The notes beneath the pieces were generated by a model. That model was not told where the DNA came from and did not search any database. It was given only the letters and a program-made list of their open reading frames with translations. Shown piece by piece: positions 1 to 64,000 of a DNA stretch of 64,000 nt. How positions within the stretch are numbered: the stretch's first letter is position 1; the number at the start of each line of letters is the position of its first letter. A program made the translations under genes and the position numbers. The stretch comes from Bacteroides mediterraneensis (GTDB lineage Bacteria; Bacteroidota; Bacteroidia; Bacteroidales; Bacteroidaceae), in assembly GCF_016900355.1 (NCBI RefSeq), contig NZ_JACJKA010000002.1, positions 124,001 to 188,000 on the forward strand. Direction: 5' to 3'.

Positions 1-575
1 CATAAGGGAACAGAAAGATAGCTCTTGCGTGTAAATGCCTCATAGTCTCCGTTCTGGTCGTGATAAAGCGTCAGGTGAAGTGTCCGTTTTCCGTCCTCAT
101 CGTCAGTGATTCCTTCTTCCATGAAATGGAAGATATGGCTCTTGTCCTTTGCCATGGGTAGCAGAATCAGATTGATGTAGTCTCCCGATTGCCATACACT
201 TTGTATGTTTAGCGGGTCAGTCTTGGCCGTTCCGTTCGGCAACTTGTCAACTGTCACCGGCTTCACGGAGATAATCAGTTGGCAGGAATACAGCAGGGCC
301 GTCGCATTGCCTTGTGTGTCTATCTCCTTGGGTTCATAGATGGATACCGTCCGGTAGATCGAATCGGGTGTTAATCCATCCAGCCCTTCCTGGTTGAGAA
401 TCTGCAGTGTCTCCTTTTTGTCGGTAATCAGCTTCTCTACAGTGCCACTGCTGTCTGTACTCACATCGATGAACGTGCTTATCACATTGGGATATACATA
501 TTCTTCATCCTTCTTGCAAGATCCTAACAGTAGCAGGCAGGCGAATATACTTAAAAGGATACGGAGCTGTTTCAT
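1..575 (-). CDS. NigD-like lipoprotein, C-terminus cut by window edge
   Basis: The reading frame is open from an ATG at 573-575 to the left edge, giving about 191 residues without a stop. The N-terminus (MKQLRILLSIFACLLLLGSC) is a lipoprotein signal with lipobox LGSC, followed by acidic and lysine residues, so the protein should be a membrane-anchored lipoprotein. The later segment, with LTLYHDQNGDYEAF near residue 175, resembles the C-terminal beta-domain of Bacteroides NigD-like proteins; that assignment is from memory of the family. The start codon overlaps the stop of the upstream acyltransferase gene by 4 nt (ATGA), so the two are probably translationally coupled as the last visible members of the envelope operon. 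Function is unknown. Confidence 0.6.
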   Translation of the reverse strand, partial: MKQLRILLSIFACLLLLGSCKKDEEYVYPNVISTFIDVSTDSSGTVEKLITDKKETLQILNQEGLDGLTPDSIYRTVSIYEPKEIDTQGNATALLYSCQLIISVKPVTVDKLPNGTAKTDPLNIQSVWQSGDYINLILLPMAKDKSHIFHFMEEGITDDEDGKRTLHLTLYHDQNGDYEAFTRKSYLSVPL

Positions 576-1726
576 GCTTCGTGGGCTTTCAGATAGTTGA
601 TGGCCGGATTGGCATACATTTGCAGCATACACCGACGGAGGAAAGCTTCATCTTTGTTGGGCAGCTGAATCAGGTCCAGTTTCTTTTGCAGGTAGGCCTC
701 GAAGCGTTGTTTCTCTTCCGGTGTATATTTTCCGGCAAAGGTATCGGTGCCGTTCAGTAAGTCACAGGCCACGTAGTTTCCCGGATACATCCGATAATTG
801 CGATGGATGTGTCGGTCGATTAATGTGGCAAGTTGGTTGAATAGCTCTGTTTTAGGAAGTCCTCGCAGTGTTTTCAATTCCTCGTTGAGGCAAGGGGCTG
901 TCTGGAAATGTACGTGTCCCTTGTAGCCGAAGATACCGGTCTGCATGTTGGTGAGATCGTCAGCCTGACTCTTCTTGAAGTTTTCCGAATCCCGTTTCTG
1001 CTGCATCTCCTTCGCTTTCAGAAAGTCACACGGGTCATATTCATACGATAAGGATACCGGTACAAGGTTCAGTTCCTTCAGCCGGTCTACGATATCGCCT
1101 TCTCCTCCCATGGCCAGCATTTTCAATACGCTTTCCTGAGTACGGTCGTTGGAGTCTTTGGCTCTTCCTTCACGCTGGGCAATCCACACGTTTTCCTTTT
1201 TCTGAGTCACGGCAAAATGAATGTAGCGTGACATGCGGGCCGACGATTCCAGCATCTGCCGCATGCTCAAAGCACGCTGCACGATGAAGGCTTTGTTTAC
1301 TCGTACCAGCTTCTTGATCCAGGGATAAATCAGCAGATTGTCACCGATGGCGATTTCTACCGTATCGGGGAAACCGTTGTCCAGTAAGCCGACAGACAGA
1401 AAGCCCGGGTCAAGAACGATATCCCGATGATTGGAGATAAAGGTATAATTTTTGTCCTTGTCGGGAAGAGAAGAGGTATCCAGGTCAAATCCGTCGCTAT
1501 GTTGCTGCATGATGTCGTGGAGCAGCTTGTGAAAGAACGTTTTCTGTACGTCCAGGCTGGTCTTGCAGCGACGCAGTTGTGCCGCGATTAGCTCCATAGG
1601 GATACCCGGCATGACGGACTGGATGACAGCCTGAAAGTCTTTGTCGTCCAGCAGTTCCTCACAGACTTGTGGAAGTTCTTCGGGGGTGTACGGACGAATA
1701 TCGTCAAATTCAGCAGGTATGTTCAT
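572..1726 (-). CDS. PlsC-like 1-acyl-glycerol-3-phosphate acyltransferase family protein
   Basis: This 384-residue protein carries a PlsC/LPLAT-type acyltransferase core. SNHRDIVLDPGFL (about residues 99-111) holds the catalytic His-Asp region, though the spacing H-R-D-I-V-L-D differs slightly from the classical HX4D. AQREGRAKD (about 181-189) matches the phosphate-binding EGR block. A long C-terminal helical region follows. Family members transfer acyl groups to glycerophospholipid or other envelope lipids at the inner membrane; the substrate here cannot be told from sequence. The gene starts 36 nt after ddl and its stop overlaps the start of the NigD-like gene, so it belongs to the PASTA-rluD-ddl operon. 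No signal peptide is seen. Confidence 0.75.
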   Translation of the reverse strand: MNIPAEFDDIRPYTPEELPQVCEELLDDKDFQAVIQSVMPGIPMELIAAQLRRCKTSLDVQKTFFHKLLHDIMQQHSDGFDLDTSSLPDKDKNYTFISNHRDIVLDPGFLSVGLLDNGFPDTVEIAIGDNLLIYPWIKKLVRVNKAFIVQRALSMRQMLESSARMSRYIHFAVTQKKENVWIAQREGRAKDSNDRTQESVLKMLAMGGEGDIVDRLKELNLVPVSLSYEYDPCDFLKAKEMQQKRDSENFKKSQADDLTNMQTGIFGYKGHVHFQTAPCLNEELKTLRGLPKTELFNQLATLIDRHIHRNYRMYPGNYVACDLLNGTDTFAGKYTPEEKQRFEAYLQKKLDLIQLPNKDEAFLRRCMLQMYANPAINYLKAHEA

Positions 1727-1762
1727 GATATTGAATGTCTTGTTCTCTCCAAAGATACAAAA

Positions 1763-2740
1763 TTAATTGAAATGGTCCTCAATAATATCGGTCATTACGT
1801 CCTTTATATCCAGTCCGGCGGCACGTACCTGTTGCGGGATGAAGCTGGTAGCAGTCATGCCCGGAGTGGTATTGATTTCGAGCATGTTGATTTTGTCGCC
1901 TTCCGTGATGATGTAATCCACACGGACGATTCCCTTGCAGCCCAAAATATCATAGATGGCAGAAGTGAGTTGCCGTACGCGATTGGTCAGTTCCGGGCTG
2001 AGGCGTGCCGGGGTGATTTCTGTCACTTCTCCTTTGTATTTGGCGTTGTAGTCGAAGAATTCGTTCTTGCTGACCACTTCGGTAATCGGGAATACTACAG
2101 AGTTCTTTTTAGTCTTGTAGCATCCGTTGGCCAGTTCGATTCCGTCCATGAAGGCTTCAATCATCACGTCGTCCGATTCCTTGAAGGCTGCTTGCAGGGC
2201 CGGTTGAATCTGTTCTTTGGTCTTTACCTTGGTCACACCAAAGCTGGAACCGCTGGCATTCGGCTTGATGAAGCAGGGCAGACCGATTTTGCTGATGACA
2301 TCCTCGTCGCTGATGCCGTGGCGTTTGTTTACCAACATGGATTCAGCCACCCGTACGCCGAAACCTTTCAGGTACTGATTCAGGGTGAACTTGCTGAAAG
2401 TCATGGCCGATACCAGCACGTCGCAAGTAGAGTAAGGGATACCGATCAGTTCGAAATATCCTTGCAGGATACCGTTTTCTCCCGGAGTTCCGTGGATGGT
2501 GATATAGGCAAAGTCGGGGATGATTTTCTTTCCGTGGTCAGTGAAACTGAAATCATTCTTATCCACCTTGGCGCGGCTTCCATCGGAAAGGATAGCTTCC
2601 CAGTGTGCTTTGGTCAGTTCCACAATATAAAGGGTATATTTTTCCTGGTCGATAAAAGAGTAGATACCCTCTGCACTTTTCATGGAGACTTCGTGTTCGG
2701 AAGAGTCTCCTCCTGCTACAATCGCAATTGTACGTTTCAT
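1763..2740 (-). CDS. ddl: D-alanine--D-alanine ligase
   Basis: This 325-residue cytosolic ATP-grasp enzyme joins two D-alanines for peptidoglycan precursors. Visible landmarks are the N-terminal IAIVAGGDSSEHEVS loop, LPCFIKPNASGSSFGV (ATP-grasp lysine and glycine-rich loop, near residues 154-170), RVDYII and LEINTTPGMT (metal-binding Glu/Asn near residues 290-300). Length fits the family. The ATG overlaps the stop of rluD (ATGA, 4 nt), indicating coupled translation. The neighbouring PASTA-domain protein, whose fold is known elsewhere to bind peptidoglycan stems, gives the operon a cell-wall theme. Confidence 0.95.
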   Translation of the reverse strand: MKRTIAIVAGGDSSEHEVSMKSAEGIYSFIDQEKYTLYIVELTKAHWEAILSDGSRAKVDKNDFSFTDHGKKIIPDFAYITIHGTPGENGILQGYFELIGIPYSTCDVLVSAMTFSKFTLNQYLKGFGVRVAESMLVNKRHGISDEDVISKIGLPCFIKPNASGSSFGVTKVKTKEQIQPALQAAFKESDDVMIEAFMDGIELANGCYKTKKNSVVFPITEVVSKNEFFDYNAKYKGEVTEITPARLSPELTNRVRQLTSAIYDILGCKGIVRVDYIITEGDKINMLEINTTPGMTATSFIPQQVRAAGLDIKDVMTDIIEDHFN

Positions 2741-3813
2741 AATTGTTCTCTGTTACTGATATACGTTCTCCATCGTTCCAGCAGACAGGTCATGTCTTCG
2801 GGCAGTTCGGAAGTGAAAAACATTTCCTCTCCCGTGCGGGGATGTACAAACCCTAAAGTCTTGGCATGTAATGCCTGACGGGGACAGATTTCGAAACAGT
2901 TGTTTACAAATTGTTTGTATTTGCTGAAATGAGTTCCTTTTAAGATTTCATGGCCACCGTAGCGTTCGTCATTGAATAAGGTGTGGCCGATGTATTTCAT
3001 GTGTACGCGAATCTGGTGAGTACGTCCGGTCTCAAGCACGCATTTTACCAGCGTGACGTATCCCAGTCGTTCCAGTACCTGATAGTGCGTCACGGCATGT
3101 TTGCCTTGAGTCGGGTCGGCCATGACGGCCATCTGCATCCGGTCGCGCGGATTGCGTCCGATGTTGCCCACGATGGTGCCTTCATCTTGTTCCACGATGC
3201 CCCACACCAAGGCGTTGTATTCTCGCTTGGTGGTTTTGTGGTAGAATTGAAGTCCTAAGTTGGTCTTGGCATCCGGTGTCTTGGCTACGACGAGTAAGCC
3301 TGAAGTATCCTTGTCGATGCGGTGTACCAGTCCCACCTGCGGGTCGTTCGGATTATAGGTAGGCACATCGCACAGGTGCCAGGCGATGGCATTCACCAAC
3401 GTACCATGGTAATTGCCGCAGCCTGGATGCACCACCAGTCCCGCCGGTTTGTTCACTACCATCAGGTCGTCGTCTTCATATACAATGTTCAGGGGAATGT
3501 CTTCCGGGATGATGTCGTTCTCGTAGCGTGGACGGTCCATCATCACGGTCAGCACGTCCAGCGGTTTCACCTTGTAGCTACTTTTTACCGGCTTCCCGTT
3601 GGCCATGACAAAGCCGTTGTCGGCCGCCATTTGGATACGGTTGCGCGATGCATTGACGATGCGTTCAAATAAATATTTGTCGATGCGGACCGGAGCCTGT
3701 CCCTTGTCTACCACCGTACGGAAATGTTCGTACAGTTCCGGTTCTCCCCCTATCGGTTCAATGTCGTCTGGAGTTTCGTTATCCAGTTCGTAATCAATCA
3801 AATCTTCTGCCAT
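2737..3813 (-). CDS. rluD: RluD-type 23S rRNA pseudouridine synthase
   Basis: This 358-residue protein has an N-terminal S4 RNA-binding domain (PVRIDKYLFERIVNASRNRI, about residues 41-60) and an RluA/RluD catalytic domain. The signature GLVHRIDKDTSGLLVVAKT (about 162-180) includes the catalytic aspartate. It should isomerise uridines of large-subunit rRNA (helix 69 in characterised RluD). Acidic residues dominate the first 35 positions. It lies 18 nt after the PASTA gene and overlaps ddl by 4 nt. The exact target could instead be that of RluC or RluA, but the S4 domain and the pairing with a PASTA gene and ddl fit the usual Bacteroidales rluD. Confidence 0.9.
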   Translation of the reverse strand: MAEDLIDYELDNETPDDIEPIGGEPELYEHFRTVVDKGQAPVRIDKYLFERIVNASRNRIQMAADNGFVMANGKPVKSSYKVKPLDVLTVMMDRPRYENDIIPEDIPLNIVYEDDDLMVVNKPAGLVVHPGCGNYHGTLVNAIAWHLCDVPTYNPNDPQVGLVHRIDKDTSGLLVVAKTPDAKTNLGLQFYHKTTKREYNALVWGIVEQDEGTIVGNIGRNPRDRMQMAVMADPTQGKHAVTHYQVLERLGYVTLVKCVLETGRTHQIRVHMKYIGHTLFNDERYGGHEILKGTHFSKYKQFVNNCFEICPRQALHAKTLGFVHPRTGEEMFFTSELPEDMTCLLERWRTYISNREQL

Positions 3814-3831
3814 TTTTTCGATCTGTGGAGA

Positions 3832-4482
3832 TTAGAACCAAGAGTCATCCACTTCAGCTTCGCTGCTGGAAGATGCCCCTTCACTTATCATTACTTGTGT
3901 AGAATCCATGGCCAGTGAATCACGGATGGCCGTATTGCCCACGCACAAGGTCAGCATGGCCTCGTGGGGTACCTTGTCTCCGCTCATCAGGCTTCTGCCA
4001 CGGTATTTGATACCGTAAATCCAGTCTTGTTCGCCCGAAACATATTCCGGTTCCGTCAAACGGAAGCCCATGGCTTTCAGTTTGGCTTCTGCCTGGCGCA
4101 AAGAACTGTTGTCAATCAAATCGGGCAGTTTTACCAGAGGTACCTTCGACGTGGTGATGGTCAGATAGATGGTACGTCCTTCTTTTACACGTGCGCCTCC
4201 CGCCGGATTCTGATCCAGAATTATTCCGTCGGGGAGTCCCTTCACATAGCTGGAGTCTACCACCAGTCCTTCCAACTTTTGGTTGTGAAGAGCCAGTTGC
4301 GCTTCTCCCAAAGTCTTGTTTTTTACGTTGGGCACCACATAGGCTTCTCCGTGGTGTGTATAGTGGTCGAGCCAGAGCAGCGTGCCCCAGCATGCACCGA
4401 TAACTACGACAATCATGGCTATCAGGTTCAGCCAGAAAAAGCGGTTCTTCTTAAAGGAAAAGAATTCTTTCAGGGTTATCAT
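3832..4482 (-). CDS. Membrane-anchored PASTA-domain protein without a kinase
   Basis: The 216-residue protein has a short cytosolic N-terminus (MITLKEFFSFKKNRFFW), one transmembrane helix at about residues 17-37 and two PASTA repeats. The repeats run from AYVVPNVKNKTLGEA to about 113 and from VKLPDLIDNSSLRQAEAKL to about 182. A Ser/Glu/Asp-rich tail ends in DDSWF. PASTA folds bind muropeptides or beta-lactams in Ser/Thr kinases and PBPs; here they form the whole periplasmic part. It is the first gene of the minus-strand operon with rluD and ddl, with a -7-like TATCTTTG about 26 nt upstream of the ATG. Its role is inferred only: cell-wall sensing or scaffolding. Confidence 0.85.
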   Translation of the reverse strand: MITLKEFFSFKKNRFFWLNLIAMIVVVIGACWGTLLWLDHYTHHGEAYVVPNVKNKTLGEAQLALHNQKLEGLVVDSSYVKGLPDGIILDQNPAGGARVKEGRTIYLTITTSKVPLVKLPDLIDNSSLRQAEAKLKAMGFRLTEPEYVSGEQDWIYGIKYRGRSLMSGDKVPHEAMLTLCVGNTAIRDSLAMDSTQVMISEGASSSSEAEVDDSWF

Positions 4483-4507
4483 GTTACGTCAAAGTCTATA
4501 ATCGGGG

Positions 4508-4515
4508 CAAAGATA
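4508..4515 (-). promoter_or_regulatory. Bacteroidetes -7 box of the PASTA-rluD-ddl operon
   Basis: TATCTTTG on the minus strand fits the Bacteroides housekeeping -7 consensus TAnnTTTG and ends 25 nt before the PASTA gene ATG. No clear -33 TTTG is visible, so the call rests on the -7 box and its position. Confidence 0.5.
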
Positions 4516-4727
4516 TAACATTTTGTTGGAATACGGGGGAGTTAGGGGTGAAACCTATGTCTTTTTAACATGAAAACAAGCACTTGCAGCAGAAAGAGTG
4601 CAAGGAAAGGCGATGAAAGATACGGAAAGCAAGTGTGGAGAGAAGCAACCTTTTTCTTAATGCCTTTTAAAGCGTAGGGTAAACTTCTTAATCTATGTTA
4701 TAAAACATGCGTAAACGCGCACAATAC

Positions 4728-4757
4728 TTGCATAATTCCAGAAAGTCCGTACCTTTG
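4728..4757 (+). promoter_or_regulatory. Bacteroidetes-type promoter before a short terminated leader
   Basis: TTG at 4728-4730 and TACCTTTG at 4750-4757 are separated by 19 nt, matching the Bacteroides primary sigma factor consensus. Transcription should begin near 4761. The hairpin at 4801-4825 would end most transcripts after about 65 nt unless read through. Confidence 0.75.
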
Positions 4758-4760
4758 CAT

Positions 4761-4825
4761 CGTGTTTTTCATAGTATTAGATTTAAGGTTAACAAAGGTT
4801 GGAGTTCAGCGGAACTCCTTTTTTT
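4761..4825 (+). ncRNA. Candidate short transcript or attenuated leader
   Basis: This is the predicted transcript between the promoter at 4728-4757 and the T-run ending at 4825. It has an AT-rich 5' part (TAGATTTAAGGTTAAC near 4778-4793) and a terminal hairpin. It could be an independent small RNA or an attenuator for the methyltransferase gene starting at 4888. No peptide is evident. The call is inference from promoter and terminator spacing. Confidence 0.4.
4801..4825 (+). terminator. Intrinsic terminator / attenuator hairpin
   Basis: GGAGTTC (4801-4807) pairs perfectly with GAACTCC (4812-4818) around a 4-nt loop and is followed at once by seven T. It lies only about 40 nt after the predicted start site and 62 nt before the next ATG, an unusual place for a simple gene-end terminator. 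Confidence 0.75.
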
Positions 4826-4887
4826 ATGCCTTTATCTGAACAAAAGGAAAAACGACAGCTTGTACAGACGCTTATAAGAACAGAAGA

Positions 4888-6087
4888 ATGGCTGAACTTT
4901 CACCTGAAACGCTCCAGTTTATTCGTGCGCACCGTACAGAGGATGTGCGTACGTTGGCTTTGCAGGCCCGCAAATATCCGCAGGTGGATATGGCGGCGGC
5001 TGTGGTGCAGATTGCCGGCTGGCAGATTGCCGAGAAAAAAGTGCCCCTTTGGGCGCAGACCGAAGGCATCCGGTATCCAGCCCACCTGTCCATGGAACAG
5101 TGCTCCTCGGAAATCACGGCCCGCTACAAGGCTTCCTGGCTGAAGGGCGATACGATGGCCGATTTGACGGGCGGACTGGGGGTGGATTGCTCTTTCTTGG
5201 CTCGAAACTTCCGGAAAGTAGATTATGTGGAGCGGCAGGAAGTGCTCTGTGAATTGGCCCGCCACAATTTTCCGTTGCTCGGCTTGCCGCAGGTCACGGT
5301 ACATGAGGCGGATGGCGTGGATTATCTGCAGCAGATGGAACCGGTGGACTGCCTGTTCCTGGACCCGGCCCGTCGTGACAGTCAGGGAGGAAAGACCGTG
5401 GCCATTGCCGACTGTGAACCGGATGTGCAGAAGCTGGAGCCGTTGTTGGTAGAGAAAGGACGTACGGTGGTGGTGAAACTTTCACCCATGCTCGATATCT
5501 TTTCTTCGCTGCGAGAGTTGAAATACATTCGTCAAATTCATGTAGTAGCTGTGAATAACGAGTGCAAAGAGTTGCTCGTAGTGCTCCAAAAATCGGAGAA
5601 ATCGGCTTCAGGAGCCTCAGAAGAGGTGTGGATAAGTTGTGAACAGGCTGTTAATAACTTTTTGGCGGAACCGTTTGTTTTCACTTATGCACAGGAGAAG
5701 GAAGCCCAGTGTCCGCTGGCGGAAGAAGTAGGGAATTACCTTTATGAACCGGGGGCAGCCTTGCTGAAAGCAGGACCTTACCGCCTGTTGGGAGTGCGTT
5801 TCGGCCTCCAGAAACTGCATGTGAACAGTCATCTTTATACGTCGGAAGTGTTGGTCGACTTTCCGGGACGCCGTTTCCGGGTGCTGGAAGTGTCGGGTTT
5901 CGGGAAGAAGGAACTGAAACAGATGCTGCAAGGAGTGGACAAGGCCAACCTGACGGTACGTAATTTTCCGGCCTCGGTGGCGGAACTCCGGAAAAAATGG
6001 AAATTGAAGGAAGGTGGTGATGTGTATCTGTTTGCCACTACCTTGGAAGGCGACCGGCACGTGGTCATCAAATGCGTCAAGGCATAG
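4888..6087 (+). CDS. Class I SAM-dependent methyltransferase with THUMP-like C-terminus
   Basis: This 399-residue cytosolic protein has a helical N-terminal part and a Rossmann methyltransferase core. DLTGGLGVDC (from residue 92) is the SAM-binding glycine loop. FLDPARRDSQGG (about 156-167) resembles the post-strand-IV motif of RNA/DNA methyltransferases, and VKLSPMLD follows. The C-terminal 100 residues resemble the THUMP-like domain found with this family in Bacteroidetes. The substrate is unknown; RNA is likely by analogy. The gene stands alone after the candidate attenuator and ends at a strong terminator. ATG 4888 is preferred because upstream in-frame sequence shows no conserved content. 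Confidence 0.75.
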   Translation: MAELSPETLQFIRAHRTEDVRTLALQARKYPQVDMAAAVVQIAGWQIAEKKVPLWAQTEGIRYPAHLSMEQCSSEITARYKASWLKGDTMADLTGGLGVDCSFLARNFRKVDYVERQEVLCELARHNFPLLGLPQVTVHEADGVDYLQQMEPVDCLFLDPARRDSQGGKTVAIADCEPDVQKLEPLLVEKGRTVVVKLSPMLDIFSSLRELKYIRQIHVVAVNNECKELLVVLQKSEKSASGASEEVWISCEQAVNNFLAEPFVFTYAQEKEAQCPLAEEVGNYLYEPGAALLKAGPYRLLGVRFGLQKLHVNSHLYTSEVLVDFPGRRFRVLEVSGFGKKELKQMLQGVDKANLTVRNFPASVAELRKKWKLKEGGDVYLFATTLEGDRHVVIKCVKA

Positions 6088-6120
6088 GCCTCTACTCGAA
6101 GATTGTCAAAAAATCATACA

Positions 6121-6154
6121 GCGGGTGTCTAATTTTTAGACACCCGCTTTTTTT
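6121..6154 (+). terminator. Intrinsic terminator of the methyltransferase gene
   Basis: GCGGGTGTCTAA (6121-6132) pairs with TTAGACACCCGC (6136-6147) around a 3-nt loop, followed by seven T. Confidence 0.9.
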
Positions 6155-6194
6155 AGGTATTTCATTCTTTGTTGATAATCAGTTGTTTAAAAGA

Positions 6195-6210
6195 TTGGCA
6201 CGGACTTTGT
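6195..6210 (+). promoter_or_regulatory. Sigma-54 (RpoN)-type promoter of the ABC/FtsX operon
   Basis: TTGGCAC (6195-6201), five bases, then TTTGT (6206-6210) matches the -24/-12 consensus TTGGCAC-N5-TTGC with one deviation (T for C at -12). The -24 GG (6197-6198) and the -12 G (6209) have the required spacing of 12. Transcription would start near 6221, about 50 nt before the ATG. No TAnnTTTG box is seen here. Bacteroidetes commonly place FtsX-type transporters under NtrC-family regulators, which supports the call; no such regulator lies in this window. Confidence 0.65.
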
Positions 6211-6273
6211 ATAGGATTTAGTGGAAAATAAAACTCCGAAATGAAAGTATGAATCCTATAAAACGATAAAATT

Positions 6274-6951
6274 ATGATTAAGATTGAAAACCTGACAAAA
6301 ACGTTCCGTACCACGGAAGTAGAGACACTGGCACTGAATAAAGTAAGTTTGGAGGTAAGAGACAAAGAGTTTGTAGCTATCATGGGACCTTCCGGATGCG
6401 GAAAGTCTACCTTATTAAATATTATGGGCCTGCTGGACAATCCGACTTCGGGTAGCTATTTCCTCGACGGAAAAGAAGTGGGCAGTCTGAAAGAAAAAGA
6501 CCGTACCAACGTGCGCAAGGGAAACATCGGTTTTGTGTTCCAGAGCTTCAACCTGATTGACGAGTTGAACGTGTTTGAGAACATCGAACTTCCGCTGACG
6601 TACCTGAAGGTGCCTTCTGAAGAACGGAAACGCCGGGTGAATGAAATTATGCAGCGGATGAACATCAGCCACCGTGCAAAGCACTATCCGCAACAGCTGT
6701 CCGGTGGTCAGCAACAGCGTGTGGCCATTGCCCGTGCCGTGGTTTCCGAGCCGAAGATTATCCTGGCCGACGAGCCGACCGGTAACCTGGACTCCAAGAA
6801 CGGACAGGAAGTGATGGAACTGCTGACCGAACTGAATAAGGAAGGAACCACCATTGTGATGGTGACACATAGCCAGCGTGACGCAGGTTTTGCCGGACGT
6901 GTCATCAACCTGTTCGATGGCCAGATTGTGGCTTCTATTGCGGAAATGTAA
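6274..6951 (+). CDS. ABC transporter ATP-binding protein (MacB/LolD type)
   Basis: This 225-residue ATPase has all the expected motifs: Walker A GPSGCGKST (residues 38-46), the Q-loop in VFQSFN, signature LSGGQQQR (142-149), Walker B IILADEPT with catalytic Glu, and the switch His in MVTHSQ. Its length and the residues after Walker A (LLNIMGLLDNPTSG) place it with MacB/LolD/FtsE-like ATPases, which power FtsX-fold permeases moving peptides, lipoproteins or drugs or acting mechanically in the periplasm. The permease gene begins 12 nt downstream. The sigma-54-like promoter upstream suggests control by an NtrC-type regulator, possibly as an envelope or antimicrobial stress response. Confidence 0.92.
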   Translation: MIKIENLTKTFRTTEVETLALNKVSLEVRDKEFVAIMGPSGCGKSTLLNIMGLLDNPTSGSYFLDGKEVGSLKEKDRTNVRKGNIGFVFQSFNLIDELNVFENIELPLTYLKVPSEERKRRVNEIMQRMNISHRAKHYPQQLSGGQQQRVAIARAVVSEPKIILADEPTGNLDSKNGQEVMELLTELNKEGTTIVMVTHSQRDAGFAGRVINLFDGQIVASIAEM

Positions 6952-6963
6952 AAATAGTGCTTT

Positions 6964-9330
6964 ATGAAACGTGCATTGAAAGGACTGTTTCGAAAAGGAG
7001 AGGCCAATGTGGTCAAGATTGTCTGCCTGAGCGTGGGACTGGCCATCGGCTTGGTCATGCTGGCGGAGGTCATTTTCGAACGGTCGTACGATAACTTCCT
7101 GCCGGGGTTGAAAGAAACCTACCGGGTGGAAGAACGCTACAAACAGAAAGGCACCGACTGGAGGGAATATACGCAGACTCCCGGTGCCATCGGACCGGGG
7201 TTGCAGCGCTATTGCCCGGCGGTGGAGGTGGCCACCCGTTTTACGGGGATTGGGTCGATGACGCTGACGACGGAAGACCATAAAGAACTGGATGGGCAGG
7301 CTTATTTCTGCGACAGTACCTTCTTCCGGGTCTTCCCGCGGAAACTGCTGATGGGCGAGGAGCCTTATACGGGGTTGGAAAAGGCCAACAATGCGTATAT
7401 CTCTTCCAAACTGCTGGAGGTGGCAGGCGAACAGATTATCGGGAAAACCTTGTCGTGGAAACAATACCCTGAGTTCCATGTGACCGTGGTCGGGGTGTTT
7501 GAGGCTTTTCCCGAGAATACCCATCTGCCACAGATGGATGTGCTCATTGCCCTGCCGACCATCGGGCAGGTGTCTTACGATGGAACGAACAACTGGTTGG
7601 GAAATGACCGTTACAAGACCTATGTCCGCTTGCGGAAAGGGAGCACTCCGGATGACTTGAAGGAAGGCATGGACCGCATGCTGGAAGCGAATCATGTGAC
7701 GGAGGCAATGGAGCGTGCGGGAAATGAGTATGATCTTACTCTCCGCCCCGTAGCCGAAATATTCACTTCGTCCGATTACAACCGCATCATGAACATCGTG
7801 TTTCTGAGTTTTGCGATTATCATGTTGCTGGTGGCTGTACTGAACTATATCCTGCTGGTGGTTTCGTCCATGGTGAGCCGTGCCAAGGCCATTGCCACTT
7901 ACCGTTGCTACGGGGCCGGGAGCGGCGACATTTACCGGATGATTCTTTCCGAGTCGTTGCTGCACGGACTGATCAGTCTGGCTCTGGCCGTATTGATTAT
8001 TTTCGGCTTGCAGGATTTCCTGCAAGAACAGGTCGGACACAGTCTGGAGTCACTTTTCCCCTTGTCTACCGTATGGGTCTGTCTGGCAGTGACGGCCGGA
8101 GTGATTCTGCTTTGCGGAGTGATGCCGGGGTATCTTTATACCCGTATACCGGTGACCTACGCTTATCGCCGCTACACGGAAAACAAGCGGAGGTGGAAAC
8201 TGGGACTGCTGTGCTTGCAGTTCGCGTTGACCACATTCTTTGTCTGCCTGCTGACGGTCATCGGCCTGGAGTATAACACCTTGATGAATTTCAACCCCGG
8301 ATTTGAATACCGGAACACCTTGTATGCCGACCTGTCGGGCAGCAAGATGGTGGAACGGGAACGCTGTGTGCAGGAACTGAAAAAACTGCCGGAGGTAAAG
8401 GCCGTTACCTGGGGCTATCAGCTCCTGTCGGAGCGTTGCAGTGGAAACAATGTGTACAATCCGGAAACAGGAGAAGAATACATGAACATTGCCGACATGT
8501 ATTCTGTAGGTCCCGATTATCACAAGGCTTTTCAAATTCCGGTCATCGAAGGAAATGTGTTTACCCCTACGCTGACAGATTCCTTGTCGCAGCAGGTGAT
8601 GGTGAGCCGTCAGTTTGTGGAACGCATGAAAACACTGGCCGGATGGACAGGCTCTCCCATTGGAAAGTCGGTATATATTACCGAACATGGAACGGTGGCC
8701 ACTATCTGCGGGGTGTACGAAGAAATCCATTTGGGCTCTCAGGTTCTGGAAGAGCATGACGAGCGTCCTACGGTGATGTTCTATCGAAATAGACCTTCGG
8801 GTTATTTATATGTAGCGTTGAACCGGATGTCGCCCGAGGGCATGAAGCAAGTGCAGCAGGTGGTCGACCGAACGGTTGCTTCCCAGCAGTTGAAGGTGTA
8901 CAGCCTGTCGCTGGAGATGGGCAACTTGTACAATGGAGTGTTGCACGTGCGCAACAGTGTACTTTTTGCAGGCTTGTGTATCCTGATCATCGCTTTGACA
9001 GGACTGGTGGCCTATGTGCGCGACGAAGTGTCACGCCGTCGGGCGGAAATCGCCATCCGCATCATCCACGGGGCTTCGATGGCCGACGTGCAGAAAATCT
9101 TCCTGCTCGATTTGCTGAAGATTGCCCTTCCGGCTGTAGTAATTGGGGCCTTGTGTGCCTGGAAAGTTGGCGAACAGCTTTTGCAACTGTTTGCGGTGAA
9201 AATCGACCTCACCTGGTACCTGTTTGCCGGATGTATGCTGATTGTTTGCGTAATTGTTTGGCTGGTGGCCTTCGGACTGGTATGGAAAGCTGCCCGTGCC
9301 AATCCCATGGAGAATTTAAGAACAGAATAA
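6964..9330 (+). CDS. FtsX-fold ABC transporter permease (two FtsX domains)
   Basis: This 788-residue inner-membrane permease has a first transmembrane helix near residues 18-38 and a periplasmic MacB-PCD-like domain (about 45-265). A three-helix FtsX block follows around 275-405, then a further helix (about 415-435), a second periplasmic domain (about 440-650) and a second FtsX block (about 660-780). The last block includes ARANPMENLRTE at the C-terminus, which is typical of this Bacteroidetes permease family. It pairs with the ATPase 12 nt upstream. The substrate is unknown. It is followed 38 nt later by a GIN-domain protein that may be a periplasmic partner. Confidence 0.88.
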   Translation: MKRALKGLFRKGEANVVKIVCLSVGLAIGLVMLAEVIFERSYDNFLPGLKETYRVEERYKQKGTDWREYTQTPGAIGPGLQRYCPAVEVATRFTGIGSMTLTTEDHKELDGQAYFCDSTFFRVFPRKLLMGEEPYTGLEKANNAYISSKLLEVAGEQIIGKTLSWKQYPEFHVTVVGVFEAFPENTHLPQMDVLIALPTIGQVSYDGTNNWLGNDRYKTYVRLRKGSTPDDLKEGMDRMLEANHVTEAMERAGNEYDLTLRPVAEIFTSSDYNRIMNIVFLSFAIIMLLVAVLNYILLVVSSMVSRAKAIATYRCYGAGSGDIYRMILSESLLHGLISLALAVLIIFGLQDFLQEQVGHSLESLFPLSTVWVCLAVTAGVILLCGVMPGYLYTRIPVTYAYRRYTENKRRWKLGLLCLQFALTTFFVCLLTVIGLEYNTLMNFNPGFEYRNTLYADLSGSKMVERERCVQELKKLPEVKAVTWGYQLLSERCSGNNVYNPETGEEYMNIADMYSVGPDYHKAFQIPVIEGNVFTPTLTDSLSQQVMVSRQFVERMKTLAGWTGSPIGKSVYITEHGTVATICGVYEEIHLGSQVLEEHDERPTVMFYRNRPSGYLYVALNRMSPEGMKQVQQVVDRTVASQQLKVYSLSLEMGNLYNGVLHVRNSVLFAGLCILIIALTGLVAYVRDEVSRRRAEIAIRIIHGASMADVQKIFLLDLLKIALPAVVIGALCAWKVGEQLLQLFAVKIDLTWYLFAGCMLIVCVIVWLVAFGLVWKAARANPMENLRTE

Positions 9331-9368
9331 AATAAGATGAAGTAAAAAATAATTGGAGGTAAAGACTT

Positions 9369-10271
9369 ATGAAAATTGGAATGAATATACTCACATTGGC
9401 ATGTGCCATGGCATGTTTCAGCTGTATGGGAACTGCCCATACCGTTCAACCGAGTCAGAACTATCAGACGGAACGTCGTACCATCGGGAATATACAGGAA
9501 GTGTCTACGCTCTCTTCCATCGATGTGGTGTATCACCAGACTTCCGGACAGCCGTATGCGGAAATCTATGCATCCGACAATGTGATGCCCTACGTGGTGC
9601 TGAAAGAGTCGAAAGGTGCGCTGAGAGTGTATTATCAGGAGGATACCCGCATTCAGGGAGAGAACCGTTGCCGGGTAGATGTATATGCGCCGTCTGTCAG
9701 TCGCTTTACGACGATGGCTTCCGGCGACATCGCTATTCCCAAAGGACTGCGTACGGAAGGAGGTATCCGTTTCCAGACGAATGCCAGTGGTGACATTGAA
9801 TGTCCCACGGTGCAGTGTGGCAGTTTCGAGGCAGAAACCAATGCCAGTGGCGATGTGGAGGTACAGGAAGTCAACTGCCGGAAGTTGCAGACTCGCATCA
9901 ATGCCAGTGGCGATATGAAAATCAAGAAAGCTGTGTGCCGCGATGCCGCCTTGGCGGTCAATGCGTCCGGTGATTTGATTTTCTCCAGCTTGCAGTGCCA
10001 GGAAACCTTGGAAGGTACGGTCAACGGTAGTGGAGACATGTTGGTATCGGGCCATTGCCTGAAGGCCGTGCTTCGGGACAATGCTTCCGGTGATTTGGAT
10101 GCCGGCAGCCTGAAAGCCGAGGAAGTGGATGCAGCCGTTCATGGTTCCGGCGATTTGTCTTGCCGGGTTTCCAAAAAGCTTACAGCAAAATCCTACGGCA
10201 GCGGTAATCTGGTGTATGCCGGTAACCCTTCGCAGGTGACAAAAGAAGGAAAACACATTTATAGCAAATAA
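9369..10271 (+). CDS. Secreted GIN-domain (DUF2807) beta-repeat protein
   Basis: The 300-residue protein has an N-terminal signal (MKIGMNILTLACAMACFSC); the Cys in CFSC could be a lipoprotein attachment site, though the lipobox is imperfect. The mature part is a run of short beta-strand repeats marked by ASGD/GSGD turns: NASGDIE, NASGDVE, NASGDMK, NASGDL, NGSGDM, NASGDL, HGSGDL and YGSGNL. They are spaced about 18-23 residues and suggest a right-handed beta-helix. This is the putative auto-transporter adhesin head GIN domain. It ends the sigma-54-associated ABC operon and is followed by a terminator. Role unknown; an envelope-associated partner or stress effector is possible. Confidence 0.8.
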   Translation: MKIGMNILTLACAMACFSCMGTAHTVQPSQNYQTERRTIGNIQEVSTLSSIDVVYHQTSGQPYAEIYASDNVMPYVVLKESKGALRVYYQEDTRIQGENRCRVDVYAPSVSRFTTMASGDIAIPKGLRTEGGIRFQTNASGDIECPTVQCGSFEAETNASGDVEVQEVNCRKLQTRINASGDMKIKKAVCRDAALAVNASGDLIFSSLQCQETLEGTVNGSGDMLVSGHCLKAVLRDNASGDLDAGSLKAEEVDAAVHGSGDLSCRVSKKLTAKSYGSGNLVYAGNPSQVTKEGKHIYSK

Positions 10272-10301
10272 ACATAGAAAATCTCTTTTAAAGTTAAGTA
10301 G

Positions 10302-10336
10302 GGTGAAAGGTCCGTGAGGTTCTTTCACCTTTTTTT
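10302..10336 (+). terminator. Intrinsic terminator after the GIN-domain gene
   Basis: GGTGAAAG (10302-10309) pairs with CTTTCACC (10322-10329), then seven T. Confidence 0.85.
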
Positions 10337-10440
10337 GTGTCCTGACGGTACGCGGATGTGTCGCAAGAAATGGAAGGTCTTTCAGAAAACAAACTGTTTG
10401 AATGGGGAAACGCAAGGGAAAAGAGTGGAAAAACTCCTGC

Positions 10441-10544
10441 TATGTTGTAGGTTTTCTGAGGTGGAAACGTATGTTTCCCATTCGCGAAACGTACGTCTCT
10501 CCGTGCGGAAACGTACGTTTTCCACAAGGGAAACGTAAAAAAGA
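10441..10544. repeat. Array of 16-bp palindrome-like units with 22-bp period (array 1)
   Basis: Units begin at 10463, 10485, 10507 and 10529, exactly 22 bp apart. The clearest reads GGAAACGTATGTTTCC, followed by a 6-bp spacer that differs each time (CATTCG, CCGTGC, CACAAG). The third (10507-10522) contains the perfect palindrome AAACGTACGTTT. The fourth keeps only the left half, and a decayed unit at 10441-10456 keeps the right half. The period is not a multiple of three, so it is not coding. It lies between the GIN-gene terminator and the GH2 gene. The remaining 10337-10440 contains a related stretch, GTTTGAATGGGGAAACGCAA (10397-10416), and no gene. Confidence 0.85.
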
Positions 10545-10653
10545 CCAAGGTGTATGTGGCATTTTGCGCGTTCGTTTGGTGATTGAAGTGGAATTTGCCT
10601 CTTATTTTCTATTTTTTGGTAGAATCGTTTTATCTGAGTGAATAGTTATGTTT

Positions 10654-10661
10654 TATTTTTG
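10654..10661 (+). promoter_or_regulatory. -7 box of the GH2 gene
   Basis: TATTTTTG fits TAnnTTTG and ends 21 nt before the chosen ATG at 10683. The -33 region is weak (TTTTA near 10627). Confidence 0.5.
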
Positions 10662-10682
10662 TACATCTTAAAAATAATATCG

Positions 10683-12500
10683 ATGAAAAATGTATGGTTA
10701 TTGCTCGCCTTTTGGGGAGCTTTTGCAGTGCAACTGCATGCGCAATGGAAAATGGTGGATGGGAAAATCCGTACACAATGGGCAGAACAGGTGACACCCG
10801 AAAATGTGTTGCCGGAATATCCGCGTCCGATTATGGAACGGAAAGATTGGAAAAACTTGAATGGATTGTGGGATTACGCCATTGTAGAGAGAGGCAAGCA
10901 CATGCCTGATGCGTTCGACGGACAAATTTTGGTACCATTTGCCGCAGAGTCTGCTTTGTCGGGAGTTGGCAAGACGGTCGGTGCAGAAAAGGAATTGGTT
11001 TACCGTCGTTCGTTCGACATTCCTTCTTCGTGGAAGGGGAAAAAGGTACTTCTGCATTTTGGGGCAGTAGATTGGAAAACGGATGTGTGGGTGAACGGAG
11101 TCAAAGTGGGGAGTCACACCGGAGGTTTTACTCCTTTTTCTTTCGACATTACGGAAGCCTTGCAAGGCAGGGAAAACACGCTGATGGTGAAAGTCTGGGA
11201 TCCGACCGACCAAGGCTATCAGCCACGAGGAAAGCAGGTGTCCCGTCCTGAAGGTATTTGGTATACTCCTGTCACTGGAATCTGGCAGACAGTCTGGTTG
11301 GAACCGGTCAGTGAATCTTATATTCAAGACCTGCGAATCACACCGGATATCGACCATTCATTACTCTCCGTACAGGCGGTGGTGAATGAGGCTACGTCAA
11401 AAGATTTGGTCGAAGTGAAAGTCTTTGATGGACGGAAACTGGTGGCACAAGGGAAGAGTATCAACGGAGGGTGTGTACAGATTGAAATGCCGGAAGATGT
11501 CAAATTATGGTCACCGGACAGTCCTTTCCTTTATACGTTGAAGGTTGCCCTGAAACAAGGTGGAAAAGTGAAAGATGAAGTAGACAGCTATGCCGCTATG
11601 CGGAAATATTCTACCCGTCGCGATGCGAACGGAATTGTACGCCTGGAATTGAACAATCAACCGTTGTTCCAGTTTGGTCCGTTGGACCAAGGTTGGTGGC
11701 CGGACGGATTGTATACGGCTCCTACCGATGAGGCTTTACGGTACGATATTCAGAAGACAAAGGATTTCGGTTTCAATATGATACGCAAACACATCAAGGT
11801 AGAACCTGCCCGCTGGTACACGTATTGCGACCAGATGGGAATTATCGTATGGCAGGACATGCCGAGCGGTGACCGTAACCCTGAATGGCAGAACCGGAAA
11901 TATTTTGAAGGCACGGAAATGAAGCGGAGTGCTGAGTCGGAAGCTTGCTATCGGAAAGAGTGGAAAGAAATCATGGATGCCTTGTATTCTTATCCGTGTA
12001 TCGCGACTTGGATTCCTTTCAATGAGGCATGGGGACAGTTCAAGACTCCTGAGATTGTGGAATGGACCAAACAATACGATCCGACCCGTCTGGTTGATCC
12101 GGCCAGCGGAGGAAATCACTACACCTGCGGTGATATGCTGGACTTGCACAATTATCCGGCTCCTGAGCTGTACTTGTATGATGCACAGCGGGCTACGGTA
12201 CTGGGAGAATATGGAGGTATTGGTTGGGTGGTACAGGAACATATCTGGGAACCCGACCGTAACTGGGGATATATCCAGTTTAACTCTTCCAAGGAAGTGA
12301 CCGATGAATATGTGAAATACGCGGAACAGTTGTACAACCTGATTCCGAGAGGCTTTTCAGCTGCCGTATACACACAGACCACGGATGTGGAAGTGGAGGT
12401 GAATGGTCTGATGACCTACGACCGCAAAGTCATCAAGGTCGATGAAAAGCGGATTAAAGCCATCAACCGTAAGTTGTGCGAGTCATTGAGTAAGAAATAA
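10683..12500 (+). CDS. Secreted glycoside hydrolase family 2 enzyme
   Basis: The 605-residue protein begins with a signal peptide (MKNVWLLLAFWGAFAVQLHA), which decides the start at 10683 rather than an upstream ATG at 10638. A GH2 jelly-roll sugar-binding domain follows (about 45-195; FGAVDWKTDVWVNG), then an Ig-like domain (about 200-300) and a TIM barrel (about 305-600). The likely acid/base is Glu448 in WIPFNEAWGQF and the nucleophile Glu509 in LGEYGGIG. GH2 enzymes include beta-galactosidases, beta-glucuronidases and others; the specificity is not readable here. Array 1 lies about 140-240 bp upstream, and the broken HTCS follows 32 nt downstream. Confidence 0.88.
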   Translation: MKNVWLLLAFWGAFAVQLHAQWKMVDGKIRTQWAEQVTPENVLPEYPRPIMERKDWKNLNGLWDYAIVERGKHMPDAFDGQILVPFAAESALSGVGKTVGAEKELVYRRSFDIPSSWKGKKVLLHFGAVDWKTDVWVNGVKVGSHTGGFTPFSFDITEALQGRENTLMVKVWDPTDQGYQPRGKQVSRPEGIWYTPVTGIWQTVWLEPVSESYIQDLRITPDIDHSLLSVQAVVNEATSKDLVEVKVFDGRKLVAQGKSINGGCVQIEMPEDVKLWSPDSPFLYTLKVALKQGGKVKDEVDSYAAMRKYSTRRDANGIVRLELNNQPLFQFGPLDQGWWPDGLYTAPTDEALRYDIQKTKDFGFNMIRKHIKVEPARWYTYCDQMGIIVWQDMPSGDRNPEWQNRKYFEGTEMKRSAESEACYRKEWKEIMDALYSYPCIATWIPFNEAWGQFKTPEIVEWTKQYDPTRLVDPASGGNHYTCGDMLDLHNYPAPELYLYDAQRATVLGEYGGIGWVVQEHIWEPDRNWGYIQFNSSKEVTDEYVKYAEQLYNLIPRGFSAAVYTQTTDVEVEVNGLMTYDRKVIKVDEKRIKAINRKLCESLSKK

Positions 12501-12520
12501 GTGAGGTAAAAAAATATGTG

Positions 12521-12528
12521 TACCTTTG
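12521..12528 (+). promoter_or_regulatory. -7-like box abutting the HTCS start codon
   Basis: TACCTTTG is a perfect -7 match only 4 nt before the ATG at 12533. If used, the transcript would be leaderless or nearly so. No good -33 box is present. Confidence 0.4.
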
Positions 12529-12532
12529 TACC

Positions 12533-15500
12533 ATGAGGAAGAAGCAATCTGTTTTATATGGCATAATGGTAGTCTTGTGGCTCTTCTGCTTTGCAGGCGG
12601 AGAGCTACAGGCTGCCTCTTCCTATTATTTCCGGACATTGGGAATCAATGAAGGTCTTTCGCAGAGTACGGTAAATACCATTCTGCAGGACCAGGAAGGA
12701 TTTATGTGGCTGGGTACAAAGGATGGGTTGAATTTGTAAGACGGACAAGAGTTCCGGGTTTTTCGGAAAGAGAACTCTTCGTTGGGTAACAATATCATAA
12801 CGGCCTTGTGCGAGGACCGCGAGGGATATATATGGGTCGGTACCGATGCGGGAGTCTATATTTACCAGCCGGTTCGGGAGAAGTTCTTGCGCTTGGACGA
12901 GTTGGCTGAGTCGTTGGATGAAAATATTACGCGTTCGGTGACGTGGATTACGGCCGATTCGCGCGGAAATATCTGGATTTCGGCCGATAATCAGGGATTG
13001 TTCTGCTATGAGAGGCAGAAAAGACACCTGAAACGATACATCTCCTGTGGCGAGCCGGGAACTTCGAACGTGACGAGTTTCTGGTTTGATGCCGGGAAAT
13101 TATGGGTGGGCCGTTACGAGGATAACTTGTATTATTCGGAAGATGGCACTTCTTTTCAAGTCTTTCGGGACGCCGATGGAAAAGAAGCATTCAAGGGGTT
13201 GGTCATCAACTTCTGTACGAAGGGATTGCATAATAACCTGTATGTGGGTTCTTCAAAAGGATTGATGGAGATAAACCTGACCACCCGTAAGGTCCGGAAG
13301 CTGTTGGATGAATATGTACGCAGCATTTGTTTCTATTCGGATACTGACTTGTGGGTGGGTACCGAACAGGGACTGTATATTTACAATATCGGGACCGGGC
13401 AATTTGTGCATCTGACCGTGCCGGAGACAGATGAACGCTATGCGCTTTCCGACAACGCGATTTACAGTGTGTACAAAGACCGTGAAGGAGGAATGTGGGT
13501 CGGTTCTTATTTTGGTGGAGTAAATTATTATCCGTATCCGTACACGTATTTTGAAAAATATTATCCGCGGGAAAACCTGCGTTACATGGGGCGGCGCGTC
13601 CGTGAATTTTGCGAAGGGAATGATGGCACCCTGTGGATTGGTACAGAAGACAAGGGCTTGTTTCATTTCAATCCGGCCAATGGGGAGATTGTACCTTTTC
13701 TTCATGCGGAATTAGGACATAATATACACGGCTTGTGTCTGGACGGGAACAGCTTGTGGGTAGGCACTTTTGCCAACGGGTTAAGCCATATTGATTTGCG
13801 CACAAAGGCTTTGACACATTACAGTAAAGGGGAGTCCTCCAATACGCTGAACTCCGATAATGTGTTTTCTATTTGCAAGACAAGTACAGGCGATATCTGG
13901 ATTGGAACCACTTCGGGCTTGTTGCGTTATAACCGTTCAACAGATGATTTCCAGCGGATGGAAGAACTGGATAACGTGTTTGTGTACGACATCCTGGAAG
14001 ACAGCCAGGGCAAATTATGGATGGCTACCTACTCTGACGGAGTCTTTTGTTATGATTTGCCCCGCAATCATTGGAAGCAGTACAAGTGGGTGCCGGGCGA
14101 CCGCACTTCTTTGCCTTACAATAAAGTAATCAGCATTTTTGAGGACAGCCATAAGCAGTTATGGTTCATGACACAGGGAGCCGGTTTTTGCCGTTTCTGC
14201 CCGGAGTCGGATAACTTTGTCTGCTATGACATGTCACAAGGTTTCCCCAGCAACATCGTCTATCGGATGGTGGAAGACAAGGACGGAAAACTGTGGCTGA
14301 CCACGAACAAGGGGTTGGTTTCTTTTCAACCGACTACCGGGGAGAAGCATGTGTATACCACGGCAAACGGATTGCTCAGCAACCAGTTTAATTATCAGTC
14401 CGGATTAAGAGCTCAGGATGGGGCTATCTATATGGGAAGTGTAGATGGATTTATCGTTTTCCATCCGTCTGCGTTCGTCGAGAATAAGCAGGTGTCTCCG
14501 GTGGTGCTGACCGACTTTTTCTTGTGGAACAAGCGGGCGTTGGTGGGGGAGAAGTCGTCTCCTCTTTCCCAAAGTATCACCTATTCGGACCGAATTGACC
14601 TGAATGCCGGACAGAATTCATTTTCCCTGAGGGCATCGGTCTTGAGCTATCAGGCTCCCTCGTCGAATGTGGTGATGTATAAATTGGAAGGTTTTGACAA
14701 GGAATGGTACACCTTGGAAGAGGGAAACTCAAAAATAAGTTACTCGAACTTGCCTTATGGCACCTATACCTTGCGGGTGAAAGGTGCCAACAGCGACGGT
14801 GTGTGGAATTCGCAAGAACGTATGCTGAAGATACAGGTACATCCTCCTTTTTATTTATCCTGGATGGCTTATGCAGTTTATGGCATATTGTTTGTGGGAT
14901 TTGTGTTGTGTGGAGTCTATTATATCTACAAACGGAACCATCGCAAGCATTTGCGGGCAATGGAAATCTTGAAGTACGAGAAGGAACGTGAACTGTATGC
15001 GGCCAAGATTGACTTTTTTACCAATGTGGCTCATGAGATACGTACTCCGCTTACCTTGATTAAGAGTCCATTGGAGAATGTGTTGTCCTCTTCGCACCTG
15101 GATGAAAGTGTGAAAGATGACCTTGAGATTATGGACCTGAATACCAACCGGTTGTTGGATTTGGTCAATCAGTTGCTGGATTTCCGGAAGACAGAGACAA
15201 AAGAAGTCAAACTGAATTTCATGGAGTATGATTTGTCGGGCTTGTTGCAGAAAATATATAAACGCTTTACTCCACTGGCGCGCGAAAAGAACTTGAAGTT
15301 TACGCTTGATATGCCGGAGGGGCTGCATGCTTCTGTTGATAAGGAAGGATTCACGAAAATTGTCAGCAACTTGTTTACCAATGCCCTCAAATACGGTGCT
15401 ACTTATATTTTGGTGAAAGTGCAGGTGGAGAAGGAAGAAGGTCTGTGGCAGTTGTCAGTGGAAAATGACGGACCGGTGGTTCCCTTGAATGAACGGGAAG

Positions 15501-16516
15501 AAATCTTCAAACCGTTTAAACAATATCGCGAAGGTAACGCACAGGTGCAGGGTACGGGAATCGGGCTGGCATTGGCACGTTCTCTGGCCGAACTGCATGG
15601 AGGTAAATTGTGGATGGACAAGGATTTGCACTGCAACCGTTTTCTTCTTGAGCTTCCCTTGTGTCATGAGCAGACCTTGACTTTACCTTATACGGAGGAA
15701 GAAGAAAAGGTGGCTGTGCCCGTATCGGGAGAGGAAAAGCCGGTTTCACAGCCCGACACTTTCCATTATACCCTGCTGGTGGTGGAAGACCATGCGGAGA
15801 TGCGCCGGTTCTTGCAGAAGCAGCTTTCGGACACGTATAAAGTGCTGACGGCTGCCAATGGAGTGGAAGCGTTGAAGGTGCTGAAGGAATCTATTGTCAA
15901 TCTGGTTCTTTCGGATGTGATGATGCCGGAGATGGATGGAATGGAGTTGTGCAACGTCATCAAGTCGGATTTGGACTACAGCCATATCCCGGTGGTGCTG
16001 TTGACAGCCAAGACCACTTTGCAATCCAAGATTGAAGGTATGCAGATGGGTGCGGATGCTTACGTGGACAAACCTTTTTCGATGGAATTCCTTCGGGCGT
16101 GTATTCTGAACTTGCTGAAGAATCGTGAACAACTGCAGGCTGCTTTCATGCATGCGCCTTTTGTACAGACGAACAGCATGGCCATCACCAAGGCCGACGA
16201 GGAGTTTCTGAAAAAAATGAATGAGGTGGTACAAGCCAATATCCAGAACCCTGACTTTAATCTGCTGGACATGGCCGAACAACTGTGTATGAGCCGTTCG
16301 AGCCTGAACCGTAAGATAAAGGGAATCTTGAATATTACTCCCAATGATTATATCCGCATTGAACGTTTGAAGAAAGCAGCCCAGCTTTTGAAGGAAGGTG
16401 ATTGCAAGATTAATGAGGTGTGTTACCGGGTCGGTTTCAATACGCCTTCTTATTTTACCAAATGTTTTCAAAAGCAGTTTGGTATGCTGCCGAAAGAGTT
16501 TTTGAATGAAAAATAA
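12533..16516 (+). pseudogene. Hybrid two-component sensor/regulator (HTCS) interrupted by one in-frame TAA
   Basis: Read through, the gene encodes 1327 residues. In order these are signal peptide (about 1-30), periplasmic regulator-propeller repeats, a Y_Y_Y domain (LEGFDKEWYTL, near 715), a transmembrane helix (about 775-800) and a histidine kinase (His834 in NVAHEIRTPL, ATPase boxes NALKYG and GTGIGLA). A receiver (Asp1128 in LSDVMMPEMDG, then DAYVDKPF) and a C-terminal AraC-type HTH complete it. Codon 69 (12737-12739) is TAA inside GLNL-stop-DGQEF, where propellers usually have Tyr; the intact HTCS has ARYDGYRF at that place. The frame is otherwise open on both sides. Such proteins sense oligosaccharides and activate polysaccharide genes. 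A downstream restart (e.g. ATG 12782) would lack the signal peptide. Sequencing error or a strain-specific mutation are both possible. Confidence 0.8.
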
Positions 16517-16575
16517 GGCCATAGGGGAAGAAATTGGGCATTTTGATTGCATTGTGCTATAATCTGACTGTATTG

Positions 16576-16609
16576 TTGGGCTTATCTTGAAAGAAGAGGA
16601 TTACCTTTG
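16576..16609 (+). promoter_or_regulatory. Promoter of the GH43 gene pair
   Basis: TACCTTTG (16602-16609) is a perfect -7 box and TTG at 16576-16578 is an approximate -33 element 23 nt away. The ATG follows 46 nt after the -7 box. Confidence 0.55.
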
Positions 16610-16655
16610 TGTGGAATGAAAGAGTACACGTATATACTTTAAATTAAAAATACAA

Positions 16656-17633
16656 ATGAAAATCAAGTGTTTGTTCTGGGGGCTTGTGCTGTCATCCGGT
16701 CTGTATGCGGCTGATAAGTACTCCAATCCGGTGATCGACTATAGTTTACCTGATCCTTCGATTATAAAGGGGGATGACGGTTATTTTTATCTGTATGCCA
16801 CGGAAGATATCCGTAATCTTCCGATTCACCGTTCCAAAGATTTGGTGAACTGGGAGTTTGTAGGGACTGCTTTTACAGATGCTACCCGTCCGAATTTTGA
16901 ACCGGAAGGAGGAATATGGGCACCCGACATCAATAAGATAGGCAATCAATACGTATTGTATTACTCGATGTCCGTATGGGGAGGAGAGTGGACTTGCGGC
17001 ATAGGATGTGCGGTGGCCGACCGTCCGGAAGGACCGTTCAAGGACTGCGGCATGATGTTTCGCAGCAAGGGTATCAAGGTACAGAACTGCATCGATCCGT
17101 TTTACATAGAAGAAAACGGACAGAAATATTTGTTCTTTGGAAGTTTCAGTGGTATTTATGCGGTAGAACTGCGTGAAGACGGATTGAAGGTAAAGGAAGA
17201 GGCAGCTCCGGTGCAGGTGGCAGGGACGGCTTACGAAGGAACTTATATTCACAAACGTGATGGGTATTATTATCTGTTTGCTTCGATTGGAAGTTGCTGT
17301 GAAGGCTTGAAGAGTACTTACACTACGGTGGTAGGTCGTTCAAAGCACTTGCTGGGCCCTTATTTGAATAAAAAGGGAGAGCGCATGCTGGATAATCACC
17401 ATGAAGTGCTTATACATAAGAATAGACATTTTGTGGGAACGGGACACAATTCAGAGATTGTGACCGATGAGGCCGGAAACGACTGGATTTTGTATCATGC
17501 GGTCAGTGTGAAGCATCCTGACGGACGTGTCTTGATGCTCGATAAAGTTTCCTGGAAACGCGAATGGCCTGTGGTGGCCAGAAAACGTCCTTCTATTTCT
17601 GCTAAGAAACCATTTTTTAAGACTAAAAAATAA
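16656..17633 (+). CDS. Secreted GH43 glycosidase, probably arabinanase-like
   Basis: This 325-residue enzyme has a signal peptide (about 1-19) and a five-bladed beta-propeller. The expected catalytic triad is visible: Asp33 in LPDPSII (base), Asp147 in CIDPFY (pKa modulator) and Glu194 in AYEGTYI (acid). Full-length similarity to arabinan endo-1,5-alpha-L-arabinosidases and exo-arabinanases of GH43 is recalled, not computed. The C-terminus is lysine-rich. The next gene begins 4 nt after its stop, so the two are cotranscribed. With GH51 and tandem GH43 nearby, arabinan side chains of pectin are the likely substrate. Confidence 0.85.
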   Translation: MKIKCLFWGLVLSSGLYAADKYSNPVIDYSLPDPSIIKGDDGYFYLYATEDIRNLPIHRSKDLVNWEFVGTAFTDATRPNFEPEGGIWAPDINKIGNQYVLYYSMSVWGGEWTCGIGCAVADRPEGPFKDCGMMFRSKGIKVQNCIDPFYIEENGQKYLFFGSFSGIYAVELREDGLKVKEEAAPVQVAGTAYEGTYIHKRDGYYYLFASIGSCCEGLKSTYTTVVGRSKHLLGPYLNKKGERMLDNHHEVLIHKNRHFVGTGHNSEIVTDEAGNDWILYHAVSVKHPDGRVLMLDKVSWKREWPVVARKRPSISAKKPFFKTKK

Positions 17634-17637
17634 TGCT

Positions 17638-19668
17638 ATGAATCTAAGACGATTATTATCTGTAGTGGCGTTGGGGATGGGCATACTGAGCGTACAGGCC
17701 TTGGAGTATGGCCCCTCGAATGTTTCGGCCTCTATTGCGTTAAAGGTACCGGGTAACATGGCGGTACATTATCCGTTGACATTGAATAAATTATCAGAAA
17801 GTAACTTTGACTATCAGTTGGTCAGCAATACCAAACTGCCGTTGCTGATGTATCAGAAGGTGACGGGAGAGGGAGAGACGAAGCAGGTGCAGGTATGGAT
17901 TGTGGCCTTGGAGGACGTCTATTTTAATTTTGGCGAACAGCTCAAGTCGGATGCACGTCATGACGACTGTCTGTTCTACATGCCGGGTTTCTGGTACCGG
18001 CGGAACTTGCGCTCGCCCAAGGAAGCCCCTTCTTTTCATACGTCAGACAGCTGGGTGGTGCGGGAAGACCGTTTGAGTACCCCGATGACGACTATTTTTG
18101 ATGAGAAAAACAAGAAGTCGATTTCGGTAACCCGCGTGTCCACATTTGGGGAGGAGGCCTTGACGACTCACAAGGAGGGAGAGGTGATTCTTTCAGGTAA
18201 AACGTCTCTCGGTTATACGGGATTTGAGAATGTGAATGGTACGGCTACACTCTCGTTTGGTTATCCTTATAAGGAGGCTCCCCAAACTTATATCCGTAAA
18301 TTGACATTGGCCCCTTCGGTAGAAGCCTATCAGTTTCTCAAGAAAGGAGAGACTTTGACGCTAACTTGGGAACTTCATGAAACAGCCGCTGAAGATTTTT
18401 CTGATTGCGTGAAACAGGCTTGGGAATATAGCTATGATTTGTATAAGCCGGCTCCAGTGGAAACGCCTTATGCTGCCGATTTTGTGAAAGAGGTGTTGAG
18501 TAATTTCTTTGTGGAAAGTTATGTGGACGATGCGCCCACGAAATATTATTCCGGGGTGGAATTACGGACGGCCACCTGTGATAAACTGGATGTAGCCGAA
18601 GTCGGTTTTGTAGGACGTACCTTATTGAATGCATTTAATGCGCTGGAATACGGGGAAGAAAAGCAACGCAAGGATTTGGTGGAGCATGCCAATCAGATTT
18701 TTGATTCTTACCTGCAGCATGGCTTTTCAGCAGCCGGCTTTTTCAATGAGGTGGTGCATTTCAAACGTAATTTTGTAGAAAACATTCATAGTATCCGTCG
18801 TCAGTCGGAGGGGGTATATGCGGTGTTGTATTACTTGGATTACGAAAAGCGGCAAGGACGGAAACATCCGGAGTGGGAAGGACGTTTGAAAACGATGCTC
18901 GATGCCTTCCTGCGTTTGCAGAATGAAGATGGCAGTTTCCCGCGTAAGTTCAAGGATGATTTCTCTCTTGTAGACAAATCGGGAGGAAGTACGCCGTCGG
19001 CTACTCTTCCGTTGGTGATGGGATACAAGTATTTTAAAGACAAACGTTATCTGGAAGCCGCAAAGCGTTCGGTCGGTTACTTGGAAAAGGAACTGATTTC
19101 AAAGGCAGATTATTTCTCTTCCACGCTGGATGCGAATTGTGAAGATAAAGAGGCATCTTTGTATGCTTCTACGGCCGCTTATTACCTGGCTTTGGTGACC
19201 AAAGGAAAGGAACAGGCGCATTATGCAGAATTATCCCGCAAGGCAGCTTATTTCGCTTTGTCGTGGTATTATACGTGGGATGTGCCGTTTGCCCAAGGAC
19301 AGATGTTGGGCGATTTGGGCTTGAAAACCCGTGGCTGGGGAAACGTGTCAGTGGAAAACAATCACATTGACGTATTCGTTTTCGATTTCGCCGATGTGTT
19401 GCATTGGTTGGCGAAGGAATTCAATGAACCTCGTTTCACCGCCTTCTCGAATGTCATCAGTACTTCCATGCGTCAGTTGTTGCCGTACGAAGGACATTTG
19501 TGTGGAATCGCCAAGAAGGGATTCTATCCAGAAGTGGTGCAGCATACCAATTGGGACTATGGAAAGAACGGCAAAGGGTATTACAATGATATCTTTGCAC
19601 CGGGATGGGTAGTGGCTTCTTTGTGGGAGTTGTTGTCTCCGGGGCGTGCAGAACGTTTCTTGGAATAA
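17638..19668 (+). CDS. Secreted protein with (alpha/alpha) six-hairpin features, family unassigned
   Basis: The 676-residue protein has a signal peptide (about 1-21, ending SVQA). A beta-rich N-terminal half runs to about residue 260. The helical C-terminal half has repeated aromatic hairpin motifs typical of (alpha/alpha)6 glycosidases and lyases, for example LRLQNEDGSFPRKF, ASLYASTAAYYLALV and HIDVFVFDFADVLHWLAKEF. I do not recognise the CAZy family; GH127/GH146-like or a newer six-hairpin family are possibilities. It follows the GH43 gene by 4 nt and ends at a large hairpin, which suggests a role in the same polysaccharide degradation. Conserved acidic residues near 425 (ED) and 555-565 are candidates for catalysis, by inference only. 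Confidence 0.6.
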   Translation: MNLRRLLSVVALGMGILSVQALEYGPSNVSASIALKVPGNMAVHYPLTLNKLSESNFDYQLVSNTKLPLLMYQKVTGEGETKQVQVWIVALEDVYFNFGEQLKSDARHDDCLFYMPGFWYRRNLRSPKEAPSFHTSDSWVVREDRLSTPMTTIFDEKNKKSISVTRVSTFGEEALTTHKEGEVILSGKTSLGYTGFENVNGTATLSFGYPYKEAPQTYIRKLTLAPSVEAYQFLKKGETLTLTWELHETAAEDFSDCVKQAWEYSYDLYKPAPVETPYAADFVKEVLSNFFVESYVDDAPTKYYSGVELRTATCDKLDVAEVGFVGRTLLNAFNALEYGEEKQRKDLVEHANQIFDSYLQHGFSAAGFFNEVVHFKRNFVENIHSIRRQSEGVYAVLYYLDYEKRQGRKHPEWEGRLKTMLDAFLRLQNEDGSFPRKFKDDFSLVDKSGGSTPSATLPLVMGYKYFKDKRYLEAAKRSVGYLEKELISKADYFSSTLDANCEDKEASLYASTAAYYLALVTKGKEQAHYAELSRKAAYFALSWYYTWDVPFAQGQMLGDLGLKTRGWGNVSVENNHIDVFVFDFADVLHWLAKEFNEPRFTAFSNVISTSMRQLLPYEGHLCGIAKKGFYPEVVQHTNWDYGKNGKGYYNDIFAPGWVVASLWELLSPGRAERFLE

Positions 19669-19708
19669 AAAACGAGAAATCCAGCATATTCGGATTGTAG
19701 ATTAATGG

Positions 19709-19761
19709 AACAGGATGGCTTATCTAAGGATTATTTCCTTATAGAGTTAAGCCATCCTGTT
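19709..19761. terminator. Bidirectional terminator hairpin
   Basis: AACAGGATGGCTTA (19709-19722) pairs perfectly with TAAGCCATCCTGTT (19748-19761), with an inner AAGGA/TTCCTT stem. It sits between the convergent ends of the six-hairpin protein gene and the small lipoprotein gene. Confidence 0.8.
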
Positions 19762-19764
19762 CAT

Positions 19765-20139
19765 TTATTTTCCTACACTGAGTATTTCTACCACTTCCAT
19801 CACGCCGTCGTATTCGGCGGCGAAGCCTTCAGTGGCCGGGCCTTTCAGTCGCACTTTCAACTGGGCCGGTACAGCGGTATAGGGCGAAGCCTCCGGAGAA
19901 AGGGCTGCTTTGTACTGTGTTTCCAATTGTCCCGAAGGGTCGGTAATCCAGTAGGCCGTGCTGTCTCCGTCGGCGGTAAAGCTCTGGGTTTCGTGTCCCA
20001 TGATGAGTTGTCCGTGGAGTATCTGGATGGAGTCGGTTGACACGGTCTGTGTCCCGGAACTGTCGGCAGGCTGTTGTTTGCCTGAGTGGCAGGCGCTCAG
20101 CAGGCTGAGGCCGGCAAAGAGAAAAATGATTTTTTTCAT
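19765..20139 (-). CDS. Small lipoprotein, NlpE-like C-terminal features
   Basis: This 124-residue protein has a clear lipoprotein signal (MKKIIFLFAGLSLLSAC, lipobox LSAC), a Ser/Thr/Gln-rich linker, then a small beta-domain containing DGDSTAYWITDPSG and LKVRLKGPAT. The latter resembles segments of NlpE-type copper-resistance/stress lipoproteins, but the match is from memory and weak. It lies 22 nt after the Na+/Ca2+ antiporter gene on the same strand and is probably cotranscribed with it. Function unknown. Confidence 0.65.
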   Translation of the reverse strand: MKKIIFLFAGLSLLSACHSGKQQPADSSGTQTVSTDSIQILHGQLIMGHETQSFTADGDSTAYWITDPSGQLETQYKAALSPEASPYTAVPAQLKVRLKGPATEGFAAEYDGVMEVVEILSVGK

Positions 20140-20161
20140 GTGTGAAATAGGTTTTTAAGGG

Positions 20162-21127
20162 TTATTGTTGTGAAATCAGAAATGCGGTGTAAGCTACATA
20201 GCATACCACCAACAAGGCTCCTTCTATACGGGTGATGGTCCGTTTCTTGAAGAACCAGCCCACCAGCCAGAACAGGATGGAAGAGCCCACCAGTACGGCC
20301 ATGTCGATGTTGTTGATGTTGCCCATGGGGAGTGGGGAGAGAGTGGCGCTGCATCCCAGTACGAAGAACACATTGAACAGGTTGCTGCCGATGACATTTC
20401 CGATGGCGATGCCCGGGTTCTTTTTCAGGGCTGCTGTAATGGAAGTCGCCAGTTCCGGCAGGGAAGTACCTCCGGCAACCAAGGTCAGGCCGATGATGGA
20501 ATCGCTGACGCCCAGGGCACGGGCAATGCCGCTGGCACCGTCGACAAACAGCTGGCCCCCGAAAATCAATCCGGCCAGTCCCCCTATAATGTATAAAGTA
20601 GATTTCCAGGCGGGCAGTTCCTTGACCTTCTGTTCCTCACTGCCGTCTTCATTTCCGTTGTGGGCAATGGCAAAGGTATAACGCATGAAAATCAGGAAGA
20701 ATCCCAACAGTACCAGTCCGTCTATCCGGCTGATGATGTTCTGGCTTTCTCCATCCAGCAGGCAGTCGTTGGCAAAGCAAGTCAGTACCAGGGCCGAAAG
20801 GATGACCAACGGGATTTCCTTGCTCATGGTGCCTTTCCCTACTTGGATGGGCAGTACCAGTGCCGTACAGCCGATAATCATCAGTACGTTGAAGATATTG
20901 CTTCCCACGACGTTTCCGATAGACATTTCTGCACTGCCTTGCAAGGCCGAAAGTACACTGATGACCAGTTCAGGGGCAGAAGTACCGAAGGCTACGATGG
21001 TCAATCCGATGACCAGGTCGGAAATATGGAAGCGTTTGGCTACGGAAGCCGCTCCGTCTGTCAGTCCGTTGGCCCCTACCAGAATCAGAGCCAGTCCGAC
21101 AATCAATAAAAGTAAGTTCATCCACAT
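20162..21127 (-). CDS. Calcium/sodium antiporter, CaxA/YrbG family
   Basis: The 321-residue inner-membrane protein shows the two inverted alpha-repeats of the CaCA superfamily. FGTSAPELVISV with GNVVGSNIFNVLMIIG lies in the first half, and GGTSLPELATSI with GNVIGSNLFNVFFVLG in the second. About ten hydrophobic segments are visible, with a charged cytosolic loop (NGNEDGSEEQKVKE) near the middle. Start 21127 (MWMNLLLLIVG) is preferred to an upstream codon that would add a charged non-membrane extension. A minus-strand -7 box (21163-21170) lies about 36 nt upstream. It exchanges Ca2+ for Na+ and has no evident link to the surrounding glycosidases. Confidence 0.9.
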   Translation of the reverse strand: MWMNLLLLIVGLALILVGANGLTDGAASVAKRFHISDLVIGLTIVAFGTSAPELVISVLSALQGSAEMSIGNVVGSNIFNVLMIIGCTALVLPIQVGKGTMSKEIPLVILSALVLTCFANDCLLDGESQNIISRIDGLVLLGFFLIFMRYTFAIAHNGNEDGSEEQKVKELPAWKSTLYIIGGLAGLIFGGQLFVDGASGIARALGVSDSIIGLTLVAGGTSLPELATSITAALKKNPGIAIGNVIGSNLFNVFFVLGCSATLSPLPMGNINNIDMAVLVGSSILFWLVGWFFKKRTITRIEGALLVVCYVAYTAFLISQQ

Positions 21128-21162
21128 ACTATGTTTCGTTTTTTGTTTTCGTTTGTTGGTTG

Positions 21163-21170
21163 CAAATATA
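21163..21170 (-). promoter_or_regulatory. -7 box of the antiporter-lipoprotein pair
   Basis: TATATTTG on the minus strand fits TAnnTTTG and ends about 35 nt before the ATG at 21127. The -33 element is unclear. Confidence 0.5.
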
Positions 21171-21270
21171 AACAAGAATGCAGAAACACAGAAATTTGTC
21201 GTTTCAATTATAAATTTATGGATTGAGGACAGAAATGCACGATTCTCCTCCTTTTTTGCATGATTAATAG

Positions 21271-21301
21271 TTGTATGTGATACACTAATTCTCTATCTTT
21301 G
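21271..21301 (+). promoter_or_regulatory. Promoter of the tandem GH43-GH51 operon
   Basis: TTG (21271-21273) and TATCTTTG (21294-21301) are 20 nt apart, matching the Bacteroides consensus well. The ATG is at 21329. Confidence 0.7.
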
Positions 21302-21328
21302 TGGCAAACGTTAACACATATAAAGTAT

Positions 21329-23251
21329 ATGAGAAACAGAATCCTGTCTTTATTATTCTTGCTTCCGTTTATTTCGGAGTCATTGTCTGCCGCATTGGTG
21401 GATGAAAAAGATTATGTAGCTTATTTGTTCACTTATTTTACGGGGAACAATATCAGTGAAGAAGCCGTGTGCTATGGAGTAAGTATGGATGGATATACTT
21501 ACTATGCACTGAATAACAATAAACCGGTGATCGACTCAAAAGTAATCAGTTCTACCGGAGGTGTACGTGACCCTCATATTCTGAGAGGAGAAGACGGTCA
21601 GACCTTTTATATGGTGGTTACCGACATGGTTTCCGACAATGGATGGGATTCCAACCGGGCTATGGTGCTGTTGAAATCAACAGATTTGATCAATTGGTCT
21701 CATTCGGTAGTGAACATTCAGAAACGTTATCCGGGACAGGAAAAGCTGAAACGGGTATGGGCTCCGCAGACCATTTTTGACAAAGAAGCAGGAAAATACA
21801 TGATTTATTTCTCCATGCAGTATGCCGGAGGTCCGGATGTGATTTATTATGCATATGCCAACGAAGACTTTACCGACTTGGAGGGAGAACCGAAACCACT
21901 TTTCATTCCGAACAACAAGACTTCTTGTATCGATGGAGACATTGTGTATAAAGACGGAGTATATCATCTTTTCTATAAGACTGAAGGAAACGGAAACGGT
22001 ATCAAGGTCGCTACGACCCGTGCGCTGACTTCCGGAAAGTGGGAAGAACAGCCGGATTACAAGCAACAGACCAAGGAAGCCGTGGAAGGCGCCGGTACGT
22101 TCAAGTTGATTGGACAGGACAAATATATTCTGATGTATGATGTATATATGAAAGGTGCCTACCAGTTTACGGAAACAACCGACTTGAAACACTTCAAGGC
22201 GATAGACCATGCGGTAAAGATGAATTTCCATCCACGTCACGGTACCATCATCCCGATTACCCGTGCCGAATTGAAACGTATTACGGACCAATGGGGTAAG
22301 CCGGCCGAATTGGGCGAACTGCTGGTCAATCCGGTATTGACGGGATTCCATGCAGATCCGGAAGTGCTGTATTCGCATCAGACACAGCGTTATTACATCT
22401 ATTCTACGACCGACGGACAGCCCGGATGGGGAGGATGGTATTTCACCGTATTCTCTTCTGCCGACCTGAAGGAGTGGAAGTATGAAGGTGTCATGTTGGA
22501 CTTGCGTTCTCCGCAGGTGCCTTGGGCCAATGGCAATGCGTGGGCGCCGGCCATTGAAGAAAAACTGATTGACGGAAAATATAAATACTTCTTCTATTAT
22601 AGTGGTAACCCGAACGATGACTCCGGTAAGAAAATCGGAGTGGCCGTAGCCGATTCTCCGGTAGGTCCTTTCAAGGATATGGGTAAACCTATCGTGACAG
22701 ACTCTCCGGTAGGTTACGGACAGCAGATTGATGTAGATGTATTCACCGATCCGGTGTCTGGCAAGTCTTATCTGTACTGGGGTAACGGCTATATGGCTGG
22801 TGCGGAACTGAACGACGACATGGTATCCATCAAGAAAGAAACCTTGAAGGTGATGACCCCGAAGGGCGGCAGCTTGAAAGACTATGCTTACCGTGAAGCG
22901 CCTTATGTATTCTATCGTCAGGGTACTTACTACTTCATGTGGTCGGTCGACGATACGGGTTCAGCCAACTATCATGTGGCTTATGGTACGTCGGATTCTC
23001 CGCTGGGACCGATTAAGGTGGCGAAAGATCCGGTGGTGCTGATACAGGATCCTTCACAGGAAATTTACGGTACAGCTCATAACTCTGTTGTTCGGAAACC
23101 GGGTACAGACGAATGGTATATTGTATACCATCGCATCAATAAAAACTACTTGAACTCGGACAAAGGACCGGGCGTACACCGTGAGGTATGTATCGACCGG
23201 ATGGAATTCAATGCGGATGGAACCATCCAACGTGTGAAAGTATCCAAATAA
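21329..23251 (+). CDS. Secreted protein with two tandem GH43 domains
   Basis: The 640-residue protein starts with a signal peptide (MRNRILSLLFLLPFISESLSA), which supports ATG 21329 over 21299. Two five-bladed propellers follow. The N-terminal one has Asp81 (VRDPHIL), Asp202/204 (IDGDIV) and Glu253 (VEGAGTF). The C-terminal one has Asp343 (ADPEVL), Asp468/470 (IDVDVF) and Glu523 (REAPYVF). Both therefore keep a plausible acid/base/modulator triad, so both could be active. GH43 activities include alpha-L-arabinofuranosidase, arabinanase and beta-xylosidase. The GH51 gene begins 24 nt downstream, so arabinan or arabinogalactan is the likely target. Confidence 0.88.
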   Translation: MRNRILSLLFLLPFISESLSAALVDEKDYVAYLFTYFTGNNISEEAVCYGVSMDGYTYYALNNNKPVIDSKVISSTGGVRDPHILRGEDGQTFYMVVTDMVSDNGWDSNRAMVLLKSTDLINWSHSVVNIQKRYPGQEKLKRVWAPQTIFDKEAGKYMIYFSMQYAGGPDVIYYAYANEDFTDLEGEPKPLFIPNNKTSCIDGDIVYKDGVYHLFYKTEGNGNGIKVATTRALTSGKWEEQPDYKQQTKEAVEGAGTFKLIGQDKYILMYDVYMKGAYQFTETTDLKHFKAIDHAVKMNFHPRHGTIIPITRAELKRITDQWGKPAELGELLVNPVLTGFHADPEVLYSHQTQRYYIYSTTDGQPGWGGWYFTVFSSADLKEWKYEGVMLDLRSPQVPWANGNAWAPAIEEKLIDGKYKYFFYYSGNPNDDSGKKIGVAVADSPVGPFKDMGKPIVTDSPVGYGQQIDVDVFTDPVSGKSYLYWGNGYMAGAELNDDMVSIKKETLKVMTPKGGSLKDYAYREAPYVFYRQGTYYFMWSVDDTGSANYHVAYGTSDSPLGPIKVAKDPVVLIQDPSQEIYGTAHNSVVRKPGTDEWYIVYHRINKNYLNSDKGPGVHREVCIDRMEFNADGTIQRVKVSK

Positions 23252-23275
23252 TCATTTTATTAAATCTTTTTACCT

Positions 23276-25762
23276 ATGAAACACCTGACACATCTGGCAG
23301 CTTTATGTGCTTGCCTTACCAGTCTTCCTGTGGCGGCTCACGTGCAGGAAGTAATGAACGAACCGGATTCGGTGTATTTGTTCTCGTATGCTACCGTGAA
23401 TGACGCGGGACGCAGCGGCCTGAAATTGGCTTGGAGTCCGGATACTGAACGCTGGTTCAGTATTGGAAACGGATATGGCTATGTGAAATGTGATTACGGG
23501 GCCTGGGGCGCTGAAAAACGGATGTTCAATCCTCATCTGACACGGGATGAGAAAGGACTGTGGCATTGCGCCTGGCAGTTGAACGAAAACGGAAAGGAGT
23601 GGGGACAGGCTACTTCGCCGGACCTGATGAAATGGAATCCGCAGTCGTATTACTTGCAGTCACCGGGAGAAGGAACTGGAATCCAAGGCAGCGAGACCCG
23701 CAAGAAAGCCGTTGTGGAAGGTGTGGTAGAACAAGGATATATGCAGAAAGTGGCCTGGGAGGAAGTGGACCGACTGTTGAAGTTTGTTGACTACCGGGCC
23801 TACAGAGACCAGTTGCACAATGAACGGACGGAACAGGATGCGCAACGCTTTGCCGGACTGGCTCCGGTCTCCCTGCAATTGACGGTACGTCCGGAAGAAG
23901 CTCGTCCTATCAGTGACAAACTGATAGGTATTTTCTTTGAAGACATCAACTACGGAGCCGACGGTGGACTTTATGCCGAACTGGTGCAGAACCGTGACTT
24001 TGAATATACACCGAAAGAAGGCTCCGCTCAGGGATGGGATCATGGATATGCCTGGAGTGTCTGGGAAAACGGAAAGTCGTCGGCTATACAGGTCGCCACG
24101 GAGCATCCTTTACATGCCAACAATCCGCATTATGTGGTGTGGCAGGCTAAGCCGGGAAGCTCTCTCCGTAATACGGGTTTTGACGGTATTACCTTGAAAA
24201 AAGGTGAAAAATATGATTTCTCTCTCTTTGCCTCTATGCCCGAAGGCAGCAAAGGCGGGAAGGTTGTCGTACGCTTGCTGGATGCCCAAGGCAAGGAAGT
24301 GGCACAGGCTTCCGTAAAGGTAAAGGCGGGCGACTGGAAGAAGCAGACTGCAGTGCTGACGGCACAGGCAGATGTGGAGGCAGCCGTACTTTCGCTGGAA
24401 CCGGAACTCACTGGAGAACTGCACTTGGATATGATTTCACTCTTCCCGCAAAAGACCTTCAAAGGACATAAGAACGGGTTGAGAGCTGATTTGGCTCAGA
24501 CATTGGCCGATTTGCATCCTCGTTTTATGCGTTTCCCGGGCGGTTGCGTGGCTCATGGAAACGGCATTGACAATATTTACCGTTGGAAGAACTCCGTTGG
24601 TCCGCTGGAAGCCCGTAAGCCGATGCGGAACCTGTGGGGATACCATCAGACACTGGGACTGGGGTATTTTGAGTATTTCCAGTTCTGTGAAGATATAGGA
24701 GCGGAACCCCTGCCGGTATTGGCCGCTGGAGTGCCGTGCCAGAACTCTGCCTGCATCCCGGGCAAACTTTTGAGTGGAGGACAGCAGGGAGGTATTCCCA
24801 TGGAAGAGATGGATGCCTATGTGCAGGACATTCTGGATTTGATTGAATATGCCAACGGTGACCCGAAGAAGAACAAATGGGCCAAGATGCGGGCGGAAGC
24901 CGGTCATCCGAAACCGTTTAATTTGAAATACATCGGTATCGGCAACGAGGATCTGATTACTCCGATTTTTGAGGAACGCTTTGAAATGATTTTCAAGGCC
25001 ATTAAGGAAAAATATCCGGAAATCACTGTTATCGGTACGGTGGGACCTTTCTATGAAGGTACGGATTATGAGGCTGGATGGAAATTCGCTTCCCGTCTGC
25101 AGGTACCGATGGTAGACGAGCATTATTATAACACGCCGGGATGGTTTATTAACAACCAGGACTATTACGACCGGTACGACCGTTCCAAACCGAAAGTGTA
25201 TTTGGGAGAGTATGCGGCTCATCTGCCCAGTCGTCCGAACAACATCGAAACTGCCTTGGCAGAAGCGTTGTACCTGACTTCGGTAGAGCGGAACGGTGAC
25301 ATCGTATCGATGACTTCGTATGCGCCGTTGCTGGCCAAGGAAGGACATACTCAGTGGAATCCCGACTTGATTTATTTCAACAATAAGGAAGTGAAACCCA
25401 CTGTGGGCTATTATACCCAACAGCTTTACGGACAGAATTCCGGTGACACGTATCTGCCTGCCGACCGGAAGATTGACAATTCCCGTCAGGATGTACAGCG
25501 CAGAATCGGTACGTCGGTGGTGCGTGACAGCAAAACAGGCGATGTGATTGTGAAGCTGGTCAACTTGCTGCCGGTTCCGGTGAAGACCCAGTTGAATGGT
25601 TTGACACAGGAAGAAGGACAGGTGACTTTACAAGTACTTTCCGGCACTCCGACCGATCAGCAGGCGCGTCCGGTGAAGAAAGAAATCTCCTTGAAGGACT
25701 TGTCACAGTATGAGATGCCTGCTTATTCGTTGAGCGTGATTCGGATTCATTTGCCAAAATAA
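23276..25762 (+). CDS. Alpha-L-arabinofuranosidase, GH51, with an N-terminal propeller-like segment
   Basis: The 828-residue protein has a signal peptide (about 1-21, ending PVAA). An N-terminal segment (about 30-195) resembles part of a GH43-type propeller (MFNPHLTRDEKGLWHCAWQL; ATSPDLMKWN). A GH51 enzyme follows, starting with RPISDKLIGIFFEDINYGAD near 213. The acid/base is Glu558 (GIGNEDLI) and the nucleophile Glu645 (LGEYAAH). A beta-sandwich ends the protein. It removes terminal alpha-L-arabinofuranosyl units. The stop codon abuts a terminator hairpin. Confidence 0.92.
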   Translation: MKHLTHLAALCACLTSLPVAAHVQEVMNEPDSVYLFSYATVNDAGRSGLKLAWSPDTERWFSIGNGYGYVKCDYGAWGAEKRMFNPHLTRDEKGLWHCAWQLNENGKEWGQATSPDLMKWNPQSYYLQSPGEGTGIQGSETRKKAVVEGVVEQGYMQKVAWEEVDRLLKFVDYRAYRDQLHNERTEQDAQRFAGLAPVSLQLTVRPEEARPISDKLIGIFFEDINYGADGGLYAELVQNRDFEYTPKEGSAQGWDHGYAWSVWENGKSSAIQVATEHPLHANNPHYVVWQAKPGSSLRNTGFDGITLKKGEKYDFSLFASMPEGSKGGKVVVRLLDAQGKEVAQASVKVKAGDWKKQTAVLTAQADVEAAVLSLEPELTGELHLDMISLFPQKTFKGHKNGLRADLAQTLADLHPRFMRFPGGCVAHGNGIDNIYRWKNSVGPLEARKPMRNLWGYHQTLGLGYFEYFQFCEDIGAEPLPVLAAGVPCQNSACIPGKLLSGGQQGGIPMEEMDAYVQDILDLIEYANGDPKKNKWAKMRAEAGHPKPFNLKYIGIGNEDLITPIFEERFEMIFKAIKEKYPEITVIGTVGPFYEGTDYEAGWKFASRLQVPMVDEHYYNTPGWFINNQDYYDRYDRSKPKVYLGEYAAHLPSRPNNIETALAEALYLTSVERNGDIVSMTSYAPLLAKEGHTQWNPDLIYFNNKEVKPTVGYYTQQLYGQNSGDTYLPADRKIDNSRQDVQRRIGTSVVRDSKTGDVIVKLVNLLPVPVKTQLNGLTQEEGQVTLQVLSGTPTDQQARPVKKEISLKDLSQYEMPAYSLSVIRIHLPK

Positions 25763-25791
25763 AGAGACTGATTGATTCTTGTCTCTTTTTT
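25761..25791 (+). terminator. Terminator after GH51
   Basis: AAAGAGAC (25761-25768), partly inside the stop codon, pairs with GTCTCTTT (25781-25788), followed by more T. Confidence 0.75.
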
Positions 25792-25827
25792 GACAGCTTT
25801 CTGAGGTCTGAAAAACGGGGAAAAAAC

Positions 25828-25835
25828 TATTTTTG
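25828..25835 (+). promoter_or_regulatory. -7 box of the GH35 gene
   Basis: TATTTTTG fits TAnnTTTG and ends 20 nt before the ATG at 25856. With the terminator just upstream, GH35 probably has its own transcript. Confidence 0.55.
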
Positions 25836-25855
25836 GCAATATAATTTTAATATGT

Positions 25856-28216
25856 ATGAAATATAAACACGCATTATGGGGCGTAGGCCTTTCTTTATTA
25901 TTTTCTTTCGGGGCACTCTCTGTTTCTGCAGCTTCATCTGCCGGAGAAGAGGTGAACGTAAAGGAAACATTTGCAGTAGGTAAGGGAACATTTATGTTGA
26001 ATGGAAAACCCTTTGTGGTGAAGGCGGCAGAGGTACACTATCCGCGTATTCCGGAACCTTACTGGGAACAGCGTATTCTTTCGTGCAAGGCATTGGGCAT
26101 GAATACCCTTTGCTTGTATGTTTTCTGGAACTTACACGAACAGCAGCCTGGTAAGTTCGATTTCTCCGGCAATAAGGATATAGCCAAGTTCTGCCGGCTG
26201 GCACAGAAACACGGAATGTATGTCATTGTACGTCCGGGACCTTACGTTTGCGCGGAATGGGAAATGGGCGGACTGCCTTGGTGGTTGCTCAAGAAAAAAG
26301 ATGTGCAGCTACGTACACTTGACCCTTATTATATGGAACGGGTCCGCATCTTTATGAACGAGGTAGGTAAACAGTTGGCCGACTTGCAGCTTTCCCGTGG
26401 GGGAAACATCATCATGGTGCAGGTGGAAAATGAATATGGTTCATATGGCGTCAACAAGCCTTATGTATCGGCCATTCGCGACATTGTGAAACAGGCGGGT
26501 TTTACCGATGTGCCTCTTTTCCAGTGCGACTGGAGTTCCAACTTTACCAACAATGCGCTGGATGATTTGTTGTGGACGGTGAACTTCGGTACGGGTGCCA
26601 ACATTGACGAACAGTTCAAGAAACTGAAATCGTTGCGTCCGGAAACTCCGATGATGTGTAGCGAGTTCTGGAGCGGTTGGTTCGACCACTGGGGACGGAA
26701 GCATGAGACCCGTGATGCGGCTACGATGGTGAGCGGTATCAAAGACATGCTGGACCGGAACATCTCGTTCAGTTTGTATATGACCCACGGAGGTACGACC
26801 TTCGGCTGGTGGGGCGGTGCCAACAACCCGGCTTATTCGGCCATGTGTAGTTCTTACGATTATGACGCGCCGATCAGTGAGGCCGGATGGACCACTCCGA
26901 AGTATTTCCAGTTGCGCGACCTGTTGAAACAATATCTTCCGGAAGGAGAAACTCTGCCTGAACCTCCGGCAGCTTTCCCGGTGATTTCTGTACCGGCCAT
27001 TACGGACTGGAAGGTGGCTCCGTTGTTTGAGAATCTGCCAGAACCAAAACAGTCGGAAGATATCCAGCCGATGGAAATGTTCGACCAGGGTTGGGGAACG
27101 ATTCTGTATCGCACTACCTTGAAAGAGGATGTGAAAGGTACGTTACATATTGACGAAGTCCACGACTGGGCACAGGTGTTTGCCAACGGTAAACTGTTGG
27201 GACGTCTGGATCGTCGTCACGGTGAATTTACCTTGCCGTTGAAAGAAACCTTGAAGAAAGGAACTCAGTTGGACATCCTGGTAGAAGCCATGGGGCGTGT
27301 GAATTTTGACAAGTCTATCCACGACCGGAAAGGTATCACCCAGAAGGTGGAAGTGGTCAATGGTGACCAGGCACAGGAATTGAAAGGCTGGACGGTATAT
27401 AACCTGCCTCCGTTCTATGAATTTGTCAGTCAGAAAAACTACCAGGCGGGTAAATCGGTAGACGGCCCGGCCTACTATAAAGCCACCTTCCATTTGGACA
27501 AGACAGGTGATACCTTCCTGGATATGGAGACTTGGGGTAAAGGTATGGTCTGGGTAAACGGACATGCCATGGGACGTTTTTGGGAAATCGGTCCGCAGCA
27601 GACCTTGTACATGCCGGGATGCTGGCTGAAAGAAGGCGACAATGAAATCATTGTGCTCGATTTGAAGGGTCCGGCCGAAGCCAAAGTGGTCGGTGTGGAA
27701 AAACCGATTCTCGACATGTTGCGTGAGAAAGCTCCGGAAACCCATCGCAAAGACGGTCAGAACCTGAACCTGAAAGCCGAGAAACCGGTGATGACAGGTA
27801 CGTTCAAGGCAGGCAACGGCTGGCAGGAAGTCCGTTTTGAGAAACCGACCACCGGACGTTATTTCTGTTTGGAAGGCGTTTCCAACTACGACGGCACCAA
27901 TATTGCCGCTGTGGCAGAAATGGATGTGCTGGGTGCAGACGGGAAACCGGTTTCCCGTGAAAGCTGGAAGATTGTCTATGCCGACAGCGAAGAAACCCGC
28001 AGCGGTAACCGTACCGCCGACAAGGTATTCGACTTGCAGGAAAGCACCTTCTGGCAGACGGTAGACAATACCGCTTATCCGCATCAGATTGTCATTGATT
28101 TAGGAAAAGAATATCAGGTGACAGGTTTCCGTATGTTGCCACGCGCAGAAGCCGGTGCGCCAGGTTTGATAAAGGATTATAAGGTATATGTAAAGAAATC
28201 AGATTTTACATATTGA
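25856..28216 (+). CDS. Secreted beta-galactosidase, GH35
   Basis: This 786-residue enzyme has a signal peptide (about 1-25) and a TIM barrel with GH35 motifs. RPGPYVCAEWEMGGLPWWLL (about 122-141) is diagnostic. The acid/base is Glu193 in QVENEYGSYG and the nucleophile Glu270 in CSEFWSGW. Beta-sandwich domains follow (about 390-640), then a C-terminal discoidin/F5-8C-like module (about 650-786; YFCLEGVSNYDGTNIAAVAE). It removes beta-linked galactose, for instance from galactan or arabinogalactan exposed by the neighbouring arabinofuranosidases. It is the last gene of the enzyme cluster and ends at a terminator. Confidence 0.92.
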   Translation: MKYKHALWGVGLSLLFSFGALSVSAASSAGEEVNVKETFAVGKGTFMLNGKPFVVKAAEVHYPRIPEPYWEQRILSCKALGMNTLCLYVFWNLHEQQPGKFDFSGNKDIAKFCRLAQKHGMYVIVRPGPYVCAEWEMGGLPWWLLKKKDVQLRTLDPYYMERVRIFMNEVGKQLADLQLSRGGNIIMVQVENEYGSYGVNKPYVSAIRDIVKQAGFTDVPLFQCDWSSNFTNNALDDLLWTVNFGTGANIDEQFKKLKSLRPETPMMCSEFWSGWFDHWGRKHETRDAATMVSGIKDMLDRNISFSLYMTHGGTTFGWWGGANNPAYSAMCSSYDYDAPISEAGWTTPKYFQLRDLLKQYLPEGETLPEPPAAFPVISVPAITDWKVAPLFENLPEPKQSEDIQPMEMFDQGWGTILYRTTLKEDVKGTLHIDEVHDWAQVFANGKLLGRLDRRHGEFTLPLKETLKKGTQLDILVEAMGRVNFDKSIHDRKGITQKVEVVNGDQAQELKGWTVYNLPPFYEFVSQKNYQAGKSVDGPAYYKATFHLDKTGDTFLDMETWGKGMVWVNGHAMGRFWEIGPQQTLYMPGCWLKEGDNEIIVLDLKGPAEAKVVGVEKPILDMLREKAPETHRKDGQNLNLKAEKPVMTGTFKAGNGWQEVRFEKPTTGRYFCLEGVSNYDGTNIAAVAEMDVLGADGKPVSRESWKIVYADSEETRSGNRTADKVFDLQESTFWQTVDNTAYPHQIVIDLGKEYQVTGFRMLPRAEAGAPGLIKDYKVYVKKSDFTY

Positions 28217-28253
28217 TTTTCAGTTTGTATAGAACTTAAGGTAATTCAGGAGA

Positions 28254-28291
28254 AATATCCCGCGACTATTAAGTCTGCGGGATATTTTTTT
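28254..28291 (+). terminator. Intrinsic terminator after GH35
   Basis: AATATCCCGC (28254-28263) pairs with GCGGGATATT (28277-28286) and a T-run follows. Confidence 0.9.
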
Positions 28292-28409
28292 GCTTGCTGG
28301 AAGAAAAATCCCTTTGTTTCATGTCTTTATGACATTTTTTTACGAACTTTGCCGCCCAATGTGAAATTAGGTATGCAAGGAGAGTTTGCATCGGATAACA
28401 GATGAAAGA

Positions 28410-29723
28410 ATGAACGATTCAAAACCGACATTTAAGGAAATAAACGAAAGTTATACATTAAAAGAAGCCATTACGGAAGCCAAGCGTTGCTTGAACTGCA
28501 AGCATCCTTCCTGTAAGAAGGGATGCCCGATAGAAAATGACATTCCGGAGTTTATCCATGAATTGTCAAAAGGAAATATGGGGAATGCTATGGCGATTAT
28601 CAATGAGAAAAGCAATCTGCCAGCCATCTGCGGTAGAGTCTGTCCGCATGAAAAGCAATGTCAGGGGCATTGCGTGCTTTATCCGAAGGGAAAAGGTATT
28701 GAAATCGGCAAGCTGGAACGCTTCATCGCCGATTTTGATACGGAGATGAATCTGATTCGCGAAAAGTTGCCGCAGAAAACCCGTGGAAAGGTGGCTGTCA
28801 TTGGTTCGGGGCCTGCCGGACTGACCGTGGCAGGCGATTTGGCTCGTCAGGGTTTCAATGTGACCATCTTTGAAAGCCAGGCAGAAGCTGGAGGAGTCTT
28901 GATGTACGGTATCCCAGAATACCGTCTGCCCAAACAGGTCGTACGCCAGGAAATTCAGAAAATTGAGGCCTTGGGTGTCAACTTTGTGCTGAATTGCGTG
29001 GTTGGAAAACAATTGACCATCGACGATCTTTTTACACAGGGATACGATGCCATTTTTATTGGTTCGGGTACGGCGTTGCCGAAATCGCTGGATATTCCGG
29101 GGGCTGGACTGCGTGGTGTCATTCAAGCCACGTATCTGTTGCACATGGCCAATATTTACAGCGAAGGTACGGTAGGACGTGATAAAGTGCCGGTGATTGA
29201 AGGAGAGCATGTAGCGGTAATGGGTTGTGGTAACGTAGCTATGGATGCGGCTCGTACGGCAGTGCGTATGGGGGCCGCCAGTGTAATGATTGTGTACCGT
29301 CGTACGGAAGCCGACATGCCAGCCATTCAGGCAGAGTATCAGGCGGCTGTACAGGAAGGAGTGAAATTCCTGTGGCAGACCTCTACCACGGAATTCTTGG
29401 GCGATGCGGAAGGAAAAGTTATCGGTTTACGCGCCAATACTCCGGAGGGTGTCAAGGAATATGCTTTCGACCGTATCTGTCTGGCCATCGGTTCCCGTCC
29501 GGCCAGTCGGATTGTATCGACTACGGAAGGTATTGACACCGATGATAATGGCTACGTACTGGTGAAAGAACGTCCGTTTGGCATGACCAGCCGGAAAGGA
29601 GTCTTTGCCGGGGGTGACGTGGTGCATCGGCCGCAGACGGTGGTGATGGCCATGAAGGCAGCCAAAAGTGTGGCAGTGGGCATTGCGCAGTATGTAGATG
29701 CCATAAAATTATTGAGCGAATAA
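28410..29723 (+). CDS. gltD: GltD-like FAD/NAD(P)-dependent oxidoreductase
   Basis: The 437-residue protein matches the small subunit of glutamate synthase and related dihydropyrimidine-dehydrogenase-like modules. An N-terminal Cys-rich helical domain carries Fe-S ligands (RCLNCKHPSCKKGCP near 27-41; CGRVCPHEKQCQGHC near 74-88). An FAD site (VIGSGPAGLTVAGDLA, about 130-145) and an NAD(P) site (VMGCGNVAMDAARTA, about 271-285) follow. The C-terminal AGGDVVHRPQTVV is typical. No GltB large subunit is adjacent, so it may serve another partner such as ferredoxin-NADP reduction or pyrimidine metabolism. ATG 28410 is preceded by a purine-rich stretch and is preferred over a TTG at 28386. Confidence 0.8.
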   Translation: MNDSKPTFKEINESYTLKEAITEAKRCLNCKHPSCKKGCPIENDIPEFIHELSKGNMGNAMAIINEKSNLPAICGRVCPHEKQCQGHCVLYPKGKGIEIGKLERFIADFDTEMNLIREKLPQKTRGKVAVIGSGPAGLTVAGDLARQGFNVTIFESQAEAGGVLMYGIPEYRLPKQVVRQEIQKIEALGVNFVLNCVVGKQLTIDDLFTQGYDAIFIGSGTALPKSLDIPGAGLRGVIQATYLLHMANIYSEGTVGRDKVPVIEGEHVAVMGCGNVAMDAARTAVRMGAASVMIVYRRTEADMPAIQAEYQAAVQEGVKFLWQTSTTEFLGDAEGKVIGLRANTPEGVKEYAFDRICLAIGSRPASRIVSTTEGIDTDDNGYVLVKERPFGMTSRKGVFAGGDVVHRPQTVVMAMKAAKSVAVGIAQYVDAIKLLSE

Positions 29724-29844
29724 CCTAATTATAAAATAAATACTAAAGTTTAAGCCGTATCTCCTGATAACTCAGGAAAAAACATTAATTTCGCGAATTC
29801 AAAGGAAAGTGTAGAATTTAGATACCAAAAATAAATTTACGACA

Positions 29845-31194
29845 ATGATGGAGCTTGATTTACTCACGGCTGTATCGCCGATTGACGGCCGATACAGAAG
29901 CAAAGCGGGAGCTTTGGCTGCTTATTTTTCTGAATATGCGCTCATGAAATATCGTGTGCGGGTAGAAATTGAATATTTCATTACATTGTGTGAGTTGCCG
30001 TTGCCGCAATTGAGTTCATTCGATGCGGCTCGTTTTGAGTCTCTCCGTGATATTTACCGTAACTTCTCGGAAGCAGATGCCGCACGTATCAAAGAAATTG
30101 AAAGCGTGACTAACCACGATGTGAAAGCGGTAGAGTATTTCATCAAGGAGCAGTTTGATAAACTGGGTGGTCTGGAACATTACAAAGAATTTATCCACTT
30201 CGGACTGACCTCTCAGGACATCAACAACACTTCAGTTCCCTTGTCTATTAAGGATGCGCTGGAAGAAGTGTATTATCCGCAGATTCAGAAGCTGATTGAC
30301 CAGCTGACAACCTATGCGGAAGAATGGAAAGATATTCCGATGCTGGCAAAAACACACGGACAGCCGGCTTCTCCGACTCGCCTGGGAAAAGAAATCATGG
30401 TGTTTGTGTACCGTTTGAACCGTCAGCTGGCGGTGTTGAAGGCTTGTCCGCTGACTGCAAAGTTTGGAGGCGCTACCGGTAACTACAACGCACATCACGT
30501 AGCTTATCCGGATTTTGACTGGAAGGCATTCGGCAACAAGTTCGTATCGGAAAAACTGGGTTTGGAACGGGAAGAATATACCACACAGATTTCCAACTAC
30601 GACGGACTGGGAGCTATTTTTGATGCCATGAAGCGGATCAATACCATCATGATTGACATGAACCGTGACTTCTGGCAGTACATCTCTATGGAGTACTTCA
30701 AGCAGAAAATCAAAGCAGGTGAAGTAGGTTCCAGTGCTATGCCACATAAGGTGAATCCGATTGACTTTGAAAATGCGGAAGGTAACTTAGGAATGGCCAA
30801 CGCGATTTTTGCCCATCTGTCTGCCAAGTTGCCGATTTCTCGTCTGCAGCGTGACTTGACTGACTCTACGGTATTGCGCAACATCGGCGTGCCGTTCGGA
30901 CATACCATCATTGCCATCCAGAGTTCCTTGAAGGGTCTTGGCAAATTGTTGCTGAACGAGCATAAGATTTATGAAGACCTGGATAACTGCTGGAGCGTAG
31001 TGGCAGAAGCTATTCAGACGATTCTGCGCCGGGAAGCTTATCCGCATCCGTATGAAGCGCTGAAGGCTTTGACGCGTACGAACCAGACTATCACAGAAGC
31101 TTCTATCAAGGACTTCATTGAAACACTGAACGTAAGCGAAGACATCAAGAAAGAATTGCGTGCAATTACTCCGCACAACTATACTGGAGTATAA
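29845..31194 (+). CDS. purB: Adenylosuccinate lyase
   Basis: This 449-residue cytosolic enzyme of the fumarase/aspartase superfamily cleaves SAICAR and adenylosuccinate in purine synthesis. VSPIDGRYRSK near the N-terminus, FGLTSQDINNT (about 112-122), AKTHGQPASPT (about 169-179) and the signature GSSAMPHKVNPIDFENAEGN (about 295-314) identify it. Met1 or Met2 could start. It stands between the GltD-like gene and the pseudouridine synthase gene, with 66 nt to the latter. No strong promoter is clear; TAATTTCG near 29790 is a weak candidate. Confidence 0.95.
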   Translation: MMELDLLTAVSPIDGRYRSKAGALAAYFSEYALMKYRVRVEIEYFITLCELPLPQLSSFDAARFESLRDIYRNFSEADAARIKEIESVTNHDVKAVEYFIKEQFDKLGGLEHYKEFIHFGLTSQDINNTSVPLSIKDALEEVYYPQIQKLIDQLTTYAEEWKDIPMLAKTHGQPASPTRLGKEIMVFVYRLNRQLAVLKACPLTAKFGGATGNYNAHHVAYPDFDWKAFGNKFVSEKLGLEREEYTTQISNYDGLGAIFDAMKRINTIMIDMNRDFWQYISMEYFKQKIKAGEVGSSAMPHKVNPIDFENAEGNLGMANAIFAHLSAKLPISRLQRDLTDSTVLRNIGVPFGHTIIAIQSSLKGLGKLLLNEHKIYEDLDNCWSVVAEAIQTILRREAYPHPYEALKALTRTNQTITEASIKDFIETLNVSEDIKKELRAITPHNYTGV

Positions 31195-31260
31195 TTTAAA
31201 ACAAATAATATCGCCCGAGAGGGTATCACAGAGTATTAATTAGCATTAAACAAAAAAATT

Positions 31261-32574
31261 ATGGCAGAAAAAGAATTCAGACAGGAAGGCGAAAACAGCC
31301 AGTCTGGCCGCGATGGTTACAAGTCTTATAACAAAGAAGGATATAATAAATATGGTAGAGGCGAGAAAAGCAACAGCTATGGTCGCCGTCCGTATAATAA
31401 CAATAGAGAAGGGGGAGAGGGCTATCGCTCTTCATATAATCCCCGTTTCAATAATAACAACGGGGAGGACCGTCCGCAAAGAGGTGGTTACGGCAATCGT
31501 CCGCAGCGTCCTTATGGGAATCGTCCGTATAACAACGAAGGAGGCGAACAGCGTTCTTCTTATAACCCGCGTTTTAATAACAACAACGGCAATCGTCCGC
31601 AGCGTCCTTACGGTAATCGTCCGTATAATAATAATGAAGGAGGCGAACAGCGTCCGTATCGTCCGCGCTTCAACAACGGTGGACAGCAGGGTGGCGAACA
31701 GCGTTCCTATCGTCCGCGGTTTAATAACAGTGGACAGCAGGGTGGCTATGGTCGTCCGCAAGGAGGATACCGTCCACGTACTGCCGACTACAATCCGAAT
31801 GCGAAATATAGCATGAAGAAGCAGATTGAATACAAGGAGGTACTGGCCGATCCGGATGAACCGATTCGTTTGAACAAGTTCCTGGCCAATGCCGGTATTT
31901 GCTCTCGTCGGGAAGCGGATGAATTTATCACTGCCGGAGTGGTGTCTGTCAACGGAGAAGTGGTGACCGAGTTGGGTACAAAAGTCAAACGTTCGGATGA
32001 AGTGAAGTTCCACGACCAGCCGGTGAGCATTGAACGCAAGGTGTATGTGTTGCTCAACAAACCGAAAGATTGCGTAACGACTTCCGACGATCCTCAGGAA
32101 CGCAAAACGGTGATGGATTTCGTGAAAGGGGCCTGCAAGGAACGTATTTATCCGGTAGGACGTCTGGACCGCAATACCACTGGTGTGCTCCTGCTGACGA
32201 ACGACGGAGATTTGGCTTCGAAGCTGACACACCCGAAGTTCCTGAAGAAGAAAATTTACCATGTATACTGTGACAAGAACGTGACGAAAGCAGACTTGGA
32301 TCAGATTGTACAGGGAATTACGCTGGACGACGGTGAAATCCATGCAGATGCTGTCAGCTACGCATCGGATACCGACAAGTCGCAGGTGGGCATTGAAATC
32401 CACTCTGGAAAGAACCGTATCGTACGTCGTATCTTCGAGTCGCTGGGCTACCGGGTAGTGAAACTGGACCGTGTGTATTTTGCCGGACTGACCAAGAAGG
32501 GACTCCGCCGGGGCGACTGGCGTTACCTGACAGAACAGGAAGTGGCCATGTTGCGTATGGGGTCTTTTGAATAA
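31261..32574 (+). CDS. rluB: RluB/RsuA-type pseudouridine synthase with a repeat-rich N-terminal tail
   Basis: The 437-residue protein has an unusually long, low-complexity N-terminus (about 1-180) rich in Gly, Asn, Arg, Tyr and Gln, with recurring RPYGNRPYNN and SSYNPRFNNNN motifs. An S4 domain follows (IRLNKFLANAGICSRREAD, about 200-218), then the RsuA/RluB/RluE catalytic core. GRLDRNTTGVLLLTNDGDL (about 300-318) carries the catalytic Asp. It should modify rRNA in the cytosol. The tail is predicted to be disordered and RNA-binding by composition. At DNA level the tail contains a 96-bp (32-codon) tandem duplication. A terminator follows. Confidence 0.88.
   Translation: MAEKEFRQEGENSQSGRDGYKSYNKEGYNKYGRGEKSNSYGRRPYNNNREGGEGYRSSYNPRFNNNNGEDRPQRGGYGNRPQRPYGNRPYNNEGGEQRSSYNPRFNNNNGNRPQRPYGNRPYNNNEGGEQRPYRPRFNNGGQQGGEQRSYRPRFNNSGQQGGYGRPQGGYRPRTADYNPNAKYSMKKQIEYKEVLADPDEPIRLNKFLANAGICSRREADEFITAGVVSVNGEVVTELGTKVKRSDEVKFHDQPVSIERKVYVLLNKPKDCVTTSDDPQERKTVMDFVKGACKERIYPVGRLDRNTTGVLLLTNDGDLASKLTHPKFLKKKIYHVYCDKNVTKADLDQIVQGITLDDGEIHADAVSYASDTDKSQVGIEIHSGKNRIVRRIFESLGYRVVKLDRVYFAGLTKKGLRRGDWRYLTEQEVAMLRMGSFE
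31491..31682 (+). repeat. In-frame 96-bp tandem repeat in the RluB tail
   Basis: The segment beginning CGGCAATCGTCCGCAG at 31491 recurs at 31587, exactly 96 bp (32 codons) later. The encoded units start GNRPQRPYGNRPYNN and continue EGGEQR; they diverge toward the end of the second copy (RSSYNPRF versus RPYRPRF). Confidence 0.8.
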
Positions 32575-32588
32575 TGAGAAATAAATGG

Positions 32589-32629
32589 AACACAGGGATA
32601 GGCGGATACCAAATATCTCTGTGTTTTTT
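32589..32629 (+). terminator. Terminator after rluB
   Basis: AACACAGGGATA (32589-32600) pairs with TATCTCTGTGTT (32614-32625), one G-T wobble, then T-run. Confidence 0.8.
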
Positions 32630-32657
32630 AGATTAATTGATAAAACAGAGAATCAAA

Positions 32658-34061
32658 ATGGAAACAATTCGTAGAACAAAAATTGTTGACCTGCTGAAGC
32701 GTGAAGATTTTGGCGCGATGGTCAATGTGAAAGGTTGGGTGCGTACTCGCCGTGGTAGCAAGCAAGTAAACTTTATTGCATTGAATGATGGTTCTACTAT
32801 AAATAATGTGCAGATTGTGGTCGACCTGGCTAATTTCGACGAGGAATTGCTGAAAAAGATTACAACCGGTGCTTGTCTGAGCGTGAACGGAGAACTGGTG
32901 AAGTCAGTCGGTGCCGGACAGGCTGCAGAAATCCAGGCACGTGAAATCGAAGTGCTGGGTACTTGCGACAATACTTATCCGTTGCAGAAGAAGGGACACT
33001 CTATGGAATTCTTGCGTGAAATCGCTCATTTGCGTCCGCGTACGAATACGTTTGGTGCCGTATTCCGTATCCGTCATAATATGGCAATCGCCATTCATAA
33101 ATTCTTCCATGAAAGAGGTTTCTTCTATTTCCATACACCGTTGATTACCGCATCCGACTGCGAAGGAGCAGGACAGATGTTCCAGGTAACGACCATGAAC
33201 CTCTATGATTTGAAAAAAGACGAGAAAGGTTCCATCATTTATGACAATGACTTCTTTGGCAAGCAGACTAGTTTGACGGTTTCTGGACAGCTGGAAGGTG
33301 AGCTGGCAGCTACAGCCTTGGGAGCTATTTATACTTTCGGTCCAACTTTCCGTGCAGAAAACTCCAATACGCCGCGTCACTTGGCTGAATTCTGGATGAT
33401 TGAACCGGAAGTGGCTTTCAATGACATCAACGACAATATGGACTTGGCTGAAGAGTTCATCAAATATTGTGTGCAGTGGGCATTGGATAACTGCTACGAT
33501 GATGTGAAGTTCCTGAACGACATGTTCGATAAGGGCTTGATTGAACGTCTGCAGGGTGTGCTGAAAGAATCTTTCGTGCGTCTGCCTTATACAGAGGGTA
33601 TCAAGATTCTGGAAGAAGCTGTTGCCAACGGACATAAGTTTGAGTTTCCCGTTTACTGGGGTGTGGATTTGGCTTCAGAGCACGAACGCTTCCTGGTAGA
33701 AGACCATTTCAAACGTCCGGTTATCTTGACAGATTACCCGAAAGAAATCAAGGCTTTCTACATGAAGCAGAACGAAGACGGCAAGACCGTACGTGCCATG
33801 GATGTCTTGTTCCCGAAGATTGGAGAAATTATCGGTGGTTCAGAACGTGAGGCTGATTACGACAAGCTGCTGACTCGCATTCAGGAATTGCACATCCCGA
33901 TGAAGGATATGTGGTGGTATCTGGATACCCGTAAGTACGGTTCATGTCCTCATTCAGGCTTCGGACTGGGCTTCGAACGTCTGCTGTTGTTCGTAACCGG
34001 TATGTCGAATATCCGCGATGTGATTCCGTTCCCGCGTACTCCGCGTAATGCTGAATTCTAA
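32658..34061 (+). CDS. asnS: Asparaginyl-tRNA synthetase
   Basis: This 467-residue class IIb synthetase has an N-terminal OB-fold anticodon domain ([20 protein letters not shown], about 23-42). The catalytic domain shows motif 2 ([20 protein letters not shown]) and motif 3 ([20 protein letters not shown]). It charges tRNA-Asn. Start 32658 (METIRRTK) is chosen because the 7 residues upstream are not conserved in the family. It ends at a hairpin terminator. Confidence 0.95.
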
Positions 34062-34089
34062 TAGAATACAATATATTTGTAAGAAGAAA

Positions 34090-34119
34090 AAGCCATTCTG
34101 TTTGGAATGGCTTTTTTTT
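34090..34119 (+). terminator. Terminator after asnS
   Basis: AAGCCATTC pairs with GAATGGCTT around a short TGTTTG loop, then a run of T. Confidence 0.9.
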
Positions 34120-34174
34120 ATACTTTTTTTGGTAGAAAAAAGTCGATAAAGCGCGTGATTTTCAAATTATTTTA

Positions 34175-34182
34175 TATTTTTG
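34175..34182 (+). promoter_or_regulatory. -7 box of the DUF4488 gene
   Basis: TATTTTTG fits TAnnTTTG and ends 36 nt before the ATG. The -33 region is only T-rich. Confidence 0.45.
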
Positions 34183-34218
34183 TAGGTAACCTAACGGGCA
34201 ATTCTAATACTTTTAGTT

Positions 34219-34710
34219 ATGAAAATACGCAATTTCTTTCTGGTGGCATTTCTAATGCTTTTGACTGTCGGCAGTTCGATGGCCCAGGATGTACAGGAGA
34301 AGACTCCAATCACTTTGCATGGGGTTTGGCAGATGTGTTTTTATCGTTCTAATTCTCCGGATATTCCCGGTGAACTCAAAACAAGTAATTCTTTGAAGAT
34401 TCTTTCTGATGACGGACGTTTCACCAATTTGCTGATGATGCAGACGGGGGCTGTCATTTTGGGATATGGAACTTATGAAATCAATAACGAAGGGCTGTAT
34501 ACAGAATATGTGGAGAAAAACGTACATCTTCCGCAGCTGAATGGAGAAAAAAATGAGATGCATTTTGAGCTGAAGGAGAACGGGACATTGATGTATGTGA
34601 AATATTTCCTGAAAAATGATGCCAAGGGAAATGAAATCGATTCGTGGTGTCATGAAATCTGGCAGAAAGTAGAAATGGCGCCGGTTTACCCGGGTGATGA
34701 ACTGAGATAA
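34219..34710 (+). CDS. Secreted DUF4488-domain protein
   Basis: The 163-residue protein has a signal peptide (MKIRNFFLVAFLMLLTVGSSMA, cut before QDVQ) and a single lipocalin-like beta-domain beginning TLHGVWQMCFYRS. A repeated strand pattern follows (KILSDDGRFTNLLMM, GYGTYEINNEGLYTE, CHEIWQKVE). This matches my recollection of the DUF4488 family of Bacteroidales periplasmic proteins. No function is known. It is monocistronic, with its own promoter and a strong terminator. Confidence 0.75.
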   Translation: MKIRNFFLVAFLMLLTVGSSMAQDVQEKTPITLHGVWQMCFYRSNSPDIPGELKTSNSLKILSDDGRFTNLLMMQTGAVILGYGTYEINNEGLYTEYVEKNVHLPQLNGEKNEMHFELKENGTLMYVKYFLKNDAKGNEIDSWCHEIWQKVEMAPVYPGDELR

Positions 34711-34734
34711 TCAAAATTATAATTGAAAGATAAA

Positions 34735-34785
34735 ACAAGAAAGGCGGTTCTGGCATGAAGTACGGATACCGCCTTTCTTGTTTCT
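34735..34785 (+). terminator. Terminator after the DUF4488 gene
   Basis: ACAAGAAAGGCGGT (34735-34748) pairs perfectly with ACCGCCTTTCTTGT (34768-34781), followed by T-rich sequence. Confidence 0.85.
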
Positions 34786-34844
34786 GGATAGAGAGTCATT
34801 GTTAATAATCAATCATTTATCCCGCGAAAAAAAAACTTAAAATC

Positions 34845-34875
34845 TTTGTTGGTTAAAAGAAAAGCCGTACCTTTG
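34845..34875 (+). promoter_or_regulatory. Strong promoter of the rplM-rpsI-rpsB-tsf operon
   Basis: TTTG (34845-34848), 19 nt, TACCTTTG (34868-34875) is a full consensus match. The leader to the GTG start at 35000 would be about 120 nt, long enough for a ribosomal-protein regulatory structure. Confidence 0.8.
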
Positions 34876-34999
34876 CAAGCCGATTATTATCAACTAGTGA
34901 TAAATTTTTAATTCTGAGTGCTTTATTCTTCTTTGTCCGGGAAGAGTGGGGCGGGAGGAATTTGTTTTTTAGTAGTTAACATTTAAAAAAGATTTAAGA

Positions 35000-35461
35000 G
35001 TGGATACTTTAAGTTACAAGACCATTTCTGCAAACAAGGAAACAGCAACGAAAGAATGGGTTGTTGTGGATGCTACCGATCAGGTTGTAGGCCGTCTCGG
35101 TGCAAAAGTTGCAAAGTTGTTGAGAGGTAAGTACAAACCGAACTTCACCCCTCATGTAGACTGCGGTGATAACGTAATCATCATCAACGCAGACAAAGTG
35201 AAATTTACAGGTAAGAAAATGACTGACAAGATTTACCTGAGCTATACAGGTTATCCTGGTGGTCAGCGTGAAATTACTCCGGCTCGTTTGATGGCAAAAC
35301 CGAACGGTGCTGAAAAACTGATGAAGAGAGTAGTTAAAGGTATGCTTCCTAAGAACCGTCTGGGAGCTAAGTTGCTGGGCAACTTGTATGTTTACGAAGG
35401 AAGTGAACACAAACACGAAGCTCAGACTCCGAAAGTAATCGATATTAATACACTTAAATAA
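35000..35461 (+). CDS. rplM: 50S ribosomal protein L13
   Basis: The 153-residue protein is read from GTG (35000), giving MDTLSYKTISANKETATKEW, the usual Bacteroidales L13 start. Core motifs are WVVVDATDQVVGRLG, GDNVIIINADKV, KIYLSYTGYPGG and GMLPKNRLGAKLL. It is a large-subunit assembly protein. rpsI follows 6 nt downstream, the widely conserved L13-S9 pair. Confidence 0.96.
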   Translation: MDTLSYKTISANKETATKEWVVVDATDQVVGRLGAKVAKLLRGKYKPNFTPHVDCGDNVIIINADKVKFTGKKMTDKIYLSYTGYPGGQREITPARLMAKPNGAEKLMKRVVKGMLPKNRLGAKLLGNLYVYEGSEHKHEAQTPKVIDINTLK

Positions 35462-35467
35462 TAAAGA

Positions 35468-35854
35468 ATGGAAGTAGTAAATGCATTAGGCAGACGTAAA
35501 AGCGCAGTTGCTCGCGTTTTCGTAAGCGAAGGTACAGGAAAGATTACTATTAACAAGAGAGACCTTGCACAGTACTTTCCATCAACTATTCTGCAGTATG
35601 TAGTTAAACAGCCGTTGAACAAATTGGAAGTGGCTGAAAAATATGATATCAAAGTTAACTTGTGTGGTGGTGGTTTCACTGGCCAGTCTCAGGCTTTGCG
35701 TCTGGCTATCGCTCGTGCACTGGTTAAAATCAACCCTGAAGACAAGAAGACTCTTCGTGCAGAAGGCTTCATGACTCGTGATTCTCGTTCTGTTGAACGT
35801 AAGAAACCGGGACGTCCGAAAGCACGTCGTAGATTCCAGTTCAGTAAACGTTAA
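35468..35854 (+). CDS. rpsI: 30S ribosomal protein S9
   Basis: This 128-residue protein opens with NALGRRKSAVARVF, contains GGGFTGQSQALRLAIARAL and ends in the basic tail KKPGRPKARRRFQFSKR, whose terminal SKR contacts P-site tRNA. It is complete and typical of S9. A gap of 212 nt with degenerate repeats separates it from rpsB. Confidence 0.96.
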   Translation: MEVVNALGRRKSAVARVFVSEGTGKITINKRDLAQYFPSTILQYVVKQPLNKLEVAEKYDIKVNLCGGGFTGQSQALRLAIARALVKINPEDKKTLRAEGFMTRDSRSVERKKPGRPKARRRFQFSKR

Positions 35855-36066
35855 CGAGGGGACAAGTTGGATAAGGGACAAGTTGGCAAGGATACTCTCT
35901 TATTATGGAATATTTCCTTGTTGCCTCGTCAACTGATACCTCGTCACCTAAAGAAGCGTTTAGTATCTAAACTGCCAGGATTCTTCCTGCAAGCATTTGT
36001 CGGAAAGACTACCGGACAGTTGGTTCAATAAACAAAAAAGAAAGTAAACGATTAAAATTAAAGACA
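35855..36066 (+). repeat. rpsI-rpsB spacer with direct and inverted repeats
   Basis: A 16-bp direct repeat starts at the first of two copies of GGGACAAGTTGG (near 35859 and 35875). It is followed about 35 nt later by an imperfect inverse (CCTTGTTGCCTCGTCAACT, near 35917), so the transcript can fold into a long imperfect hairpin. No ORF or promoter with a full consensus is seen. It may tune S2 expression within the operon or be a decayed repeat element. Confidence 0.5.
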
Positions 36067-36906
36067 ATGTCAAGAGTAAATTTTGATACATTATTGGAGG
36101 CTGGTTGCCACTTCGGACACCTTAAAAGAAAGTGGAACCCTGCAATGGCTCCTTATATTTTCATGGAACGCAACGGTATTCATATCATCGATTTGAACAA
36201 AACTGTTGCTAAAGTTGATGAAGCTGCTGAAGCTTTGAAGCAAATCGCAAAATCAGGAAAGAAAGTCCTGTTCGTTGCTACTAAGAAACAAGCTAAACAG
36301 GTAGTAGCTGAGAAAGCTGCTTCTGTAAACATGCCGTACGTAATCGAACGTTGGCCGGGTGGTATGTTGACTAACTTCCCGACAATCCGTAAGGCTGTGA
36401 AGAAAATGGCTACTATCGACAAATTGACTAACGATGGTACTTATTCTAACCTGTCAAAGAGAGAAATCCTGCAGATTTCTCGTCAGCGTGCTAAATTGGA
36501 AAAGAACCTCGGTTCTATCGCTGATTTGACTCGTCTGCCGTCTGCATTGTTCGTAGTCGACGTAATGAAAGAAAACATCGCAGTTCGCGAAGCTAACCGT
36601 CTGGGTATTCCTGTATTCGCTATCGTAGATACAAACTCTGACCCGACAAATGTAGACTTCGTAATTCCGGCAAACGATGACGCTACTAAGTCAGTAGAAG
36701 TTATCTTGGATGCTTGTTGCGCTGCTATGGCAGAAGGTCTGGAAGAAAGAAAAGCTGAAAAGGTAGATATGGAAGCTGCTGGTGAAAATGCACCGAAAGC
36801 TGCAAAGAAAAAATCTACTAAGGCTCGCATGGACAAGGCTGAAGAAGAAGCCATCAACGCTTCTAAAGCAGCTGCCTTCATGAACAAAGACGAAGAAGAA
36901 GCTTAA
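36067..36906 (+). CDS. rpsB: 30S ribosomal protein S2
   Basis: The 279-residue protein carries LLEAGCHFGHLKRKWNPAM, KVLFVATKKQAKQVV, RWPGGMLTNFPTIRKA and GIPVFAIVDTNSDP, all standard for S2. The C-terminal 50 residues form a charged, Ala/Lys/Glu-rich extension (PKAAKKKSTKARMDKAEEEA) common in Bacteroidetes. It is followed by tsf, the usual pair, after a long heptad-repeat hairpin. Confidence 0.96.
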   Translation: MSRVNFDTLLEAGCHFGHLKRKWNPAMAPYIFMERNGIHIIDLNKTVAKVDEAAEALKQIAKSGKKVLFVATKKQAKQVVAEKAASVNMPYVIERWPGGMLTNFPTIRKAVKKMATIDKLTNDGTYSNLSKREILQISRQRAKLEKNLGSIADLTRLPSALFVVDVMKENIAVREANRLGIPVFAIVDTNSDPTNVDFVIPANDDATKSVEVILDACCAAMAEGLEERKAEKVDMEAAGENAPKAAKKKSTKARMDKAEEEAINASKAAAFMNKDEEEA

Positions 36907-36914
36907 TATAAGGT

Positions 36915-36990
36915 AAGTTGAGAATTGAAAATTGAAAATTGGGAAGACTGTATTCTCGATTCTCAATTCTCAATTCTCAACTTTGTTTTT
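36915..36990 (+). repeat. Long hairpin built from heptad repeats between rpsB and tsf
   Basis: Left arm 36915-36943 is built on GAATTGA/AAATTGA heptads and right arm 36954-36983 on TCTCAAT heptads. They pair over about 30 bp with two mismatches and two G-T wobbles, and T-rich TTTGTTTTT follows. It lies inside a ribosomal operon, so it may act as a partial terminator, an RNA processing or stability site, or be a mobile repeat. Confidence 0.7.
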
Positions 36991-37025
36991 ATGCATATTA
37001 TTAACTCAAAATAAAAGATATTATT

Positions 37026-38018
37026 ATGGCTGTAAGTATGGCTGATATCACCAAGCTCCGTAAAATGACAGGAGCTGGTATGATGGACTGTAAAAATGCT
37101 TTGACAGAAGCTGAAGGCGATTTCGACAAAGCAGTAGAAATTATCCGTAAAAAAGGACAGGCTGTAGCTGCAAAACGTTCTGACCGTGAAACTTCAGAAG
37201 GTTGTGTACTGGCTAAATCAACTGGCGACTATGCAGCAATGATTGCTTTGAAGTGTGAAACTGACTTCGTAGCTAAGAATGCTGATTTCGTAGCGCTGAC
37301 TCAGGCTATCCTGGATGCGGCTATCGCTAACAAATGCAAGACTTTGGATGAAGTAAAGGCTCTGCCGATGGGTAGCGGTACAATTGCTGACGCAATCGTA
37401 GAACGCAGCGGTATCACAGGTGAAAAGACAGAATTGGATGGTTACAACTTCGTTTCTGGCGCTTGCACTGCTGTTTACAACCACATGAACAAGAACCAGC
37501 TTTGCACTATCGTAGCTTTCAATAAGGTTTGTGATGAAAAAGTGGCTCACGAAATCTGTATGCAGATTGCAGCTATGAACCCGATTGCTATCGATGAGGC
37601 CGGTGTACCTGAAGCTGTAAAAGAAGAAGAAATCAAGGTTGCTGTTGAAAAGACTAAAGCTGAACAGATTCAGAAGGCTGTAGAAGCTGCGTTGAAGAAA
37701 GCGGGTATTAACCCGGCTCACGTAGACAGCGAAGAGCACATGGAAAGCAACATGGCTAAGGGCTGGATTTCTGCAGAAGATGTAGCTAAAGCAAAGGAAA
37801 TCAAAGAAACTGTAGCTGCTGAAAAGGCTGCTCACTTGCCGCAGGCTATGATTGAGAACATTGCCAAAGGTCGTCTGGGCAAATTCTTGAAAGAAGTTTG
37901 TCTGTTGAACCAGGAAAGCATCATGGAACCGAAGAAGACTGTAGCTGACGTATTGAAAGAAGCTGATCCTGAATTGGCTATCACAGACTTCAAACGTTTC
38001 ACTTTGCGCGCTGAATAA
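37026..38018 (+). CDS. tsf: Elongation factor Ts
   Basis: This 330-residue guanine-nucleotide exchange factor for EF-Tu begins with a UBA-like domain (ITKLRKMTGAGMMDCKNALTE), then the TDFVAKN motif (about 80-86) and two alpha/beta subdomains. It is longer than the E. coli protein, with an inserted charged helix near 200-260, as in other Bacteroidetes. It ends the ribosomal operon at two tandem terminators. Confidence 0.96.
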   Translation: MAVSMADITKLRKMTGAGMMDCKNALTEAEGDFDKAVEIIRKKGQAVAAKRSDRETSEGCVLAKSTGDYAAMIALKCETDFVAKNADFVALTQAILDAAIANKCKTLDEVKALPMGSGTIADAIVERSGITGEKTELDGYNFVSGACTAVYNHMNKNQLCTIVAFNKVCDEKVAHEICMQIAAMNPIAIDEAGVPEAVKEEEIKVAVEKTKAEQIQKAVEAALKKAGINPAHVDSEEHMESNMAKGWISAEDVAKAKEIKETVAAEKAAHLPQAMIENIAKGRLGKFLKEVCLLNQESIMEPKKTVADVLKEADPELAITDFKRFTLRAE

Positions 38019-38039
38019 TCGATATTCAATATTCTTTTT

Positions 38040-38103
38040 CGGGCATGCGGTTTTGCATGCCCGATTTGTTTTACGGCTGTTTGTTTCAAGCAGCCGTTTT
38101 TTA
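38040..38103 (+). terminator. Tandem terminators after tsf
   Basis: The first hairpin is CGGGCATGC / GCATGCCCG (38040-38063) and the second ACGGCTG / CAGCCGT (38073-38097), the latter followed by six T. Confidence 0.9.
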
Positions 38104-38147
38104 TTGATTATTATCAGGAAAAGTAATTCATCAAGCTGGATATTTTG

Positions 38148-38155
38148 TATTTTTG
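38148..38155 (+). promoter_or_regulatory. -7 box of gpmI
   Basis: TATTTTTG fits TAnnTTTG and lies 48 nt before the ATG. The -33 element is weak. Confidence 0.5.
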
Positions 38156-38203
38156 CTGCCGGAAAACATAGAATGGAATTCTAACTTTTAAACAAAATAG
38201 ATT

Positions 38204-39718
38204 ATGGCAAAGAAAGCGCTTTTAATGATTTTGGATGGTTGGGGATGTGGCGACCATCAGAAAGATGATGTAATCTTCAATACTCCGACTCCTTACTGGG
38301 ACAGCCTGCTGGCTACCTATCCTCACTCACAGTTGCAGGCCAGTGGTGAAAATGTAGGTCTTCCCGACGGACAGATGGGTAACTCTGAAGTAGGTCACCT
38401 GAACATCGGTGCCGGACGTATCGTATATCAGGACTTGGTAAAGATTAACCGTGCTTGTGCCGACAACAGCATCCTGAAGAACAAAGAAATCGTGTCTGCT
38501 TTCTCATACGCAAAAGAGCATGGCAAGAACATGCACTTCATGGGATTGACTTCCAACGGTGGTGTACACTCTTCTTTGGATCACTTGTTCAAATTGTGTG
38601 ACATCGCAAAGGAATATGGACTGGAAAATACATTCATCCACTGCTTCATGGACGGTCGTGACACTGACCCGAAGAGCGGTAAAGGATTTATCCAACAGCT
38701 GACTGACCATTGTGCAAAATCAACTGGTAAGATTGCTTCTATCGTAGGTCGTTTCTACGCTATGGACCGTGACAAACGTTGGGCTCGTATCAAAGAAGCC
38801 TACGACTTGCTGGTAAGCGGTATCGGTAAGAAAGCTACTGACATGGTACAGGCTATGCAGGAATCATACGATGAAGGTGTAACCGATGAATTCATCAAAC
38901 CGATTGTCAATGCAAACTTCGACGGTACCATCAAGGAAGGCGATGTAGTAATCTTCTTCAACTACCGTAACGACCGTGCGAAAGAGTTGACTATCGTGTT
39001 GACTCAGCAGGATATGCCGGAAGAAGGCATGAAGACTATCCCGGGATTGCAGTACTACTGCATGACTCCGTACGATGCTTCTTTCAAGGGTGTTCACATC
39101 CTATTCGACAAGGAAAACGTACAGAACACACTGGGCGAATACCTGGCCAACAACGGAAAGACTCAGCTGCACATTGCAGAAACAGAAAAATATGCACACG
39201 TAACCTTCTTCTTCAACGGTGGACGTGAAACTCCGTATGCCAACGAAGACCGTATTCTGGTTCCATCTCCGAAAGTAGCTACTTACGACCTGAAACCGGA
39301 AATGAGTGCTTACGAAGTGAAAGACAAACTGGTAGAAGCTATCGGTACACAGAAATACGATTTCATCGTAGTAAACTATGCCAACGGCGATATGGTAGGT
39401 CACACAGGTATCTACGAAGCTATCGAAAAGGCAGTAGTTGCTATCGACAACTGCGTGAAAGATACTGTAGAAGCTGCCAAGGCAAACGGTTATGAAGTGA
39501 TCATCATTGCCGACCACGGAAATGCTGACCACGCTTTGAATGCCGACGGTACACCGAACACGGCTCACTCTTTGAACCCGGTTCCGTTTGTATACGTCAC
39601 AGAAAACAAGAATGCCAAGGTAGAAAACGGTGTGTTAGCCGATGTTGCTCCTTCTATCCTGCACATTTTAGGTATGGCTCAGCCGGCAGAAATGACAGGT
39701 CATGACCTGATTAAATAA
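38204..39718 (+). CDS. gpmI: 2,3-bisphosphoglycerate-independent phosphoglycerate mutase
   Basis: This 504-residue alkaline-phosphatase-fold enzyme interconverts 3- and 2-phosphoglycerate in glycolysis. Landmarks are ILDGWGCG (metal Asp), [15 protein letters not shown] with the phosphorylated Ser (about 61-75), [35 protein letters not shown] and [12 protein letters not shown] (metal ligands near 425-440). Complete and typical of the two-Mn family. Single-gene unit with a terminator. Confidence 0.96.
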
Positions 39719-39754
39719 GCTGTCTGAAATCCTCAAGAGAACTATATAAAAAGT

Positions 39755-39793
39755 CGGGCTTCGCTGCAAAAAGGTAGTGAAGCCCGTTTTTTT
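39755..39793 (+). terminator. Terminator after gpmI
   Basis: CGGGCTTC (39755-39762) pairs with GAAGCCCG (39779-39786), followed by seven T. Confidence 0.9.
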
Positions 39794-40021
39794 ATGCTTT
39801 GCGGTCAAACGGCATGTCTGATGAAACTTTGCTTTGTGGATGTAGTAGGGGATGGTGGATGACCTGCTGTCTGTGAGGCGATGTGCGGTTCCTGCTTGGT
39901 GAGTGTGGGCGATACGTTTTTTTTCGCGGAAACAAGGTAGAAGAGGGAGAAAGTACAAACGCATAGTCTGGAAGATTGTCGGTCGTTCTCCTCCGAAACC
40001 TGATAGGAAAGAAAATAAAAA
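39794..40021. other. Gene-free stretch between gpmI and rpmH
   Basis: About 230 nt between two convergent terminators. No frame has a plausible start plus family resemblance, and no RNA gene was recognised. Confidence 0.5.
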
Positions 40022-40052
40022 GCCGCAAGGTAAAATGAGATTACTTTGCGGC
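40022..40052. terminator. Terminator of rpmH (minus strand)
   Basis: GCCGCAAGGTAA pairs with TTACTTTGCGGC. The minus-strand transcript is followed by a T-run (TTTTTATTTTC), and four T also follow on the plus side. Confidence 0.85.
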
Positions 40053-40076
40053 TTTTCTATCAAACAGAGTGCTTGA

Positions 40077-40238
40077 TTAAGCTTTCACTCCGTTGTATTC
40101 GTCAGATACAGTTAATTTCTTGCGGCCTTTAGCGCGACGTGCTGCCAATACTCGGCGACCGTTAGCGGTAGCCATTCTTTCACGGAAACCGTGTTTGTTT
40201 CTTCTCTTTCTGTTAGAGGGTTGGAATGTTCTTTTCAT
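40077..40238 (-). CDS. rpmH: 50S ribosomal protein L34
   Basis: The minus strand encodes a 53-residue protein, [20 protein letters not shown] then [20 protein letters not shown] and [13 protein letters not shown]. The signature TFQPSxRKRRxKHGFRxRM is diagnostic of L34. The gene is short but complete, has its own full-consensus promoter on the minus strand (40283-40313) and ends at a bidirectional terminator. It is not beside rnpA or dnaA here; divergent efp shares the intergenic region. Confidence 0.96.
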
Positions 40239-40282
40239 TTTCGTATATACTATTTATGTTATTATTCCATGCGTTCGGGCTG

Positions 40283-40313
40283 CAAAATTAGTGACTTTTT
40301 TTTAATAATCAAA
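40283..40313 (-). promoter_or_regulatory. Promoter of rpmH
   Basis: On the minus strand, TTTG (40310-40313), 19 nt, TAATTTTG (40283-40290): a full consensus match, about 45 nt before the ATG. Confidence 0.8.
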
Positions 40314-40340
40314 GTGCTAAATCATTTTTAGACAAATCTT

Positions 40341-40372
40341 TTTGTGTTTTTTCGTGATTTAGATTAATTTTG
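40341..40372 (+). promoter_or_regulatory. Promoter of efp
   Basis: TTTG (40341-40344), 20 nt, TAATTTTG (40365-40372): a full consensus match, 55 nt before the ATG. Confidence 0.8.
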
Positions 40373-40427
40373 CAACCGTATTCAGAGAATAAATCAACTA
40401 TAACATAATAATAAAAGGATTTAAGTT

Positions 40428-40994
40428 ATGATTAATGCTCAAGACATTAAAATCGGAACCGCTATCCGTATGGATGGCAAATTGTATTTCTGCATTGACT
40501 TCCTGCATGTAAAACCGGGTAAAGGAAACACTTTCATGCGTACGAAACTGAAAGACGTGGTAGACGGATACGTATTGGAACGTCGTTTCAACATCGGTGA
40601 GAAACTGGAAGATGTACGTGTAGAACGCCGTCCTTACCAGTATCTGTATAAAGAAGGTGAAGACTATATCTTCATGAACCAGGAAACTTTCGAACAGGTG
40701 CCTATCGCTCACGACCTGATTGAAGGTGTAGACTTCCTGAAAGAAGAAATGGTAGTAGATGTAGTTTCTGATGCTTCTACTGAAACTATCCTGTTCGCTG
40801 AACTGCCGGTAAAAGTACAGTTGAAAGTGACTTACACTGAACCGGGTCTGAAAGGTGATACAGCTACTAACGCTACTAAACCGGCTACTGTTGAAACAGG
40901 TGCTACTGTACGTGTACCGTTGTTCATCAACCAGGACGAAATTATCGAAGTCGATACTCGTGACGGTTCTTACGTAGGTCGTGTAAAAGCTTGA
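40428..40994 (+). CDS. efp: Elongation factor P
   Basis: The 188-residue protein has the three beta-barrel layout of EF-P: a KOW-like domain with the tip HVKPGKGNTF (Lys32, equivalent to the modified residue of other bacteria), then an OB domain and the C-terminal VRVPLFINQDEIIEVDTRDG signature. It relieves ribosome stalling at polyproline. No modification enzyme is adjacent. Monocistronic, with a full promoter and a strong terminator. Confidence 0.95.
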   Translation: MINAQDIKIGTAIRMDGKLYFCIDFLHVKPGKGNTFMRTKLKDVVDGYVLERRFNIGEKLEDVRVERRPYQYLYKEGEDYIFMNQETFEQVPIAHDLIEGVDFLKEEMVVDVVSDASTETILFAELPVKVQLKVTYTEPGLKGDTATNATKPATVETGATVRVPLFINQDEIIEVDTRDGSYVGRVKA

Positions 40995-41031
40995 TGATAT
41001 ACTGTCAGAGAAATCATTCTCGAAGATAAAA

Positions 41032-41067
41032 AGAAAGCCGCATTGGAACATTCCAGTGCGGCTTTCT
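41032..41067. terminator. Bidirectional terminator between efp and GH95
   Basis: AGAAAGCCGCATTGGAA pairs with TTCCAGTGCGGCTTTCT across a CA loop. On the minus strand it is followed by TTTTTATC, so it can serve both convergent genes. Confidence 0.85.
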
Positions 41068-41087
41068 GCTTGTTATATCTTTTGCTC

Positions 41088-43517
41088 TTACAAGAGCTGG
41101 ATACCTTTGTTCGCTCTTAGGTTGACGGTTTTGGTCTTGCCGTTGAAGCTGACTTTTGTCTTTCCTCCTTTTCGTGCCTGGATGTACAGGGAAGTCACTT
41201 TCCCGTCTTTCCATTCCATGTCGACCACGAAACCTCCACGGGCACAGATGCCTTTCACGCTGCCGTCTTTCCATGCTTCGGGAAGAGCCGGGAGCAGCTG
41301 GATGCTGTTTTCGGACGATTGCATCAGCATTTCAATCACGCCGGCACAACCTCCGAAGTTTCCGTCAATCTGGAACGGAGAATGGGCATCGAGCAGGTTC
41401 GGATACGTACCTCCTCCGCGACGGGCATCTTTTCCTTTGTAGTTGTCCGGGCTGACATAGTTCAGCAGACGGCGATAGATATGGTAGGCATTCTTGCTGT
41501 CTTTCAGGCGGGCATACAAGTTGACACGCCAGCCGGTGCTCCATCCGGTAGTCTTGTCTCCTTTGATTTCCAGCGTACGGGCGCAAGCTTTGGCCAGGTC
41601 GGGAGTGCTTTCCACTGACAGGTGACGGCCCGGATACAAACCGAACAAGTGTGACTGGTGACGGTGTTGCGGGTCTTCATCACTCCAGTCGTGGAACCAT
41701 TCCTGCAGATTACCTTTCTTGCCAATCTGATAAGGTAATATGCGGTCCAGGGTTTTTTCAATCTGTTTCCGGAATTCTTTGTCCGTACCGAGAGCTTCGG
41801 CAGCCTTGGATGCATCAATCAGGCATTCGCGGGTCATGGCCAAGTCGGCTGTACAGCCGTAAGAAGTGGCACCTACATACCCGTCGGGTGTCACGAACTT
41901 GTTCTCCGGAGAAGTTCCCGGTGAAGTAATCAGTTTGCCGTCCTTTTCAATCAACCAGTTCAGGCAGAATTCGGCAGCCCCTTTCAGTACCGGATAATAT
42001 TGCTGAAGGAAGGCCTTGTCTTGGGTGAAGGCATAGCGTTCCCAAATATGGGTTGACAGCCAGGCACCTCCCATGGTCCAGCAAGCCCATGAAGGGTCAC
42101 CCCCGTGCAGACCGACCGGACAGGTCATGGCCCATATATCCGTGTTCTGTCCCAGACACCATCCTTTGTCTACGCCATAATAGGCCTTGGCCGTTTCTTC
42201 CCCTGTATGTTGCAGGTTGGCGATGAATTCCATCAGCGGGCGGTGCATCTCACTCAGGTTGGCCGTTTCGGCAGCCCAGTAATTTTCCTCTAAGTTGATG
42301 TTGCTGGTATAGTTGCAGCTCCAGGGTGGAAGCAGCTTTTCGTTCCACAGTCCTTGCAGGTTGGCCGGAACCCCCGGGGTACGCGAACTGGAAATGAGCA
42401 GGTAGCGGCCGTACTGGAAATACAAGGCTTCCAGTTCCGGGTTCTTCTGGGCTTTGTCGGTATATTGCAGCAACTGTACGTCAGTCGGCAGGCTGGCAAT
42501 GGCTTTGTCGGTCGTGCCGAGATTCAGTTCTACCCGGTTGAAGAACGACTGGTAGTCGGCCACGTGGGCCTTTTCAAGTGTGTCGAATGATTTCTGTGCG
42601 GCCCGGTTCATTCGCTGTGCTACCAGGTTTCGGTAGTCACGGCCTTCTTTCATCGGGTCCTTATCGAAGCCGTTGAAGCTGGTCACGTTGGCCACTAAAA
42701 TCAGCGCCTCTTTCCCGCCGGCTATCTTCAGTTCACCCGACGGGAAACTCTTCACCTGGCTGTTGGGGGCAATTACCCGGATCAGGGTGCGGAAATGCGT
42801 GCCCCGTTCCGGATTGTACAGGTGCTTGTTTTTCATGTCATCGAGATACACCGGATAAGAATGGTAGGCAGCATAGCCTTCCGCAGAGATTTCATTGCCT
42901 GTGGCTGTAGTGGCATGAGGCAGAAGTGAGTTGAAGGCAAGTGTAGCTTGAAGTCCCTTTTCACTTTCCGTCTGCAGACGGAGTACGAGGACAGAGTCAG
43001 GAGCCGAAGCGAAATAATCGCAGGAGAAAGCCTTTCCGTTCCGCTGGTAGCTGGTCCGGGCGAGTGCCTGCCGGATGTCCAGTGTCCGCTGGTATCCGGT
43101 TATCTTTGCAGGGGTGTCCAAGTAGGTGATGGAGAGCTGTCCCAGCGGCTGGTAGTTTTCACTGTAGTGTCCCTGCACCTTTCGTTGGGCGAGGTCTGCG
43201 CCTCGGTAGTCTTCCTTGTCAAGCAAGGCCCGGATTTCCGGGATGGCCTTGTAGGCATCGGGCGTCGTGACTTTCCGGTCAGGTTCACCGGTCCATAGTG
43301 TCAAGTCGTTCAGGGAGAGGACGTCTTTGTCCGTGCCTCCATAAAGAATGGCTCCCATCGTGCCGTTTCCGATGACCAGAGCCTCTTCGAAATATTCCGC
43401 AGGCCGGTCGTAATGCAGCACCAGCTGGTTTTGTGCGGAAAGTGGGAATGTAGGCAATGAAATGGTGCAGGCCATTACCACAATGCCCTTCCATTTACGA
43501 ATAAAAATACTTTTCAT
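41088..43517 (-). CDS. Secreted GH95 alpha-L-fucosidase/galactosidase family enzyme
   Basis: The 809-residue enzyme starts with a signal peptide (MKSIFIRKWKGIVVMACTIS and on to PLSA). This fixes the start at 43517 rather than an ATG at 43685, which lies in the repeat array. An N-terminal beta-domain (ALVIGNGTMGAILYGG) precedes the (alpha/alpha)6 barrel. CNYTSNINLEENYWAAE holds the paired Asn residues used in GH95 catalysis, and IDGNFGGCAGVIEML the C-terminal catalytic Asp region. GH95 enzymes remove alpha-1,2-L-fucose or alpha-L-galactose by inversion. It is a lone gene; array 2 lies 102-227 bp upstream. Confidence 0.9.
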   Translation of the reverse strand: MKSIFIRKWKGIVVMACTISLPTFPLSAQNQLVLHYDRPAEYFEEALVIGNGTMGAILYGGTDKDVLSLNDLTLWTGEPDRKVTTPDAYKAIPEIRALLDKEDYRGADLAQRKVQGHYSENYQPLGQLSITYLDTPAKITGYQRTLDIRQALARTSYQRNGKAFSCDYFASAPDSVLVLRLQTESEKGLQATLAFNSLLPHATTATGNEISAEGYAAYHSYPVYLDDMKNKHLYNPERGTHFRTLIRVIAPNSQVKSFPSGELKIAGGKEALILVANVTSFNGFDKDPMKEGRDYRNLVAQRMNRAAQKSFDTLEKAHVADYQSFFNRVELNLGTTDKAIASLPTDVQLLQYTDKAQKNPELEALYFQYGRYLLISSSRTPGVPANLQGLWNEKLLPPWSCNYTSNINLEENYWAAETANLSEMHRPLMEFIANLQHTGEETAKAYYGVDKGWCLGQNTDIWAMTCPVGLHGGDPSWACWTMGGAWLSTHIWERYAFTQDKAFLQQYYPVLKGAAEFCLNWLIEKDGKLITSPGTSPENKFVTPDGYVGATSYGCTADLAMTRECLIDASKAAEALGTDKEFRKQIEKTLDRILPYQIGKKGNLQEWFHDWSDEDPQHRHQSHLFGLYPGRHLSVESTPDLAKACARTLEIKGDKTTGWSTGWRVNLYARLKDSKNAYHIYRRLLNYVSPDNYKGKDARRGGGTYPNLLDAHSPFQIDGNFGGCAGVIEMLMQSSENSIQLLPALPEAWKDGSVKGICARGGFVVDMEWKDGKVTSLYIQARKGGKTKVSFNGKTKTVNLRANKGIQLL

Positions 43518-43618
43518 AGTTAGTGTGTGTGTTAAAAAAGAAATCAGTCGCAAGTTATCAAGAAAATTTCGGAAAGGCAAAAAATGGACTTTAAACATGT
43601 AAAAAAGTAAGTGTAAAA

Positions 43619-43744
43619 AAACGTCTTTGCGTTTGAATGGAAACGCAAGTGCATTTGAAGTCAAACGCAAGTACGTTTCATTCAAAACGCAAGGACGTTT
43701 TATTTCAAACGCAAAGGCGTTTCAGTCCAAACGCACTTGCGTTT
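43619..43744. repeat. Array of six 16-bp palindrome-like units, exact 22-bp period (array 2)
   Basis: Units start at 43619, 43641, 43663, 43685, 43707 and 43729. Each follows AAACGyNNNNrCGTTT closely, e.g. AAACGCAAGTACGTTT and AAACGCACTTGCGTTT. The five 6-bp spacers all differ (GAATGG, GAAGTC, CATTCA, TATTTC, CAGTCC). The 22-bp period excludes coding. It lies between the GH95 start and the rpmE2 terminator, and it shares period, unit size and spacer size with array 1. Confidence 0.92.
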
Positions 43745-43771
43745 TTTCGGGGGAATCTGAACGGTCACAAA

Positions 43772-43806
43772 AAAAGCCTTCCCATCGTCACGATGGAAAG
43801 GCTTTT
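43772..43806. terminator. Terminator of rpmE2
   Basis: AAAAGCCTT-CCATCG / CGATGG-AAGGCTTTT around TCA, with A- and T-runs on both sides. It serves the minus-strand L31 gene. Confidence 0.8.
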
Positions 43807-43832
43807 CTTTATTTTTCCCGAAAAATAATCAA

Positions 43833-44087
43833 TTATTTTTTCTTGTGGTTTGCATAACGGCTCATGAACTTGTCCACACGTCCTGCTGTATCCACCAGTT
43901 TAGACTTACCAGTGTAGAACGGGTGAGATGAGCTAGAGATTTCCAGCTTAACCAACGGATAAGTTTCACCTTCGAATTCAATTGTGTCTTTAGTTGCACA
44001 AGTTGAACGAGACAGGAACATGTCACCGTTTGACATGTCTTTAAATACTACCGGACGGTAGTTTTCAGGATGAATGCCTTTTTTCAT
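43833..44087 (-). CDS. rpmE2: 50S ribosomal protein L31 type B
   Basis: The 84-residue protein begins [20 protein letters not shown] and has [20 protein letters not shown]. It lacks the zinc-binding Cys pairs of type A L31, so it is the zinc-independent type B form. The tail SRYANHKKK is basic. A minus-strand -7 box (44172-44179) precedes it and a terminator follows. Confidence 0.95.
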
Positions 44088-44171
44088 TTTAGTATATACT
44101 TTTTGTTGTTATTATTGACAAAAAAATATGTGGTAACACTGATAAAGTGTGTAATGGTCTATTTCGGGTTG

Positions 44172-44179
44172 CAAAGATA
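44172..44179 (-). promoter_or_regulatory. -7 box of rpmE2
   Basis: TATCTTTG on the minus strand, about 85 nt before the ATG. No clear -33. Confidence 0.45.
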
Positions 44180-44359
44180 CGCTATTTCTTTGAAACTAAA
44201 AAGAAATCACCCAAAAATATTCTATCCGTCAAAGGCTTTTATAAAAAGGTGGCCTGATTTTTGTCATATCTACTTTGCATCCTTGCCGCATGTACAGTAA
44301 ATATTTCGGTTCGGATTGATTTGCCTCAAGAAAAGAAAGAAAATCTATGAGGTAGTGTG

Positions 44360-44389
44360 TTGCTAATTCTTTTTATATTGTTACTTTTG
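44360..44389 (+). promoter_or_regulatory. Promoter of fba
   Basis: TTG (44360-44362), 19 nt, TACTTTTG (44382-44389), 40 nt before the ATG. The rest of 44088-44429 shows only this promoter and the divergent rpmE2 -7 box. Confidence 0.7.
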
Positions 44390-44429
44390 CAGGTGGAATT
44401 AATTACTAACAACTATAAAACTTACAAAA

Positions 44430-45437
44430 ATGGTTAATTACAAAGATTTAGGTCTGGTAAACACTAGAGATATGTTTGCTAGAGCAATCAAAGGTGGATA
44501 TGCCATCCCGGCTTTCAACTTCAACAATATGGAACAGTTGCAGGCTATCATCAAGGCTGCTGTAGAAACAAAATCTCCGGTAATTCTCCAGGTTTCTAAA
44601 GGTGCTCGTAACTATGCTAACCAGACTTTGCTGCGTTACATGGCAGAAGGTGCTGTAGAATATGCAAAGGAATTGGGTTGCGCACATCCTGAAATCGTGC
44701 TTCACCTTGACCACGGAGATTCATTCGAACTCTGCAAGTCTTGCATCGACATGGGATTCTCTTCAGTAATGATCGACGGTTCTCATCTGCCATACGAAGA
44801 AAACGTAGCTTTGACTAAGAAAGTAGTTGACTATGCACATCAGTTCGACGTAACAGTTGAAGGTGAGCTGGGTGTATTGGCCGGTGTAGAAGATGAAGTT
44901 TGTGCAGAACACCACACTTATACTGACCCTGAAGAAGTAATCGACTTCGCTACTCGTACAGGTTGCGATTCATTGGCTATCTCAATCGGTACTTCTCACG
45001 GTGCTTACAAGTTCAAACCGGAACAGTGCCACGTAGATCCGGCTACTGGTCGTCTGGTTCCTCCTCCTTTGGCATTCGACGTATTGGATGCAGTTATGAA
45101 AAAATTGCCGGGATTCCCTATCGTTCTTCACGGATCTTCTTCAGTTCCTCAGGAAGAAGTTGATACTATCAACAAATACGGAGGTAAACTGGAAGCTGCT
45201 ATCGGTATTCCTGAAGATCAGTTGCGTAAGGCTGCTAAATCTGCAGTTTGCAAGATCAACATCGACTCAGACTCTCGTTTGGCTATGACTGCTGCTATCC
45301 GTAAAGTATTCGCTGAAAAACCGGCTGAATTCGACCCGCGTAAATACCTGGGCCCGGCTCGTGACAACATGGAAAAACTTTACAAGCACAAAATCATCAA
45401 CGTATTGGGTTCTGACGGTAAATTGGCTCAGTGCTAA
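44430..45437 (+). CDS. fba: Class II fructose-bisphosphate aldolase
   Basis: The 335-residue TIM-barrel enzyme cleaves fructose 1,6-bisphosphate in glycolysis. PAFNFNNMEQLQAII near the N-terminus, HLDHGDSFELCKSCIDMGFS (zinc His and catalytic Asp near 92-95), VEGELGVLAGVEDEV, IGTSHGAYKF and VLHGSSSVPQEE (zinc His and phosphate loop) define it as class II. Complete, with its own promoter and terminator. Confidence 0.95.
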   Translation: MVNYKDLGLVNTRDMFARAIKGGYAIPAFNFNNMEQLQAIIKAAVETKSPVILQVSKGARNYANQTLLRYMAEGAVEYAKELGCAHPEIVLHLDHGDSFELCKSCIDMGFSSVMIDGSHLPYEENVALTKKVVDYAHQFDVTVEGELGVLAGVEDEVCAEHHTYTDPEEVIDFATRTGCDSLAISIGTSHGAYKFKPEQCHVDPATGRLVPPPLAFDVLDAVMKKLPGFPIVLHGSSSVPQEEVDTINKYGGKLEAAIGIPEDQLRKAAKSAVCKINIDSDSRLAMTAAIRKVFAEKPAEFDPRKYLGPARDNMEKLYKHKIINVLGSDGKLAQC

Positions 45438-45474
45438 TTGCGCTTGATACTTTATCACACCTGATAAAATGAAT

Positions 45475-45513
45475 AAAGGCTGCTTTCCTTTCGGAAGGCA
45501 GCCTTTTTATTGT
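45475..45513. terminator. Terminator between fba and the DUF4250 gene
   Basis: AAAGGCTGCTTTCC pairs with GGAAGGCAGCCTTT (one wobble), followed by TTT. It lies between convergent genes. Confidence 0.88.
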
Positions 45514-45525
45514 TTGTGCGCTTGA

Positions 45526-45702
45526 TTACCAGAATTTGTTCTGTGAGGGGTTGTATTCGAATCCCACCTCTTTCAGGCGTTTCACAATATCTTCCTTGCT
45601 CACGTTCAGGTCGGCACAAAGTGCGTCGAGTGAAGGATAATAGTCTCTCAATTTCATGTTGATGAAGCTGAACAGCATCATCGGGTCTTTAGGCAATTCC
45701 AT
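45526..45702 (-). CDS. DUF4250-domain small protein
   Basis: The minus strand encodes 58 residues starting MELPKDPMMLFSFINMKLRD, then YYPSLDALCADLNVSKEDIV, and ending in KEVGFEYNPSQNKFW. This matches the small, widespread DUF4250 family (recognised from memory), a predicted helix-turn-helix-like fold. Function is unknown. A minus-strand TAACTTTG (45741-45748) is a plausible -7 box about 39 nt upstream. The fba terminator is shared. Confidence 0.85.
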   Translation of the reverse strand: MELPKDPMMLFSFINMKLRDYYPSLDALCADLNVSKEDIVKRLKEVGFEYNPSQNKFW

Positions 45703-45740
45703 ATTATATTGTTTTTTACGAATCTTCTTTTTTCGGGGTG

Positions 45741-45748
45741 CAAAGTTA
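45741..45748 (-). promoter_or_regulatory. -7 box of the DUF4250 gene
   Basis: TAACTTTG on the minus strand, 38 nt before the ATG. No clear -33. Confidence 0.5.
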
Positions 45749-45795
45749 CGGCTTTTATTGTTTCCTTGTACTTATCCGGTTGATAATTTATTTGT

Positions 45796-45803
45796 TATCT
45801 TTG
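45796..45803 (+). promoter_or_regulatory. -7 box of the YgjP-like gene
   Basis: TATCTTTG ends 7 nt before the ATG at 45811, so the leader would be very short. No well-spaced -33 box. Confidence 0.5.
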
Positions 45804-45810
45804 CAAAGCT

Positions 45811-46518
45811 ATGTCAACCAAACGAGTGATAGAAGATAGAGATTTCCGCCGCATTGTGATTGCCACCCGCCGCGGGGCAAGAAACATCACGATGCGTGTG
45901 AAGCCCGACGGCTTGTATCTCACGGTGCCGCCCTACAGCAAGACCGATAAGGTGCTGTCTACGCTGGAACAGTTCCGGGCTGACTTGCTGGAGCGTTTCC
46001 GGCGGGTAGCCCAGCAACCCTTGGATTTTAATTTCCGGATAGAGGCCGATTGTTTCCGCCTGTCGTTGGAACCCAGTCAGCTGAAATGTTTTACCGTGCG
46101 GTTACGGTCCTCGGGCGAAGTGACCGTGTTTTGTCCGGTTCATACCGATTTCTCGGATGAGGCCGTACAGAAGTTGGTACGGGCAGCCATTGTGCGTGCC
46201 ATGAAGAAAGTGGCCTCGGAATTTTTACCTCCTTTATTGAAAGTATGGGCCGAGCGTTTTGGCCTGACCTACCGGAAAGTGCGGATTACGGGGGCCCGTT
46301 CGCGGTGGGGCAGTTGCACGTCGGCCCGCACCATCAGTCTTTCCTGCTATCTGATGCTGGTACCCTCACACCTGATTGATTATGTCATATTGCACGAGCT
46401 GGCTCATACGCGGGAAATGAATCACGGCCCTCGTTTCTGGGAACTGCTGAACGATATGACAGCAGGACAGGCTTTGCGCCTGCGTGCGGAACTCCGTCGG
46501 TTTCATCCATCTTTCTGA
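45811..46518 (+). CDS. YgjP-like zinc-dependent metallohydrolase
   Basis: The 235-residue cytosolic protein belongs to the DUF45/YgjP group related to SprT and M48 peptidases. RNITMRVKPDGLYLTVPP lies near the N-terminus. ARSRWGSCTSARTISLSCYL precedes the zinc motif YVILHELAHTREMNHGPRFW (HExxH plus a downstream His). The substrate is unknown. It stands alone upstream of the MFS transporter gene, 91 nt away. Confidence 0.85.
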   Translation: MSTKRVIEDRDFRRIVIATRRGARNITMRVKPDGLYLTVPPYSKTDKVLSTLEQFRADLLERFRRVAQQPLDFNFRIEADCFRLSLEPSQLKCFTVRLRSSGEVTVFCPVHTDFSDEAVQKLVRAAIVRAMKKVASEFLPPLLKVWAERFGLTYRKVRITGARSRWGSCTSARTISLSCYLMLVPSHLIDYVILHELAHTREMNHGPRFWELLNDMTAGQALRLRAELRRFHPSF

Positions 46519-46566
46519 GACATTTAAAAAGAAGGGATATTGTGTCTTTCATACTCTTTTTTAATG

Positions 46567-46574
46567 TAACTTTG
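46567..46574 (+). promoter_or_regulatory. -7 box of the MFS transporter gene
   Basis: TAACTTTG fits TAnnTTTG and ends 35 nt before the ATG. The -33 element is weak. Confidence 0.5.
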
Positions 46575-46609
46575 CGCTGGATTTAGGTTAGGTAAAAAAG
46601 ATTGTTTGA

Positions 46610-47779
46610 ATGAAAAAGAGTTTGTTGGCGTTGGCTTCCGGTACGTTAGGGCTGGGCATCGCAGAATTTGTCATGATGGGAATTCTTCCTCGAGTGGCGC
46701 ATGATTTGAATATTAGTATACCAGAGGCCGGACATTGTATTTCGGCCTATGCCATCGGAGTGTGTGTAGGGGCTCCATTGACGGTGCTGATAGCCCGTAC
46801 GCGCACGTTGAAGCAGATTCTGTTGGGACTGGCAGCCATTTATATTTTCGGCAACCTGTGTGCGGCCCTTTCGCCGAACTACTGGATGCTGTTGTTGATG
46901 CGGTTTGTGTCCGGTCTTCCTCATGGAGCCTTCTTCGGAGTGGGTTCTATCGTGGCCGAGAAAGTGGCCGATAAAGGCAAAACTTCACAGGCCGTGGCAT
47001 TGATGATTGCAGGTATGACCATTGCTAACCTGTTCGGTGTACCTTTCGGCACGTTGCTGAGTACGCTGTTTTCTTGGAGGGTCCCCTTCCTGTTTAATAC
47101 ATGCTGGGGACTACTGGTGTTCTTCTTGGTATGGAAATGGATTCCTTCGCTGCTGGCTTTGCCCGATACAGGATTGAAAGGACAGTTCCGTTTCCTGCGC
47201 AACCTGGCTCCGTGGCTCATTATCCTGACCACAATGTTTGGTAACGGCGGAGTGTTCTGCTGGTTCAGTTATGTCACTCCGCAGATGTTGCACGAAGCCG
47301 GATTCCAGCCGGAAAGCATGACGTGGATCATGATGCTGGCCGGGCTGGGCATGACGATTGGCAACCTGATTGGCGGGCGTTGCGGCGATTTGTACGGACT
47401 GGCACCCGTGGTACGGTTCACGCAAGTGTTTATGATGCTGGCTTTGCTGGGCACTTTCCTGTTTGCCGGGGTACCGTGGTTGTCTGTCTTGTTGATGTTT
47501 GTCTGTGCGGCTGCTTTGTTTGCCGTGTCACCTCCCCAGCAGCTGTTGCTGTTGCAGAATTCCAGGGGAAGTGAGATGATGGGAGCTGCCTGCGTGCAGA
47601 TTGCCTTCAATCTGGGCAATGCCGTAGGAGCCTACGCCGGAGGACTTCCGATTGATGCCGGACTGGGTTACCGTTATCCGGCACTCGTGGGAGTTTTCGT
47701 GGTGGCTTTGGGATGGATTTGTGTTTCCTGGTATATCCGAAGGGAGCGTAGGGCTGTCTCCGTGGAATGCAAGAACTGA
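46610..47779 (+). CDS. MFS transporter, AraJ-like efflux family
   Basis: The 389-residue inner-membrane protein has about 12 hydrophobic segments. The N-terminal half contains GIAEFVMMGILPRVAHDLNI and RFVSGLPHGAFFGVGSIVAE, both typical of the AraJ/YdhP/sugar-efflux DHA1 subgroup. A second half begins near residue 200 (APWLIILTTMFGNGGVFCWF). These carriers export sugars or drugs; the substrate here is unknown. The HTCS gene begins 26 nt downstream on the same strand, so the transporter and regulator may be cotranscribed. Confidence 0.85.
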   Translation: MKKSLLALASGTLGLGIAEFVMMGILPRVAHDLNISIPEAGHCISAYAIGVCVGAPLTVLIARTRTLKQILLGLAAIYIFGNLCAALSPNYWMLLLMRFVSGLPHGAFFGVGSIVAEKVADKGKTSQAVALMIAGMTIANLFGVPFGTLLSTLFSWRVPFLFNTCWGLLVFFLVWKWIPSLLALPDTGLKGQFRFLRNLAPWLIILTTMFGNGGVFCWFSYVTPQMLHEAGFQPESMTWIMMLAGLGMTIGNLIGGRCGDLYGLAPVVRFTQVFMMLALLGTFLFAGVPWLSVLLMFVCAAALFAVSPPQQLLLLQNSRGSEMMGAACVQIAFNLGNAVGAYAGGLPIDAGLGYRYPALVGVFVVALGWICVSWYIRRERRAVSVECKN

Positions 47780-47805
47780 TACGGTTGTATCATAAACAAT
47801 ATACT

Positions 47806-50800
47806 ATGAGATTACTTTTGTTGGCTTTGATAATTTGTTTGGGAGGATATTCTTTCCGTTTGAACGCGAAAGATACATTTTTCTCGAAATATAACTTTTA
47901 TCACTTGACGGAGGAAACGGGGTTGCTCAACAACTCGGTGACTTCCGTGATAAAAGATTCGTATGGTTACATCTGGATTGCCACTCAGGACGGATTGGCT
48001 CGTTACGACGGATATCGTTTCCTGAATTATGGCGTGGAAGAGCCTTTTTACCGCCTGAAAGGGAATTATGTGTATGCCCTGTCTGAAGACCGTCATAAAA
48101 GGCTTTGGGTAGGCTCGGATGCCGGTCTGGATTTGATTGACCTGCCGACGGGAAAAGTGCTCTCGTTAGACCGGTTGAATGGGAACAAGTTGCCGGAACT
48201 GGCATACTTATCCACTTCGTTTGTACATGCCATCTTACAGGCTTCCGATGGAGATGTTTGGATTGTGACCGACAAACTGTTGTGGTGCCTGGAGTTGGAT
48301 ACTTCCGGAGAGATTGCCGCCTGCTATCGTATGCAGAAAGAGGGGGAAAACGCCCTTACGGCAATTGCGGAACTGAAGGGGGGAGTGTGTGCCAGTATCG
48401 GAAATCAGGTATATTGGATGGTAAAAAATAAAGACCATACGATTGGCAAGCGCCTGGTATCAAAATCCATCGTGCCTTTCAGTGCTGACTGGCGTATTTC
48501 CTGCTTGTTGGAAGACAAGGGATGTGTATGGATAGGAAGTAACCGCGGACTTTTCCGGTATTATCGGGATACAAGAACCTTAAAACGTTATCGATATTCC
48601 TCTCACCGGGAAGGGATGCTCAGCCAGGCGTATATTACAGATATGAAACTGACAGCCGACGGGCATCTGATTGTTTCCACACTCAATGGACTGAATGTGT
48701 ACAATCCTGATTCCGATTCTTTCTCTTTTATCCGTCGGTTGGAAGCCCCGGAAGAAAGTGGCTTGAACTCCAACACCATTGTATGTCTGTTTACGGATGG
48801 GGAGGATATCTGGGCCGGCACGCAGGATGGAGGTGTGAACCTGTTGTACCGTCCGCGTCGGTTGGAAGTATCCCGATTGGGTGATATCCCTTGGCAGCTT
48901 GCCGAAGGACGTGCTCCTCAAATCAGTGCAATCACAGAAGATAAGACGGGAAACTTATGGGTAGGTACGATAGAAGGCGGACTCTACCAGATGAATCCGG
49001 TCACGGAGGCGGTGCAGCATTATTCGTTTGTGCCGCAAAACCGGTCGTCCATCCTTTCGAACAATGTGAACGGATTGCTGATAGATAGTGACAATCATTT
49101 GTGGGCTTACACCTGGGGAGCCGGTATCAGTGAACTGGACTTGAACCGTCCACAGGCTGTGTTCCGGCAACATTCCAATGGAGAGGTGCCGGGGTTGGAA
49201 GATGAATTTATCATGAGTGCCGCAGAAGATTCCATTAATCGGGGTATCTGGTTTGGCACTACGCACGGATTGGTGTTTTATGACAAGAAGCAGGATTTGT
49301 TTCGGCAGGTCGGATTCGGTTCGGATGTGAATGAGTTCGAATCGGTCGGTTCGTTGTGTGTCGACCGGAAAGGGCGCTTGTGGGTTGGTACTTCTGAAGG
49401 ATTGTATATTGTCGATTTGTTTTCTTTTGCCCGTTCACGCCGGCATTTTACTTATACCTATCTGCGTTATAAGCTTGATGATACGAGATCTACGCAGGTA
49501 GAACGCATCAACGTCGTTTTTCAGGATGCTCGTGGAAATATCTGGCTGGGAGGAAAGGCTACGGGACTTTATCGTTTGCTTTCGGATGAAGGTGGTCGTT
49601 TCCTGTTCAAACATTATGGTCCTAAGGAGGGACTTTATGAGAATACGGTCTATGGACTGGCTGAAGACGGAGAGGGGAGTTTATGGCTTGCTACCGAAAA
49701 TGGATTGTGTCGATTGAAAGTGGAGGAGAATACTTTTATTCCATACGGAAAAATAGATGGTATTCTGGATAAGGAATATAATATGCACACGCTGTATTTT
49801 TCATCGCGTTATAATCGGTTGTATTGTGGAAAAAACCATGGGGTGTGTGAAATCTTGTTGAAAAAGATACCTGAATCGGCAGGAGCACGTGGGGTAGTCA
49901 TTTCGTCTTGTCGGGTGAATGGTGGATTGTGGATGTATGGAAATGGAAAGAATTTGTCCGAGCTGGAAGAAGGTGACAAACTGGAACTGGCTTTGACCAC
50001 TCATGAATATGGTTATAGCGAGTCTGTCCGTATCCGTTACCGGTTGGTCGGAAATGATGAGGAATGGATAGAGCTTCCATCCGAGAATCCGGTGATTACG
50101 TTGTCTTCGCTTCCGTCAAGAAACTGTCGGTTAGAAATACAGACCACCAATCAGGAGGGAGAATGGCAGAAAGAGATGTGGAGGTTAGACTTGAAGGTAC
50201 GCCCGTATTATTACAAATCCTGGTGGTTCTGGTCATTGATTATTTTGGTGACAGGTTCTCTTTACATCCTTTTTTATCGTTATAAGGTACGTCGGCTGAA
50301 ACACCGGCAGGCAGTGCTGGAACAGTTGGTAGCCCGGCGGACCCATGAACTGGAAGTGCAGAATCACAGCCTGGAGGTCATGGCGCATCATGTGGAAGAA
50401 ATGGCCGAAGAAAAGATACGTTTCTTTACGCATATCACTCATGAATTCCGGACGCCTGTCACGCTTATTCACGGACCTATCGAACAGGCTTTGGCACTGA
50501 CTTCCGATGAAGAAGTAAAAGAACAGCTTCATATTGCCGAACGCAATGTGGAGGATTTGCTGTCTTTGGTAAATGAATTGATGGATTTCCGGAAACTCGA
50601 TACGGAAAAGGTGAAACTGAATATTCATCCGTTCAATCTGGTGGGCATGATAGAGGATTTGTTGTTGCCGTTCAATTCTTTTGTGAAAGACCGGCATATT
50701 ACGTTGCAGACATATTATCACCTGCAGGGACTTTCGGTCAGTGCCGACCCTAAATATCTGCATCGGGTGTTGACGAATTTGCTGGCCAATGCCGTGAAAT

Positions 50801-51960
50801 TTACGCCCGACGGAGGAACGATCCGCCTGTATGCGGCCCGGCTGGTAGACGAGGAAGGGCAAGTACAGCTTTATCTGTCTGTATCGGATACGGGATGCGG
50901 TATTCCGGAAAACGATTTGCAGCAGATTTTCGACAGTTTCTATCAGTCGCAGAATACCGTGGCTTACCCCGTTTTCGGGCAAAGCGGAACGGGTATTGGC
51001 TTAAATGTTTGCAAACGGATCATTGCCTTGCACGGGGGCGTGATTTATGCTCGGAATAATCGGGCCGGAGGGACTTCTTTCCGTATTCAGTTGCCGATGA
51101 AAGATTTGCCGGCAGAGGAGGAACTGAGGGTTGTGGAAACGGCCTCTTCGGAAAGTGAGGCTTCAAAGTCGAAGAGTGAACCGGTATCACCGGTCCGGGC
51201 TACCATACTGGTGGTGGACGATAACAGTGATATGCGGCGATACATTCATTCGTTGTTGAAGAAAGAATATAAATTATTGGAAGCTGAGAATGGGGTGAAG
51301 GCTCTGGAGATACTTAAAAAACATTCTGTCGATTTGATTATCAGCGACCTGTTGATGCCGGAAATGGACGGATTGGAATTGTCGAAACGAGTGAAGGAGA
51401 ACTTGGAAACCAGTCATATTCCTTTCCTGATTCTGACAGCGGTTCGTTCGGAAGAGAATGAGAAGATTTGTTACTCGGTAGGAGTCGATGAATATCTGTG
51501 CAAGCCTTTCGATGCGGAGGTGTTCAAATATCGCATCCGTAACATTTTAACATTGCGTCGTGGTTATCAGGAGAGACTTTCCAAACCGGTTGCACTTGCA
51601 GACGTGAGTGAACTGGGATTGGTTGAAGAATCGAGGGACAAAACCTTTATGGATAAAGCCATCGAACTGATGAAGAAGTATTACGCGGATTCTGAATACG
51701 GATTGGATGCATTCATTCGGGACATGGGTTACAGTAAGACCTTGGTGAACCAGAAAATGCAGAATCTGGCTGGAATGCCAATCGGGCAATTTATGAAAAA
51801 TTTCCGTTTGGATATGGGATATCAGCTGTTGGAACAGGGAAAAGGTGAAGCCAATGTATCGGAAGTGGCTTATGCGGTAGGCTTTAATGACCCTAAATAC
51901 TTTACGAAATGTTTCAAGCAGCGTTTCGGCTGTTTGCCAAGTTCAGTAGGACGTTCCTAA
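47806..51960 (+). CDS. Hybrid two-component sensor/response regulator (HTCS), intact
   Basis: The 1384-residue protein has a signal peptide (MRLLLLALIICLGGYSFRLN), which sets the start at 47806. Two seven-bladed regulator-propeller domains follow (repeats such as YGYIWIATQDGLARYDGYRF), then a Y_Y_Y domain (about 715-795) and a transmembrane helix (about 805-825). The kinase has His879 in HITHEFRTPV and ATPase boxes LANAVKF and GTGIGLNV. The receiver has Asp1181 in IISDLLMPEMDG, and a C-terminal AraC HTH (VAYAVGFNDPKYFTKCFKQR) ends the protein. It binds an oligosaccharide in the periplasm and activates PUL genes. It converges on the GH28-GH92-SusD-SusC operon, its likely target. Confidence 0.93.
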   Translation: MRLLLLALIICLGGYSFRLNAKDTFFSKYNFYHLTEETGLLNNSVTSVIKDSYGYIWIATQDGLARYDGYRFLNYGVEEPFYRLKGNYVYALSEDRHKRLWVGSDAGLDLIDLPTGKVLSLDRLNGNKLPELAYLSTSFVHAILQASDGDVWIVTDKLLWCLELDTSGEIAACYRMQKEGENALTAIAELKGGVCASIGNQVYWMVKNKDHTIGKRLVSKSIVPFSADWRISCLLEDKGCVWIGSNRGLFRYYRDTRTLKRYRYSSHREGMLSQAYITDMKLTADGHLIVSTLNGLNVYNPDSDSFSFIRRLEAPEESGLNSNTIVCLFTDGEDIWAGTQDGGVNLLYRPRRLEVSRLGDIPWQLAEGRAPQISAITEDKTGNLWVGTIEGGLYQMNPVTEAVQHYSFVPQNRSSILSNNVNGLLIDSDNHLWAYTWGAGISELDLNRPQAVFRQHSNGEVPGLEDEFIMSAAEDSINRGIWFGTTHGLVFYDKKQDLFRQVGFGSDVNEFESVGSLCVDRKGRLWVGTSEGLYIVDLFSFARSRRHFTYTYLRYKLDDTRSTQVERINVVFQDARGNIWLGGKATGLYRLLSDEGGRFLFKHYGPKEGLYENTVYGLAEDGEGSLWLATENGLCRLKVEENTFIPYGKIDGILDKEYNMHTLYFSSRYNRLYCGKNHGVCEILLKKIPESAGARGVVISSCRVNGGLWMYGNGKNLSELEEGDKLELALTTHEYGYSESVRIRYRLVGNDEEWIELPSENPVITLSSLPSRNCRLEIQTTNQEGEWQKEMWRLDLKVRPYYYKSWWFWSLIILVTGSLYILFYRYKVRRLKHRQAVLEQLVARRTHELEVQNHSLEVMAHHVEEMAEEKIRFFTHITHEFRTPVTLIHGPIEQALALTSDEEVKEQLHIAERNVEDLLSLVNELMDFRKLDTEKVKLNIHPFNLVGMIEDLLLPFNSFVKDRHITLQTYYHLQGLSVSADPKYLHRVLTNLLANAVKFTPDGGTIRLYAARLVDEEGQVQLYLSVSDTGCGIPENDLQQIFDSFYQSQNTVAYPVFGQSGTGIGLNVCKRIIALHGGVIYARNNRAGGTSFRIQLPMKDLPAEEELRVVETASSESEASKSKSEPVSPVRATILVVDDNSDMRRYIHSLLKKEYKLLEAENGVKALEILKKHSVDLIISDLLMPEMDGLELSKRVKENLETSHIPFLILTAVRSEENEKICYSVGVDEYLCKPFDAEVFKYRIRNILTLRRGYQERLSKPVALADVSELGLVEESRDKTFMDKAIELMKKYYADSEYGLDAFIRDMGYSKTLVNQKMQNLAGMPIGQFMKNFRLDMGYQLLEQGKGEANVSEVAYAVGFNDPKYFTKCFKQRFGCLPSSVGRS

Positions 51961-51972
51961 AATAAAAGAAGA

Positions 51973-52001
51973 AGCCGGAATGCAAGGAACTGCACTCCGG
52001 C
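51973..52001 (-). terminator. Terminator of the PUL operon (minus strand)
   Basis: GCCGGAATGCA pairs with TGCACTCCGGC (one mismatch). On the minus strand the hairpin is followed by TTCTTCTTTTATT. Confidence 0.65.
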
Positions 52002-52061
52002 CAAAAAAAGAAATTTAGAAATGTACCGTTTCACAACGGGTTTATGAGCACTAAGCTATTG

Positions 52062-53462
52062 TCATTTTTGTATGACTCGAGCTGCATTCTCTAAGTGTAC
52101 ATCTTCTGCCGCATAATCCGGTCGAGTGTCTCCCCAATTGATCATGCAGTCCTTCAGCTCGATGTCTGAAGCTGTGTGGATGAGGAATCCGTAAGTCTTT
52201 CCTTTCAGGAATCCTTCTCCGTCACACGGGCGTTTGTCGTAAATACCTCCTTCAAAGGTCGTCCGTTTGTGCAAGTTCACTTCTACCTGATCAAAGTAAA
52301 TCCTGTTGATTTTGTCGGGGGTATCGCCTCCTACGAAGACTCCGTTTTCACTTGTGCATTTGATGTTATGGAAATAAATGCGACTTACTTCTCCACAAGC
52401 ACCTTTCACGGCTCCTTTCGGGAAGCGCCAGCCTGCGTCTTTGTGGTTACCTACGGCACGCGGATAAGAAGTGACATAGATTGGTTCGGCTTTGCCCCAC
52501 CATACATTTGAGAAGAAGCGGCAGTCGACAATCATGTTCGAGAATATCACATTGGTCACCGTACCTTCGTCACGGTTCTGGATACCGATGCCTCGGTTGC
52601 TGTCTTTGATGATGCAGTTCGTGAACAATACGTTGTTGATTTTGTCCATGTTCTCCGAGCCGATTTTCACGGCGCAGGAACGGGAGGTCATCGTACAGTT
52701 GGTCACTACTACATCCTCGCAACTTCCATATTCCTCAAATTCTCTTCGGTTCTTCAAACAGATGCAGTCATCTCCCGATTCAATGAAACAGTTGGAAATG
52801 CGCACATCCTTGGAGTGGTCTACATCGATACCGTCACCGTTCCGGATCTTGAGGTTGTTGAGGATGCTGATACCGTCAATCATGACGTTGCGGCAGCCAA
52901 TCAGGTGTACTGTCCAGTAGGCACTGTTGCAGATGTTCACATCGCGTATCACCAGCTTTTCGATGTGGGTCAGCGTAAGCACGTGCGGACGCGGGTCAAG
53001 GTCGGTTACCGGTTTCAGTTCGTAGGAATCTTCCAGTTCTTTGCCCATGAAAGCCACTCCGTTGCCGTCGATACTTCCGGTACCGGTGATGGAGACGTTT
53101 TTCAAGTCTTTTCCGCTGATCCACATCATACCTTCTCCCCGGTTGGCACCAAAGGCACTTTCAGTATAGATACTTTCATCCGGATTGGCCAGCAATCGGG
53201 AATTAGGAGCTAATTGTAGTTCTACAAAGGAAGCCAGCTTGAACGGTCCGCAAAGGAAAGTATGTCCGGCGGGGACAAGTACCGTACCTCCTCCTGCTTC
53301 GGAGCAGGCATTGATGGCCTTCTGGATGGCAGCTGCATCATCTGTTTTTCCGTCACCTATGGCTCCGTAGTCCATGATGTTGTAAATCCCTGTTTGGGAC
53401 GAGTGGCATGCTCCGAGAAGGAAGATGCTGAGTAGTGCAAGTAGGATATTTTTTGTTTTCAT
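52062..53462 (-). CDS. GH28 family lipoprotein (polygalacturonase-like), altered active-site motifs
   Basis: The 466-residue protein has a lipoprotein signal (MKTKNILLALLSIFLLGAC) and a pectate-lyase-type right-handed beta-helix beginning YNIMDYGAIGDGKTDDAAAI. Two GH28 catalytic motifs are present: Asn208-Gly-Asp210 and the Asp231-Asp232 pair (SGDDCICL). The usual GHG and RIK motifs are replaced by RSCAVKIGSE (261-270) and NRGIGI (289-294). That points away from plain polygalacturonase and toward a variant such as rhamnogalacturonase or another exo-enzyme. It is the last gene of the PUL operon, 21 nt after GH92. Confidence 0.85.
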   Translation of the reverse strand: MKTKNILLALLSIFLLGACHSSQTGIYNIMDYGAIGDGKTDDAAAIQKAINACSEAGGGTVLVPAGHTFLCGPFKLASFVELQLAPNSRLLANPDESIYTESAFGANRGEGMMWISGKDLKNVSITGTGSIDGNGVAFMGKELEDSYELKPVTDLDPRPHVLTLTHIEKLVIRDVNICNSAYWTVHLIGCRNVMIDGISILNNLKIRNGDGIDVDHSKDVRISNCFIESGDDCICLKNRREFEEYGSCEDVVVTNCTMTSRSCAVKIGSENMDKINNVLFTNCIIKDSNRGIGIQNRDEGTVTNVIFSNMIVDCRFFSNVWWGKAEPIYVTSYPRAVGNHKDAGWRFPKGAVKGACGEVSRIYFHNIKCTSENGVFVGGDTPDKINRIYFDQVEVNLHKRTTFEGGIYDKRPCDGEGFLKGKTYGFLIHTASDIELKDCMINWGDTRPDYAAEDVHLENAARVIQK

Positions 53463-53483
53463 AATATAATGGACTTTAAGTTT

Positions 53484-55814
53484 TTATTCAGAAACTTCAA
53501 CCAAAGAGGGAGGACAATCTTCTGGTGCATTTCCCCATGTTTTATTGGGCGTATTTCCCATAAGAAATACCATTTCGCCTCCTTCCGTAATATCTTTATG
53601 TGTAATGTAGTTGCGCGTATAAGGTTTTCCGTTCAAGGTTACTTTCTGTATATAGATGTTTTCCTTGGAAGCATTGTCCGCCTGTAGGGTAAAGGTCTTT
53701 CCGTTTTCCAGGTGCAGTGTGGCTTTTGTGAACGATGGACTGGCCAATACATAATAAGGTGAGCCTGGACAAACCGGATAGAATCCCAAGGATGCAAAGA
53801 TATACCAAGCCGACATCTGTCCGGCATCGTCATTGCCCGACAAACCTCCAGGTGCGTTCAAGTATTCCGTATCCATGATGTGGCGTACAGCCTGCTGTGT
53901 TTTCCACGGTTCACCGGCATAGTTGAACATGAAAGCTACCTGATGGCAGGGTTCATTGCCGTGCCAGTATCTTTGTTCGCTGAACATGGAGTCCAGTTTC
54001 TCCACATAGTGCTGCCGTCCGCCCATGCATTCCATCAGTCCGTATGGGTCTTGCGGCACATACCAGGTGTAATGGCAGGGTGCCCCTTCGGTGATGAATT
54101 TGGTAAACTGGAAGGCATTCGCTTCTTTCAGGAAGGTGCCGTCGGCGTGTCGTCCCTGTGCATATCCTGTAGCGGGGTCGATGACGTTACGATAATTCTG
54201 CGCACGAGCTGCCAGCAGTTTGTAGTCGTCAGTCTTTTGGAGTAACTTGGCCACTTGAGAAAGCACGAAGTCATCGTAGGCATATTCCAAGGTACGTGAC
54301 ACCTGCTCTTTGGTGTGGAAAGCATCGGGCACACTGTCCTCCAATGGGATGTAGCCATATTTCAGGTACGACTGTAAGGCCCGGCGTCCCATCCCGTTCC
54401 GGTAATCTTCTTCTTTGGCGGGTGATTCGAACGCATTCTGCCGCATGGCCTTGTAGGCTGTTTCGATGTCAAAGTTGCGGATACCTTTCACGTAGGCATC
54501 TCCCAATGCGGCAATGCAGTGGTCGCCCACCATAGCCGCTGTATAACTGTTCCAACACGGGAAGATAGGCAGCCAGCCACCCTGCTCATATTTGTGGACG
54601 AGCGACTGCATCATGTTTCCTCCCCTTGTAGGGAATAATAAATTGATGAGCGGATGCAGGGCCCGATAGGTATCCCACATGCTGAAGTCATCATAGTAGG
54701 TTTCGTTTTGTGCCAGCTGGAGAGTGGAATCTTGCTGTGCAAAAGCCGGATATCTGCCGTCTACGTCATTGAACGTGCGGGGCAGGAAAGAGGCCCGGTA
54801 GAAAGCTCCGTAAAATTTCTCTTTGGCTTCCTGATCTGGAGTTTCCACTTCGATGGCAGACAGGTGCTTTTCCCAGATGGCGGTAAGTTCCTTTCGGGTC
54901 TGATCGAAGTTCCAATGTGGAATTTCCTGTTGCAGGTTACGTTCGGCTCCTGTTCTATCGGTGAAGGAAGAAGCCGCTTTGACCAATATTTGTTCGTGGC
55001 TTTCCACGTGAAAGCCTATATAGATTCCGATGTTTTTTTCATGACCAATTTTTGTCTGTCCAGGGAACAGGCTATCTGCATGGAAAGTCCCGAAGTCACA
55101 GGGATCTTTCTGGTAGTCTATGATAAAGTGTCCACTGTATCCGGCTGGTTCTCCCCAGCCCTGATAAATACGGTGTACGGGATTGTAGCCATAGATACGT
55201 TTCTGAAGTGTATCAATTTCAATATATCCTTCTCCTTCGTCGCTGTTGGGATTGACGATGAGATAAGCTTTTCCCGCTTTTTCATAGGAAAAACGGAAAA
55301 TGGCCGACCGTGAACGGCCTGTCATTTCAGCCTGAAGATGTTCATCAGGCAAAGTCACAGAGTAATAAGAAGGGGTAGCAGTTTCCTGCTCATGTGTGAA
55401 TCGGGTGGCTCTTTTTTCCGGCAAGCATCGTAATGAATCGAAGGAAGCCGTCAGTGTCATGGAGCCATAGTCTTGTGTACATCCTCCCACAATCCAGTGG
55501 GAATTGCGGAATCCTTGGAATAAGGAATCACGGTAGTAATAGGGAGCAATACATTTCAGTTCTGTATCCTGAGTTTGTGGAGTCCAGAAGTTCATACCGT
55601 TGGGTTCCAATACGGCGGGTAAGGTTTGTCCGTATTCTTCGGTATGCTTGCCAAACATCCCTGCAGTGTGAGTCGTGCTGGCGGCAGTGCCCACTCTTGT
55701 GTCAATGTATGATAATAAGTTTTCGTGGGAATGTTCCCCCGTACACGAAATCATTAATGGAACCATTGTTCCATAAATCAGTGATTTGAGTAATGTTGTG
55801 AGATGTGTTTTCAT
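53484..55814 (-). CDS. GH92 exo-acting alpha-mannosidase family lipoprotein
   Basis: The 776-residue protein starts at 55814 with MKTHLTTLLKSLIYGTMVPL and lipobox MISC; a longer ATG start at 55853 would hide this signal. Family landmarks are YIDTRVGTAASTTHTAG near the N-terminus, YYDDFSMWDTYRALHPL (about 375-391), WHGNEPCHQVAFMFN with the catalytic Glu, and GLSGNDDAGQMSAWYIFASL near the calcium site. GH92 enzymes are Ca2+-dependent inverting mannosidases acting on alpha-1,2/1,3/1,6-mannosides of N-glycans and mannan. It follows SusD after about 200 nt containing a hairpin, and a possible -7 box (53 nt upstream of the ATG) could give it separate expression. Confidence 0.9.
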   Translation of the reverse strand: MKTHLTTLLKSLIYGTMVPLMISCTGEHSHENLLSYIDTRVGTAASTTHTAGMFGKHTEEYGQTLPAVLEPNGMNFWTPQTQDTELKCIAPYYYRDSLFQGFRNSHWIVGGCTQDYGSMTLTASFDSLRCLPEKRATRFTHEQETATPSYYSVTLPDEHLQAEMTGRSRSAIFRFSYEKAGKAYLIVNPNSDEGEGYIEIDTLQKRIYGYNPVHRIYQGWGEPAGYSGHFIIDYQKDPCDFGTFHADSLFPGQTKIGHEKNIGIYIGFHVESHEQILVKAASSFTDRTGAERNLQQEIPHWNFDQTRKELTAIWEKHLSAIEVETPDQEAKEKFYGAFYRASFLPRTFNDVDGRYPAFAQQDSTLQLAQNETYYDDFSMWDTYRALHPLINLLFPTRGGNMMQSLVHKYEQGGWLPIFPCWNSYTAAMVGDHCIAALGDAYVKGIRNFDIETAYKAMRQNAFESPAKEEDYRNGMGRRALQSYLKYGYIPLEDSVPDAFHTKEQVSRTLEYAYDDFVLSQVAKLLQKTDDYKLLAARAQNYRNVIDPATGYAQGRHADGTFLKEANAFQFTKFITEGAPCHYTWYVPQDPYGLMECMGGRQHYVEKLDSMFSEQRYWHGNEPCHQVAFMFNYAGEPWKTQQAVRHIMDTEYLNAPGGLSGNDDAGQMSAWYIFASLGFYPVCPGSPYYVLASPSFTKATLHLENGKTFTLQADNASKENIYIQKVTLNGKPYTRNYITHKDITEGGEMVFLMGNTPNKTWGNAPEDCPPSLVEVSE

Positions 55815-55852
55815 AAATCTTAAATCTACGTGATTGCTATGTGTATTTCCCA

Positions 55853-55860
55853 CAAAAATA
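55853..55860 (-). promoter_or_regulatory. Possible internal -7 box before GH92
   Basis: TATTTTTG on the minus strand, 38 nt before the GH92 ATG. No good -33. Together with the upstream hairpin it could separate GH92-GH28 from SusCD. Confidence 0.4.
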
Positions 55861-55970
55861 AGAAACTGTCATTATGATGCTTCGCAGGTTTAAGATTATT
55901 CAACTCATAATCTGTAGTTTCTATATTTAGAATTAACCTTTGAAAACTTTAGAAATAAAATGATTTACAA

Positions 55971-56000
55971 ATATCGGTGAGGGAAGTCCCTCACCGATAT
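55971..56000 (-). terminator. Hairpin after SusD (terminator or processing site)
   Basis: ATATCGGTGAGGGA pairs perfectly with TCCCTCACCGATAT across a 2-nt AG loop (14-bp stem). The following minus-strand sequence (ATTTGTAAATCATTTT) has only weak T-runs, so termination may be partial. Confidence 0.65.
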
Positions 56001-56014
56001 TTTATAGTAATGAA

Positions 56015-57697
56015 TTAATAACCAGGGTTTTGTTCCCAGTTCGCATTTGCATTCAGCACGTCACGAGCCAGCGGTAACAGACGGTATTGCGGATTGGCCG
56101 CATCGGGATTGTAGTCGTATTTGAAGCCCCAGTCACGTTCGAAATCACCGAAACGGATCAGGTCGTTACGACGCCAATGTTCATCCAGGAATTCACGTCC
56201 GCGTTCATCTAGAATTTCCTGAAGGCTCGGATCATGATTCAGTTCTGGAGCGTGTACATAGTGACGGATTTGGTTGAACAGACTTTGCGGGGTATCTCCC
56301 AGTGTGGCTGCACCGCCACGGACGATGGCTTCACATTTCATCAGTATGATGTCAGCGTAACGGAAGATAGGTACATCGTTGTCCTGGTTACGGCTATATA
56401 CGTTGTAGTCGTTGATGTCCGGGAAGAACTTGATGGAGCGGTAGCCCTGTGTCCATCCGGTCAAAGTTGCACCACAGTTGAGGTCTGCATCTGGTACGCG
56501 TTGGAAAATAACCCCATCTTTTTCATAAGTACCGGTAGCCAAAGATATGGATTTGCTGAAGGTGACCAAGTCTCCTTTATAGGTGTTACGAACATTGGTT
56601 GGCATACCTGTAGCATTGTCATATTGGTATACATCGAAAGATGTTTTAGTAATATTTTCTCCTGTACTTCCGGCAATTACACTATTTCGATCATCTCCTT
56701 GCAGGCAGAAAAGTTCTACAAATTCCGGGGTCAGGGTCATGTTTCCACCCACGGAGTTGGTCATTTCTATACTATAGAAACCATTGTCATTCTGTCCTCG
56801 GCGCCAGGTACGGAAGCGGGCGTAGGTCATACCCTGTGCGGTTACGGCATCATACGGCATGGCATAGATAAAGTCCTTGATCTGCGGACCATTCGTATAC
56901 ATGAACTTTGTCTTATAGTCATCTGTCAGGTCGAAAAGATGTGACTCGATGACACGGTCGCAGGCTGCGATACAGTCTTTCAGCTTGCCATTATTTGCAT
57001 TGGGATCCCAGCTTGCACTAGTTACATCTTGAGTATATACGTTCCAATTAATATATAACTTGGCAAGTAATGCGTCTACCATCCAGCAGGTCGGTGTTCC
57101 GTAGGTTGCTGCGGAAACTTCACTCGGACAATCGTCACGTACGGCCAGCAGTTCTGATTCAATCCACTTAGCTACTTCTGCACGTGGAGAGCGTTCAATG
57201 GCTGAATTGTTGTCCAATAACTTGTAGTCAATGATAGGAGTGTCTCCCCAGTTGTCCATCAGCAGGAAAGTATAGAACGCACGCACAGCTCGTAAAGGAG
57301 CGGTAGTGCTCACATTCTCCTCATTCTCGCCCAGGTCCATGAGCAGCTGGTTGCAGTTTACGATACCTGCCTGAATGTCGTTGTAGACCGCCAGCTGGCT
57401 GTTGCTGGCATCCGCATTAACCATGTGGAGGGAGATGTCGGACATATCGCGTCCGTTCAAGTAGTCGGTATCGAAACTGACTGCTGTATATTCATCCGAG
57501 TTGCAGGATACGAGCTCGTCGTAACGACGTCCCAAAGCACCGCGAAAAGCATAATAGGCATTGCTCAGACGTGCGTTTAATGCAATCTCTGATTCAGGAT
57601 ATTCGGTGTACTGTGATTTGATGTCCACATCCAAGTCTGTACAGCCGACTGATGTAAGTGCCAATAAAGCGGCAGAAATAAAATATTTTGTTTTCAT
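56015..57697 (-). CDS. SusD/RagB-family outer-membrane glycan-binding lipoprotein
   Basis: The 560-residue protein has a lipoprotein signal (MKTKYFISAALLALTSVGC). SusD TPR-like helices follow: NARLSNAYYAFRGALGRRYD, APLRAVRAFYTFLLMDNWGD with TPIIDY (about 135-160), and MVDALLAKLYINWNVY. The C-terminal RYADIILMKCEAIVRGG and DERGREFLDEHWRRNDLIRF are classic for the family. It captures oligosaccharides and caps the SusC pore. It lies 25 nt after susC. The ligand class cannot be read from sequence; context suggests a GlcNAc- or mannose-containing glycan. Confidence 0.95.
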   Translation of the reverse strand: MKTKYFISAALLALTSVGCTDLDVDIKSQYTEYPESEIALNARLSNAYYAFRGALGRRYDELVSCNSDEYTAVSFDTDYLNGRDMSDISLHMVNADASNSQLAVYNDIQAGIVNCNQLLMDLGENEENVSTTAPLRAVRAFYTFLLMDNWGDTPIIDYKLLDNNSAIERSPRAEVAKWIESELLAVRDDCPSEVSAATYGTPTCWMVDALLAKLYINWNVYTQDVTSASWDPNANNGKLKDCIAACDRVIESHLFDLTDDYKTKFMYTNGPQIKDFIYAMPYDAVTAQGMTYARFRTWRRGQNDNGFYSIEMTNSVGGNMTLTPEFVELFCLQGDDRNSVIAGSTGENITKTSFDVYQYDNATGMPTNVRNTYKGDLVTFSKSISLATGTYEKDGVIFQRVPDADLNCGATLTGWTQGYRSIKFFPDINDYNVYSRNQDNDVPIFRYADIILMKCEAIVRGGAATLGDTPQSLFNQIRHYVHAPELNHDPSLQEILDERGREFLDEHWRRNDLIRFGDFERDWGFKYDYNPDAANPQYRLLPLARDVLNANANWEQNPGY

Positions 57698-57722
57698 ATT
57701 TGTATGTCTCCTGTTTTTAAGG

Positions 57723-60700
57723 TTAGAAGTTTACATTTACACCTACCATAAATGTACGTGTACGTGGATATTGAGTTTGACGCCAGTCTACACCCGGAGT
57801 TAAACCACCCAGATAGACTTCCGGGTCCAGTCCCTTGTAGCCGGTGATGGTAAATACGTTGTTGCAAGTAGCGTAAATGCGCAGATTGTTCACCCAGTTG
57901 CCCAATTTACCAAAGTTGTAGCCTAACGTTAATGTAGCCAGGCGGAGATAAGAGCCGTTTTCCAGATAGCGGTCGGAAGGACGATGTGCGTTGGAATCGA
58001 CAAATCGCTGTTCAGTGGCTACTTCGCTCAGCACATTTTTTCCAGCAGCAACCAGTCCTACGTTATTGTAATAGTTACGGGTAGCGTTGTAAATCTTGTT
58101 TCCGGCTACTCCTTGGAAGAAAGCGGTAAGAGTCCAGTTCTTCCATGTAAAGTCGTTGTTCCATCCGTAAGTCAGTTTCGGCTGTGCGCTGCCTGTCTTG
58201 CGGCGGTCTTCATCTGTCGGGGCATCGGTCGTCCCTATCAGGTTTCCATCTGCGTCATAGTCGTTGAATACGGATACTCCATTCTCATTGTATCCTGCCC
58301 ATTCGTAGGTGTAGAATTGTCCGATGGGTGAACCTTCCATGATGCGTTGTACTTCTTCGCCTGGGAATCCACCTACGTCAGGGTCAGCCATGTTGAAGTA
58401 TGCAACTGAATAGGATGCGTTAGTCAGTTTGTCTACCATGTTTTTATTATGTGACAGGTTCAATGTCGTGCTCCATGTAAAGTTATGAGTCTGTACTGGT
58501 ATCGCATTGATAGTTACTTCAATACCCTTGTTGCTAATACTACCTACATTGGCTGTCATGGTACCATAAGGATAACGGTTGGTAGAAACCTGATAATCAT
58601 AAATCAAATCTTTAGTACGCTTGTCGTAATATTCGATGGTACCGCTTAGACGGTTATGGAGGAAACCGAAATCAATGCCAATGTTAAACATGCTTGTACT
58701 TTCCCATTTCAAGTCTGGGTTTGCGTTGCGAAGAGCTCCCAAAGTTCTGTACTTGGAAATACTACCATCTGCATTTACGGAATCAAACCATGTTCCGGTA
58801 GCACCATACAGCGGGCGTGAGATGAAAGCATCAAATCCCAGTGAGTTACCACTGACACCGTAACCAACTCTCAATTTCAAGTCGTCAAATACGTGTTGGT
58901 TCTTCATGAATTGCTCCTCTGTGATACGCCATGCAGCAGATACAGATGGAAAAGTGGCCCAACGGTTGTTTTCACCGAAAGCGGAAGAACCGTCCCGACG
59001 GACAGTAGCTTGCAGCAGGTATCTGCTCTTGTAGCTGTAGTTTACACGTCCGTAGAAGGAAATCATTCGCAAAGTAGAAAGGGTATTGCTGATGATATCG
59101 CTGATATCCATGTTGTTGGCAAGACCCATATTATGGTAAGTTAAATCGTCATTATAGAAATTATATGCTCTAAGTCCGAAACCGTCGTTGTTGTCAGCCT
59201 GTTCCCAGGAGTAGCCCAACATGATGCCTACCTTATGAGCATCGGCAAAAGTATGGTTCCAGTTCAGATAGGTTTCCATCTGCTTGCGGATGTTTTCCAG
59301 CGTGCTGCGGTCTGCCTGACCGTGTTTGGAAACAACGGAGGGCAGCTGGGTTTGTGATGTATTGTAGGTATTATAAATGTACTGCTGGTTCTGGTATGAA
59401 AGATTCAGGTTCCAGTCCAAGCCATCAATGATGTGCAGGGTAGCCTGTGCCGTACCTTGCAGTAATTTCTCCTTCGTATCGTAACGGTCCTCGTTGATCA
59501 TGGACAGCGGGTTGTAGTTCTGGGAGATGTTCAGGTTGCGATACCATGTGCCGTCTGCATTTTTAGTTGGAACCAATGGGTTGTAATAGTACATAGCATC
59601 CAGTACGCTACGTCCTTGTATGTCGGTCGGACCAGTAGAGCTGTTGCGTACGCTAGCGTTCAGGCTGAGGGCCAGTTCCAGACGGTTGTTCAGAGCCTTG
59701 GTCTGTACGAAGGTACGTGCATTCAGACGGTCCATGCTGGTGCCTCTTACCACACCTTCACGGTCTTGGAAGTTCAATGAAGCACTGTAATTGGTCTTTT
59801 CATTGCCGCCGTTGATAGACACGTTATGGTTGTGGCTGAAACCAGTACGCAATACTTCGTCCTGCCAGTTAGTGTTAGCTGGATTGTTTACGTCATAGTA
59901 GTCTTTTAGCTGGACAATGTTATTTGCTTCGGCGTAGTCTAAAAGTTCGTCTGCTGTCATCATGTCTAGGGTTTTCAGGGTGCGGTCCCAAGCTACATAG
60001 CCGCTATAGCTTACACTGGTACGTCCGTCCTTCTTGCCCTTCTTGGTGGTGATGATAATTACACCGTTGGCGGCTTTAGAACCGTAGATGGCAGTAGCAG
60101 AAGCATCACGCAGCACGTCAATGCTTTCGATATCTTCCGGGGCTACCAGAGAAATGCTGACACCCGGCACACCGTCCACTACATAATAGGGTTCCATGGC
60201 CTCACCGGTACGCAGTGAAGAAGCACCACGCAAAGAGATGGAAGCCGAACCGTTCGGGTCACTGGTGTTGGCGATAGTCAGACCGGGGACTTTACCCTGC
60301 AGCATCTGGGCCGGAGTAGTAACGACACCCACGTTCAGGTCTTCCGCCTTTACCGTAGTGATGGAGCTGGTCACATCCTTACGCTGCATGCTACCATAAC
60401 CGATAACTACCACTTCATCCAAGGTTTCTGTATCTTCCAGAAGGGTTACGTTTATTCTGGGACCTTTCACTATATTTTCCTGTGTCAGAAAACCAATATA
60501 AGAGAATACAAGGGTTTTCCCTTTTGCTACCTGAAGAGAATAATTACCATCCAAATCGGTTACAGTTCCGTTGGTGGTACCTTTTTCCACAACGTTTACA
60601 CCAATCAGGGGTTCACCTGATTTACTCTGTACACGTCCTGTAACTGTGAGCTGCGCGAATGCCCATGAGACATTCATCAGAAAAAGAGCCATGAATAAAA

Positions 60701-60743
60701 CAAATGGCCTTAGTCTTGCATTTTTCAATTGTACTTTACACAT
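57723..60743 (-). CDS. SusC/RagA-family TonB-dependent transporter
   Basis: The 1006-residue outer-membrane protein has a signal peptide (ending SWAFA), then a carboxypeptidase-regulatory-like domain (LTVTGRVQSKSGEPLIGVNV, about 32-51). TonB box DEVVVIGYG (about 109-117) and the plug domain (LRGASSLRTG; DVLRDASATAIYGSKAANGV) follow. A 22-strand barrel ends in RTRTFMVGVNVNF with a terminal Phe. It imports oligosaccharides across the outer membrane with SusD. DUF5009 is 33 nt upstream and SusD 25 nt downstream, so all are in one operon. Confidence 0.95.
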   Translation of the reverse strand: MCKVQLKNARLRPFVLFMALFLMNVSWAFAQLTVTGRVQSKSGEPLIGVNVVEKGTTNGTVTDLDGNYSLQVAKGKTLVFSYIGFLTQENIVKGPRINVTLLEDTETLDEVVVIGYGSMQRKDVTSSITTVKAEDLNVGVVTTPAQMLQGKVPGLTIANTSDPNGSASISLRGASSLRTGEAMEPYYVVDGVPGVSISLVAPEDIESIDVLRDASATAIYGSKAANGVIIITTKKGKKDGRTSVSYSGYVAWDRTLKTLDMMTADELLDYAEANNIVQLKDYYDVNNPANTNWQDEVLRTGFSHNHNVSINGGNEKTNYSASLNFQDREGVVRGTSMDRLNARTFVQTKALNNRLELALSLNASVRNSSTGPTDIQGRSVLDAMYYYNPLVPTKNADGTWYRNLNISQNYNPLSMINEDRYDTKEKLLQGTAQATLHIIDGLDWNLNLSYQNQQYIYNTYNTSQTQLPSVVSKHGQADRSTLENIRKQMETYLNWNHTFADAHKVGIMLGYSWEQADNNDGFGLRAYNFYNDDLTYHNMGLANNMDISDIISNTLSTLRMISFYGRVNYSYKSRYLLQATVRRDGSSAFGENNRWATFPSVSAAWRITEEQFMKNQHVFDDLKLRVGYGVSGNSLGFDAFISRPLYGATGTWFDSVNADGSISKYRTLGALRNANPDLKWESTSMFNIGIDFGFLHNRLSGTIEYYDKRTKDLIYDYQVSTNRYPYGTMTANVGSISNKGIEVTINAIPVQTHNFTWSTTLNLSHNKNMVDKLTNASYSVAYFNMADPDVGGFPGEEVQRIMEGSPIGQFYTYEWAGYNENGVSVFNDYDADGNLIGTTDAPTDEDRRKTGSAQPKLTYGWNNDFTWKNWTLTAFFQGVAGNKIYNATRNYYNNVGLVAAGKNVLSEVATEQRFVDSNAHRPSDRYLENGSYLRLATLTLGYNFGKLGNWVNNLRIYATCNNVFTITGYKGLDPEVYLGGLTPGVDWRQTQYPRTRTFMVGVNVNF

Positions 60744-60776
60744 AAATTTAGATTTTTAAAAGGTTAGTTTTCAAAA

Positions 60777-61844
60777 TCATATCTTGATATAGATTTTTTT
60801 TCGATGTAGGATATAGCCTGTGATGCACATGAGGGAACAGAAAAGCAACGCATAGATGAGGGAAGCGAAATATGGGTCCGTGAATACGACCAGAATGCCT
60901 TCGTAAATTGCTTTTCGAATGCCCCATTGAGAAAAGGCAATGGCTACCACTTCACTGAGTACGTAAAGGAAGAGCGGATTCATGCCGAAAACCAGAAAGA
61001 AAGTCCAGCCTTTGTTCACTTCCTTTACGTCGATTACATACATGAGCAAGGCAAGCAGCAAGGAGCCCCATCCACAGGTTACGAAAACAAAGCTTGTAGA
61101 CCAGATTCGTTTGTTGAGAGGCATCCAGATGGAAAGGATATAACCGACTGCCAGCATCATCGCTGCCACTGTGATGAGTTTGACAACCCGTTGACTTACG
61201 GGAATCTTTTCCAATAACAGCTTGCCGCACAAAAAGCCGATGAGGGTGTGGGCTACTGCGGATAAGGTGGCCATCAGTCCTTCCGGATCGATCGGACTCT
61301 TTTTATAAAGATGGGCTTCCCCGAAAATGCTTCTGTCGACAACGGCCAAGATGTTGGTGTCGTCGCAGGCATAGCCGTTCCCCACCAGCAGGAGAATGGA
61401 ATAGACTACCAGCAAACCACCCGCAATCCAAGGAAGGTATTTGTGGCGGATGTAGATGACCATCAGCGACACAATGCCGTAGCACAAACCGATGCGTTGC
61501 AGTACACCGGGGATGCGAAGCGTGTCTATCGGGAAAAATTCTCCTTTGCAGGCATAGCCGAACCATTCGATGCCGAGTCCGATGAGAATGATAAGGAAAG
61601 TCCGCCGGAAAATCTTTTTGACGACCTCGTGCGAGGACCTGAAGTCGAATTTCCGAAGAGAAATGTAAGTGGAAATACCTACCATGAACAGGAAGAACGG
61701 GAAGACCAGGTCACACGGAGTCAGGCCATTCCATACGGAGTGGCGCAACGGGGCATACGAAACGGAGCCTCCGGCATTGTTTACCAGAATCATGCCGCAT
61801 ACCGTAATGCCGCGTAATACATCGAGTGACAAGAGTCGTTTCAT
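60777..61844 (-). CDS. DUF5009 / HGSNAT-like multi-pass membrane acyltransferase family protein
   Basis: The 355-residue inner-membrane protein has about ten hydrophobic segments. The N-terminus MKRLLSLDVLRGITVCGMIL is shared with DUF1624/DUF5009 and with human HGSNAT. The segment RHSVWNGLTPCDLVFPFFLF (about 35-54) matches the HGSNAT active-site region, including the His that is acetylated in the lysosomal enzyme (recalled, not computed). It may transfer acetyl groups to amino sugars across the membrane, or act as a NagX-like component of GlcNAc use. GH89 lies 35 nt upstream, which supports an amino-sugar role. Confidence 0.82.
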   Translation of the reverse strand: MKRLLSLDVLRGITVCGMILVNNAGGSVSYAPLRHSVWNGLTPCDLVFPFFLFMVGISTYISLRKFDFRSSHEVVKKIFRRTFLIILIGLGIEWFGYACKGEFFPIDTLRIPGVLQRIGLCYGIVSLMVIYIRHKYLPWIAGGLLVVYSILLLVGNGYACDDTNILAVVDRSIFGEAHLYKKSPIDPEGLMATLSAVAHTLIGFLCGKLLLEKIPVSQRVVKLITVAAMMLAVGYILSIWMPLNKRIWSTSFVFVTCGWGSLLLALLMYVIDVKEVNKGWTFFLVFGMNPLFLYVLSEVVAIAFSQWGIRKAIYEGILVVFTDPYFASLIYALLFCSLMCITGYILHRKKIYIKI

Positions 61845-61879
61845 GGTGTTTTTCTGTTTTAAGGTTACTTCCCGATTCT

Positions 61880-64000
61880 TTATTTATCTTTAAATACCTC
61901 GTTGAAAACTTCTTTCGCTACACTGATGCAATCACCTTCTCCTTTTGCCGGATACGGGTTGTGAGCCACTGTCCACGGTTCCTCCATGGCATAATAGTCC
62001 AGCTCTACCATCGGTTTTCCATCCAATACGTCCTGAAGTGTCTGCCAGTAGGCTGCCCAGCGTTTGTAGTAGAAATCCTTCAGTATCCCGTTCCATTCTT
62101 TGTGGGCATAGTCGCGGAGACCTCCGTCGTTGGCACATACACGGTCGCCCCAGGTGGTGATTTGTACGCGGGCGTTCCATTCATACAGGTCTTTTTCGGC
62201 AGGAGTAGTTCCCAGACTGCGGGCCTGTTCAATCCAGCGTCCCACACGGAATTCGCTTCTGGTAGCCAGCAGTTGATCTTGAGCCAGCAGGATGTTCAGG
62301 AATTCCTGAGAGTGAGCCGCGAAGCTTTTCTTGTCGAAGCTCTTGAAGTCGGCTACTGTCTGGTTGTAGACGATACGTCCTCTGTCTGACAAAGACTGGC
62401 GGACGATGTCTATCAGGTCATATTCAAAATTGTTGTTTCCTTTAAACTTGTCGGCTGCTTCCAGCATCAGGCGGGCCGCATCTTCGGTGGTAGTCGGGTC
62501 ATAATAGTTTTCCATTTTTGACCAGCTGGAAGCTTGGAAGTTGTTCAGGCTCGGACGGCCGCAGAAGATGGATTCGTGAGTACCCTGCTGGTTGTTGCCG
62601 AACGGGCAGTTATAGATGCCGTTTGCCAGGATGTCCCATGCTTTGGCCACCGTTTCATCGTACGTGCCGTAGCGGGCCTTGATGTAGCCTTTCAGCCATT
62701 CTTCCTTGGTGAATTTCTCCGGGCGCCAGGGAAGTTCGCACATCAGTTCGAACATCACCGGATTGTTTTCACTGCCTTCCATGGTCAGGCCGATACCTTT
62801 GAGGTGGGCCGCCAGCGGATTGTTTTTGGTAAGATAGAAATTGTTCAGCAGCTGGTCCATACGTCCGTGCAAGCCTATGTTGCCTCCGAAGTTTTCTAGC
62901 ATACAGAACAGCCAGTCGTGCTGTTCATAACCTTTTTCACGTTTCCAGATGGAAGGGATACCCCACATCGGGCGGCATTCGCTGAACAAATCCAGAATCA
63001 GGATGTCGCCGTTGTTCAGGTTCTTGATCATTTCCGGACGCGGATTTTCTGTCCATCCCTGAATGACCCATGTGGCCTTCGGATTGACTGCCTTCATGGC
63101 GTGAAGCACGGCTTTTCCGGCAGCATCGAAATCTACGCTTCCTGCATCTTCAAGTTCATGGAACGGGTCCATGGAGTAGTAGTTGGCTTTGCCGAATAAT
63201 TTTTCCAGTTCTTTATAATATAAGGAGGCAATTTCATTGAATCGTTCATCTGTAGGAAGCAGGAAGGCCGGACGGGTGAATCCGTTCCATAGTGCCGGTT
63301 CCGTGACATTCAATCCCAGTTTTTTATTGGCATCGTGGGGAACCATACCGGAATAGCCCGGGAATACCGGTTCGATACCGTATTCACGCATACGTTTCAG
63401 AATCTTTTTCTGCAAGGCTTCTTGCTGTGTGTACCAACTGTCGGGATTGGGACCACCCCATCCTTCCAGGTTATTCATGGCCCACCATGCCAGGAAAGCA
63501 GGCCCTGCAATGAATTTATTGATTTCTTCTTTCGTATAGCCTAATTTGGTCAGCATGTTCTTCCATACACACTCTTCACCTACGGCTGCGAGTGGAAGAT
63601 TGATGCCGTGCAAAGCCATCCAGTCGATTTCCTTTTCCCAACGGCTCCAGTCCCAGAATGCCATCGTATAAGAATAGGTGCAATAGTTGAAATCGTATCT
63701 CAGGGAGAGGTTGGTTTCCTTGCGGACCGGAGTGGATACTTTCGGTAGGTTTTCCGGCAACTGGGCGGTCATTCCGTTCCAGGAAAGATGGATGCCTGCG
63801 TAGTATTTCAGGTACCAGTTGAGGCCGGTGGCGATGTTTACATAATTATTACCGCGGATGACGACTTTGTTGCCTTTCTGGTCAAGTTCGAAAAAGTCGT
63901 TTCCTCCTTTTTGTAATTGTATAATGAACTTGTGGGATGACCCCGGGCAAATTCTTTCCAAAAGTCCGTCGACAGGATTACTCCATAAGCTGAATGGAAT
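61880..64000 (-). CDS. GH89 alpha-N-acetylglucosaminidase, N-terminus cut by window edge
   Basis: The frame is open from the stop at 61880 to the right edge, about 706 residues, continuing upstream of 63961 with PVDGLLERICPGSSHKF. The true start lies outside the window. NAGLU-family landmarks are LRYDFNYCTYSYTMAFWDWS, WEKEIDWMALHGINLPLAAV, SMDPFHELEDAG (acid/base Glu region), VIQGWTENPRP, LENFGGNIGLHGR and GLTMEGSENNPVMFEL (nucleophile Glu region). It removes terminal alpha-linked GlcNAc, as on heparan sulfate or gastric mucin O-glycans. It is first among the visible genes of the PUL operon, 35 nt before DUF5009. Confidence 0.93.
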   Translation of the reverse strand: MPFSLWSNPVDGLLERICPGSSHKFIIQLQKGGNDFFELDQKGNKVVIRGNNYVNIATGLNWYLKYYAGIHLSWNGMTAQLPENLPKVSTPVRKETNLSLRYDFNYCTYSYTMAFWDWSRWEKEIDWMALHGINLPLAAVGEECVWKNMLTKLGYTKEEINKFIAGPAFLAWWAMNNLEGWGGPNPDSWYTQQEALQKKILKRMREYGIEPVFPGYSGMVPHDANKKLGLNVTEPALWNGFTRPAFLLPTDERFNEIASLYYKELEKLFGKANYYSMDPFHELEDAGSVDFDAAGKAVLHAMKAVNPKATWVIQGWTENPRPEMIKNLNNGDILILDLFSECRPMWGIPSIWKREKGYEQHDWLFCMLENFGGNIGLHGRMDQLLNNFYLTKNNPLAAHLKGIGLTMEGSENNPVMFELMCELPWRPEKFTKEEWLKGYIKARYGTYDETVAKAWDILANGIYNCPFGNNQQGTHESIFCGRPSLNNFQASSWSKMENYYDPTTTEDAARLMLEAADKFKGNNNFEYDLIDIVRQSLSDRGRIVYNQTVADFKSFDKKSFAAHSQEFLNILLAQDQLLATRSEFRVGRWIEQARSLGTTPAEKDLYEWNARVQITTWGDRVCANDGGLRDYAHKEWNGILKDFYYKRWAAYWQTLQDVLDGKPMVELDYYAMEEPWTVAHNPYPAKGEGDCISVAKEVFNEVFKDK

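Follow-up and report, generated by a model that had tools for sequence, protein, structure and literature searches.

Palindrome arrays at a 22-bp step in Bacteroides mediterraneensis and its relatives: candidate DNA-wrapping sites along the chromosome

Introduction

What keeps a row of short palindromes in exact register while the DNA between them drifts? The question is raised by a 64,000-nucleotide stretch of the Bacteroides mediterraneensis genome ("the window" below means this whole stretch), in which reading of the sequence and a model search place six 16-bp units of the form AAACG-Y-NNNN-R-CGTTT at positions 43619-43744, with no strand assigned. The units start at 43619, 43641, 43663, 43685, 43707 and 43729, so that every step is exactly 22 bp, and are separated by five different 6-mers (GAATGG, GAAGTC, CATTCA, TATTTC and CAGTCC); the step and the five differing spacers are as the original prediction had described. 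In unit 2, CATTT replaces CGTTT; the other five of the six match the pattern exactly.

The array lies between two genes on the minus strand. The first is GH95-like (41088-43517; the name comes from the earlier description, and look-ups covered the ORF and its relatives); its ATG is at 43517 and the nearest array unit begins 102 bp away, the distance first reported. The GH95 of a B. mediterraneensis record is 93% identical to it. The second is an 84-aa ORF (43833-44087, minus strand), which we take to be ribosomal protein L31 type B (rpmE2). It is followed at its 3' side by an intrinsic-terminator-like signal of its own, an inverted repeat plus T-run at 43769-43809 (minus strand), distinct from the array. 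Elsewhere in the window, a 51-bp tandem repeat occupies 31642-31746 (2.1 copies, 88% matches).

Could such an array arise by chance? Single loose units are unremarkable: at up to one mismatch the window has seven matches, the mean over shuffles is 2.9, and seven or more were reached in 5 of 100 shuffles. Across the window's own genome, a three-step 22-bp pattern (up to two mismatches) has 283 forward and 278 reverse matches, as against 18 and 7 for the same pattern read backwards; a stricter version (up to one mismatch) gives 179/179 matches and the control 0/0. The 22-bp array is far beyond chance, unlike a lone loose unit. Nor does it resemble a CRISPR, in which repeat-spacer units are much longer than 22 bp and repeats are nearly identical; with a 22-bp step and divergent units, it is indeed too short in period, as had been judged at the outset.

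A dispersed family with a rigid frame

Scanning the window's own genome (G000) with a covariance model trained on eight arrays gave at least 60 such arrays, here called type A, a lower bound because 150 of 377 candidates were scored. A second genome (G007; main contig 4,034,845 bases), taken as a second species, has at least 59, a list that omits two weak matches at 3903125 and 3949210. Arrays hold four to seven units each, as chained by script, a few end units being doubtful. The step is 22 bp in 266 of 270 cases in G000 and in 223 of 231 in G007. Half-site positions are 92-100% conserved across 328 units, in 318 of which the central four bases are AAGT, AAGG, AAAG, CAAA, CGAA or CTAA (on either strand); the spacers, strand-collapsed, comprise 156 distinct 6-mers among 266. 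An A-run precedes the arrays and a T-run follows them. None of the 60 arrays in G000 falls within a called gene, and three are at contig or locus edges.

Two observations bear on how individual arrays may change. Two arrays lying 41 kb apart on one contig (L095 and L100, contig C44) have their first and last units and 3' flank in common, which suggests exchange between arrays; and at a locus of a related genome (L312, G034 C1:366309-369357), five nearly identical 22-bp units stand in a row, a recent tandem expansion that suggests how arrays grow.

Phased arms outside the arrays

The regularity does not end with the last unit. Outside the arrays, A/T content oscillates with a period of 11.5 bp for ~60 bp per side, with peaks near -13, -25, -36, -47 and -58 on both sides and no phasing past -60. 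Between -60 and -4, the A/T power at 11.5 bp is 0.30 in G000 and 0.25 in G007, whereas the maxima of 500 permutations are 0.03 and 0.04. The phasing is present on both 5' and 3' sides and is the same around arrays of four, five and six units (33, 51 and 28 arrays, both species pooled). It persists in 34 arms that run within coding sequence (0.468, where shifts that keep the frame reach at most 0.104) and, in both species, in 47 arms that are less than 72% identical. It is clear in another genus, g43 (0.243 against 0.066, 30 flanks), and marginal in three other species of the window's own genus (0.051 against a permutation maximum of 0.042, 48 flanks), a result that counts against wrapping. By extension from this family-level signal, the window copy would have its left arm at 43559-43618 and its right arm at 43745-43804, the latter overlapping the rpmE2 terminator; neither has a strand.

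The flanks could be thought of as decayed units, an idea that was rejected: the places where decayed AAA/TTT should be found are, roughly, those of the A/T troughs (near -7, -18, -30 and -42). As to intrinsic curvature, a rough wedge-model estimate on 59 arrays showed no net bend.

What could read such an element? Half-sites average one per 11 bp and therefore lie on one helix face. The alternating half-sites, the rigid 22-bp step, the phased arms of fixed length and a near symmetry between strands (see below) fit a wrapping protein oligomer. A putative dimeric or oligomeric protein would read alternating AAACG and CGTTT half-sites, and the DNA would wrap or bend over the protein surface along the whole array and the phased arms of ~60 bp to either side. 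With moderate confidence, we favor the interpretation that the arrays are DNA-wrapping nucleoprotein sites that organize the chromosome or its supercoiling; the wrapping, the bound protein and the function are all inferred. In Lrp/AsnC-type and ParR/parC-type arrays, DNA with phased sites, palindromic or repeated, wraps around a protein oligomer, and type A resembles them in its phased repeated sites. We know of no Lrp/AsnC-type or ParR/parC-type arrays in such number along a chromosome.

Conservation between species

By blastn, 53 of the 60 arrays in G000 were paired with G007; a stricter check of these pairs found both flanks kept in 39, one in 12 and neither in two. In the 19 of 53 pairs that have equal unit numbers and clean steps, changes affect 32 of 980 half-site positions (3%), 82 of 392 center positions (21%) and 185 of 474 spacer positions (39%); the center is exactly inverted in 4 of the 98 units compared. 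The original prediction, that selection acts on a repeated site presented on one face of the helix, is supported by the fixed step together with the gap between half-site and spacer divergence. Unit number is unequal in 32 of the 53 pairs. Arms have diverged further than the outer flanks, part of which is coding (median identity 75% vs 89%), so it is the pattern that is kept, rather than the sequence.

The GH95 locus was followed separately. A scan gave 78 GH95 loci, and the array model was applied to 45 of them (L114-L158); the array stands at the same position in the orthologues of an uncultured Bacteroides, B. mediterraneensis and Phocaeicola plebeius, with no match at the other 42.

How far does the family extend? 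The covariance model matches in 17 of 60 genomes (the window's own included), all of the same genus, and in none of 24 genomes of other genera. The consensus pattern with one mismatch is found in 9 of 251 genomes from this family, counting the window's own, and in 3 of 30 genera, one of which contributes a lone match at a contig end (G116). Centers swap between species inside the constant frame: CCGAAG in G003, AACGGA in G034, ACTTGA, TCAAGA and others in G180, and AGCGCC, GGCGCC or AGCCTG in genus g43. Over 40 loci from other species (two of which, L316 and L336, hold the same array), 96 of 96 steps are 22 bp, partly by construction because the loci were found via the 22-bp pattern or the model. 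In genus g43 (L297-L311), many arrays are bordered by inverted flank motifs of GGGGAT and ATCCCC type, which were not noticed in the window's species. A viral collection yielded one contig with a type A array (L339:11480-11680, center TGCTTA; the contig was read only at the array), where another palindromic array, built on a different consensus, follows it.

A sister family

A sister family, type B (GAAACGTACGTTTC), has the same 22-bp period: GAAACGTAYGTTTC recurs every 22 bp, flanked by terminal half-units. In G000 it occupies 30 places among the 100 matches listed out of 105. One of these is in the window, 33 kb from the type A array, where a whole element stands at 10445-10542 between two plus-strand ORFs: a degenerate left terminal half-unit (10445-10456, minus strand), three GAAACGTAYGTTTC units at 22-bp steps (10464-10521, no strand assigned) and a right terminal half-unit, GGGAAACGTAAAAAA (10528-10542, plus strand). 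The flank data for type B come from 17 distinct arrays of the ~30 places. The G007 list has 32 places; one site missed by the pattern was added by hand (~3316050), a match on contig C6 was omitted, and the places at 963198 and 3781077 share a single matched sequence.

The two types probably serve the same purpose. At the G007 orthologue of one type A locus (L090; flanks 94% and 90% identical), type A is replaced by what we interpret as a degenerate element resembling type B. A second apparent swap (L271/L238) was dropped, since the flank in common is a repeated rRNA-upstream region.

Layout along the chromosome

In G007, whose origin and terminus are known roughly, from GC skew at 20 samples (dnaA, at 3.21 Mb, is off the GC-skew switch and was rejected as an origin marker), type A is centered at 1.92 Mb (Rayleigh p 0.005), closer to the terminus as placed by skew (2.2-2.4 Mb). 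Type B leans to the opposite side, alone not significantly (Rayleigh p 0.12); the positions of the two types differ (permutation p 0.002). The 91 A and B sites also keep their distance: the smallest is 7.4 kb, and the fifth smallest gap is 10.2 kb, where random placement gives 2.5 kb on average; none of 5000 simulations, which placed points anywhere and not in intergenic DNA alone, reached 10.2 kb. For evenness as a whole the result is borderline (p 0.049). Any tolerated insert could acquire such spacing, and likewise a bias toward gene 3' ends, through avoidance of genes and promoters.

All four 16S loci found in G007 (three full, one partial at a contig end) have an array upstream, at a distance of 0.7-1.8 kb: three of these arrays are type B and one is type A. 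The chance of this is ~4e-6 for a 2-kb window chosen after seeing the data, and the cases are not independent because the upstream DNA of the operons is partly duplicated. Beside the type B arrays that precede 16S rRNA genes lies the small RNA FopS (RF04319; L271:1326-1392, L359:1192-1258 and L360:1182-1248).

Could the wrapping protein be gyrase?

DNA gyrase is the first named candidate for the putative wrapping protein, a special case of the wrapping interpretation in which the units would be possible cleavage cores and the arms would lie on the GyrA C-terminal domains. We regard it as unlikely, for all that it has in its favor. According to PMC6379681, the Escherichia coli gyrase motif spans ~130 bp with a 4-bp stagger and 47-bp arms whose 10.75-bp GC periodicity is taken as wrapping, and some BIME-2 arrays are used by gyrase; PMC12393610 gives a 48-bp wrap, and a 2025 preprint describes core preferences and a 10-11 bp periodicity common to three gyrases (PMC12324340). 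Like strong gyrase sites, the arrays have two arms of similar length with ~11-bp A/T-G/C phasing (~60 bp, phased at 11.25-11.5 bp), and the last phased peak stands ~58 bp past the terminal unit (~66 bp from its center) whatever the number of units. The type B center (A-C-GTAC-G-T) also fits the -2A/+6T and +1G/+4C preferences reported in PMC12324340. Type A, however, has neither -4G/+8C nor -2A/+6T on a consensus reading, and type B has only the latter of this pair. Unlike strong gyrase sites, the phasing surrounds a sequence-specific repeat array, and it continues through that array with no unphased central block. Moreover, centers vary among close species, which gyrase should not require; such centers speak for a faster-evolving protein. 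They are left unexplained by wrapping alone and count against the wrapping interpretation as well.

Are the arrays selfish repeats?

A second alternative dispenses with function: the arrays would be selfish or drifting interspersed repeats, REP- or MITE-like, spread and tolerated between genes. With ~60-90 copies per genome, near-identical units in L312 that attest to local tandem growth, units and flank in common between L095 and L100, and one orthologous site at which array and most of the arms are missing as a block (L064; flanks in G007 79% and 74% identical, with a type B array ~2.8 kb away), the idea has some appeal. The arrays are, like E. coli BIME-2/REP, dispersed intergenic imperfect palindromes in arrays; they differ from these in sequence, rigid 22-bp step, free spacers and phased arms. 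The REP/BIME assignment fails because a RAYT gene is lacking: among 12 genomes, PF01797 (Y1/RAYT) matched only in G017 and array-bearing G183, with no match in G155 or in the five array-rich same-genus genomes tested (G000, G007, G003, G008 and G034). The BrickBuilt MITE of Porphyromonas gingivalis is likewise a short tandem unit in the Bacteroidales, but its 23-nt unit, AGAYCATARTATCCTCTCRTRTG, sits inside a MITE with terminal inverted repeats (PMC4596501). In the present arrays, the pooled flanks show A-runs and phasing and no fixed terminal repeat. Positions kept with both flanks in 39 of 60 cases while contents diverge, constraint on half-sites and step, and arms phased within coding sequence further make tolerated repeats rather improbable. 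By analogy, the arrays may work like BIME-2 or strong gyrase sites, a likeness that stops short of membership of either class.

Gene context and strand symmetry

Genes were called with our own caller; arrays at edges were set aside (three in G000, one in G007), and one G007 array overlapped a called gene. Arrays favor convergent gaps (22 of 57 vs 2 of 36 control gaps in G000, p 0.0003; 20 of 57 vs 4 of 37 in G007, p 0.009) and are sparse in divergent ones (10 of 57 vs 16 of 36; 7 of 57 vs 14 of 37), the control gaps being of at least 120 bp, from the same loci and not size-matched. The median distance is 52 and 48 bp to gene 3' ends and 166 and 177.5 bp to gene starts.

Such a location near stop codons and between convergent genes, along with the A-run before and the T-run after arrays, would suit RNA hairpins, as tandem bidirectional terminators or mRNA stabilizers. 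A hairpin would tolerate T..G and not C..A at the inner pair; along the direction of transcription in tandem gaps, the two are equally common (C..A 35 and T..G 33 in G000, 34 and 36 in G007; 69 of each in all), which does not favor an RNA hairpin. CATTT and AAATG are also balanced (10 and 11, both genomes). In a rarer class, again along transcription in tandem gaps, changes that keep pairing do prevail: the two genomes together have 13 cases of TGTTT and 2 of AAACA, which breaks pairing, an imbalance for which RNA pairing or transcription-linked deamination could be the source. Thus, of the proposed selection on DNA or RNA structure, the RNA part is not supported overall, one rarer mismatch class leaning the other way. 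Hairpins would require neither the exact 22-bp register nor the phased arms, the array in the window is found past a separate terminator, and Rfam gave no match at gathering score in window positions 43300-44300; we therefore hold hairpins to be very unlikely.

Last, the palindromic repeated sites could be operators through which a single transcription factor governs ~60 genes, as the window array's place 102 bp upstream of GH95 and its retention there in the orthologues of three other genomes might suggest, but this is the reading we find hardest to credit, given that arrays sit nearer gene 3' ends than starts, are sparse in divergent gaps and have mixed neighbors: 20 sampled genes (10 by NCBIfam, 10 by Pfam; cydB, an ABC-F ATPase, a TrpB-like enzyme, an SbcC-like protein, MgtE and others) have no common function save AraC-type regulators in three. 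The link to GH95 or glycosidases first proposed is not supported. Overall, neither a switch for one gene nor a role mainly at the RNA level is supported.

What the arrays may do

We return to the wrapping interpretation. Period, phasing, conservation of position, overall strand symmetry and the spacing in one genome are observations; the role that would follow is the organization of the chromosome, or the holding or relieving of supercoiling at spaced positions such as gene ends, convergent pairs and the DNA upstream of rRNA operons. Regulation of the neighboring gene would not be the arrays' task. The open-licence literature on such repeats, nucleoid sites and wrapped arrays yielded no description of such an element, in agreement with the initial remark that no described Bacteroides element of this layout was known.

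A broader and more tentative proposal, which we consider possible but doubtful, is that the layout of Phocaeicola chromosomes is set by two wrapping elements, sequence-coded and interchangeable, A weighted toward the terminus half and B toward the origin half, tens of kilobases apart and with one before each rRNA operon, read by a fast-evolving DNA-wrapping protein whose recognition of the center varies between species while the 22-bp frame stays constant. To our knowledge, little is established about chromosome folding and segmentation in the Bacteroidota, a group dominant in the gut. If the arrays are wrapping sites, each genome would offer ~90 precise, testable positions, helical phasing would constrain even coding sequence, and the species-specific centers would suggest that a DNA-binding protein of the chromosome is evolving rapidly; if the layout proposal is true as well, a bacterium would have a code akin to that which positions nucleosomes.
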